Source: Rhodoferax sp. (GTDB taxonomy: Bacteria > Pseudomonadota > Gammaproteobacteria > Burkholderiales > Burkholderiaceae_C). Taken from it: 33,925 bases of DNA. Positions 1-33,925 of the stretch are shown one piece after another. Numbering within the stretch: the first letter of the stretch is position 1; the number at the start of each line of letters is the position of its first letter. The stretch covers positions 1-33,925 of the forward strand of contig JAGOUM010000033.1 of assembly GCA_018061265.1 (NCBI GenBank), given 5' to 3'. The position numbers and the translations under genes were made by a program. A model generated the notes under the pieces. It made no database searches, was not told where the DNA came from, and was given only the letters and a program-made list of their open reading frames with translations.

Positions 1-102
1 GACATGGGCTACCTCAGCGTGCAGTCGATTGTTGGCGGGTTTGACGCCTGGTCGGCAGCGGGTAAACCGGTGGCCAAACCCGAGACGCCGTCGTTCGAGT
101 AA
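1..102 (+). CDS. Rhodanese-like domain protein, C-terminal end only
   Basis: Frame 1 is open from the window edge to a TAA at 100-102 and gives 33 residues. The ending Gly-Gly-Phe-Asp-Ala-Trp, about five residues, then Gly-Lys-Pro-Val matches the end of rhodanese (sulfurtransferase) domains, which typically close with a GG-x-x-AW-x(4-5)-G-x-PV pattern. The catalytic cysteine loop would lie upstream of the window, so activity cannot be judged. The gene converges on the ABC transporter operon, whose last stop is only 14 bases away. Confidence 0.6.
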   Translation, partial: DMGYLSVQSIVGGFDAWSAAGKPVAKPETPSFE

Positions 103-115
103 GGCCATTGGTCGT

Positions 116-838
116 TCAGATTGCCCGCCCCTCACCCACTTCTTCCACCGTCTGCCCATCCCGAATGTGATAAATCCGCTTGAAGGTCGGAATAATCTTC
201 TCGTCGTGTGTTACCACAATGATGGCCGCCTGAAACTTTTCCGCCATCTGATTCAGGATTCGCATCACACCGAGCGCGCGCTCACTGTCCAGCGGGGCGG
301 TGGGCTCATCTGCCAGAATCACCGGCGGGCGGTTGGCCAGGGCCCGCGCAATCGACACCCGCTGTTGTTCGCCCCCTGAGAGTTGCGACGGCTCGGCTTT
401 GGCGCGGTGCTGCACGTCCAGCGCGGTCAGCAGTTCGATCGCCCGGGCGCGGGCTTGCGCGTTGGGTTGGCCCGCCAGCATGGGCAGTAGCGCCACGTTG
501 TCGGTCACGTCCAGAAACGGAATCAGGTATGGGGCCTGAAAGATAAAGCCGATGCGGTCACGCCGCAGCGCGCGCAAGTCGTCCACCTTCCAGCCATTGT
601 CATAAATCACCTCGTTGCCCAGCGTCATGCGCCCGGCGGTGGGCTCGATGATGGCACCCAGGCATTTGAGCAGCGTGCTTTTGCCCGAGCCTGAGGGCCC
701 GACCAGGCCCACCACCTCACCCGGGGCCACCGACATGCTGACGTTTTTCAGCGCTTCCACTGCGCTGTCGCCTTTGCCGTAGACCTTGCGCAAGCCCTCA
801 ATGTGGATGCCGCCGCTGTTGTTTGTGTTGGCTTGCAT
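116..838 (-). CDS. ABC transporter ATP-binding protein (DevA/MacB/LolD type)
   Basis: This is a 240-residue nucleotide-binding subunit of an ABC exporter. It should hydrolyse ATP on the cytoplasmic side to drive the permease encoded just upstream. Walker A (GPSGSGKST) lies at 47-55, the Q-loop glutamine at 101, the signature LSGGEQQR at 153-160, Walker B VILADE at 173-178 and the switch histidine at 211. All key residues are present and the length is normal for the MacB/LolD/DevA group. It is the last gene of a minus-strand operon, 3 bp after the permease stop. The MacB-like permease plus HlyD-like adaptor partners point to a tripartite exporter of the DevBCA kind. The substrate cannot be read from sequence. 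Confidence 0.93.
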
Positions 839-841
839 GGC

Positions 842-2035
842 TTATCCAATCGCCGCCGCCGGGTCGACCTTGAGCGCCACGCGAATCGCCAGCGTGCTGG
901 CCAGCGCGCAGATCAGCAAGGTGACGATCAGGCCGATCACCGAGTCGCTGGGCAGCAGCAGCACGTATTTGGGAAACACCGGCGCCCAGGCGGTGCTGAC
1001 CACTTTGCCCACCACAAAACCGATCAGCCCCAGGCCCAGCGCCTGTTGCAGGATCATGCCGGCAATGGTACGGTTGCGCGTACCAATCAGTTTGAGCACC
1101 GCAATCTCGCGGATTTTGCCCAGTGTCATGGTGTAGATGATGAAGGCCACAATGGCCGCGCTCACCACCGACAAGATGGCCAGAAACATGCCAATCTGCT
1201 TGGCCGAGTTGGCAATCAGCTTGGCCACCAGAATCTCTTCCATGTCGACACGGGTGAACACCTGCACATGCTTCCAGCGTTTGAGCGGCTCTGCCACGGC
1301 ATCCGCCTGCCAGCCGGGTTGCAATTGAACCAGCACCGCGTTGACGTTGTGGCTGCTGGTTTGCAGGCCTTGCACAGCGTCGAGCAAACCCGGCACGCCG
1401 GGGCGGTTAAAGGCCGGGTTGGCGGCGGTGCGCAGGCGGTCGTTGAGGATGGTGTCGTTGTCTTTCAAAAACTGCGCCTCTTGCGCATCTTTGAGCGGAA
1501 TAAACACCATCGGGTCGCCACCGGAGGACACCATGCGTTGCGTCACCCCCACCACCTGGTAGTCGTGGCGGCGCACGCGCAGGGTTTCACCCAGTTTGAA
1601 GCCGGTTTTGACATCAACCACCGCCTCGTAATGGTTGCGGGTGAGTTGCCGCCCTGCCACTAGGTAGCCGGGTTCACCAGGCTGGCCGGGTTCGATGCCC
1701 ACCACCATCACGCGTACCTCGTCGCCACCCACTTTTTGCACCTGTTGCGTCAGGTAGGTCACGTTGGCGGCTTGGCCCACCCCGGGCATGCCACGCACAC
1801 TGCGCACCACGTCGTCCTTGATGCTCGACGCCTCGGCATACGGGCCCTGCGTGTCTTTTTGCACCACCCACAAATCCGCACCACTGTTGGCCAGCAAGGC
1901 TTGGGCGTCATCGACCATGCCGCGGTAAATGCCCGCCATGGAGAGCGTCACGCCGATCAGCAGCCCCAGGCCCAAGCCCGTCAGGGCAAATTTGCCCCAA
2001 CCGTGCAAGATGTCGCGCCCGGCCAGGCTGATCAT
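842..2035 (-). CDS. ABC transporter permease, FtsX/MacB fold (DevC-like)
   Basis: This is a 397-residue inner-membrane permease. One membrane segment lies near the N-terminus (about residues 16-36). A periplasmic domain of roughly 240 residues follows, then three C-terminal hydrophobic segments at about 281-306, 325-347 and 365-388. That is the MacB/FtsX topology. The N-terminal region with GADLWVVQ matches DevC proteins, which work with DevB adaptors and DevA ATPases to export lipids or glycolipids in cyanobacteria. Its start overlaps the adaptor stop by 4 bp (ATGA), indicating translational coupling. The proteobacterial substrate is unknown. Confidence 0.88.
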   Translation of the reverse strand: MISLAGRDILHGWGKFALTGLGLGLLIGVTLSMAGIYRGMVDDAQALLANSGADLWVVQKDTQGPYAEASSIKDDVVRSVRGMPGVGQAANVTYLTQQVQKVGGDEVRVMVVGIEPGQPGEPGYLVAGRQLTRNHYEAVVDVKTGFKLGETLRVRRHDYQVVGVTQRMVSSGGDPMVFIPLKDAQEAQFLKDNDTILNDRLRTAANPAFNRPGVPGLLDAVQGLQTSSHNVNAVLVQLQPGWQADAVAEPLKRWKHVQVFTRVDMEEILVAKLIANSAKQIGMFLAILSVVSAAIVAFIIYTMTLGKIREIAVLKLIGTRNRTIAGMILQQALGLGLIGFVVGKVVSTAWAPVFPKYVLLLPSDSVIGLIVTLLICALASTLAIRVALKVDPAAAIG

Positions 2036-3228
2036 GGCTGGGCTGCCGGTTTGACCAGAGCGTCAACCACCTTGGTTTTGGCACCGGATTTCAAAGCTTT
2101 TTCGCTGTAGACCACGACGCTGTCGTCTTTGCTCAAGCCTTTGAGGATTTGCACCTGCCCGTCCAGACTGCTGGCACCCAACTGCACCGGGGCAAATTCG
2201 GGCTGGCCATTCACCAGTCGCCACACGCCGGCCTTGCCCTGCTGGCGCAGTACGCTGGCGTTGGGCAGCAGCAGGGCCGGTGCGGTGGCAGGCAACTGCA
2301 GCGTCACCTCTGCCATTTCACCCACCGACACGCTGGGCGGCATTTGCGCAAAAGCCACCTGGGCGATGCGCTCTTCGGTCACTGCGTCGGCCAGCAGCTC
2401 CAACCGCGCCACCTGACCGGGCAACGGGGTCTGGGGCAACGAGCGCAACACAATGCTGGCTTTAAGCCCGGGGGCCAGCCCGCCAGAGCGCCCCTGATCA
2501 ACCCGCATCTTGACCCACAGGCTACTCGGGTCCACCAGCCGTATCACCGCCTGGCCGGCGACCACGGTGCTGCCGGCTTCAAATTCTCGGCTGGTCACCA
2601 CCGCGTCGGCCGGGGCCAGCAGGCGCACATTGCCACGCTGCTGCACCAGCGCGGCGCGCTCGGCTTTGAGGCGCAGCAGGTCTTGCCCGGCCCCGGTCAG
2701 GTTGGCCTGGGCGGCTTGCAGCGCGGCATCGGCCGAGGCCTGCTCTTGCAGCTTGGCCTCCAGCGCACCCGCGCTGATGAAGTTTTGCCGTGCCAGGTCC
2801 TGGTTGCGCTGGGTGTTGGCAGCCGCCAGGGCGCGCCGGGCTTTGGCATCGCTCACTTGGGCGCTGACGCTGGCTTGGGTGCTGCCAGCGCGCGCCAGTG
2901 ACGCGTCGAGTGCCGCCAGGCGCTGGTCCAAATCGACTGGGTCCATCTCGGCCAGTAGTTGTCCGGCCTTGACAAGTTCGCCCACATCCACCTTCACGCT
3001 CAACACCCGACCCGCTGTGGTGGGGCCGACCAGCCAGGCACGTTGCGCCTCGACCGTGCCAATGCCAAAAATCGCCGGGCTCAGGCTGCCCTCTTTGGGC
3101 TGGGTCACGGTGACCTTGATCGGGGCCAGCGGCCCGGTGCGCAACGACACATAGGCCACGGCACCGATCAGCAGCAGCGCGGCAGCGCCCAGGGCAATGC
3201 GGCGCAGCAAGGTTTGTTGGGGGGTCAT
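2032..3228 (-). CDS. HlyD/MFP-family periplasmic adaptor subunit (DevB-like)
   Basis: This 398-residue membrane-fusion protein would link the inner-membrane ABC permease to an outer-membrane channel. A single N-terminal membrane anchor lies at about residues 10-27. It is followed by a biotinyl-lipoyl-like half (GRVLSVKVDVGELVKAGQ), an Ala/Gln/Leu-rich helical hairpin at about 100-200, the second lipoyl half (VRLLAPADAVV), and a beta-barrel and membrane-proximal region towards the C-terminus. Length and domain order are typical. It overlaps both neighbours by 4 bp. No outer-membrane channel gene lies in the window, so a TolC-type protein would have to be encoded elsewhere. Confidence 0.9.
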   Translation of the reverse strand: MTPQQTLLRRIALGAAALLLIGAVAYVSLRTGPLAPIKVTVTQPKEGSLSPAIFGIGTVEAQRAWLVGPTTAGRVLSVKVDVGELVKAGQLLAEMDPVDLDQRLAALDASLARAGSTQASVSAQVSDAKARRALAAANTQRNQDLARQNFISAGALEAKLQEQASADAALQAAQANLTGAGQDLLRLKAERAALVQQRGNVRLLAPADAVVTSREFEAGSTVVAGQAVIRLVDPSSLWVKMRVDQGRSGGLAPGLKASIVLRSLPQTPLPGQVARLELLADAVTEERIAQVAFAQMPPSVSVGEMAEVTLQLPATAPALLLPNASVLRQQGKAGVWRLVNGQPEFAPVQLGASSLDGQVQILKGLSKDDSVVVYSEKALKSGAKTKVVDALVKPAAQP

Positions 3229-3911
3229 GGGGTTCCTTGGGTTGAATGGGTAGTGGCTTGCAGGCCGCGCTGATACAGGGCGTAGACCGCTGGTGCCTGC
3301 TGCCGCATGGCGGCCACATCGCCTGACATCAGCGACTGCATCACCAGACCTTGAATTGAGCCGATAAATAGCACGCTAGCGCTTGTTGTATCTGTATTTG
3401 TTGCTATTAACTGTGATGCCTTTGCCTGCTCCAAAAGCTGCATCAACAAGGCACGGTATTGCTGCATCAACCGCCGCACCTCAACCAGTAGGGTTGAATC
3501 CTGTGCCTGTTGCAGTTCCTGGAAGATGATGCGCGGCACACCTGGATACATCACAACAAATTCCACATGCGCCATAAACACCGCCCGCAGCGCTGCAAGA
3601 GGATTGACCGACTCGGTCTGCCGGACGGTGGTGTCGGGGACTGATTCAGCGCCATCGACGGCCTGGCTGGCGGCCTCCTGCAAACGCTGCATGAGTGTGC
3701 TGCGCACCCAGACCAGCACAGCCATCCACAAGGCGTGTTTGCTATCGAAGTGGCGAAACATCGCTCCTTGGGTGATACCCACCGCCTGCGCCAGATCACC
3801 GGTGGTGATACTGGTCGGGCTGCGCCGCGCAGCAAGATGAATGGCGGCGTCAATCAGTTCGGCCTGACGGATTTCAGTGGCGTATTTGCCGGATTTGACG
3901 GGTGATTGCAT
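3225..3911 (-). CDS. TetR/AcrR-family transcriptional regulator
   Basis: This 228-residue protein has a TetR-type helix-turn-helix at about residues 37-56 (TGDLAQAVGITQGAMFRHF) and a helical ligand-binding C-terminal part. It is the first gene of the exporter operon, with a 4-bp overlap with the adaptor, so it very probably represses its own operon and is released by a substrate or inducer. A palindrome immediately upstream of its start is a candidate operator. Residues 166-183 are encoded by a segment resembling a dispersed repeat found twice in intergenic positions in this window, so part of the ligand-binding domain may be repeat-derived. The start is the ATG at 3911. Confidence 0.9.
   Translation of the reverse strand: MQSPVKSGKYATEIRQAELIDAAIHLAARRSPTSITTGDLAQAVGITQGAMFRHFDSKHALWMAVLVWVRSTLMQRLQEAASQAVDGAESVPDTTVRQTESVNPLAALRAVFMAHVEFVVMYPGVPRIIFQELQQAQDSTLLVEVRRLMQQYRALLMQLLEQAKASQLIATNTDTTSASVLFIGSIQGLVMQSLMSGDVAAMRQQAPAVYALYQRGLQATTHSTQGTP
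3366..3411. repeat. Dispersed AGCGCTT-type repeat copy inside tetR
   Basis: From AGCGCTT at 3378-3384 the segment aligns without gaps to the intergenic copy at 31531-31573, with 21 of 33 positions identical by hand. It shares the AGCGCTT start and the GCTAT end at the same spacing. The AATAGC flank also matches if one base is gapped. It lies inside the tetR coding frame and encodes a Thr/Ser/Asn-rich stretch. It is more degenerate than the intergenic copies. Confidence 0.45.
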
Positions 3912-3915
3912 ACAA

Positions 3916-3933
3916 AGTAATAGAGTAATTACT
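3916..3933. promoter_or_regulatory. Candidate TetR operator between divergent operons
   Basis: AGTAAT at 3916-3921 and ATTACT at 3928-3933 form a perfect 6-bp inverted repeat with a 6-bp spacer. Within it, 3924-3933 is the perfect 10-bp palindrome AGTAATTACT. The flanks (TACAA at 3911-3915 and TTGTA at 3936-3940) also mirror each other. The site lies just upstream of the tetR start and 53 bp before the S41 peptidase start, so one bound dimer could affect both directions. The assignment is inferred from position and symmetry. Confidence 0.6.
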
Positions 3934-3986
3934 TATTGTATGCGCTGCATTTTTCCCAGTCATCCATTTGGCCTGAGAATCCGGGT

Positions 3987-5345
3987 ATGAAACACTTATT
4001 TCATGTTCAGCTGACAAGGCTGGTTTTCCTGCTGTTTCTGGTGGTCCTGGGTGCTTGTGGCGGGGGAGGGTCCGGTAGCGACACAACCCCGGTGACACCG
4101 GCGGCTGACGCCTGCTCAGCGTCGTCGCAAAAAACCTGGCTGCGCGACACCATGCGTCAGACCTATTTCTGGGCGGGGCTGGCGCCTGACCCGGCACCTT
4201 TGGATGGGCAGAGTCTGGCCAGCTATTTTTCGACCCTGCTGTTTACAGGTGACGCACAAACGCCGGCTGATCACTGGAGCTTCATTGCCGACCAGGCGGC
4301 ATACGAGCAGTTTTTTGAGGAAGGCACCACGCTGGGGTATGGGCTGGCGGTGAATGCACTCGAGGGCCAGCTGCCGCTGAAAATCCGCTGGGTGGACCCG
4401 GGTGGCCCTGCCGAGGCGGCCGGATTGGCACGTGGTGACGTCATCCTGTCGATCAATGGTGTGTCAGTCGCGCAGCTGTTGGCCTTGGGTGACTATTCGG
4501 TGTTGAGTCCGGCAAAGGCTGGGGATGTGCTGACACTGCAGATGACCACCGCGCAGGGCAGTCGAACAGTCTCCGTCACGGCGGCCACTTTTGCGCTGAC
4601 GCCGGTGCCGGTGGCCCGGGTGCTGGAGCTGGCCGATGGCAGACGTGTGGGTTACCTGATGCTGAAAGACTTTGTGACCCAGGCGCGCGCACCCTTGGCC
4701 AGTGCCTTTGCTGCGTTCAGGGCGGCAGGCGCCAGTGAACTGGTGCTGGACCTGCGCTACAACGGGGGGGGTCTGATTTCGGTGGCTGACACACTGGCGT
4801 CCCTGGTGGCGGGTCAGGCGCACCACGGCCAGTTGTTCACCGCGCTGGTTTACAACCCGAGACAGGCTCGGGCCAACGTCAATTACTGGCTGGAGGCCAC
4901 TACACCCGGGTTCTCGCGGGTGGTGATTTTGAACGGGCGACGTACCTGTTCAGCCAGCGAACTGCTTGCCAATGGCCTCAGGCCATATGTGGAGGTGGTC
5001 ATCCTTGGGGAGTCGACCTGTGGCAAGCCCGTCGGATTCACGCCGGTTGACCATTGCGACAGCACGGTCAGTGCGGTCAATTTTGAGGCGGTCAACGCGC
5101 GAGGTGAGGGCCGCTACTACAGCGGACTGGCACCCACCTGTGCCCTGGCAGAAGATTTTGCCGGCGCGCTGGGTGATCCCTCCGAAGTGCTGCTGGCCGC
5201 AGCTGGCCATTACCTGGTCAACGGGCAGTGTCCGGCCCCTGTGGCGCAGACCGAGATGCAGCGGCGCGCGCTGGCAGCACGCCACACGACCGCAATCAGG
5301 CAGCTTGTTGAGCCTGGTGGTTTTGTCGGCATGCGGGCGGATTGA
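3987..5345 (+). CDS. S41-family (C-terminal processing) peptidase, PDZ-containing lipoprotein
   Basis: This is a 452-residue secreted serine peptidase. I chose the ATG at 3987 rather than an in-frame start at 3936 because it directly begins a lipoprotein signal peptide: Lys-His, a hydrophobic core, and lipobox LGAC with C24 as the lipidated residue, followed by a Gly/Ser-rich linker. A PDZ domain occupies about 115-200 (GGPAEAAGLARGDVILSINGV). The S41 catalytic core carries LDLRYNGGG at 255-262, the nucleophile region CSASE at 321-325 and the lysine of CGKPVG at 346-350, so it looks catalytically competent. Eight or more cysteines fit an extracytoplasmic location. It ends in a TGATG overlap with the acyltransferase. 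A role in processing envelope proteins is likely, but the substrate is unknown. Confidence 0.88.
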   Translation: MKHLFHVQLTRLVFLLFLVVLGACGGGGSGSDTTPVTPAADACSASSQKTWLRDTMRQTYFWAGLAPDPAPLDGQSLASYFSTLLFTGDAQTPADHWSFIADQAAYEQFFEEGTTLGYGLAVNALEGQLPLKIRWVDPGGPAEAAGLARGDVILSINGVSVAQLLALGDYSVLSPAKAGDVLTLQMTTAQGSRTVSVTAATFALTPVPVARVLELADGRRVGYLMLKDFVTQARAPLASAFAAFRAAGASELVLDLRYNGGGLISVADTLASLVAGQAHHGQLFTALVYNPRQARANVNYWLEATTPGFSRVVILNGRRTCSASELLANGLRPYVEVVILGESTCGKPVGFTPVDHCDSTVSAVNFEAVNARGEGRYYSGLAPTCALAEDFAGALGDPSEVLLAAAGHYLVNGQCPAPVAQTEMQRRALAARHTTAIRQLVEPGGFVGMRAD

Positions 5346-6895
5346 TGGGCACGACCATGATCGACACACCCTCTGAAGTTGAGGCGCTCAGTGGTCTGGA
5401 CGGTGTTTTTCTGAATCTTGAAACATTGGCCACTCCGATGCATGTGGGTTCGTTGCATACCTTTGAGGTGCCGGCCACGTATGACAGAGATTTTTTTACC
5501 GACGTCAAGACCCTGCTGACCCAGCGCATGGTGCCAGTGTTGCGCCGACGCCTGTCGGCCATGCCGCTGCAAATGGCCAATCCGGTGTGGCTGGACACGG
5601 CGGTCGATCTGGACCAGCATATTGAGCGTATACACATCCCGGCCCCGGGGACACGCGCGCAGCTCGAAACGGTGGTGGCCAACCTGCATGCCGACCTGCT
5701 CAACCGCGCCCGCCCCTTGTGGATGATGTATGTGCTCGATGGTCTGGCCAGTGGTGAGCGGGCCTATTACTTCAAAATCCACCATGCCATGCTGGATGGT
5801 CAGGCAGGTAACGCGCTGGCGGGTGCCTTGTTTGACACGGCACCCCATGAACTCCTGGCCAATATCCAACCCGCGGTCAATCGTGCCAGTGCGTCCAGAC
5901 CCGGGGCACTCAAGCTGGTGGCGGCTGCGTTTCGCCATGATGCGGTGCAATACGTCAAGCTGGTGCGGGACTTGCCTGGAGTCGTGCGCACGCTGGCGGG
6001 TCTGGTGCGCAGCTCTGGCGGTAAAGCGGTGACTGACCCGTCTGCAAAGGCCGCGGCTGGGCTGGCTGGCAAACCGAGTCGCAGCGGCGCGGCGTTTGCG
6101 CCGCGCACGCCGCTCAATGTGGCAATCACCCGTGAACGCGGCTTTGCCGCTGAATCGGTGGCGCTCGCCGAGCTCAAGGCAATGGCTGCTGCCACCGGGG
6201 CAACGGTGAACGATGTGGTGCTGTCGCTGTGTGGCGGTGCGCTGCGCCGCTACCTGGCACGCCACGATACGCTGCCCAAAAAGTCGCTGATCGCCTCAAT
6301 GCCGATTTCGTTGCGCGACAAAGGCGACACCGGCTTTCACACCAAGGCCACGCTGAGCCTGGTCAGCCTGGCCACCCATATCAAAGACCCGCTCAAGCGC
6401 CTGCGGGCGGTTCGCGGCCATACCAGTGCCACCAAGGACGTTGCGCGTCGCGCCAGATCGGTGATTCCGACCGACTTTCCGTCGATTGGTGTGCCTTGGC
6501 TGATGGGCACGCTGGCCAACCTGTACGGCCGGGGCGGTGTGTCACAGGTGTTGCCACCACTGGCCAATGTGCTGATTTCCAACGTTCCCGGGCCAACGCT
6601 GCCGCTGTATGTTGGCCAGGCGCGGATGACGGGCTATTGGCCGTTGTCGATCGTTGAGCACGGTGTGGGTCTCAACATCACTTTGATGAGTTACGCTGGC
6701 CGGGTCTACCTGGGTTTTACCGTGGCGCGAAGCGCCGTGCCGGATGTGCGCCAACTGGCCGAAGACTTTATGTTCGCCTATGCAGAACTTAAAGCCGCGG
6801 TGCTGAAACCCGCCAGTGCCAAAACAGTGCGCAAGCCGCCCACCAGGCCAGCGGCCGGGCGGGCGTCCCTTCAGTCTGCCAAGGTGTCGTCATGA
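5345..6895 (+). CDS. Wax ester synthase/diacylglycerol acyltransferase (WS/DGAT), copy 1
   Basis: This 516-residue bifunctional acyltransferase should esterify fatty alcohols or diacylglycerol with acyl-CoA to make storage wax esters or triacylglycerol at the inner membrane. The N-terminus (LSGLDGVFLNLET...PMHVGSL) is typical of the family. The catalytic motif HHAMLDG is intact at 146-152. Family motifs RPLW (about 123-126), NDVVLSLCGGALRRYL and SNVPGP follow. The start is the ATG at 5345, overlapping the preceding stop as TGATG. A second in-frame ATG at 5357 is possible. It is followed with a 4-bp overlap by a lipase-like gene and then a second WS/DGAT, suggesting a dedicated neutral-lipid locus. 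The C-terminal 35 residues are Lys/Pro/Ala-rich. Confidence 0.92.
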   Translation: MGTTMIDTPSEVEALSGLDGVFLNLETLATPMHVGSLHTFEVPATYDRDFFTDVKTLLTQRMVPVLRRRLSAMPLQMANPVWLDTAVDLDQHIERIHIPAPGTRAQLETVVANLHADLLNRARPLWMMYVLDGLASGERAYYFKIHHAMLDGQAGNALAGALFDTAPHELLANIQPAVNRASASRPGALKLVAAAFRHDAVQYVKLVRDLPGVVRTLAGLVRSSGGKAVTDPSAKAAAGLAGKPSRSGAAFAPRTPLNVAITRERGFAAESVALAELKAMAAATGATVNDVVLSLCGGALRRYLARHDTLPKKSLIASMPISLRDKGDTGFHTKATLSLVSLATHIKDPLKRLRAVRGHTSATKDVARRARSVIPTDFPSIGVPWLMGTLANLYGRGGVSQVLPPLANVLISNVPGPTLPLYVGQARMTGYWPLSIVEHGVGLNITLMSYAGRVYLGFTVARSAVPDVRQLAEDFMFAYAELKAAVLKPASAKTVRKPPTRPAAGRASLQSAKVSS

Positions 6896-7716
6896 TGTCT
6901 GCCGCCAAAGTTGTCCGCCACCGTCATGTCGGGGCACCCCATTTGCTGCACTCTCTGCTGGAGCCACGGGCCTTTGTTGAGGCCGCATTGCTGCCGATGA
7001 CATTGCCACTGCTGATGCAGGCACCACAAGGCGACGGCCATCCGGTATTGCTGTTGCCAGGTTTTATGGCCGATGAAAAGTCGCTGTTTGTCTTGAAGGC
7101 GTTCTTGCAGCGCAAGGGGTACGACGTACACACTTGGGGTTTGGGCCGAAACCTGGGTTTTCGCAGCAAACATGCCAGCGCCTTGCCGCAAAAAATCCGC
7201 TACCTGCACCATGTGACCGGGCGCAAGGTCAGCCTGGTCGGCTGGAGCTTGGGCGGCGTGTTTTCACTCTACGGCGCGGAGAACTCGCTGGAGTGTGTGC
7301 GCAGTGTTATCACGCTGGGCAGCCCGGTGAGCATGGACGCACAGGGCAGCCAGTCGCCCGCCGCTGTCAAGGCGCTGTACCGGCTGGTGTCCCACCGCCA
7401 GGGCAGCAATGCCCACGCCATGGCACCGCGCGCCAAGGGCCTGCGTGAACACCGGCGGCTGGCGATCCCGACGAGCTGCCTGTACTCGCTGGGTGATGGG
7501 GTGGTGCCGCCGCAGGAAGCCACCATCGACGGGGACCCCGCGCTGCACGAGAACATCCGCGTCCCGGGCAGCCACCTTGGCCTGGGTTTTAACGGTGTGG
7601 TGCTGGCTGTGGTGGCAGACCGGCTGGCCCAAGCCGAGGGCCAATGGACTCCGTTCAAGCCGGCTGGCCTGCTGGCGCAGGTGTGGCGGGTGATGCCTGC
7701 CGATGCCGGAGCCTGA
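6892..7716 (+). CDS. Alpha/beta-hydrolase, lipase-like
   Basis: This 274-residue protein has an alpha/beta-hydrolase fold. The oxyanion region VLLLPGF is at about 52-58 and the nucleophile elbow GWSLGG at 117-122 with Ser119. Asp202 in LGDGVVP and His228 in GSHLG complete the likely triad. No signal peptide is visible. The protein resembles intracellular lipases or esterases of the PGAP1/lipase class 2 kind. It overlaps the upstream acyltransferase stop by 4 bp (ATGA) and is followed by a second acyltransferase. Hydrolysis or remodelling of the neutral lipids made by its neighbours is the simplest reading, but the substrate is inferred from context only. Confidence 0.85.
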   Translation: MMSAAKVVRHRHVGAPHLLHSLLEPRAFVEAALLPMTLPLLMQAPQGDGHPVLLLPGFMADEKSLFVLKAFLQRKGYDVHTWGLGRNLGFRSKHASALPQKIRYLHHVTGRKVSLVGWSLGGVFSLYGAENSLECVRSVITLGSPVSMDAQGSQSPAAVKALYRLVSHRQGSNAHAMAPRAKGLREHRRLAIPTSCLYSLGDGVVPPQEATIDGDPALHENIRVPGSHLGLGFNGVVLAVVADRLAQAEGQWTPFKPAGLLAQVWRVMPADAGA

Positions 7717-7720
7717 TCAC

Positions 7721-9253
7721 ATGCCACACGCCCCAAAACTCCCGTTGCGCCAGCTTGGCGAAAGTGACGCGGCGTTTATCTACTCGGACACGGAACACGC
7801 CAATTCCAACGTCACGCTGCTGCACATTTATGACCAGACCACCGCACCGGGTGGGGTGGTGCGTTTTAAGCAGATCCTGGCGCACCTCGAGACACGCCTG
7901 AGCCAGTTGCCGATCTTCCGGCAAAAAGTCCTGCGCGTGCCGCTGGACCTGGACTATCCGTATTGGGTTGAAGACGAAAACTTTGACATTGAGTACCATG
8001 TGCGACACATCGCATTGCCCAAGCCGGGGGACTGGCGCCAGTTCTGCATCCAGGCCTCACGGATCCACGCGCGCCCACTCGACCTGCAGCGCCCCTTGTG
8101 GGAGATGTATGTGATCGAGGGACTGGACAGCTTTCTCGATTTGCCTTTGGGCAGTTTTGCGGTTCTTCTCAAGGTGCATCACGCCGCTGTTGATGTGGCG
8201 CATGACCAGGAAATCAGCCGCTTGCTGCATGACCTGATACCCGATCCACCGCCCGATCCGCCACCGCGGCCATGGTTCCCGCAGTCACCACCAGGCACGC
8301 TGGCATTGATGTGGCGCGCCGGTTTTCATGCGGCGAATTTTCCCTTGCGTCTGGCCGGGTCCGTGTCCCAGGGACTCGGGCTGATGGCGCTGAGTGTCAA
8401 GACGCTTGCAAGTGAGTTCTGGCGTCGGCCGAACGATTTTCCGGCCACGCGGTTCAACACGGTGGTCTCGGCGCACCGGGTTTTTGATACCCGCCGCTTT
8501 GCGCTGGCAGATGTGGATCGAGTACGTTCATTGGTGGATGGCGCCACGGTGAACGATGTGGTGCTGGCACTGTGTGCCGGAGGCCTGCGTCGTTACCTCG
8601 AACTGCAGTGCGAGTTGCCAGACGAAAGCTTGCTGGCCGCAGCCCCGATCGCCATTCAAACCCATCAAGGTCCACCAGGCGACGGATTCTCGTGGGTACG
8701 CGTGAGTCTGCAGACCACTGAGCCCGACGCACTCAAGCGCCTGCAGGCCATTCAGGCGACCACCTCGTCCACCGAGGTGGCAAGAAAAGCCGCCGATGCA
8801 CGCGGGTTGACCAGTTTGGCCAGCCAGGCACCCCCGCTGGCCATTGCCGCGACCAGCAAAATGATGCGCGCGGCATCGGCCCGTCTGGGTGACTGGACGC
8901 CGCTGGCCAATTGCAGCGTCACCCATGTGCCAGGACCGCCGGGGGCACTTTACCTGCGCGGGGCACGTTTGACCTATCTCTCGGCCATCATGCCGATCAC
9001 CGATGGCATGGGGCTGGTGTTTTCGGTGACCGGTTACAACGAGATGCTGGTGCTCTCGTTCACCTCCTGCTACGAACAGCTACCCGACCCCGAGGTGCTG
9101 GCGCAGTGTCTGCGTGACAGCTTTCAGGAGTATTTGGCGCTGGCCAAGCCGAAACACAGGCCGCAGGCAGCGGTACCCAGCGCTGGTTTCAAGCCCCACA
9201 CTCCCCGCAAAAAAACCACCTCCAGAGTTGCACCTGCTCGCCAAATGGACTGA
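7721..9253 (+). CDS. WS/DGAT acyltransferase, copy 2 with variant active-site motif
   Basis: This 510-residue WS/DGAT-family protein is clearly related to copy 1 but diverged from it. The start at 7721 is preferred over an in-frame ATG at 7703 because GGAG at 7708-7711 sits nine bases before it. The catalytic histidines and aspartate are present (HHAAVDV at 153-159), but the usual glycine after Asp158 is valine. RPLWEMYVIEGL, NDVVLALCAGGLRRYL and a VPGPPG motif are recognisable. A proline-rich stretch (about residues 174-190) follows the active-site region. A paralogue with different acyl acceptor preference, or a partner subunit, is plausible. The sequence cannot show whether the Gly-to-Val change alters activity. 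Confidence 0.9.
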   Translation: MPHAPKLPLRQLGESDAAFIYSDTEHANSNVTLLHIYDQTTAPGGVVRFKQILAHLETRLSQLPIFRQKVLRVPLDLDYPYWVEDENFDIEYHVRHIALPKPGDWRQFCIQASRIHARPLDLQRPLWEMYVIEGLDSFLDLPLGSFAVLLKVHHAAVDVAHDQEISRLLHDLIPDPPPDPPPRPWFPQSPPGTLALMWRAGFHAANFPLRLAGSVSQGLGLMALSVKTLASEFWRRPNDFPATRFNTVVSAHRVFDTRRFALADVDRVRSLVDGATVNDVVLALCAGGLRRYLELQCELPDESLLAAAPIAIQTHQGPPGDGFSWVRVSLQTTEPDALKRLQAIQATTSSTEVARKAADARGLTSLASQAPPLAIAATSKMMRAASARLGDWTPLANCSVTHVPGPPGALYLRGARLTYLSAIMPITDGMGLVFSVTGYNEMLVLSFTSCYEQLPDPEVLAQCLRDSFQEYLALAKPKHRPQAAVPSAGFKPHTPRKKTTSRVAPARQMD

Positions 9254-9256
9254 GTC

Positions 9257-10156
9257 ATGCAGACCACCGGCGACTGGCCCATTGAATATGAGGAGCTGGG
9301 TGACCCTGCGTACCCGGCGATCGTGTTGATCATGGGTCTTGGCATGCAACTCACCAGCTGGCCAGAGGCGATGTGCCTGGCCCTGGTTGCCGGGGGATAC
9401 CGAGTGGTGCGGATGGATAACCGGGACAGTGGTTTGTCGGCACGCGCGCCGAATGGTCAATTGCCCAGGCTGTGGCAAGCGGTGGCGGCCTCACTGCTGC
9501 ATCTGCCGCTGCGCGTACCTTACCGCCTGAACGACATGGCGGGTGATGTTCTGCGGGTGATGGATGCATTACAAATCGAGCGTGCGCATGTCGTCGGGGC
9601 GTCAATGGGCGGCATGATTGCCCAAGTGCTGGCTGCCCAATCGCCTGAGCGCTTGTTGAGCCTGACGTCCATCATGTCGTCCAGTGGCAATCCGCGCCTG
9701 CCGCTGCCCACCCGAAAAGCGCGCAAGGCGCTGTTGGGTCGTCCAGCTGACCCTGACAATCCGGAGTCGGTGGTCGATCATCTGGTGGAGGTGTTTGGGG
9801 TGATTGGCAGTCCGGCTTACCCCGAACCCGAGGCGAACCTGCGCGAGCGTGTGCGTCGGGGGGTGTTGCGCGCTTACGATCCGCAAGGTGTCAGGCGCCA
9901 GTTGCTGGCGGTGATTGCCAGTGGTGACCGCCGCAAACTGCTGCGCCACATTCAGGCACCCACACTGGTGATTCACGGTCGAGCCGACCCGCTGGTGCCG
10001 CTGGCTGCCGGGCAGGATACCGCAGCGCATGTGCCAGGTGCCCGCTTGCTGGTCATTGACGGCATGGGGCACGACCTGCCAGGTGCATTGGTGCCTCAGA
10101 TATCAGCGGCTATCCTGGCCCATTGCGCGGCAACAAGCCTGGGCCGGGTCAATTAG
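9257..10156 (+). CDS. Alpha/beta-hydrolase
   Basis: This 299-residue soluble hydrolase begins 3 bp after the second WS/DGAT, so it is almost certainly in the same transcript. The nucleophile elbow GASMGG is at 114-119 (Ser116). Asp244 in HGRADPLVP and His272 in GMGHDLP complete a convincing triad. An MDNRDSG motif at about 53-59 is typical of the proline iminopeptidase/esterase-like branch. It may hydrolyse acyl esters as part of the lipid cluster, but the family is too broad to name a substrate. It is the last gene of the cluster. About 195 bp without a recognisable gene follow. Confidence 0.88.
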   Translation: MQTTGDWPIEYEELGDPAYPAIVLIMGLGMQLTSWPEAMCLALVAGGYRVVRMDNRDSGLSARAPNGQLPRLWQAVAASLLHLPLRVPYRLNDMAGDVLRVMDALQIERAHVVGASMGGMIAQVLAAQSPERLLSLTSIMSSSGNPRLPLPTRKARKALLGRPADPDNPESVVDHLVEVFGVIGSPAYPEPEANLRERVRRGVLRAYDPQGVRRQLLAVIASGDRRKLLRHIQAPTLVIHGRADPLVPLAAGQDTAAHVPGARLLVIDGMGHDLPGALVPQISAAILAHCAATSLGRVN

Positions 10157-10350
10157 CCCGTACCGGGTACAGCTCAGGTTCGCCTCTTCAATGACCGCGT
10201 CATCGCGGTATTGAGCAACTGTTCGAGTCCAGCGCCGATTACCCATCCCCAGCCGTAAAGGTGCCACCAGGCGTTGTGGGTCTGTTCGGTGGCGTACCAC
10301 CGCTTGGCCGAGGTTGTGGCACCATGACTGTTTTTGATGGGAGTGGAGGC

Positions 10351-10890
10351 ATGCTTCGAACCTTGGCGGTAGGTATGGTTTGCTCGCTGTGTCTGAGCAG
10401 TTTGGGCCTAGCACAAAGCGCGGGTCCGGTTGTTGCTCCTGTGGCCAGCGTGGCGGCAGTTGATCTGGCGCGGTATGTCGGCAAATGGTTCGAGATTGCC
10501 AGTTTCCCGATGTTCTTTCAGCGTCAGTGTGTCGGCGACACCACCGCCAGTTATGCGCTGGGTGCAGATGGCCGGGTCGAGGTTACCAACCGCTGCCGGA
10601 CGGAAAGCGGCTTTGATGAAGCAAACGGTATTGCCACCGTAGTCGAGGGCTGGCGCAACAGTCGCCTCAAGGTCTCGTTCTTCTGGCCCTTCAAGTCCGA
10701 CTACTGGGTGCTGGGTCTGGACGATGATTACCGCTGGGCCGTGGTTGGTAATCCGAACCGTAAATACCTGTGGGTCTTATCGCGCACACCACAGTTGCCC
10801 AAGCCTTTGCTCGATGCGGCGCTGACCTCAGCCACGGCGCAGGGTTTTGACCTGAGCCAGCTGCGCTACACGACGCAAGCCAATCAATAA
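10351..10890 (+). CDS. Bacterial lipocalin (Blc-like), periplasmic
   Basis: This 179-residue lipocalin should bind lipid or hydrophobic ligands in the periplasm. I chose the ATG at 10351 because GGGAG at 10339-10343 lies seven bases upstream and the protein then starts with a clear Sec signal peptide (likely cleavage around Ala-Gln-Ser at 21-23). Longer in-frame starts at 10261 (GTG) and 10324 lack this. The lipocalin motif GKWFEI is at 44-49. Cys60 and Cys82 could form a disulfide, and YWVLGLDDDYRWAVVG matches the conserved Blc second half. Unlike E. coli Blc there is no lipobox, so it should be soluble. Its position after the neutral-lipid cluster suggests lipid handling. Confidence 0.88.
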   Translation: MLRTLAVGMVCSLCLSSLGLAQSAGPVVAPVASVAAVDLARYVGKWFEIASFPMFFQRQCVGDTTASYALGADGRVEVTNRCRTESGFDEANGIATVVEGWRNSRLKVSFFWPFKSDYWVLGLDDDYRWAVVGNPNRKYLWVLSRTPQLPKPLLDAALTSATAQGFDLSQLRYTTQANQ

Positions 10891-10898
10891 CAACATTT

Positions 10899-10942
10899 AA
10901 ATAGCATGAAATGCTTTATGGATATGCGCTGGAGGCCGATTT
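10899..10942. repeat. Dispersed repeat copy between convergent genes
   Basis: The segment 10900-10940 aligns without gaps to the reverse complement of 31531-31573, with 30 of 41 positions identical by hand. It has ATAGC at one end, TGCTT and ATGCGCT arms, and GG-x-GGC at the other end. Both copies lie between convergently transcribed genes, here the lipocalin and the sigma-54 activator. The arms form an imperfect hairpin. I recall very similar elements scattered through Comamonadaceae genomes. Confidence 0.7.
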
Positions 10943-11068
10943 TGTTCTAAAAAACGTCGACACAGCCAAGATGAATCATGCCAGGGCGCACCGGTTCGAT
11001 TGGAAACGCAGAAAGAGCATCGCCACCAGCATTTGTGCGGTGTGCGTTCAACACGGTAAGTGAAGCCG

Positions 11069-12451
11069 CTAATTGGATGCATCCAGCGCCTTGATCTTGC
11101 GGTAAAGCGTGCGCTCGCTGATGCCGAGTTGTGCCGCCAGTTCGGCCCGGCTACCAGGGTGGGTTTTGAGCATATCGTCCAGTGCGGCGCGCTCGGCCAA
11201 CTTTAATGACCCCGGCATCACCTTTGGCATGGTGGCGGCGCTGCTGGTTTGGGTCAGGTTGTCCTCACTGCGCACCTGATCATGCGGTGCTGCAATTGCC
11301 GCTGTGGCGCTGAACGCTGGACGACGGCCAGTGCGCAGGGCTTGCTCGACATGATTTGCTTCCAGCGTGTCGCCGTCGCACAGCAGCGCTGATCGTTCCA
11401 GCAGATTACGCAGCTCGCGCACATTGCCGGGATAGTCCTGTGCCTGTAGCAGACTCAGTGCGTCGTCACTGATTTCCAGCTTGCGCTGCGCCGCAACCCG
11501 TTTGAGCAGCGCCACAGCCAGCAAGGCGATGTCACCCCGTCGCTCACGCAGCGCCGGAAGGTGAATGGGAAAAGTGCTCAGCCGGTAATACAGGTCTTCG
11601 CGAAATCGTCCCTGCGCCACCATCTGATCGAGGTCGCGGTGGGTGGCCGAGACAACCCGGATATCGGCGTGACGCTGCTCGGTGCTGCCAACGCGCCGGT
11701 AGGTGCCGGTTTCAAGCAGCCGCAGCAGCTTGACTTGCATCGTCAGGGGGATGTCGCCCACCTCGTCCAAAAACAAAGTGCCACCGCTGGCCGCCTCGAC
11801 CAGGCCACCACGCGAGGTGTTGGCCCCGGTAAAGGCGCCACGCTCATGACCAAACAGCTCTGATTCAAACAGGTTCTCAGGCAGGCTTGAGCAGTCCACC
11901 GGCACGAGGGCCCGGTGTGAGCGGCTGCTGGCCTCGTGCACCGCGCGCGCCACCAGTTCCTTGCCGGTACCCGACTCGCCCAATAGCAAAACGGTGGCCA
12001 TGGCCGGTGCGACCCGCGCCACCATGGACAGCATCAGCTGAAACACGGGTGAGCGTCCGATCAAGCCCTGAGCAGCGGCCTGACCCTGGGCCACACGCAG
12101 CGACTCCATTTTTTCAATAAAAAACGCCTGTTCGCCCTCGCCGTCGAGCAGCGGCGCAAGCTCGATATTGACGTATTCCTCACCCTTGGCCGTGTGGTGC
12201 AGGTGCAGAACCCGTTCGCGTTGACCCGACTCGCGTGCCTTCACCAAGGGGCAGGACTCACCGGCCTGATCACACGGGACGCTGAAATGATGCGACACCT
12301 CAAAACAGGTGCGCCCGACCACGCTGCGATCAGGGCTGAACTGGCGCCGGTACGCGGCGTTGGCTGCCAGAATGCGGTATTGCGTGTCAAACAAAATATG
12401 GGGCTCTGGCAAGCCCTCCAGAAACGACATCAGTTCGGGCAAGGGTTTCAT
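11069..12451 (-). CDS. Sigma-54-dependent transcriptional activator (PAS-AAA-Fis)
   Basis: This 460-residue enhancer-binding protein opens sigma-54 RNA polymerase complexes using ATP. An N-terminal PAS-like sensor spans about 10-115, with a cysteine/histidine cluster: C49, H54, H55, C60 and C67-Pro. The AAA+ domain runs from about 131 to 365, with Walker A GESGTGKE at 158-165, the sigma-54-contacting GAFTGA loop at 205-210 and Walker B GGTLFLDE at 223-230. A Fis-type helix-turn-helix closes the protein (about 420-458). There is no receiver domain, so it is probably a one-component sensor. It diverges from the Rieske-globin-CcoG operon, which has a good -24/-12 promoter, making that operon its probable target. 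The signal may be redox, NO or metal, but this is inferred. Confidence 0.93.
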
Positions 12452-12464
12452 GGCACAAGTCTAC

Positions 12465-12497
12465 GCCAAATGACTGCCAGCCTGACATATTTGGCAG
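12465..12497. promoter_or_regulatory. Candidate enhancer (upstream activating) dyads for the sigma-54 activator
   Basis: Two overlapping perfect inverted repeats are visible. GCCAAAT (12465-12471) pairs with ATTTGGC (12489-12495), and CTGCCA (12474-12479) pairs with TGGCAG (12492-12497). They lie about 90-120 bp upstream of the -24/-12 promoter, the usual distance for an enhancer-binding protein site. They also sit 14-46 bp upstream of the activator's own start, allowing autoregulation. Confidence 0.5.
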
Positions 12498-12584
12498 ATT
12501 TATGAAATCCCCATGTCATACAGTAGTCGATCATTTTTTCTGTAACTCTATGAATTAATTCGAATTTCTTGATTTTTTCCGAGG

Positions 12585-12600
12585 TGGCACGGATATTGTT
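12585..12600 (+). promoter_or_regulatory. Sigma-54 (-24/-12) promoter of the Rieske-globin-CcoG operon
   Basis: TGGCACG at 12585-12591, four bases, then TTGT at 12596-12599 matches the sigma-54 consensus TGGCACG-N4-TTGC except for the last base. Transcription should begin around 12610. A ribosome-binding site GGAG at 12620-12623 and the Rieske ATG at 12630 follow. The divergent neighbour is a sigma-54 activator with an intact GAFTGA loop, which strongly supports the call. Confidence 0.88.
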
Positions 12601-12629
12601 AAAAGTGTTCACCTTTCCCGGAGTACCAC

Positions 12630-13256
12630 ATGACGACTGCAAACACCTTTGCCGCCCTGGCAGCCAATGCACACGAGCACGATGCCGAACGGCGTACCTG
12701 GCTTCTGCTCACCGCCGCGGCAGGTGCCGTTGCGGCGGGCGGCGTGGCGCTGCCTTTGGTGGCCAGTTTTTCCCCTAGCGAGCGTGCACTGGCGATGGGT
12801 GCAGCGGTTGAGGCGGACATTTCGGACATCGCTCCAGGTGCGTTCAAGACCATTGAGTGGCGGGGTAAACCCGTCTGGGTGATGCGGCGAACCCCTGAAA
12901 TGCTGGCCTCGCTGCCGCTGCTTGACAGCCAGTTGGTGGATCCGGCATCAGAAGTCAAATCACAGCAACCCGAATACGCGCAAAACCCGCACCGGTCCAT
13001 CAAGCCGGAGTTCATGGTGACGGTGGGCATTTGCACCCACCTTGGCTGTTCGCCCACCTCGGTGCCGGCGGGCACCAACAATCCGAGCGTTGGTGCCGAC
13101 TGGAAAGGTGGTTTTTTCTGCCCCTGCCACGGCTCGACGTTTGATCTGGCGGGCCGTGTCTTCAAGAACAAGCCTGCCCCGACCAATCTTGAAGTGCCGC
13201 CGCACAAGTATCTGTCGGATGGCCGATTGCTGATTGGCGACGACAAGGCGGCCTGA
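12630..13256 (+). CDS. Rieske [2Fe-2S] protein of cytochrome bc1 type, orphan copy
   Basis: This 208-residue protein is homologous to the ubiquinol-cytochrome c reductase iron-sulfur subunit. An N-terminal twin-arginine-like segment (ERRTW at 20-24) precedes a hydrophobic anchor at about 25-46. The cluster-binding boxes are intact: CTHLGC at 135-140 and CPCHGS at 164-169, so C135, H137, C164 and H167 ligate the cluster, and C140 and C166 can form the disulfide. There are no cytochrome b or c1 genes beside it, so it is likely a second Rieske gene that can be exchanged into bc1 under particular conditions. Alternative Rieske isoforms of this kind are known in Rubrivivax gelatinosus. It is the first gene behind the sigma-54 promoter. 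Confidence 0.93.
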   Translation: MTTANTFAALAANAHEHDAERRTWLLLTAAAGAVAAGGVALPLVASFSPSERALAMGAAVEADISDIAPGAFKTIEWRGKPVWVMRRTPEMLASLPLLDSQLVDPASEVKSQQPEYAQNPHRSIKPEFMVTVGICTHLGCSPTSVPAGTNNPSVGADWKGGFFCPCHGSTFDLAGRVFKNKPAPTNLEVPPHKYLSDGRLLIGDDKAA

Positions 13257-13258
13257 GC

Positions 13259-13675
13259 ATGAATACTGCAGTTGCCGTGACACCATACGAACGCCTGGGT
13301 CAAGAGGCAGGCATTCGCCAACTGGTCTCGCGTTTTTACTTCCTGATGGATGAACTGCCCGAGGCTTTCACTGTGCGCCAGATGCATCCCGAGAGCCTGA
13401 CAGGCAGCGCACAAAGCCTGTTTGAGTTTTTGTCGGGCTGGCTGGGTGGGCCACCCCTGTATGAGCGAAAGAAAGGCCACCCGCGGCTGCGCATGCGCCA
13501 TGCGCCCTACACAATCAACAAGGTGGTACGTGACGAGTGGATGTTATGCATGACACAAGCCATCTCCGAGCAGGTGACTGACCTGGACTTTCGCCAATGG
13601 CTGCTTGGCACCTTTTCGCAGATGGCGGACCATCTGTTGAATGCAGGTGACGCTGCGGCTTGTCCGGCGCATTGA
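13259..13675 (+). CDS. Group II truncated hemoglobin
   Basis: This 138-residue heme protein starts 2 bp after the Rieske stop. Diagnostic residues are visible: Phe26-Tyr27 at positions B9-B10, the proximal histidine His81 in the motif GHPRLRMRHAPYTI, and Trp94 (G8) in RDEWMLCM. These define the group II (TrHbO/GlbO-like) class. Such proteins bind O2 and NO and can detoxify NO or peroxide or deliver oxygen to respiration. Co-transcription with a Rieske protein and CcoG points to a respiratory or NO-defence role. The exact ligand chemistry cannot be told from sequence. Confidence 0.93.
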   Translation: MNTAVAVTPYERLGQEAGIRQLVSRFYFLMDELPEAFTVRQMHPESLTGSAQSLFEFLSGWLGGPPLYERKKGHPRLRMRHAPYTINKVVRDEWMLCMTQAISEQVTDLDFRQWLLGTFSQMADHLLNAGDAAACPAH

Positions 13676-13704
13676 GTTGACCCGACACAGACCGGAGGCA
13701 GGGC

Positions 13705-14331
13705 ATGTATTTCAGAATATTGAACGACGACGCCAGTGGTGAGCTGACCTACCTGCTGGCTGACCCGAGCGCCCGGGAAGCGGTACTGATTGATCCCCAC
13801 GGCCGTGACTTGCCGGTTTTGCAAGCCCTACTGGCTGAGCGCGATTTGCGATTGCGCTGGGTTTTGCGCACCCATCATCATGACGAATTACAGCCGCGCG
13901 AACCCGCTTTGTTGGCGAAACTGGCGGCACCCGTGGTGCAAGGTGATGCCCCATACCCGGTCAATCCATCGGTCTTGCCATTTGGGGATGAACTGATTCA
14001 TGTGGTGCCGACACCCGGACACACCGGCTTCTGCCTGAGTTTTTCCTGGCGCGACAGGTTCTTTTGTGGTGGCCTGCTGGCGGTGACTGCCTGCCCGCAT
14101 CAGTCACGCCCGCAGGTGCCGCAGGCCTTGTGGGACAGCGTGACGCAGAAAGTTTTTACACTTCCGGATGAAACGCTGTTGTTTGCCGGGCACGAGCGAC
14201 GCGCACGCGCGGTCAGCACGGTGCTGGAGCAACGCCGCTGGCATCCATTTTTTTCCGGATTGACGCGCGACGAATTCCTCGCGCACATGGCGGCACTGCC
14301 AGAACAGCAGATACTCACACCCACTTTTTGA
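13705..14331 (+). CDS. Metallo-beta-lactamase-fold protein with degenerate metal site
   Basis: This 208-residue protein has the overall MBL/glyoxalase II-persulfide dioxygenase layout, but several metal ligands are changed. The usual THxHxDH box is THHHDEL at 56-62, so the first two histidines (57, 59) remain while the aspartate becomes Glu61 and the last histidine Leu62. PGHT with His106 is present. The bridging aspartate of the FxGD motif is replaced (FCGG at 120-123). His163 in AGHE remains. A mononuclear site or a non-catalytic role is therefore likely. A good ribosome-binding site GGAGG at 13694-13698 supports the start. It sits between the truncated hemoglobin and ccoG in the sigma-54 operon. 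Confidence 0.82.
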   Translation: MYFRILNDDASGELTYLLADPSAREAVLIDPHGRDLPVLQALLAERDLRLRWVLRTHHHDELQPREPALLAKLAAPVVQGDAPYPVNPSVLPFGDELIHVVPTPGHTGFCLSFSWRDRFFCGGLLAVTACPHQSRPQVPQALWDSVTQKVFTLPDETLLFAGHERRARAVSTVLEQRRWHPFFSGLTRDEFLAHMAALPEQQILTPTF

Positions 14332-14341
14332 GGAATGACAC

Positions 14342-15778
14342 ATGACTAACAGCACTAAAGAAGGCAAGAAGGTGATTCCCATCGCCGCAGCCGAGCCCGA
14401 AGAGGAGATGATCTCGCTGTACGCAGCGCACAAGAAGATCTATCCGCGCAGTGTTTCGGGTGTGTTCTCCAACTGGCGCTGGATCATGGTTTGGGTCACG
14501 CAGATCATTTTTTATGGTCTGCCGTGGATTGAGTGGGGGCAGCGCCAGGCGGTTCTGTTTGATTTAAGTGTGCGCCGCTTCTATATCTTTGGCTTGGTGC
14601 TGTACCCGCAGGACTTTATTTACCTCACTGGTTTGATGATCATTGCGGCTTTGTCGCTGTTCTTGTTCACCGCAGTGGCGGGGCGCTTGTGGTGCGGCTA
14701 TGCGTGCCCGCAAACCGTCTACACCGAGATTTTCCTGTGGTTCGAAAAACTGGTCGAAGGTGATCGCGCAGCACGTATACGTCGCGATGAAGCCGGGATG
14801 TCGGGTGAAAAGTTCGGGCGTAAAGCGGCCAAACACTTCTTGTGGATCGTGTTTTCATTTTGGACCGGCTTCACCTTTGTTGGCTATTTTGTGCCCATGC
14901 GTGAAATGGCAGGGGCTTTCCTGGGCGGTGAACTGGCTGCATGGGAATTTTTCTGGGTATTCTTCTACGGCTTTGCCACCTACGGTAATGCCGGTTTCAT
15001 GCGCGAACAGGTTTGCCTGCACATGTGCCCGTATGCACGGTTTCAGAGTGCCATGTTTGACAAGGACACCCTGATCGTCACCTATGACGCTGAACGCGGT
15101 GAGCCACGTGGAGCGCGTTCCAAAAAAGCCGACCCGAGCAAGCTCAACCTCGGTGCGTGTGTGGACTGCAGTCTGTGTGTGCAGGTCTGTCCGACCGGTA
15201 TCGATATTCGCAACGGATTGCAGTATCAGTGTATTGGCTGCGGTGCCTGCGCGGATGTGTGTGACACGGTGATGGACAAAGTGGGTTATGCGCGTGGCCT
15301 GGTCAAGTACTCAACCGAAAACGCCATGATCAACCATTGGAGTGCCAAACAGACGATGCGCCATGTGTTCCGGCCACGGGTCTTGGTCTACACCAGTATT
15401 CTGATGGCCATTGTGCTGGCGATTTTTGTCAGTCTGGCCATGCGTACACCGTTCAAAGTGAATGTGGTGCGAGACCGCGGTGTGATGGCTCGGGTGGTGG
15501 AAGCCGGCAAGACCGAGAACGTGTACCGACTGCAGGTCATGAACGCGACCGAGGCAGACCAGCGTTACCGCTTTACCGTCAACGGTATGCCCAGTCTGGT
15601 GATCACTTCAGACAATACGGTCAATGTGGAGTCGACCAAAGCGGTGACGGTGCCAGTACGGGTGCAGGCAGACTTTGGTGCCGCCAGTCCGGGCTCCCAT
15701 GAAATTCACTTTGAGATCGAGTCCCTGGACAGTCCTGGAAAATTGATCGAGAAGTCGACCTTCATCGTACCGAAGTAG
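14342..15778 (+). CDS. ccoG: Cytochrome c oxidase accessory protein CcoG (RdxA/FixG family)
   Basis: This 478-residue polyferredoxin-like membrane protein is associated with assembly of cbb3 cytochrome oxidase. Members reduce Cu(II) to Cu(I) for the binuclear centre. Hydrophobic segments lie at about 46-62, 82-113, 164-184, 198-212 and 346-366. The WCGYACPQTVYTEIF signature is at 117-131. Two [4Fe-4S] motifs are complete: C273, C276, C279, C283 and C297, C300, C303, C307. A C-terminal immunoglobulin-like domain follows (about 370-478). It is normally beside ccoNOPQ and ccoHIS. Here it is separate and co-transcribed with the Rieske and globin genes, 10 bp after the MBL gene. Confidence 0.94.
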   Translation: MTNSTKEGKKVIPIAAAEPEEEMISLYAAHKKIYPRSVSGVFSNWRWIMVWVTQIIFYGLPWIEWGQRQAVLFDLSVRRFYIFGLVLYPQDFIYLTGLMIIAALSLFLFTAVAGRLWCGYACPQTVYTEIFLWFEKLVEGDRAARIRRDEAGMSGEKFGRKAAKHFLWIVFSFWTGFTFVGYFVPMREMAGAFLGGELAAWEFFWVFFYGFATYGNAGFMREQVCLHMCPYARFQSAMFDKDTLIVTYDAERGEPRGARSKKADPSKLNLGACVDCSLCVQVCPTGIDIRNGLQYQCIGCGACADVCDTVMDKVGYARGLVKYSTENAMINHWSAKQTMRHVFRPRVLVYTSILMAIVLAIFVSLAMRTPFKVNVVRDRGVMARVVEAGKTENVYRLQVMNATEADQRYRFTVNGMPSLVITSDNTVNVESTKAVTVPVRVQADFGAASPGSHEIHFEIESLDSPGKLIEKSTFIVPK

Positions 15779-15808
15779 TTCAGGCAGCGCGAACTGTGGA
15801 CCTGTTCG

Positions 15809-16705
15809 ATGGGTGTTGACGGGTCCTGGTTGTGGCTGATCGCTGCATGTATGTTCGGTTTATATGGGGTGCGCGGGCTTGCGCACCATGTCATTCTGCG
15901 GGGCTTGCGAGCCCCGCGTGTCGTTCATGAACAGGACTTTTTAGCCATTGACCCGGGTGGTAGAAAAATCCGCTGCCCAACAAAGGGTGGCAAAACCTTG
16001 TTTGGCTGGTTCTCGAAGGGCACAGATGCGCTGCCTGGGCCAGCGGTACTGGTGATGCATGGCTGGGGTGCCAACGCGGCGATGATGTCGGCCTGTCTTG
16101 CGCCCCTGCGGGCGGCGGGCTTTTTGGTTTTGTTGCTGGATGCACGTTGCCATGGTCTGAGTGATGACGAGACGTTCACCTCGCTGCCGAGATTTGCCGA
16201 GGACATCGGCGCTGGGCTGGATTGGTTGCGCAAGCAACCAGTGGTGGATCCCCTGCGCCTGGCGGTGATCGGGCATTCGGTGGGCGCGGGCGCTGCGCTC
16301 TTGAGCGCCACGCGTCACCCGCAGTTGCGGGCGGTGGTCAGTATCAGTGCCTTTGCCCACCCCAATGAGGTGATGCGTCGTTTTTTGTCTTCCCATGGTG
16401 TGGTGTACCCGGTCATTGGCTGGTACGTCCTGCGCCATGTGCAGCGGGTCATTGGTGCACGCTTTGATGACATTGCGCCAGTCAATACCATTGTGCGGGT
16501 CGCGTGCCCGGTGCTGCTGGTGCACGGTACGCAGGACGAAATGGTGCCGTTCGACGATGCCAGGCGGCTCTATGCAGCCGCCAGAGCGGGCGGCGTGAGC
16601 CTGATGGCTGTGGCCGGCCATCATGACCCCAGCGATGCGCTGGTGGAGGAACTGCCGCAGATTGTTGATTTTTTGCAGCAAGCGATGTGTACCGATCAGC
16701 CCTGA
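15809..16705 (+). CDS. Alpha/beta-hydrolase with N-terminal membrane segment
   Basis: This 298-residue protein has a hydrophobic N-terminal segment (about 6-30) that probably anchors it to the inner membrane. The hydrolase domain shows HGWGAN (84-89), DARCHGLS (111-118), the nucleophile elbow GHSVGAG at 155-161 (Ser157), Asp243 in HGTQDEMVP and His271/272 near the end. It resembles prolyl-oligopeptidase-like or BD-FAE-type esterases of unknown substrate. It lies 30 bp after ccoG on the same strand with no visible terminator between, so it may be the last gene of the sigma-54 operon, but a functional link is not evident. Confidence 0.82.
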   Translation: MGVDGSWLWLIAACMFGLYGVRGLAHHVILRGLRAPRVVHEQDFLAIDPGGRKIRCPTKGGKTLFGWFSKGTDALPGPAVLVMHGWGANAAMMSACLAPLRAAGFLVLLLDARCHGLSDDETFTSLPRFAEDIGAGLDWLRKQPVVDPLRLAVIGHSVGAGAALLSATRHPQLRAVVSISAFAHPNEVMRRFLSSHGVVYPVIGWYVLRHVQRVIGARFDDIAPVNTIVRVACPVLLVHGTQDEMVPFDDARRLYAAARAGGVSLMAVAGHHDPSDALVEELPQIVDFLQQAMCTDQP

Positions 16706-16758
16706 TTCTGTCCACTCTATTGGCCGGCTCCAACGACGGCCCTGCGGGGGGCGCCGCC

Positions 16759-16764
16759 TACAAT
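16759..16764 (+). promoter_or_regulatory. Possible -10 element upstream of surE
   Basis: TACAAT at 16759-16764 lies 22 bp before the surE start in the context GCCTACAATT. The identical 10-mer occurs upstream of ppsA (23437-23446). No convincing -35 is seen at the right spacing, so this is a weak call. Confidence 0.35.
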
Positions 16765-16785
16765 TCAAATGTAAAGGGCAACTTC

Positions 16786-17556
16786 ATGAAAATACTTATT
16801 TCCAACGACGACGGTTATCAGGCCAATGGCATTGTGGCGCTGTACAACGCACTCAAGGACGTGGCCGATGTCGAGGTGGTTGCGCCAGAGCAGAACAACA
16901 GCGCCAAGTCCAACGCTTTGACACTGCATTCACCGCTGTATGTGCATCGTGCGAGTAATGGATTCCGCTATGTCAACGGCACCCCGGCGGATTGTGTGCA
17001 CATTGCGCTGACTGGCCTGCTGGACTACCGCCCGGACCTGGTGGTGTCGGGCATCAACAATGGTGCCAACATGGGGGATGACACGATTTATTCGGGTACT
17101 GTTGGGGCTGCCATGGAGGGTTACCTGTTTGGTATTCCGTCGATTGCGTTTTCACAGGTCGAACGTGATTGGCTGCATGTGGACGCTGCGGCGCAGAAAG
17201 CACGCGAACTGGTGCTTCAGATGGCCGCACAAAATCTGGTCGGCAGCAGTGCCTGGTTGCTCAACGTCAACATCCCGAACCTGCCGCTGGCGCAGATGGG
17301 GCATCTCAAGTTGTGTCGTCTTGGCCGTCGCCATGCGGCCGAACCGGTGATCACGCAGCCGAGTCCCCGGGGTGAGACGATGTACTGGATTGGTGCTGCC
17401 GGCCCTGCCAAGGATGACGCGGATGGCACAGATTTTCATGCCACGGCGCAAGGGCATATCGCCATGACGCCTCTCAAGGTGGACCTCACAGACCACGACC
17501 ACCTGGGTTATTGGGCACAAACCGCTGCACGACTGTCATCGGCCATGGGCCAATAG
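16786..17556 (+). CDS. surE: 5'/3'-nucleotidase SurE
   Basis: This 256-residue stationary-phase survival protein dephosphorylates nucleoside 5'- and 3'-monophosphates with a divalent metal. Metal ligands are visible: Asp8-Asp9 in SNDDG, Ser39 in NNSAKSN and Asn91 in SGINNGANMGDDTIYSGT. The start at 16786 is preferred over an in-frame ATG 99 bp upstream because the conserved MKILISNDDG begins there and AAGGG lies just before it. It is followed 3 bp later by pcm and then nlpD, the classic survival operon order. Confidence 0.97.
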   Translation: MKILISNDDGYQANGIVALYNALKDVADVEVVAPEQNNSAKSNALTLHSPLYVHRASNGFRYVNGTPADCVHIALTGLLDYRPDLVVSGINNGANMGDDTIYSGTVGAAMEGYLFGIPSIAFSQVERDWLHVDAAAQKARELVLQMAAQNLVGSSAWLLNVNIPNLPLAQMGHLKLCRLGRRHAAEPVITQPSPRGETMYWIGAAGPAKDDADGTDFHATAQGHIAMTPLKVDLTDHDHLGYWAQTAARLSSAMGQ

Positions 17557-17559
17557 CAG

Positions 17560-18351
17560 ATGACCGACCACCGCCAGTCCACGCCCCGGCGACGCCCTGG
17601 CTTTCCAGTGCAATTGGGTTCACCCACGGCAACCATCCGCCCGGCAGGTCCGATCGGGGCCAGCAAAGCCAGTCCGACGCACACTGTGGTGCCCTCCGGT
17701 GTGGGTCTGGAGTCCAGTGCCGTCCGGCAGAACATGGTGCATAAGCTCAAGCAGCAGGGTATTGTTGACCCTCAGGTGCTGGCGGCGATGGGGCGTGTCG
17801 AGCGGCACCGGTTTGTGGACACGGCACTGGTGAATCAGGCTTACGAAGACACCAGCCTGCCGATCGGGCTTGGACAGACCATCTCCAAGCCGGGTGTGGT
17901 GTCCCGTATGCTCGAATTATTGTGCCAGGGCAGGCCGACCCGCCTCGGGCGGGTGCTGGAGATTGGTACTGGGTGCGGATACCAGGCCGCGCTGCTGAGT
18001 GAACTCTGTGCCGAGGTGTACTCGATCGAACGTCTGCGCGGCTTGCACGACAAGGCGCGCGACAACCTGCGGCCCCTGCGTCTGGCCAACGTGCATTTGT
18101 TGTTTGGTGATGGCATGGCGGGTTATGCCAAAGGTGCCCCCTACGCTGGCATCATTGCCGCCGCCGGTGGCCAGTCCGTGCCGCAGGCATGGATAGAACA
18201 ACTCGCCGTTGGTGCGCGCCTGGTATCGCCCGTGGCGGTTGAAGGAGGCCGTCAACAGGCCCTGGTGGTGATCGACAAAACATCGCAGGGATTGCGTCAG
18301 ACCGTGATGGAGGCAGTTCATTTCGTCCCTTTAAAATCCGGGGTCGCTTGA
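17560..18351 (+). CDS. pcm: Protein-L-isoaspartate O-methyltransferase
   Basis: This 263-residue enzyme methylates isoaspartyl residues with S-adenosylmethionine to start repair of aged proteins in the cytoplasm. The SAM-binding motif VLEIGTGCGYQAA is at 132-144. The family core starts around residue 53 (SSAVRQNMVHKLKQQGI) and the C-terminal part is conserved. A Pro/Thr-rich N-terminal extension of about 50 residues is absent from the roughly 208-residue E. coli protein. It may be disordered, or translation may start later. The gene sits between surE and nlpD and overlaps nlpD by one base (TGATG). Confidence 0.95.
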   Translation: MTDHRQSTPRRRPGFPVQLGSPTATIRPAGPIGASKASPTHTVVPSGVGLESSAVRQNMVHKLKQQGIVDPQVLAAMGRVERHRFVDTALVNQAYEDTSLPIGLGQTISKPGVVSRMLELLCQGRPTRLGRVLEIGTGCGYQAALLSELCAEVYSIERLRGLHDKARDNLRPLRLANVHLLFGDGMAGYAKGAPYAGIIAAAGGQSVPQAWIEQLAVGARLVSPVAVEGGRQQALVVIDKTSQGLRQTVMEAVHFVPLKSGVA

Positions 18352-19274
18352 TGGGGAATTTAATGATGCTTTTGAAACGTGTGCCTGTATTGCCTTTGCT
18401 GGTCGGGCTGCTGGCTGTAAGCTTGGCGGCCTGTAGCAGCAGAAGTCTGAATCGTGCACCCGTCGAGGACCGTGCCAGTCGGCCCGTTGTGGTTACCACA
18501 CCAGCGACGCCTGGCGTTAACCCGGCCACACCGCCAAGCCCGTCAGCACCGGTCGATTTACCTGCTGCATCACAACCGCAAGGCTGGGAAAATGCGGGAA
18601 AGCCTGGCTATTACACCGTCAAGTCGGGTGATACCTTGTTGCGTATTGCGCTTGAGAATGGCCAGTCGATGCGGGACATTGCACGCTGGAGCCAGGTGGA
18701 AAACCCCAATCGTATCGAGGTGGGTCAAGTGCTGCGTGTGGTGCCGCCCGGTGCCAGCGAGGTGCTGGTCAAACCTGTGACCCGGCCCAGCGTGGTTGCC
18801 AGTGCCGCCGCGCAGCCCGCCTCGGCGAGCGCAGTGGCTGGCACACCGTTGGCGCCTGCCGTGGCCGCAAGTGCAACACCCCCGGCCGCCAAAGCGGCGC
18901 CCGACAATGACATCCAGTGGCTCTGGCCAACGAGCGGTCCGGTGCTGGCCGCTTTTGATGAGGTAAAAAACAAGGGACTGGACATTGGTGGCGCGGCTGG
19001 CGACCCGGTTTTGGCAGCAGCAGACGGGCGTGTGGTCTATGTCGGAGCGGGCTTGCGTGGTTACGGCAATCTGATCATTCTGAAGCACGACAACGTGTTT
19101 TTGACCGCTTACGCCCATAACCAGACCTTGCTGGTCAAGGAAGACCAGTCAGTAATCAAGGGACAGAAGATTGCCGAGATGGGCAACAGTGACGCCGACC
19201 GGGTCAAACTGCATTTTGAAGTGCGTCGCCAGGGCAAGCCGGTGGATCCGGTCAAGTACCTGCCGGCTCGATAG
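18351..19274 (+). CDS. nlpD: NlpD-like LysM/M23 lipoprotein, murein hydrolase activator
   Basis: This lipoprotein of about 307 residues has a signal peptide ending in lipobox LAAC (C28 from the ATG at 18351). Starts at 18363 or 18366 are equally possible. A Pro/Ala/Ser-rich linker precedes a LysM peptidoglycan-binding domain at about 86-132. A second Ala-rich linker and an M23/LytM domain follow (about 200-302). The M23 catalytic pattern is degenerate: the His of HxxxD is Asn207, and the first His of HxH is Lys286. This matches NlpD, which does not cut murein itself but activates amidases such as AmiC. rpoS, which usually follows nlpD, is absent. Confidence 0.93.
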
Positions 19275-19297
19275 CCTATACATCTCTTAGAACCCCT

Positions 19298-20740
19298 ATG
19301 GACAGCCCGGACAGCCGAGACAGTGCGGCAATTCCTGCCGATTGGCTGTGGGTGGAGTCGCTGGACCTGGACGCGCAGGGTGTGGCCCACAAATCGGATG
19401 GCAAGGTGGTCTTTATCGAAGGGGCCCTGCCTTTTGAGTATGTCAGCGCCAACATCAACCGGCACAAGAACAATTGGGAGCAGGGCACACTGACGGCAGT
19501 GCACCGTGCGTCGTCACAACGGGTAACGCCTCTTTGCCCGCATTTTGGTTTGCACAATGGTGCCTGTGGTGGCTGCAAGATGCAGCATTTGCACACCAGC
19601 GCACAAGTTGCCGTCAAGCAGCGGGCGCTGGAGGACAATCTTTGGCACCTGGGCAAAGTCAAGCCCGGACAAATCCTGCGACCGATCGAAGGACCCAACT
19701 GGGGTTACCGTTTCCGAGCGCGGCTGTCGGTGCGATTTGTTCGCAAGAAAGGTGTTGTGCTGGTCGGTTTTCATGAGCGCAAGAGCCGCTATGTTGCCGA
19801 TATGCAGGTTTGCCCGATCCTGCCGCCCCATGTTGAAGCCATGCTGTTGCCTTTGCGTGACCTCATCGGGTCGATGGATGCGGTTGAAACCTGTCCGCAG
19901 ATTGAACTGGCCTGCGGTGACTTGGTGACGGCGCTGGTGCTGCGGCATCTGGAGCCCTTGAGTGTGGGCGACCTGGCGCGCCTGCGGGCATTTGCCGCCG
20001 ACCGTCCAGGTGTCCAATGGTGGCTGCAGCCCAAGGGTCCGGAAACCGTGCACTTGCTTAACACAGGGGGCGAAGTACTGAGTTACACCTTGCCCGAGTT
20101 TGGCATCACCATGCCGTTCAAGCCCACAGATTTCACCCAGGTGAATCCGTATATCAACCGCGTTCTGGTGTCGCGTGCATTACGCCTGCTCGCGGTGCAG
20201 CGTCACGAACGGGTGATCGACTGGTTTTGCGGACTGGGCAACTTCACCTTGCCTATTGCCACCCAGGCGCGCCAGGTGCTAGGTGTGGAGGGCAGTGAAG
20301 CGCTGGTTGCGCGTTCACGCCAAAATTTTAAGGAAAATCAGGCTCTAGCCCAATCAGGAAGAGCATTATCAGCTACTGATTTTGTAACTAGAAACCTGTT
20401 TGAAATGACGCCTTCCATGTTGGTCGGGGATGGCAGCGCCGACCGGTGGCTGGTCGATCCGCCACGTGAGGGCGCGTTTGCCCTGGTGCGCGCACTGGCT
20501 GACTTGCATCAGCAGTCGCTGGGAACTTATGAGGGCGAGCCAACCCATGGTGCCCCGGATTGGCGTCCACCGCGCCGCATTGTGTATGTCAGTTGTAACC
20601 CGTCAACCCTGGCGCGTGATGCCGGTTTGCTGGTGCACCAGGCCGGCTATCGCTGCACCGCAGCTGGTGTGGTCAATATGTTCCCACACACCGCGCACGT
20701 TGAAAGTCTGGCAGTTTTTGATTTGACGGAATCGGCCTGA
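19298..20740 (+). CDS. rlmD: 23S rRNA (uracil(1939)-C5)-methyltransferase RlmD
   Basis: This 480-residue RumA-type RNA methyltransferase modifies U1939 of 23S rRNA. A TRAM-like N-terminus is followed by the iron-sulfur cysteines C80, C90, C93 and C172. The SAM-binding [12 protein letters not shown] motif, the DPPREG motif and the catalytic cysteine C433 in [12 protein letters not shown] are all present. Residues around 345-365 ([11 protein letters not shown] region) look like an insertion relative to enterobacterial homologues. They are encoded by an AT-rich segment resembling the dispersed repeat in this window. It follows nlpD by 23 bp and converges on a small lipoprotein gene. Confidence 0.95.
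20347..20382. repeat. Possible degenerate dispersed-repeat copy inside rlmD
   Basis: Aligned without gaps to the copy beginning at 31541, 19 of 36 bases agree, including the AGC start, an AAG-like centre, and AGCTA near the end at the same spacing. On its own this is weak. It gains support from the local AT-richness (20325-20395) compared with the GC-rich flanks and from coinciding with an apparent insertion in RlmD. Confidence 0.35.
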
Positions 20741-20751
20741 AACGTGCCAGC

Positions 20752-21105
20752 TTAGTGGGCAGGGGCCTTGGCCTTGGTTTTTGCCTTGGGCTCTTCGATC
20801 ACTTCTTCTTCGACGGCAGGTGCAGGAGCCGGAGCGGTTGTAGGGATCTCTGCTTTTAGGCCTTCAAGCTTGTTTTCCCGCATGTATTCGTCCATCTCGC
20901 GCCAGCCCGCGTAAATGGCGGCTTTATTGATGCCTTTGTTCAAGGTGTAGCAATCCTCGATGCTGCGCAACCCGTGTCGGCAGGCACCACCAATTGCTTT
21001 GGCATCCGCCTCTTTCTGGGCAATCCGCGGATCAGGGCCCAGTCCGAGCAAATCGCAGCCCGACAAGAGCAAGCTGGCAACAAATATCAGCAGGGTTTTA
21101 GGCAT
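20752..21105 (-). CDS. Small hypothetical lipoprotein
   Basis: This 117-residue protein is of unknown function. I chose the ATG at 21105 rather than the in-frame 21135 because it begins a compact signal peptide (Pro-Lys, hydrophobic core, lipobox LSGC with C17). The mature part has two cysteines in ACRHGLRSIEDCY that may form a disulfide, a helical central region, and a low-complexity tail rich in Pro, Ala, Glu and Lys. It would be anchored in the envelope. It converges on rlmD with 11 bp between stops and lies downstream of the yccA-type gene, from which it is separated by a terminator. Confidence 0.75.
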   Translation of the reverse strand: MPKTLLIFVASLLLSGCDLLGLGPDPRIAQKEADAKAIGGACRHGLRSIEDCYTLNKGINKAAIYAGWREMDEYMRENKLEGLKAEIPTTAPAPAPAVEEEVIEEPKAKTKAKAPAH

Positions 21106-21176
21106 GGGTGAGGTCGAACGGAGGCTTATCGGCACGGTTGACTGGATTCAACCATGATTGGTTGGGTGACAAGCAA

Positions 21177-21207
21177 CAAAAAAGGGCTACAAAGAGCCCT
21201 TTTTTTA
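21177..21207 (-). terminator. Rho-independent terminator of the BI-1 family gene
   Basis: GGGCT (21184-21188) and AGCCC (21195-21199) pair around a 6-base loop, extended by an A-run on one side and a T-run on the other, so it works on either strand. It lies 24 bp after the stop at 21231 of the minus-strand membrane-protein gene, with the T-run in the right orientation. Confidence 0.85.
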
Positions 21208-21230
21208 ACTGTCATGCCAGATAACTTTGA

Positions 21231-21926
21231 TCAGTCACGCTCACCACCGGCAATGCCCAGCAGCGCCATCAGACTCTGGAAAACATTGATGATGTCCAGA
21301 TACAGAGCCAGTGTTGCGCTGATGTAATTGGTTTCACCACCGTCCACGATGCGTTTCAGGTCATACAGCATGTAGGCACTGAACACACCAATCGCTGCGA
21401 CCGAGATGGCCATCATGCCGGCAGTTGAGCCCACAAACACATTGATGATGCCACCCACCATGATCGCCAGTGCACCCACAAACAGCCATTTGCCCATGCC
21501 GGAGAGATCACGCTTGATGACACTGGACAGGCTGGCCATGACAAAGAACACGCCTGCGGTACCACCAAAGGCCGTCATGATCAGTTCCGGGCCGTTTCTG
21601 AAGCCGAGCACCATGGCAATCATGCGCGACAACATCAGGCCCATAAAGAACGTGAAGGCCAGCAAAACCGGCACACCCGCCGCGGAGTTCTTGGTCTTCT
21701 CGATCGCGTAGACAAAACCAAATGCACCACCGAGGAAGACGATCAGGCCCATACCGCCACCCAGAGACTGGGTGATGCCTGTCGCCACCCCGAGCCAAGC
21801 ACCCAACACCGTTGGCAGCAGGCTGAGCGCCAACAGCCAATAAGTGTTGCGCAGTACCTTGTTGCGCTGCAGTGTTGAGGCACCGTAGCCAAAATCCTGG
21901 CCAAGCGTATGAATTCGGTCGGACAT
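21231..21926 (-). CDS. Bax inhibitor-1/YccA family inner-membrane protein
   Basis: This 231-residue protein has seven hydrophobic segments over about residues 28-225, the BI-1 (UPF0005) topology, and the typical ending FLYDLKRIVDGGETNYISATLALYLDIINVF-like helix (here starting MLYDLKRIVDGG). In E. coli the relative YccA interacts with the FtsH protease, while other members are proposed calcium leak channels. The start at 21926 is supported by an AAGGAG ribosome-binding site directly upstream. It is monocistronic, with its own terminator after it. The physiological role here cannot be specified. Confidence 0.92.
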   Translation of the reverse strand: MSDRIHTLGQDFGYGASTLQRNKVLRNTYWLLALSLLPTVLGAWLGVATGITQSLGGGMGLIVFLGGAFGFVYAIEKTKNSAAGVPVLLAFTFFMGLMLSRMIAMVLGFRNGPELIMTAFGGTAGVFFVMASLSSVIKRDLSGMGKWLFVGALAIMVGGIINVFVGSTAGMMAISVAAIGVFSAYMLYDLKRIVDGGETNYISATLALYLDIINVFQSLMALLGIAGGERD

Positions 21927-22108
21927 AAATTGCTCCTTGCAAGTTGTTGATCCAATGGCGCAAATTTTAGGGTGTTTCCCAAATCATCAAGATCCCTGGC
22001 GAATTGTGCGACCTATTTTTTATGGGGATACTGAGTAAAGACCCGGAAACTGGACGCCTCTGGCTTCGATGTATGCTTCCGCTAATACTTTTTGAAAGGT
22101 GAACGTGT

Positions 22109-22516
22109 ATGAAAACGAAAGCAGTCCTGGAACTGTCGGATGTCAAAGCCATTGCTGCTGCCGCCGAAAAAGAGGCACTGGACAACCATTGGGCAGTCAC
22201 GATCGCCATTGTGGACGATGGTGGGCATTTGTTGTGGTTGCAACGACTGGATGGCGCCGCTGCACTGTCAGCCCACATTGCGCCAGCCAAAGCCAATACG
22301 GCCGCGTTGGGTCGGCGTGAGAGCAAGGCCTATGAGGAGATTGTGAACGGTGGCCGCACTTCTTTTCTGAGTGTGCCATTGATTCATGGCATGCTGGAAG
22401 GTGGCGTTCCCATCATGAACGACGGCGTGTGTATTGGTGCAGTGGGTGTCAGCGGTGTGAAATCCTCTGAAGACGCACAGATTGCCCGTGCCGGTATCGC
22501 TGCACTGAACGGGTAG
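22109..22516 (+). CDS. GlcG/HbpS family heme-binding protein
   Basis: This 135-residue cytoplasmic protein of the GlcG/HbpS (formerly DUF336) family has the conserved sequence VDDGGHLLWLQRLDGA at about 36-51, the ALGRRES segment near 66-72 and IGAVGVSG near 110-117. Related proteins bind heme or act as small accessory proteins next to glycolate oxidase, but no such genes are adjacent here. The start is the ATG at 22109 with GAAAGG upstream. It converges on ppsR with a 26-bp gap containing the palindrome TGTCGCGACA. Confidence 0.88.
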   Translation: MKTKAVLELSDVKAIAAAAEKEALDNHWAVTIAIVDDGGHLLWLQRLDGAAALSAHIAPAKANTAALGRRESKAYEEIVNGGRTSFLSVPLIHGMLEGGVPIMNDGVCIGAVGVSGVKSSEDAQIARAGIAALNG

Positions 22517-22542
22517 TGTCGCGACATCGCTTGGAGGCACCA

Positions 22543-23364
22543 TCAGTAGGTCAGGCGCTCCGGACGCAATTCCTGAAGAATCGTGGTGGAAATTTCCTCG
22601 ATGGATTTGGTGGTGGTTGAGAGCCAGCGTATGCCAAATCGGCGCATCATGGCTTCGGCCTCTTTCACCTCGTAACGACAGTTCTCCAGTGAGGCATATT
22701 TGGAGTTCGGGCGTCGTTCGTTACGGATCTCGCTGAGGCGTTCAGGCTGAATCGTGAGTCCGAACAGTTTCTTTTTTTGTGCCTTGAGAGCCGGTGGCAA
22801 ATCCTGGCGCTCAAAATCCTCGGGTATCAAGGGGTAGTTGGACGCCTTCAGGCCATATTGCATGGCTAGGTAAAGCGATGTAGGTGTTTTACCGCTGCGA
22901 CTGACCCCAACCAAAATGACATCAGACTGCTCAAGGTCGCGGTTGGACTGTCCGTCATCATGTTCAAGCGAAAAGTTGATGGCTGCAATACGTGACTGGT
23001 ACTCCTCACTCTTGCTGGTATCACTGAACCGGCCAATGCGGTGATTCGATTTGAGCTTGAATTCGGCTTCAAGCGGGAGGACAAAGGCGCTGAACATGTC
23101 CATCAACATCGCCTCGCAACCTTCGGCGATGACCTTGAAGACCTCCTCGTTGGCGAGGGTCGTAAAAACAATTGGGCGCTTGTTGTCAATAACCCCGGCA
23201 TGATTGATCTGGCGCACTGCCTGATGCGCCTTGTCGACGCTGTCGGTAAACGGGAGCCGAACGTGCTGCAACTCGATCTCGAACTGGGCGAGGATGGCAT
23301 TGCCAAAAGTCTCGGCTGTGATGCCGGTGCCATCCGAGACAAAAAATACGGTGCGATTGGGCAT
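22543..23364 (-). CDS. ppsR: PEP synthase regulatory protein (kinase/pyrophosphorylase)
   Basis: This 273-residue DUF299-family protein both inactivates and reactivates phosphoenolpyruvate synthase, by ADP-dependent phosphorylation and phosphate-dependent dephosphorylation of a threonine near its catalytic histidine. The start [15 protein letters not shown] and the P-loop GVSRSGKT at 153-160 are diagnostic. Length is normal. It is divergently transcribed from ppsA, its expected target, which makes the assignment secure. It converges on the GlcG-like gene. Confidence 0.96.
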
Positions 23365-23439
23365 GATGGTGTTGTGGTCCGCGTCAGATTCGGGTTGAGA
23401 AGGGAAGTTTCAAAGCGGCTTGAAGGCGACCTCGAAGCC

Positions 23440-23445
23440 TACAAT
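23440..23445 (+). promoter_or_regulatory. Possible -10 element of ppsA
   Basis: TACAAT at 23440-23445 lies in the same GCCTACAATT context as the site upstream of surE. It is 139 bp before the ppsA start in the 220-bp ppsR-ppsA intergenic region. A TTGAAG at 23420-23425 is only 14 bp away, so no well-spaced -35 is seen. Confidence 0.35.
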
Positions 23446-23584
23446 TGGGATTATCTGGTCGAAAGCTTGACGCGGCGCTGGTTCAACGCATGACGACAAC
23501 AAAGAGCCTGAAATATGCGCTCAAGCGCTTGCCATTCCGGATTGGCTCGACCGGAACTGTTTTTTAACTTCTGGAGTTTGGTTC

Positions 23585-25978
23585 ATGTCTGCCCTTTTTT
23601 CTCCGACCGAGCTGGTCGTTCCCTTCGAAAAGTTACGCATGTCGGATGTCGACTCCGTTGGCGGCAAAAACGCCAGTCTGGGTGAAATGATCTCCAACTT
23701 GCCCACCGGCGTCAAGGTTCCGACGGGTTTTGCCACCACTGCCCACGCGTTTCGCGAGTTTCTGGCTTTTGAAGACCTGGCTGGCAGGATCAATGCCCAT
23801 TTGGCCACACTCGACACCGAGGATGTGAACGCTTTGGCACTGGTTGGCGCGCAAATACGGGCCATGGTGGAGGCGCAGCCCTTCCCGGCGGATCTGGAGG
23901 CGCAGATCCGCGAGGCGTTTTCCCTGCTTTGTGGTGACAATCCCGATGCCTCGTTTGCCGTGCGTTCTTCGGCGACGGCAGAGGACCTGCCTGACGCATC
24001 GTTTGCGGGTCAACAGGAAACGTTTCTGAACGTGACCGGAATAGACGACGTGCTGCACAAAATGCGGGAAGTTTTTGCTTCCCTTTACAACGACCGGGCG
24101 ATCAGCTACCGGGTGCACAAAGGCTTTGCGCACGAGCATGTGGCATTAAGCGCGGGCATCCAGCGTATGGTGCGGTCCGATTTGGGCGCTGCCGGCGTGA
24201 TGTTCACGCTTGACACTGAATCCGGTTTTGAAGATGTGGTGTTTATCACATCGAGTTACGGCTTGGGCGAAACCGTTGTACAAGGTGCGGTGAACCCCGA
24301 TGAGTTTTATGTGCACAAACCCATGCTAAGGGCAGGCAATCAGGCCTTGATCCGGCGCAACCTGGGCTCCAAGCTCATCCAGATGCAGTTTTCAAGCGCG
24401 GCTGAAAAAGCCGCTACCGGCAAGCTGGTCAAAACTGTGGACGTACCCACTGAGCTGCGCAACCGATACTCACTGAGTGATGCAGATGTGCAGAAACTGG
24501 CGCAATATGCCCTGGTGATAGAGGCGCACTATGGCCGTCCGATGGACATCGAATGGGGCAAGGATGGACTCGATGGAGAGTTGTACATCCTGCAGGCGCG
24601 GCCTGAGACCGTCAAGAGCCAGGCCGCCGGCAAAGTTGAGCACCGCTACCGGCTCAAAGGTAAGGGTGTGGTGCTGGCCGAGGGCCGCGCAATCGGGCAA
24701 AAAATCGGCACTGGCCCGGTCAAAGTGGTGCATCACATCAGCGAGATGGACCGTGTACAGGCCGGCGACGTGTTGGTCACGGACATGACAGATCCCAATT
24801 GGGAGCCGGTCATGAAGCGCGCGTCAGCGATAGTGACCAATCGCGGTGGCCGTACCTGTCACGCCGCGATCATCGCGCGTGAACTAGGCATTCCGGCGGT
24901 GGTGGGCTGTGGCAATGCTGACCGTGTGCTCAAAGACGGCATGTTGGTGACGGTGAGCTGCGCCGAGGGTGATACCGGATTCATTTACGACGGCTTGCTG
25001 GAGACCGATATCACGGAAGTGCGTCGAGGTGAGATGCCAGCGCTGGATGTAAAGATCATGATGAACGTTGGCAATCCCCAACTGGCTTTCGACTTTTGCC
25101 AGTTGCCCAATGACGGCGTTGGTTTGGCGCGCCTGGAGTTCATCATCAACAACAACATCGGCGTTCATCCCAAGGCGATTCTGGACTATCCGAACATCGA
25201 TGCCGACCTGAAAAAAGCCGTCGAATCAGTTGCCCGGGGCCATGCGTCGCCCCGTGCCTTCTATGTTGATCGTGTCGCCGAAGGTGTGGCTACCATTGCC
25301 GCAGCGTTCTGGCCCAAGCCGGTGATTGTGCGGCTGTCCGACTTCAAGAGCAACGAATACCGCAAATTGATCGGTGGCAGCCGTTATGAGCCGGAAGAAG
25401 AAAATCCCATGCTCGGTTTTCGGGGTGCAGCGCGTTATGTCAGCGCTGAATTCGGGGAGGCTTTTGCCATGGAATGTGACGCCATCAAGCGGGTCCGACA
25501 GGAGATGGGTTTGACCAACGTGCAAGTCATGGTGCCATTTGTTCGCACCCTGGGACAAGCCAAAAAAGTCACAGAATTGCTTGCAGACCATGGCTTGAAG
25601 CGAGGGGAAAATGAGCTCCGATTGATCATGATGTGCGAAATTCCGAGTAACGCCATTCTGGCCACCGAATTCCTGCAGTATTTCGACGGATTTTCGATCG
25701 GTTCCAACGATCTGACACAACTGACGCTTGGCCTGGATCGCGACTCCGGGCTGGAATTGCTGGCCAGGGATTTTGACGAACGCGACCCGGCTGTGACAAC
25801 CTTGATAAGCCAAGCCATTTCTGCTTGCCGAGCCCAAGGCAAATACATCGGTATCTGCGGGCAAGGCCCGAGTGATCACCCGGATTTTGCCCATTGGTTG
25901 ATGCAGCAAGGAATCACCTCGATCTCGCTTAACCCCGACACGGTGGTGGCAACCTGGCAAAACCTGGCCAAGAAGTAG
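23585..25978 (+). CDS. ppsA: Phosphoenolpyruvate synthase
   Basis: This 797-residue enzyme converts pyruvate and ATP to phosphoenolpyruvate, AMP and phosphate, the first step of gluconeogenesis from pyruvate. The N-terminal ATP-grasp-like domain shows [10 protein letters not shown] (26-35). The phosphohistidine domain has [21 protein letters not shown] with catalytic His426. Thr424, two residues before it, is the expected target of PpsR. The C-terminal TIM-barrel ends with [11 protein letters not shown], carrying the catalytic cysteine. The start is supported by GGAG eight bases upstream. It is divergent from ppsR and 45 bp upstream of a symporter gene, consistent with growth on organic acids. 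Confidence 0.97.
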
Positions 25979-26023
25979 GCGCTGAGGATACAACTCGGAT
26001 CAAATCGAGGTGACTGCGCAACG

Positions 26024-28345
26024 ATGATTGGCACCGAGTTGGAACAGCCTCGTACTGAACTCTCAACACTGAAAAGTGCTGGCATCAGTGGCATGCAACT
26101 GGGACTGTTGCTGGTCTGGTTTGTCGCTTCATTCGGTGTGGTTTTTTTTGCCAACAGCCTGCAGCAAATTGTTGCGGGTTGGCCGGTTTCGTACTGGTTT
26201 GCTGCGCAGGGCAGCGTACTGGTGTTTATCGGTGTGGTGGCTGCCTTCGCCTGGTTCGCCAACCGCCGCGATCGCCAGCATCAGGAGCCTGATGCGCACT
26301 ACGACAGGTACCAGCGCCGGATTCATCAGCGATTTGCTATTTACGTCGTCTTGTTTCTGGCTTTTATTCTGGCCTTGGCTGCTGCTGAGCAGGCAGGATT
26401 TCGAAAGATATGGGTCGGTGCGGTCTTCCTCTTTGCCACTGTCTTTTTGTATGCCTTGATTGGCATCTACGGGCGAACCTCCAAAGCATCTGAATACTAC
26501 GTTGCCGGGCGCAAGATTCCACCCATGTACAACGGCATGGCAGTTGCCGCCGACTGGATGAGCGCGGCGTCATTCATCAGCATGGCGGGTGGTTTGTACC
26601 TGCAAGGATTCTCTGGAGCTGGCTCACAGCCTGGCGGGCTGGTTTACGTGCTGGGCTGGACTGGCGGATTCTGTCTGCTGGCGCTGCTGGTTGCCCCCTA
26701 CCTGAGAAGTCTGAATCTCTACACGGTCCCGGAGTTTTTTGATGTGCGCTTTGGCGGGCGATGGCCTCGCATCATTGCGGCCTGGGCTGCAGTGCTGTGC
26801 TCGTTCACTTATGTGGTGGCACAGATTTATGGTGTGGGTCTGATTACTTCTCGCCTGACCGGGGTTCAATTCGAGATTGGCATTCTTTTGGGCCTTGGTG
26901 GCGTGCTGGTCTGCTCGTTCCTTGGGGGTATGCGCGCGGTGACCTGGACACAGGTCACACAGTATGTGGTGTTGATCCTGGCGTTCCTGATACCTGTGTC
27001 CTGGCTGGCGTACAAGCAACTTGGCAATCCGATGGCCCCACTTGTTTATGGGCAGCAATTGCCAAAAATTGCCGAGCTGGAGCGTCAGCTGGTCGACTCG
27101 CCGGCAGAGCAAACAGTGATCAGTGAGTTCAATCGGCGTGCCGAAGCGTATGAACAAAAACTCAAGAATGTTCCGGAGGCGCTTGAGCAGGAGCGAAAAG
27201 CCCGGCGCGAAACCATTCGCCGACTGACGGAGCGGCAAGCCGATGAGTCGGTGATTGTGGCGGCCCGTCGGGAATTGGCCGCCATGCCACGAGACGAGGC
27301 GGCGGCGCGTGAGTTATGGAGCCGTGCACTGATTGAAAACCGCGAGCGTGCCAGGCCGCTGGCAGGCATGCCAGCCCATACCCGGCCGTTTGCCGGGAAC
27401 CCTGACGGCTCTCCACAAGAGCGACAGGCCTTTGAGTCTTCGCGGAGGAATTTTATGGCGCTGATGTTTTGTCTGATGGTGGGAACGGTGGGCCTGCCGC
27501 ACCTGTTGACGCGTTTTTTCACCACCCGCAGTGTGGCAGACACACGCAATTCAGTGACCTGGTCGCTGTTTTTCATTGCCTTGCTTTATTTGGCCGCCCC
27601 TGCTCTGGCTGTACTGGTCAAGTTTGAAATTATGGGCAACCTGGTGGGGCAACGGTTTGATGAGTTGCCGGTATGGATAGCCCAGTGGGCCAAGGTGGAC
27701 TCCGCGCTGATTTCAGTCAGTGACATCAATGGTGATCAAATTCTGCAGTTCGCCGAGCTCAGATTGGGGGCCGACATTGTCATGTTGGCAACCCCCGAAA
27801 TTGGCGGTTTGCCTTACGTCGTGTCCGGTCTGGTTGCTGCCGGGGGGCTGGCAGCCGCACTGTCCACAGCGGACGGACTATTGCTGACCATCGGCAATGC
27901 GCTTGCGCATGATCTTTTTTTGCGCGACGGAGATGATCGGGTGGGGGCGGTGCGCAGGGTCATGTTGTCGAAATTCGCGTTGTTGCTGGTCGCGTTGATG
28001 GCGGCCTATGTGGCAGCGCAACGTCCGGCGGACATCTTGATTCTGGTGTCAGCGTCGTTTTCTCTGGCCGGTGCGGCACTGGTCCCGGTGATGATCATGG
28101 GCATCTTCTGGCGACGAACCACGCGCCCGGCCGCCATCGTGGGTATGTTGACCGGTCTGGGCATCACGTTGTACTACATGCTGGTTAATGCGCCGTCAGT
28201 CCGACACCATTTCAAGCTGACTGGCTCGGGATTGTGGCTTGACATCGAGCCGGTTGCCGCGGGGGTGTTCGGCGTCAGTGCAGGGCTACTGGCCACGCTT
28301 CTGGTCAGCTGGATGTCGCCACGCAGTCGTACAGCAGTCGAATGA
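26024..28345 (+). CDS. Sodium:solute symporter with fused DUF4212 domain (VC_2705-like)
   Basis: This 773-residue membrane transporter belongs to the sodium:solute symporter family and is likely an acetate or other monocarboxylate importer. Residues 24-85 match the DUF4212 small subunit, which is normally a separate protein. The SSS core starts at about 104. The GLVAAGGLAAALSTADGLL signature is at 602-620. Two features interrupt the core: a charged, coiled-coil-like insert at about 345-470, rich in Glu, Arg and Ala, and an EF-hand-like loop DINGDQILQFAE at 567-578. It follows ppsA by 45 bp on the same strand, fitting co-use in organic-acid metabolism. The substrate is inferred. Confidence 0.88.
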   Translation: MIGTELEQPRTELSTLKSAGISGMQLGLLLVWFVASFGVVFFANSLQQIVAGWPVSYWFAAQGSVLVFIGVVAAFAWFANRRDRQHQEPDAHYDRYQRRIHQRFAIYVVLFLAFILALAAAEQAGFRKIWVGAVFLFATVFLYALIGIYGRTSKASEYYVAGRKIPPMYNGMAVAADWMSAASFISMAGGLYLQGFSGAGSQPGGLVYVLGWTGGFCLLALLVAPYLRSLNLYTVPEFFDVRFGGRWPRIIAAWAAVLCSFTYVVAQIYGVGLITSRLTGVQFEIGILLGLGGVLVCSFLGGMRAVTWTQVTQYVVLILAFLIPVSWLAYKQLGNPMAPLVYGQQLPKIAELERQLVDSPAEQTVISEFNRRAEAYEQKLKNVPEALEQERKARRETIRRLTERQADESVIVAARRELAAMPRDEAAARELWSRALIENRERARPLAGMPAHTRPFAGNPDGSPQERQAFESSRRNFMALMFCLMVGTVGLPHLLTRFFTTRSVADTRNSVTWSLFFIALLYLAAPALAVLVKFEIMGNLVGQRFDELPVWIAQWAKVDSALISVSDINGDQILQFAELRLGADIVMLATPEIGGLPYVVSGLVAAGGLAAALSTADGLLLTIGNALAHDLFLRDGDDRVGAVRRVMLSKFALLLVALMAAYVAAQRPADILILVSASFSLAGAALVPVMIMGIFWRRTTRPAAIVGMLTGLGITLYYMLVNAPSVRHHFKLTGSGLWLDIEPVAAGVFGVSAGLLATLLVSWMSPRSRTAVE

Positions 28346-28359
28346 AGGATTGCGGTGAT

Positions 28360-28389
28360 TTGGGACGCCAATCAACCGCAGGCTATAAT
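28360..28389 (+). promoter_or_regulatory. Sigma-70-type promoter of the rpsF operon
   Basis: TATAAT at 28384-28389 is a perfect -10. TTGGGA at 28360-28365 is an acceptable -35 at 18-bp spacing. It lies 85 bp upstream of rpsF and leaves a structured leader. Confidence 0.75.
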
Positions 28390-28403
28390 CGCGGGCTCGC
28401 CTT

Positions 28404-28453
28404 GCCGCACCTCAATTAGACGCTGAGGGCGGCTTCATCGCCCCGTGCCGGGG
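28404..28453 (+). promoter_or_regulatory. Structured 5' leader of rpsF, possible S6:S18 autoregulatory site
   Basis: GCCGC-A-CCTCA (28404-28414) pairs with TGAGG-GCGGC (28424-28433), a ten-base-pair stem with one bulged A. CCCCG (28441-28445) then pairs with CGGGG (28449-28453) in a tight hairpin just before the ribosome-binding site AAGGAG at 28463-28468. Bacterial rpsF leaders often carry a structured site for the S6:S18 complex. Whether these hairpins are that motif is inferred from position and pairing. Confidence 0.5.
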
Positions 28454-28473
28454 TTTATCCAGAAGGAGTTTAG

Positions 28474-28839
28474 ATGCGTCATTACGAAATCATACTCATG
28501 ATTCACCCGGATCAGAGTGAGCAGGTTCCCGCCATGCTCGAGCGCTACAAGAACATGATCACCAGCGGCGGTGGCAAAGTTCACCGTGTTGAAGACTGGG
28601 GTCGTCGCCAATTGGTCTACATGATCAACAAATTGGCCAAAGCGCACTATCTGTGCATCAACATTGAGGCCGATCAGGCGGTGATGGTTGAACTGGAACA
28701 CGCCTTCAAGTTCAATGACGCGGTCTTGCGTCATCTTACCGTGTTGAAGAAAAAGGCTGAAACCGGCCCTTCTTCGATGATGAAGACCGTTGAGCGTGAA
28801 GAAAACCGCAAGACACAACAAGCCGAGTACCAGGCATAA
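28474..28839 (+). CDS. rpsF: 30S ribosomal protein S6
   Basis: This 121-residue S6 binds 16S rRNA together with S18 in the platform of the small subunit. The N-terminus [19 protein letters not shown] and the segment [21 protein letters not shown] are characteristic. A strong ribosome-binding site AAGGAG lies five bases before the ATG. It is the first gene of the rpsF-priB-rpsR-rplI operon, the order usual in betaproteobacteria. Confidence 0.98.
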
Positions 28840-28860
28840 ACACGGCGAATTCTGGATTGT

Positions 28861-29178
28861 GTGAGTCAGACCATTGCCAACCATCTTTTTTTGAGCGCCT
28901 CAATCATTGAAGTAGAACCTTTGCGTTACACGCCAGCTGGTTTGCCGGCTTTGAATCTCCGCCTGGAACATGGCTCGGAAATTTCCGAGGCAGGTCTTCC
29001 CAGGCAAGTTAAAGTCAATGTCAAATCAGTCGCACTGGGAGCGGTTGCCGAGCAACTGGTCATTCAGGACATTGGCAGTAAAGGTGTATTCAAGGGCTTT
29101 TTGGCGTCGCCTCGTGGTGGCAAGGGCGTTGTGTTTCACATTCAGGAATTTGTCAAAGAGTCATCCATACCGCAGTAA
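28861..29178 (+). CDS. priB: Primosomal replication protein N (PriB)
   Basis: This 105-residue single-stranded-DNA-binding OB-fold protein acts with PriA to restart stalled replication forks. It starts with GTG at 28861, 21 bp after rpsF. No strong ribosome-binding site is visible, so translation may depend on coupling. The segment YTPAGLPALNLRLEHGSE and the closing VVFHIQEF agree with PriB/SSB-like proteins, and its place between rpsF and rpsR is diagnostic. Confidence 0.93.
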   Translation: MSQTIANHLFLSASIIEVEPLRYTPAGLPALNLRLEHGSEISEAGLPRQVKVNVKSVALGAVAEQLVIQDIGSKGVFKGFLASPRGGKGVVFHIQEFVKESSIPQ

Positions 29179-29193
29179 TTTAAGGAGTCCATC

Positions 29194-29478
29194 ATGGCCG
29201 GACCAAAACGTTTTAATAACAAAGACAAGCGCCCAAAGCGCCCAGCGCAAAACCTGTTGTTCAAGCGCAAGCGCTTTTGCCGCTTCACAGTGACGGGTGT
29301 AGAAGAGATTGATTACAAAGACATCGATACGCTTCGCGATTTCATTGCCGAGAATGGCAAGATCATCCCGGCACGCCTGACAGGTACCCGCGCGATTTTC
29401 CAGCGTCAGCTCAACACCGCCATCAAGCGCGCGCGCTTTCTGGCCATGCTGCCGTACAGCGACCAGCACAAGATCTAA
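29194..29478 (+). CDS. rpsR: 30S ribosomal protein S18
   Basis: This 94-residue S18 is the partner of S6 in the 30S platform. The Lys/Arg-rich start, [19 protein letters not shown] and the motif [19 protein letters not shown] are typical. It has an AAGGAG ribosome-binding site upstream and lies between priB and rplI in the operon. Confidence 0.98.
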
Positions 29479-29490
29479 AGGATACACACC

Positions 29491-29943
29491 ATGCAAATCA
29501 TTCTGCTCGACAAGGTGGTGAACCTTGGTAACCTGGGTGAAATCGTCAAGGTCAAGGACGGCTATGCGCGCAACTTCCTGATTCCGGCCGGTCGTGCCCG
29601 CCGTGCAACTGAAGCGGCCAAGAAAGAGTTTGAAGCGCGTCGCGCCGAACTCGAAAAAGTCGCTGCAGGCAAACTGGCTGAAGCCCAGGCGGTCGGTGAG
29701 AAGCTTGCCGGTACAACCTGCAAGCTGACGCAAAAGGCCGGTGTGGATGGTCGTCTGTTTGGTTCAGTGACCAATGCCGACATCGCCGAGGAGTTGACCA
29801 AAAACGGCTTTACCGTGACCAAGGCGCAGGTGCGTATGCCCAACGGACCGATCAAGATTGTCAGTGACAGCACGGTCAGTGTTGCTCTGCACACGGATGT
29901 GGTGGTGGATATTACCGTTTCAGTCTACGGCGAAACCGCTTAA
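29491..29943 (+). CDS. rplI: 50S ribosomal protein L9
   Basis: This 150-residue L9 begins with the conserved [21 protein letters not shown]-type rRNA-binding N-domain. It continues with the long connecting helix (about 40-75) and ends with the C-domain (about 80-149). It is the last gene of the ribosomal operon, 12 bp after rpsR, and is followed by a strong terminator. Confidence 0.98.
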
Positions 29944-29957
29944 GCGAAGCGTCTCCG

Positions 29958-29995
29958 AAAAGGCCGCCCGGGCAGATGCCCTGGCGGCCTTTTTA
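29958..29995 (+). terminator. Rho-independent terminator after rplI
   Basis: GGCCGCC (29962-29968) pairs with GGCGGCC (29983-29989), with an inner GGGC/GCCC extension around an AGAT loop, followed by a T-run. It separates the ribosomal operon from dnaB. Confidence 0.92.
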
Positions 29996-30026
29996 CTGGG
30001 TCGCGTCAAAACCGGTCACGCGCAAC

Positions 30027-30046
30027 TTATGCACAGCTTTTACACG
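30027..30046 (+). promoter_or_regulatory. Two DnaA-box-like 9-mers upstream of dnaB
   Basis: TTATGCACA at 30027-30035 fully matches the DnaA-box consensus TTWTNCACA. TTTTACACG at 30038-30046 matches with one mismatch, in the same orientation, starting 11 bp further on. They lie about 75-90 bp before the dnaB start. The call rests on sequence match and position alone. Confidence 0.4.
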
Positions 30047-30116
30047 GCTGTCCCCCAGCTTTTCACTCGACAGCGCCCGGCGCACGCCGTAGCATTCGGG
30101 GTTTCCTGAAATCAAT

Positions 30117-31526
30117 ATGTCTGCCGTACTCTCTATTCACAACGACGACACCGGGCTGGACCGTCAGGTTGCCCAGCTGCGGATTCCACCCCATTCGATC
30201 GAATCCGAATCCAGTGTGCTGGGCGGTTTGCTGCTCGACAACGCTGCTTGGGACCGGGTGAGCGATGTGTTGGGTGAACATGATTTTTACCGCTACGAGC
30301 ATCGTGCCGTTTTTTCGGCGATGAGCTCACTGATCAACGCCTCCAAGCCGGCCGATGTCATTACTGTCTACGAGCAGTTGCAGAGTCTGGGCAAAGCCGA
30401 AGAGGTGGGGGGCTTAAGTTATCTCAACGCGCTGGCCCAGTATGTGCCCAGCGCCGGAAACATTCGCCGCTACGCCGAAATTGTTCGTGATCGCTCCATC
30501 CTGCGCAAGCTGGTCACCACCAGCGAGGAAATATCTGCCAACGCATTTAACCCCAAAGGGCGGCCGGTCGCGGCCATCCTTGACGAAGCAGAACAGAAAA
30601 TTTTTAACATCGGTGAAGAGGGTGCCCGCACCAAACAAGGCTTCCAGACCATGGATACCCTGGTGGTGGAGCTGCTTGACCGCGTTCAGGAAATGGCGGA
30701 CAACCCCAACGATGTGACCGGGGTGCCAACCGGGTTTTATGACCTGGATCGATTGACCGCCGGTCTGCAGGCCGGTGATCTGGTGGTGCTGGCGGCTCGT
30801 CCATCAATGGGTAAGACCGCATTGGCGATCAATATCGCCGAACATGTTGCGCTGCATGAAGGGCTGCCGGTGGCGGTTTTCTCCATGGAGATGGGGGCGG
30901 CCCAACTGGCGGTGCGTATCGTTGGCTCGATTGGTCGCATTGACCAGGGGCATCTGCGCACCGGCAAACTGACCGACGACGAATGGCCAAGACTGTCTGA
31001 GGCGATTGAGCGCTTGCGCACCATCTCGCTGCATATTGACGAGACGGCGGGCCTGACCTCGAGTGAACTGCGTGCCAATGCCCGACGGCTGGCCCGACAG
31101 TGCGGGCAGCTCGGCCTGATTGTGGTCGACTACCTGCAACTGATGAGCGGCTCCAACGGCAGTGACGGAGAAAACCGGGCCACCGAATTGGGCGAAATTT
31201 CGCGTGGCCTCAAGATGCTGGCCAAGGAGCTCAAATGTCCGGTGATCGCCTTGTCGCAGTTGAATCGGAGTGTTGAACAACGTCCCGACAAGCGACCGAT
31301 GATGAGTGACCTGCGCGAATCTGGCGCCATCGAACAGGATGCCGACATCATCATGTTCATCTACCGCGACGAGTACTACACCAAGGACGCCTGCAAAGAG
31401 CCCGGGGTTGCCGAGGTGATCATTGCCAAACAGCGCAATGGCCCGACCGGTGTGGTCAAGCTGGCTTTCCTCAACAAAATCACCAAGTTTGAGTCGCTGG
31501 CCTCAGGTTCAAGTGGAGATTTTTAA
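30117..31526 (+). CDS. dnaB: Replicative DNA helicase DnaB
   Basis: This 469-residue hexameric helicase unwinds DNA at the replication fork and recruits primase. The N-terminal collar domain (about 17-120) begins at RIPPHSIESESSVLGGLLLD. The RecA-type motor has Walker A ARPSMGKTALAIN, Walker B LIVVDYLQLMSG, and the QLNRSVEQRPDKRPMMSDLRESG-type motif. It follows the rpsF-rplI operon after a terminator, the usual betaproteobacterial context, and is convergent with the PhoH gene. A Gly/Ser tail ends the protein. Confidence 0.98.
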   Translation: MSAVLSIHNDDTGLDRQVAQLRIPPHSIESESSVLGGLLLDNAAWDRVSDVLGEHDFYRYEHRAVFSAMSSLINASKPADVITVYEQLQSLGKAEEVGGLSYLNALAQYVPSAGNIRRYAEIVRDRSILRKLVTTSEEISANAFNPKGRPVAAILDEAEQKIFNIGEEGARTKQGFQTMDTLVVELLDRVQEMADNPNDVTGVPTGFYDLDRLTAGLQAGDLVVLAARPSMGKTALAINIAEHVALHEGLPVAVFSMEMGAAQLAVRIVGSIGRIDQGHLRTGKLTDDEWPRLSEAIERLRTISLHIDETAGLTSSELRANARRLARQCGQLGLIVVDYLQLMSGSNGSDGENRATELGEISRGLKMLAKELKCPVIALSQLNRSVEQRPDKRPMMSDLRESGAIEQDADIIMFIYRDEYYTKDACKEPGVAEVIIAKQRNGPTGVVKLAFLNKITKFESLASGSSGDF

Positions 31527-31530
31527 CATA

Positions 31531-31573
31531 AACAGCCGCCAGCGCTTATTCAATAAGCACTTTAAGCTATCAC
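31531..31573. repeat. Dispersed repeat copy between dnaB and phoH
   Basis: This segment contains the hairpin GCTTATT (31544-31550) and AATAAGC (31552-31558). It aligns in reverse to 10900-10940 (30 of 41 identical) and in the same orientation to the tetR segment (21 of 33). It fills most of the 48-bp gap between the two convergent stops, so it may also serve as a transcription or mRNA end signal. It has no strong T-run. Confidence 0.7.
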
Positions 31574-31574
31574 T

Positions 31575-33257
31575 TTAGAGTGCCTCGCTGGCAAAGTCTG
31601 CCAAACGCGAGCGCTCTCCCCGGGCCAGGGTGATATGCCCACTGTGGGCCCAGCCCTTGAACTTGTCGACCGCATAGGTCAGCCCAGAAGAGCCCTCGGT
31701 CAGATAGGGTGTGTCGATTTGGGCGATATTTCCCATACAAATGATCTTGGTCCCCGGACCCGCACGGGTAATGAGGGTTTTCATCTGTTTGGGGGTGAGG
31801 TTTTGTGCTTCATCAATGATCAGGTATTTGTTCAGAAATGTGCGCCCGCGCATGAAATTCATACTTTTGATCTTGATGCGGCTGCGGATCAGCTCATTGG
31901 TGGCGGCACGCCCCCATTCACCTGCGGCAGAATCTGTCTTGCCGAGGACCTCCAGGTTGTCGTCCAGGGCGCCCATCCATGGCCCCATTTTTTCTTCTTC
32001 CGTTCCCGGCAGGAAACCGATATCCTCACCAACACTCACGGTGGCGCGGGTCATGACGATTTCGGTGTAACGACGGTCATCAAGCACCTGTGTCAAACCG
32101 GATGCCAGGGCCATCAGCGTCTTGCCGGTGCCGGCGGTGCCGGTCAGGGTGACAAAGTCAACTTCCGGATCCATCAGCAGGTTCATGGCAAAGTTCTGCT
32201 CGCGGTTGCGGGTGGTGATGCCCCACACCGCATTTTTCAGGTGGGTGAAGTCACGCAAGGTCTTAAGCACCGCCTGCTTGCCGCGGATTTCAGTGACTTT
32301 GGCGTACAGGCTGGGCTCACCTGGTGCCTCAAAATAGACAAACTGATTGACCAGCAATTGGGGAACCACCGGCCCGCTGAAGCGGTAAAACGTGCTGGCG
32401 CCCGTCTGCCAGCTCTCAATGGTGCTGCCGTGTGTCGTCCAGAAATCGGCGGGCAGCGCCAGGGCACCCGAGTACAGCAAATCCCCGTCATCCAGGGTCT
32501 TGTCGTTCTGGTAGTCGTCGGCATGTAAACCCAGGGCACGCGCCTTGACCCGCATGTTGATGTCTTTGGAAACCAGGACCACCTCGCGTGGTGCATGCTG
32601 CTTGCGAAGCGCCTCCACCACACCAAGAATCTGGTTATCTGCCTTGCCCTGCGGCAAACTGCTGGGCAACTCGTAACTAAGCAACTGGGTCTGGAAAAAC
32701 AACCGACCACGCGCCTCGGTGTGACCGGTTGCCTCCAGAGGCAAGCCGGTGGTGATGTCTCCGCCCTGATGTTCTGCCAAGGCGTCCAGCGTGCGACTGG
32801 TCTGACGCCCATTTCGTGCGACTTCGGTCATGCCTTTTTTGTGTGCATCGAGTTCTTCGAGCACGATCATGGGCAGGAAGATATCGTGTTCTTCGAAGCG
32901 GAACAAACAGGTGGGGTCGTGCAGCAAAACATTGGTGTCGAGGACAAAAAGCTTGCTCGGGCCGGTCGCAGTCTTGCGTGCCGGTCTGGCACGTTGTGCA
33001 GTACGCGGCGTGCTTTTCTGTACATTGTCGACTGCCAGCGCAGCAGTTGGTGGGGCCGGCAACTTGGTGGCCGGGCTGACTGCAAGCGAAGCTGCCACAG
33101 GCGCTGCGGAAACTGATAGTGCCTCGGTGGCCGGTTTCCCTGGTTCGATGCTCGCGTCGCGTCCCGGCTTCTGGCGTGGTTTGGCATTGGCAGACACTTC
33201 GAAGTCTTTCTGCGACAACAGGGAGGCACGTTTGCTGGGAGCGGTAGGCAGGGGCAT
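31575..33257 (-). CDS. PhoH-family ATPase with N-terminal PIN domain
   Basis: This 560-residue protein is of the PIN-PhoH (PhoH2/YlaK-like) type, combining a probable RNase with an RNA helicase-like ATPase. The first 100 residues are low-complexity (Ala, Pro, Lys, Thr). The PIN domain starts at LFVLDTNVLLHDP with Asp107 and continues with Glu134/Glu135 and Asp232 (SKDIN). The PhoH ATPase has Walker A GTAGTGKT at 373-380 and Walker B YLIIDEAQN at 478-486. Length exceeds the usual 450-480 because of the N-terminal extension, so translation could begin later. A terminator separates it from the upstream peroxiredoxin gene. The physiological substrate is unknown. Confidence 0.92.
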   Translation of the reverse strand: MPLPTAPSKRASLLSQKDFEVSANAKPRQKPGRDASIEPGKPATEALSVSAAPVAASLAVSPATKLPAPPTAALAVDNVQKSTPRTAQRARPARKTATGPSKLFVLDTNVLLHDPTCLFRFEEHDIFLPMIVLEELDAHKKGMTEVARNGRQTSRTLDALAEHQGGDITTGLPLEATGHTEARGRLFFQTQLLSYELPSSLPQGKADNQILGVVEALRKQHAPREVVLVSKDINMRVKARALGLHADDYQNDKTLDDGDLLYSGALALPADFWTTHGSTIESWQTGASTFYRFSGPVVPQLLVNQFVYFEAPGEPSLYAKVTEIRGKQAVLKTLRDFTHLKNAVWGITTRNREQNFAMNLLMDPEVDFVTLTGTAGTGKTLMALASGLTQVLDDRRYTEIVMTRATVSVGEDIGFLPGTEEEKMGPWMGALDDNLEVLGKTDSAAGEWGRAATNELIRSRIKIKSMNFMRGRTFLNKYLIIDEAQNLTPKQMKTLITRAGPGTKIICMGNIAQIDTPYLTEGSSGLTYAVDKFKGWAHSGHITLARGERSRLADFASEAL

Positions 33258-33298
33258 GGATGTTCCGGGGGTTGGGGTAATCGATCACCATTCAGAAA

Positions 33299-33330
33299 CG
33301 AAAAAGCCGCCCGAAAAGCGGGGCGGCTCC
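33299..33330 (-). terminator. Rho-independent terminator of the peroxiredoxin gene
   Basis: GCCGCCC (33306-33312) pairs with GGGCGGC (33321-33327) around an 8-base loop, with an A-run at 33301-33305 that reads as a T-run on the minus strand. It lies downstream of the minus-strand peroxiredoxin gene and upstream of phoH. Confidence 0.85.
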
Positions 33331-33440
33331 TGATGGAATGGCGGTTTCAAGGACATGCCTTGATTATGCACACGGACAAAGACAGCTGGCGAAAGGTGAA
33401 GAAAACCGCCTTGAAACTGAAGGCGACTGGCCAAGCCGGC

Positions 33441-33925
33441 TCAGGCCAGTGCCACGGTTTTCTTCAGGGCGCGTACGGCTTCCAGAACCTCGTCCACATG
33501 CCCAGGGACTTTCAGACCACGCCATTCGTCCTTGAGGCACCCGTCCGCACCAATTAAAAAGGTGCTGCGTTCAATGCCTTTGACCTTTTTGCCGTACATG
33601 ATCTTGTTCTTGACCACACCAAACATGTGGCACATTTTTTCCTCGGTGTCGGCGATCAGCTCAAACGGCAGTTCCAGCTTCTGTTTGAATTCGTCGTGTG
33701 AACGCATGTTGTCACGCGAGACACCAAACACCGTGGCACCAGCCTTGACAAAATCATGGTACTTGTCACGAAACTCCATCGCCTCGGTGGTGCAGCCGGG
33801 CGTATTGTCTTTGGGGTAGAAGTACAGGACAATAATTTTGCCGAGATGGGAGGTGTGAGTCACCCGAACGCCTCCGGTTGCGTTCGATTCAAACTCAGGG
33901 ATCAGTTTATTGACAACAATCGCCA
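33441..33925 (-). CDS. bcp: Peroxiredoxin, Bcp/PrxQ family (first start base outside window)
   Basis: This thiol peroxidase reduces hydroperoxides with thioredoxin. The frame is open to the window edge. Before the GTG at 33863 it reads AIVVNKLIPEFESNATGGVRV, which is the normal Bcp N-terminus, and the last two bases are the TG of the expected ATG. The gene is therefore complete except for one base, giving about 161 residues. The peroxidatic cysteine is in PKDNTPGCTTE. The cysteine five residues later, used as the resolving residue in E. coli Bcp, is absent (Met instead). Two other cysteines (MCHMF and DGCLKDEW) remain, so resolution may differ. SRDNMRSHDEF is also typical. Confidence 0.93.
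   Translation of the reverse strand, partial: AIVVNKLIPEFESNATGGVRVTHTSHLGKIIVLYFYPKDNTPGCTTEAMEFRDKYHDFVKAGATVFGVSRDNMRSHDEFKQKLELPFELIADTEEKMCHMFGVVKNKIMYGKKVKGIERSTFLIGADGCLKDEWRGLKVPGHVDEVLEAVRALKKTVALA

Follow-up and report, generated by a model that had tools for sequence, protein, structure and literature searches.

The locus lies within a 33,925-nt stretch of Rhodoferax DNA, referred to here in its entirety as the window, and consists of a sigma-54 activator gene, a divergent run of five genes, and two predicted regulatory sites between them, as follows.

11069 to 12451, minus strand: FisR-type sigma-54 activator (PAS, AAA+, Fis HTH), predicted from the Sigma54_activat, PAS_4, and HTH_8 profiles
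12483 to 12496, plus strand: predicted FisR operator (UAS), TGACATATTTGGCA, with the -24 element 88 nt farther on
12585 to 12600, plus strand: -24/-12 promoter, TGGCACGGATATTGTT, predicted from a pattern search and conservation
12630 to 13256, plus strand: orphan bc1-type Rieske protein (TIGR01416 and intact motifs)
13259 to 13675, plus strand: truncated (2-on-2) hemoglobin (Bac_globin profile)
13705 to 14331, plus strand: degenerate persulfide-dioxygenase-family MBL protein (ligand alignment and solved-structure matches)
14342 to 15778, plus strand: CcoG, a cbb3 assembly factor/cupric reductase (TIGR02745)
15809 to 16705, plus strand: alpha/beta hydrolase, an accessory gene (Hydrolase_4)

Profile searches and the -24/-12 site bore out the layout proposed in an earlier, sequence-only reading, in which a sigma-54 activator diverges from a run of Rieske, hemoglobin, MBL, CcoG, and hydrolase genes. 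The Rieske protein scored 214.8 bits against TIGR01416 (cutoff, 97.4) and has intact CTHLGC and CPCHGS motifs, which places it in the bc1 type, and CcoG scored 515.7 bits against TIGR02745 (cutoff, 316.7). The globin matched Bac_globin at 2.1e-32, with 2xyk, a 2-on-2 hemoglobin, as its nearest solved chain; we take it to belong to group II. The last gene does encode a hydrolase by its Hydrolase_4 match, but the membrane anchor ascribed to it amounts to a hydrophobic N terminus recognized by eye. That reading had named the absence of a conserved gene order in advance as grounds for abandoning it, and the order was found to be kept across genomes of the genus. Counting from the MBL gene, which was kept in 43 Rhodoferax genomes, the activator was divergent upstream in 40/43 and CcoG was downstream in 37/43; the truncated hemoglobin and hydrolase genes were each found in 17/43. 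Extra genes at relatives' loci were cydAB, an SQR-like flavoprotein gene (7/43 genus loci), or a TauE-family exporter gene (12/43), and one genome (G403) had MBL, CcoG, the operator, and the promoter without FisR at the locus. At 20 distant fisR loci, we found CcoG at 7, cydAB at 4, a persulfide dioxygenase (PDO)-family gene at 4, and a Rieske gene at 3.

The claim of a near-perfect -24/-12 promoter at 12585 to 12600 agreed with a pattern search of the window, where 110 sites fitted TGGCACNNNNNTTGY with two or fewer mismatches and TGGCACGGATATTGTT alone did so with none. Such loose sites were no more frequent than expected by chance (99.9 expected), so the case for the promoter rests on conservation; with a chance promoter in mind, we set single-site evidence aside and used conservation of the promoter and operator instead. 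TGGCAY-N5-TTG occurred no more than 420 nt from the start of fisR in 37/41 distinct genus regions (0.13 expected from mononucleotide shuffles), lying 134 to 186 nt away in those 37, and one of the four regions without it was a nonorthologous activator match. The pattern was also present in 10/22 distant regions. The predicted operator has the genus consensus TGYCA-N4-TGRCA, from which TGACATATTTGGCA in the window is one base off. Of the distinct genus regions, 36/40 contained it (0.02 expected), as did 4/21 distant regions. The motif was derived from the same genus regions in which it was later counted, and three nonorthologous activator matches had been dropped before the count. Independent checks on it came from the cydA and contig C40 promoters of the same genome and from Cupriavidus and Pseudoalteromonas loci. 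By itself, the promoter pattern is unspecific, given that it matched 306 places genome-wide compared with 47 for a reversed control. Genome scans for operator plus promoter, which covered gaps of 75 to 105, returned three places for the TGCCA form of the operator (cydA, C20, and C48) and none for the TGTCA form; the operator in the window is of the TGACA form. The cydA site (contig C234) has a spacing of 85 nt, and that before a DUF6858-DUF2202 gene pair on contig C40 has a spacing of 106 nt and so fell outside these scans.

FisR is a sulfide- and sulfane-sulfur-responsive activator that acts as a switch for sulfide-oxidizing genes and was reportedly the subject of a study by Li in 2017. The activator in the window has the FisR domain architecture in profile searches (Sigma54_activat, PAS_4, and a C-terminal Fis HTH_8), and its Cys49, Cys60, and Cys67 form a C-x10-C-x6-C triad as in FisR, a spacing that we presume to be that of Cupriavidus pinatubonensis FisR. 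The triad was present in 40/41 distinct genus activator matches and 21/23 distinct distant matches; the three misses were matches of 274 to 360 aa in which the matched stretch begins near the AAA+ domain. Three conserved regulatory cysteines are described for FisR (PMC9774590). The FisR of Acinetobacter baumannii is without the triad cysteines and is nevertheless sulfide responsive (PMC7315123), which means that the signal cannot be read from the triad by itself. Relatives of the activator adjoin persulfide dioxygenase, SQR, or TauE genes, and true PDO and SQR genes lie beside a Cupriavidus relative; in the window, the only counterpart is the degenerate PDO-family gene. On these sequence features, the activator is a FisR-type regulator.

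A different signal had been proposed earlier, namely, that the operon is a sigma-54 switch protecting or remodeling the bc1-cbb3 chain upon sensing of NO, low oxygen, or Fe-S damage. The remodeling part stands, in that cydAB, an alternative Rieske gene, and CcoG recur behind this type of promoter, whereas the signals are not supported, given the low NorR score, the FisR triad, and the PDO and SQR neighbors of the activator's relatives. Specifically, the locus could mediate a response to NO or nitrosative stress, with NO sensed by a NorR-like activator and tolerated by virtue of the globin and cytochrome bd; truncated hemoglobins and cytochrome bd are associated with NO resistance. However, the activator scored 307.2 bits against the NorR profile NF003451 (cutoff, 476), its PAS_4 domain carries the FisR triad, its relatives adjoin PDO, SQR, or TauE genes, and the globin was found in just 17 of the 43 genomes. 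We rejected a NorR-like sensor on profile score and gene context and consider an NO response very unlikely.

The FisR assignment can be compared with a pdo-sqr locus in Cupriavidus metallidurans CH34, whose activator is 50% identical to that in the window and has the same triad spacing. The CH34 locus has a TGGCACGGGTTTTG promoter and an operator, near-identical to that of the window, with one half-site base off the consensus. Its divergent persulfide dioxygenase (solved matches 4ysk at 3e-140 and 9g8t at 4e-114) belongs to the SdoA/PA2915 branch and not to the branch nearest the MBL protein in the window, and its SQR matches human SQR chains at 7e-93. Like the FisR pdo-sqr operons of Cupriavidus and A. 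baumannii (A1S_1707-1711), the locus studied here has a divergent PAS/Fis sigma-54 activator and, in some genus members, a TauE-family gene. It differs in its targets, which are Rieske, CcoG, and globin genes, with cydAB in relatives. It also differs in that its PDO relative lacks one iron ligand and no SQR gene was found in the 33,925-nt window, so the window holds no intact sulfide-oxidizing enzyme of the classic FisR kind. The CH34 locus bears on a further alternative, a response of the operon to cyanide, in which respiration tolerant of this poison would depend on an orphan subunit, CcoG, and a bd-type oxidase. In Pseudomonas aeruginosa, cyanide induces the MpaR cluster with its orphan cbb3 subunit, and the organism also has a cyanide-insensitive oxidase (PMC10790758). 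The proposed likeness is that of a respiratory poison inducing an orphan oxidase part. The regulators, in contrast, are unrelated (MpaR is predicted to be of the MocR type in the same source), and the near-identical operator beside a FisR relative precedes PDO and SQR genes; cyanide, rather than the sulfide proposed here, would thus be a highly improbable trigger.

The MBL protein had no match in Pfam, and its GloB and Blh matches were far below the cutoff. Its best solved sequence matches were 9rhq, 4ysb, and 4chl, and its best fold matches were 4ysb, 5ve5, and 4chl, with 9g8t (PaPDO) at rank 11. The ETHE1-type fold (Foldseek E value of 3.7e-15 to 4ysb) was obtained with a predicted model of moderate confidence (mean pLDDT, 69.2; below 50 over residues 148 to 181), from which we draw nothing on metal-site geometry. 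The facial triad of PaPDO is given as His71, His146, and Asp163 (PMC12856154). In the alignment, the protein in the window keeps His57 and His106 and has Gly123 at the position of the iron-ligand Asp; it therefore lacks the His-His-Asp triad of its closest family, in accord with the changed metal ligands noted previously. Cys121 and Cys130 are conserved. The Asp ligand is replaced by Gly or Ala in 40/43 distinct MBL sequences, and a Thr two residues earlier is replaced by Cys in 41/43, giving a newly conserved cysteine. Alternatively, the gene could simply be decaying, a relic of a persulfide dioxygenase gene whose product no longer has a function: three genomes carry remnants with broken frames (in one, two short pieces) and a fourth has no detectable MBL, while all four keep CcoG. 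Such decay is at odds with the median dN/dS of 0.151 over 195 pairs, the many near-invariant columns among the 43 distinct sequences, and the new cysteine. Moreover, the three remnant genomes have no FisR match within 6.8 to 7.5 kb upstream, so that decay there goes with a missing regulator; the contig of the fourth ends 2.1 kb upstream and is uninformative on FisR. Apparent in-frame stops in the MBL genes of G422 and G406 were normal gene ends and were discarded as evidence. We consider simple decay unlikely, and by sequence comparison the protein is a persulfide-dioxygenase-family member that has lost one iron ligand and is under purifying selection.

As claimed earlier, the Rieske gene is an orphan with no cytochrome b or c1 gene adjoining it. 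The genome's other Rieske gene lies on contig C164, followed by open reading frames that resemble cytochromes b and c1 by eye. The Rieske protein in the window forms a clade apart from that bc1 copy, and all 16 genus copies of its type are at the FisR/MBL locus. A Rieske protein of Rubrivivax was reportedly studied by Ouchane in 2005. The exchangeable Rieske proteins of Rubrivivax gelatinosus and Rhodospirillum rubrum are similar in that a second gene with intact motifs lies outside the bc1 cluster, the difference being that the copy in the window is tied to a FisR-type activator; Rieske redundancy is reported in PMC6256036. CcoG, too, was correctly placed away from cbb3 genes: it is the only strong CcoG match in this genome, and no match was found in an 18-kb region around ccoN on contig C91. 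At 13/20 loci from relatives without MBL, CcoG lies behind ccoNOP. A CcoG tree indicates that CcoG entered FisR operons separately, more than once, and CcoG of the window is of the same lineage as that of ccoNOP-ccoG loci (two clades joined with 97/97 support) but lies in a FisR operon and not behind ccoP.

We conclude that the locus is probably a FisR-type operon for respiratory remodeling triggered by sulfide or sulfane sulfur. Its gene order and conservation, promoter, operator, triad, Rieske paralogy, and iron-ligand loss are features of the sequence, whereas the proposed signal, and what each protein would do in the presence of sulfide, are inferred. Sulfide would raise the level of reactive sulfane sulfur (persulfides and polysulfides), which would modify the triad cysteines in the PAS domain of the activator. 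The operator-bound activator would then drive sigma-54 polymerase at 12585, and the remodeling set (Rieske, hemoglobin, the PDO-like protein lacking one iron ligand, CcoG, and hydrolase) would be made. The orphan Rieske protein may serve as an alternative subunit for bc1, CcoG may maintain copper in its reduced form for the assembly of cbb3, and the activator or its paralogue may also drive cytochrome bd (cydAB) from its separate locus in this genome. More speculatively, sulfane-sulfur sensing may have taken over cbb3 and bc1 maturation, so that CcoG and a second Rieske protein would be produced as needed when sulfide is present and poisons copper and Fe-S parts, with the PDO beside CcoG turned from an enzyme into a two-histidine, cysteine-bearing partner that handles persulfide or copper; we regard this extension as unlikely.

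The earlier statement that no described pathway fits the locus does not hold for the regulator, for which FisR provides one, given the triad and the PDO and SQR genes adjoining its relatives. For the target set, a literature search covering the titles and abstract openings of the papers listed, with few subscription papers among them, turned up no recognizable description of such an operon and no paper on a FisR binding site or upstream activator sequence. A regulator of the FisR kind and its promoter precede respiratory parts in one genus and part of the sampled order, and one clade keeps a persulfide dioxygenase relative without the usual iron site. If sulfide controls CcoG and the second Rieske protein, sulfide exposure would be tied directly to assembly of the high-affinity oxidase and bc1, and a defined pseudoenzyme would be available for study; a takeover of maturation, if true, would newly connect the sensing of sulfur with the assembly of oxidases.

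The window is part of contig C114 in a draft genome of 4.24 Mb (89.5% complete, 261 contigs), and those relatives of the locus that bear names are mostly Rhodoferax. The sequence-only reading had placed a sigma-54 activator divergent from genes for a Rieske protein, a truncated hemoglobin (trHb), a metallo-beta-lactamase-fold (MBL) protein, CcoG, and a hydrolase; ORF calls, domain and profile searches, and a promoter scan recovered every one of these features, each where that reading had located it.

Regulatory features and MBL gene of the window
11069-12451, minus strand: FisR-type sigma-54 activator
12483: predicted FisR operator TGACATATTTGGCA, one base from consensus and 88 nt ahead of the promoter
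12585: -24/-12 sigma-54 promoter
13705-14331, plus strand: MBL protein of the persulfide dioxygenase (PDO) family

Elsewhere in the window, at 5342-10156, two long ORFs that by eye are wax ester synthase/acyltransferase-like lie with hydrolase genes; the library comparison in this stretch covered 9257-10156.

The arrangement is conserved across the genus. Scanning the named genome collection once yielded 21 loci, and a genus search (E <= 1e-40) found MBL matches in 43 of 89 genomes, including 27 of the 50 better ones. The activator was upstream and divergent in 40 of the 43 MBL-bearing genomes, and in 37 CcoG followed at most 400 nt away. Up to 8 kb away, genes on the same strand encoded trHb (17 genomes), the hydrolase (17), Rieske (16), CydB (15), CydA (13), TSUP/TauE (12), and an SQR-like protein (7); these counts are floor values conditional on MBL, because the search was anchored on that gene and several contigs end within the locus. 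In the most complete operon (locus L045, and also L176), fisR diverges from cydA, cydB, and genes for Rieske, YbgE, SQR-like protein, trHb, MBL, CcoG, and hydrolase. The SQR-like protein scores under its NCBIfam cutoffs, but the solved structures that it matches best are sulfide-quinone reductases.

The activator carries Cys49, Cys60, and Cys67 in its PAS domain. The C-x10-C-x6-C spacing is present in 40/41 distinct genus hits and 21/23 distinct distant hits (counting a second copy from the reported genome); the three hits that lack it are 274 to 360 aa long, in stretches beginning near the AAA+ domain. Reviews describe Cupriavidus FisR as sensing sulfane sulfur via three conserved cysteines (PMC9774590; also PMC12170894), and a study of Acinetobacter baumannii describes a sulfide-responsive FisR without those cysteines (PMC7315123). 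Among plasmid sequences, the activator best matched one from Cupriavidus metallidurans CH34 (50% identity over 98%; the record in that collection is unannotated), with the cysteine triad present. On its divergent side are genes for a persulfide dioxygenase (solved matches 4ysk, 3e-140, and 9g8t, 4e-114) and an SQR (human SQR chains, 7e-93), preceded by the promoter TGGCACGGGTTTTGAGT and the operator TGCCAACACTGCCA, whose second half-site differs from TGRCA by one base; the opposite side carries a TauE-type homologue. The CH34 dioxygenase belongs to the SdoA/PA2915 branch, and the MBL protein of the window, by contrast, is nearest to 9rhq and 4ysb. In the gammaproteobacterium Pseudoalteromonas xiamenensis (NZ_CP099918.1, locus L279), a FisR-type activator of 43% identity diverges from cydP-cyd-cydX-ybgE, with a similar operator (TGCCACTTATGACA) and promoter (TGGCATAGGACTTG).

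Regulatory-domain matches (threshold, 1e-15) occurred in 79 of 399 genomes of the order. At 20 of the best distant fisR loci, fetched from 19 genomes, we found nearby CcoG (7 loci), cydAB (4), PDO-family proteins (4), and Rieske (3); the Rieske gene of L128 is downstream of fisR rather than on the divergent side. The reported genome has a second FisR-type activator with the triad at locus L119 (contig C215; 4498-10637 with its neighbors). Those neighbors are DsrE-type and FAD/4Fe-4S proteins and, by eye, a TusA-like ORF, a sulfur context. The genus promoter pattern was not found in the 420 nt upstream of this activator.

The cis elements were conserved as well. With mononucleotide shuffles as controls, 37 of 41 distinct genus regions had the promoter TGGCAY-N5-TTG no more than 420 nt from the fisR start, against 0.13 expected; among distant regions, 10 of 22 had it. 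The operator TGYCA-N4-TGRCA, for which the limit was 130 nt, was present in 36 of 40 genus regions (against 0.02 expected), three nonorthologous activator hits having been removed beforehand, and in 4 of 21 distant regions. In eight scanned stretches of the reported genome, operator-promoter pairs occurred only in the window, at cydA on contig C234 (TGCCACTATTGACA and TGGCACGCTAATTGATT, 85 nt between), and at a DUF6858-DUF2202 pair (L121; C40, 1734-2887, minus strand; TGCCAAAAGTGGCA and TGGCACGATTATTGATT, 106 nt between); cydB is split, one part at an end of C234 and the other at an end of C40. Two further matches to the operator-plus-promoter pattern in this genome lie at C20:38754 and C48:8691. 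Inspection by eye showed DUF6858-like ORFs at two distant FisR loci as well, L133 and L139.

CcoG matches (threshold, 1e-60) were found in 70 of 89 genomes, 28 of which had no MBL match. We fetched CcoG loci from 20 of these 28, and in 13 the gene adjoins ccoN-ccoO-ccoP. Four others (G427, G442, G441, and G466) have a CcoG of the FisR-operon clade. Broken MBL remnants are present in the last three, with no FisR match at the locus in the upstream 6.8 to 7.5 kb; no MBL was detected in G427, where the contig stops 2.1 kb upstream. The remaining three show neither pattern, and one (L255) has a partial activator match. Locus L161 (G403) has intact MBL and CcoG genes with operator and promoter present and no FisR within 8.1 kb upstream; its operon is possibly regulated in trans.

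The reported genome has one CcoG at 1e-60, beyond which there was only a partial match (27%, E = 2.9e-4). In Rhodobacter capsulatus, CcoG is reported to be a cupric reductase required for full cbb3 activity (PMC7558416). In a 48-row tree, the FisR-operon clade (18 rows, 98/97), which takes in L161 and the four loci above, joins the ccoNOP-linked clade (14 rows, 96/91) at 97/97. The FisR-operon CcoGs of G423 and G452 nest within the ccoNOP-linked clade (98% and 86% identical, respectively, to the ccoNOP-linked CcoG of the same genome), and the FisR-linked CcoGs of family f21 and G264 fall elsewhere; these placements argue that CcoG entered FisR operons more than once. Twelve further copies were fetched: 10 (52 to 56% identical) had no cco genes nearby, and 2 were ccoNOP-linked. 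Rieske copies 71 to 100% identical to the window protein occur in 16 of 89 genomes, all 16 in the FisR/MBL locus; of the other copies, the main ones are 61 to 69% identical and some fall under 50%. A branch with 95/90 support separates these 16 from the other rows, among which L126, a FisR-linked Rieske from a different genus, is their neighbor; Rieske motifs are intact in all 34 rows. For the second Rieske proteins of Rubrivivax and Rhodospirillum, functional redundancy is reported (PMC6256036).

By sequence and by fold, the MBL protein groups with persulfide dioxygenases, of which PaPDO has the metal ligands His71, His146, and Asp163 (PMC12856154). All 43 distinct MBL sequences retain both histidines, and 40 have Gly or Ala (Gly123 in the window) for the aspartate, which is kept in L055, L056, and L181; the Thr two residues ahead of it is Cys in 41. 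Median dN/dS was 0.151 (range, 0.059 to 0.343; Nei-Gojobori, 195 pairs with dS < 1.5).

Alongside the observed operon anatomy, conservation, regulator type, paralogy, and ligand loss, we propose a mechanism in which the signal would be sulfane sulfur. The bd oxidase would then support sulfide-resistant respiration; the A. baumannii study reports CydAB up-regulation with sulfide (PMC7315123). The MBL protein would have a nonenzymatic role, and the operon's Rieske and CcoG may serve renewal of these proteins.
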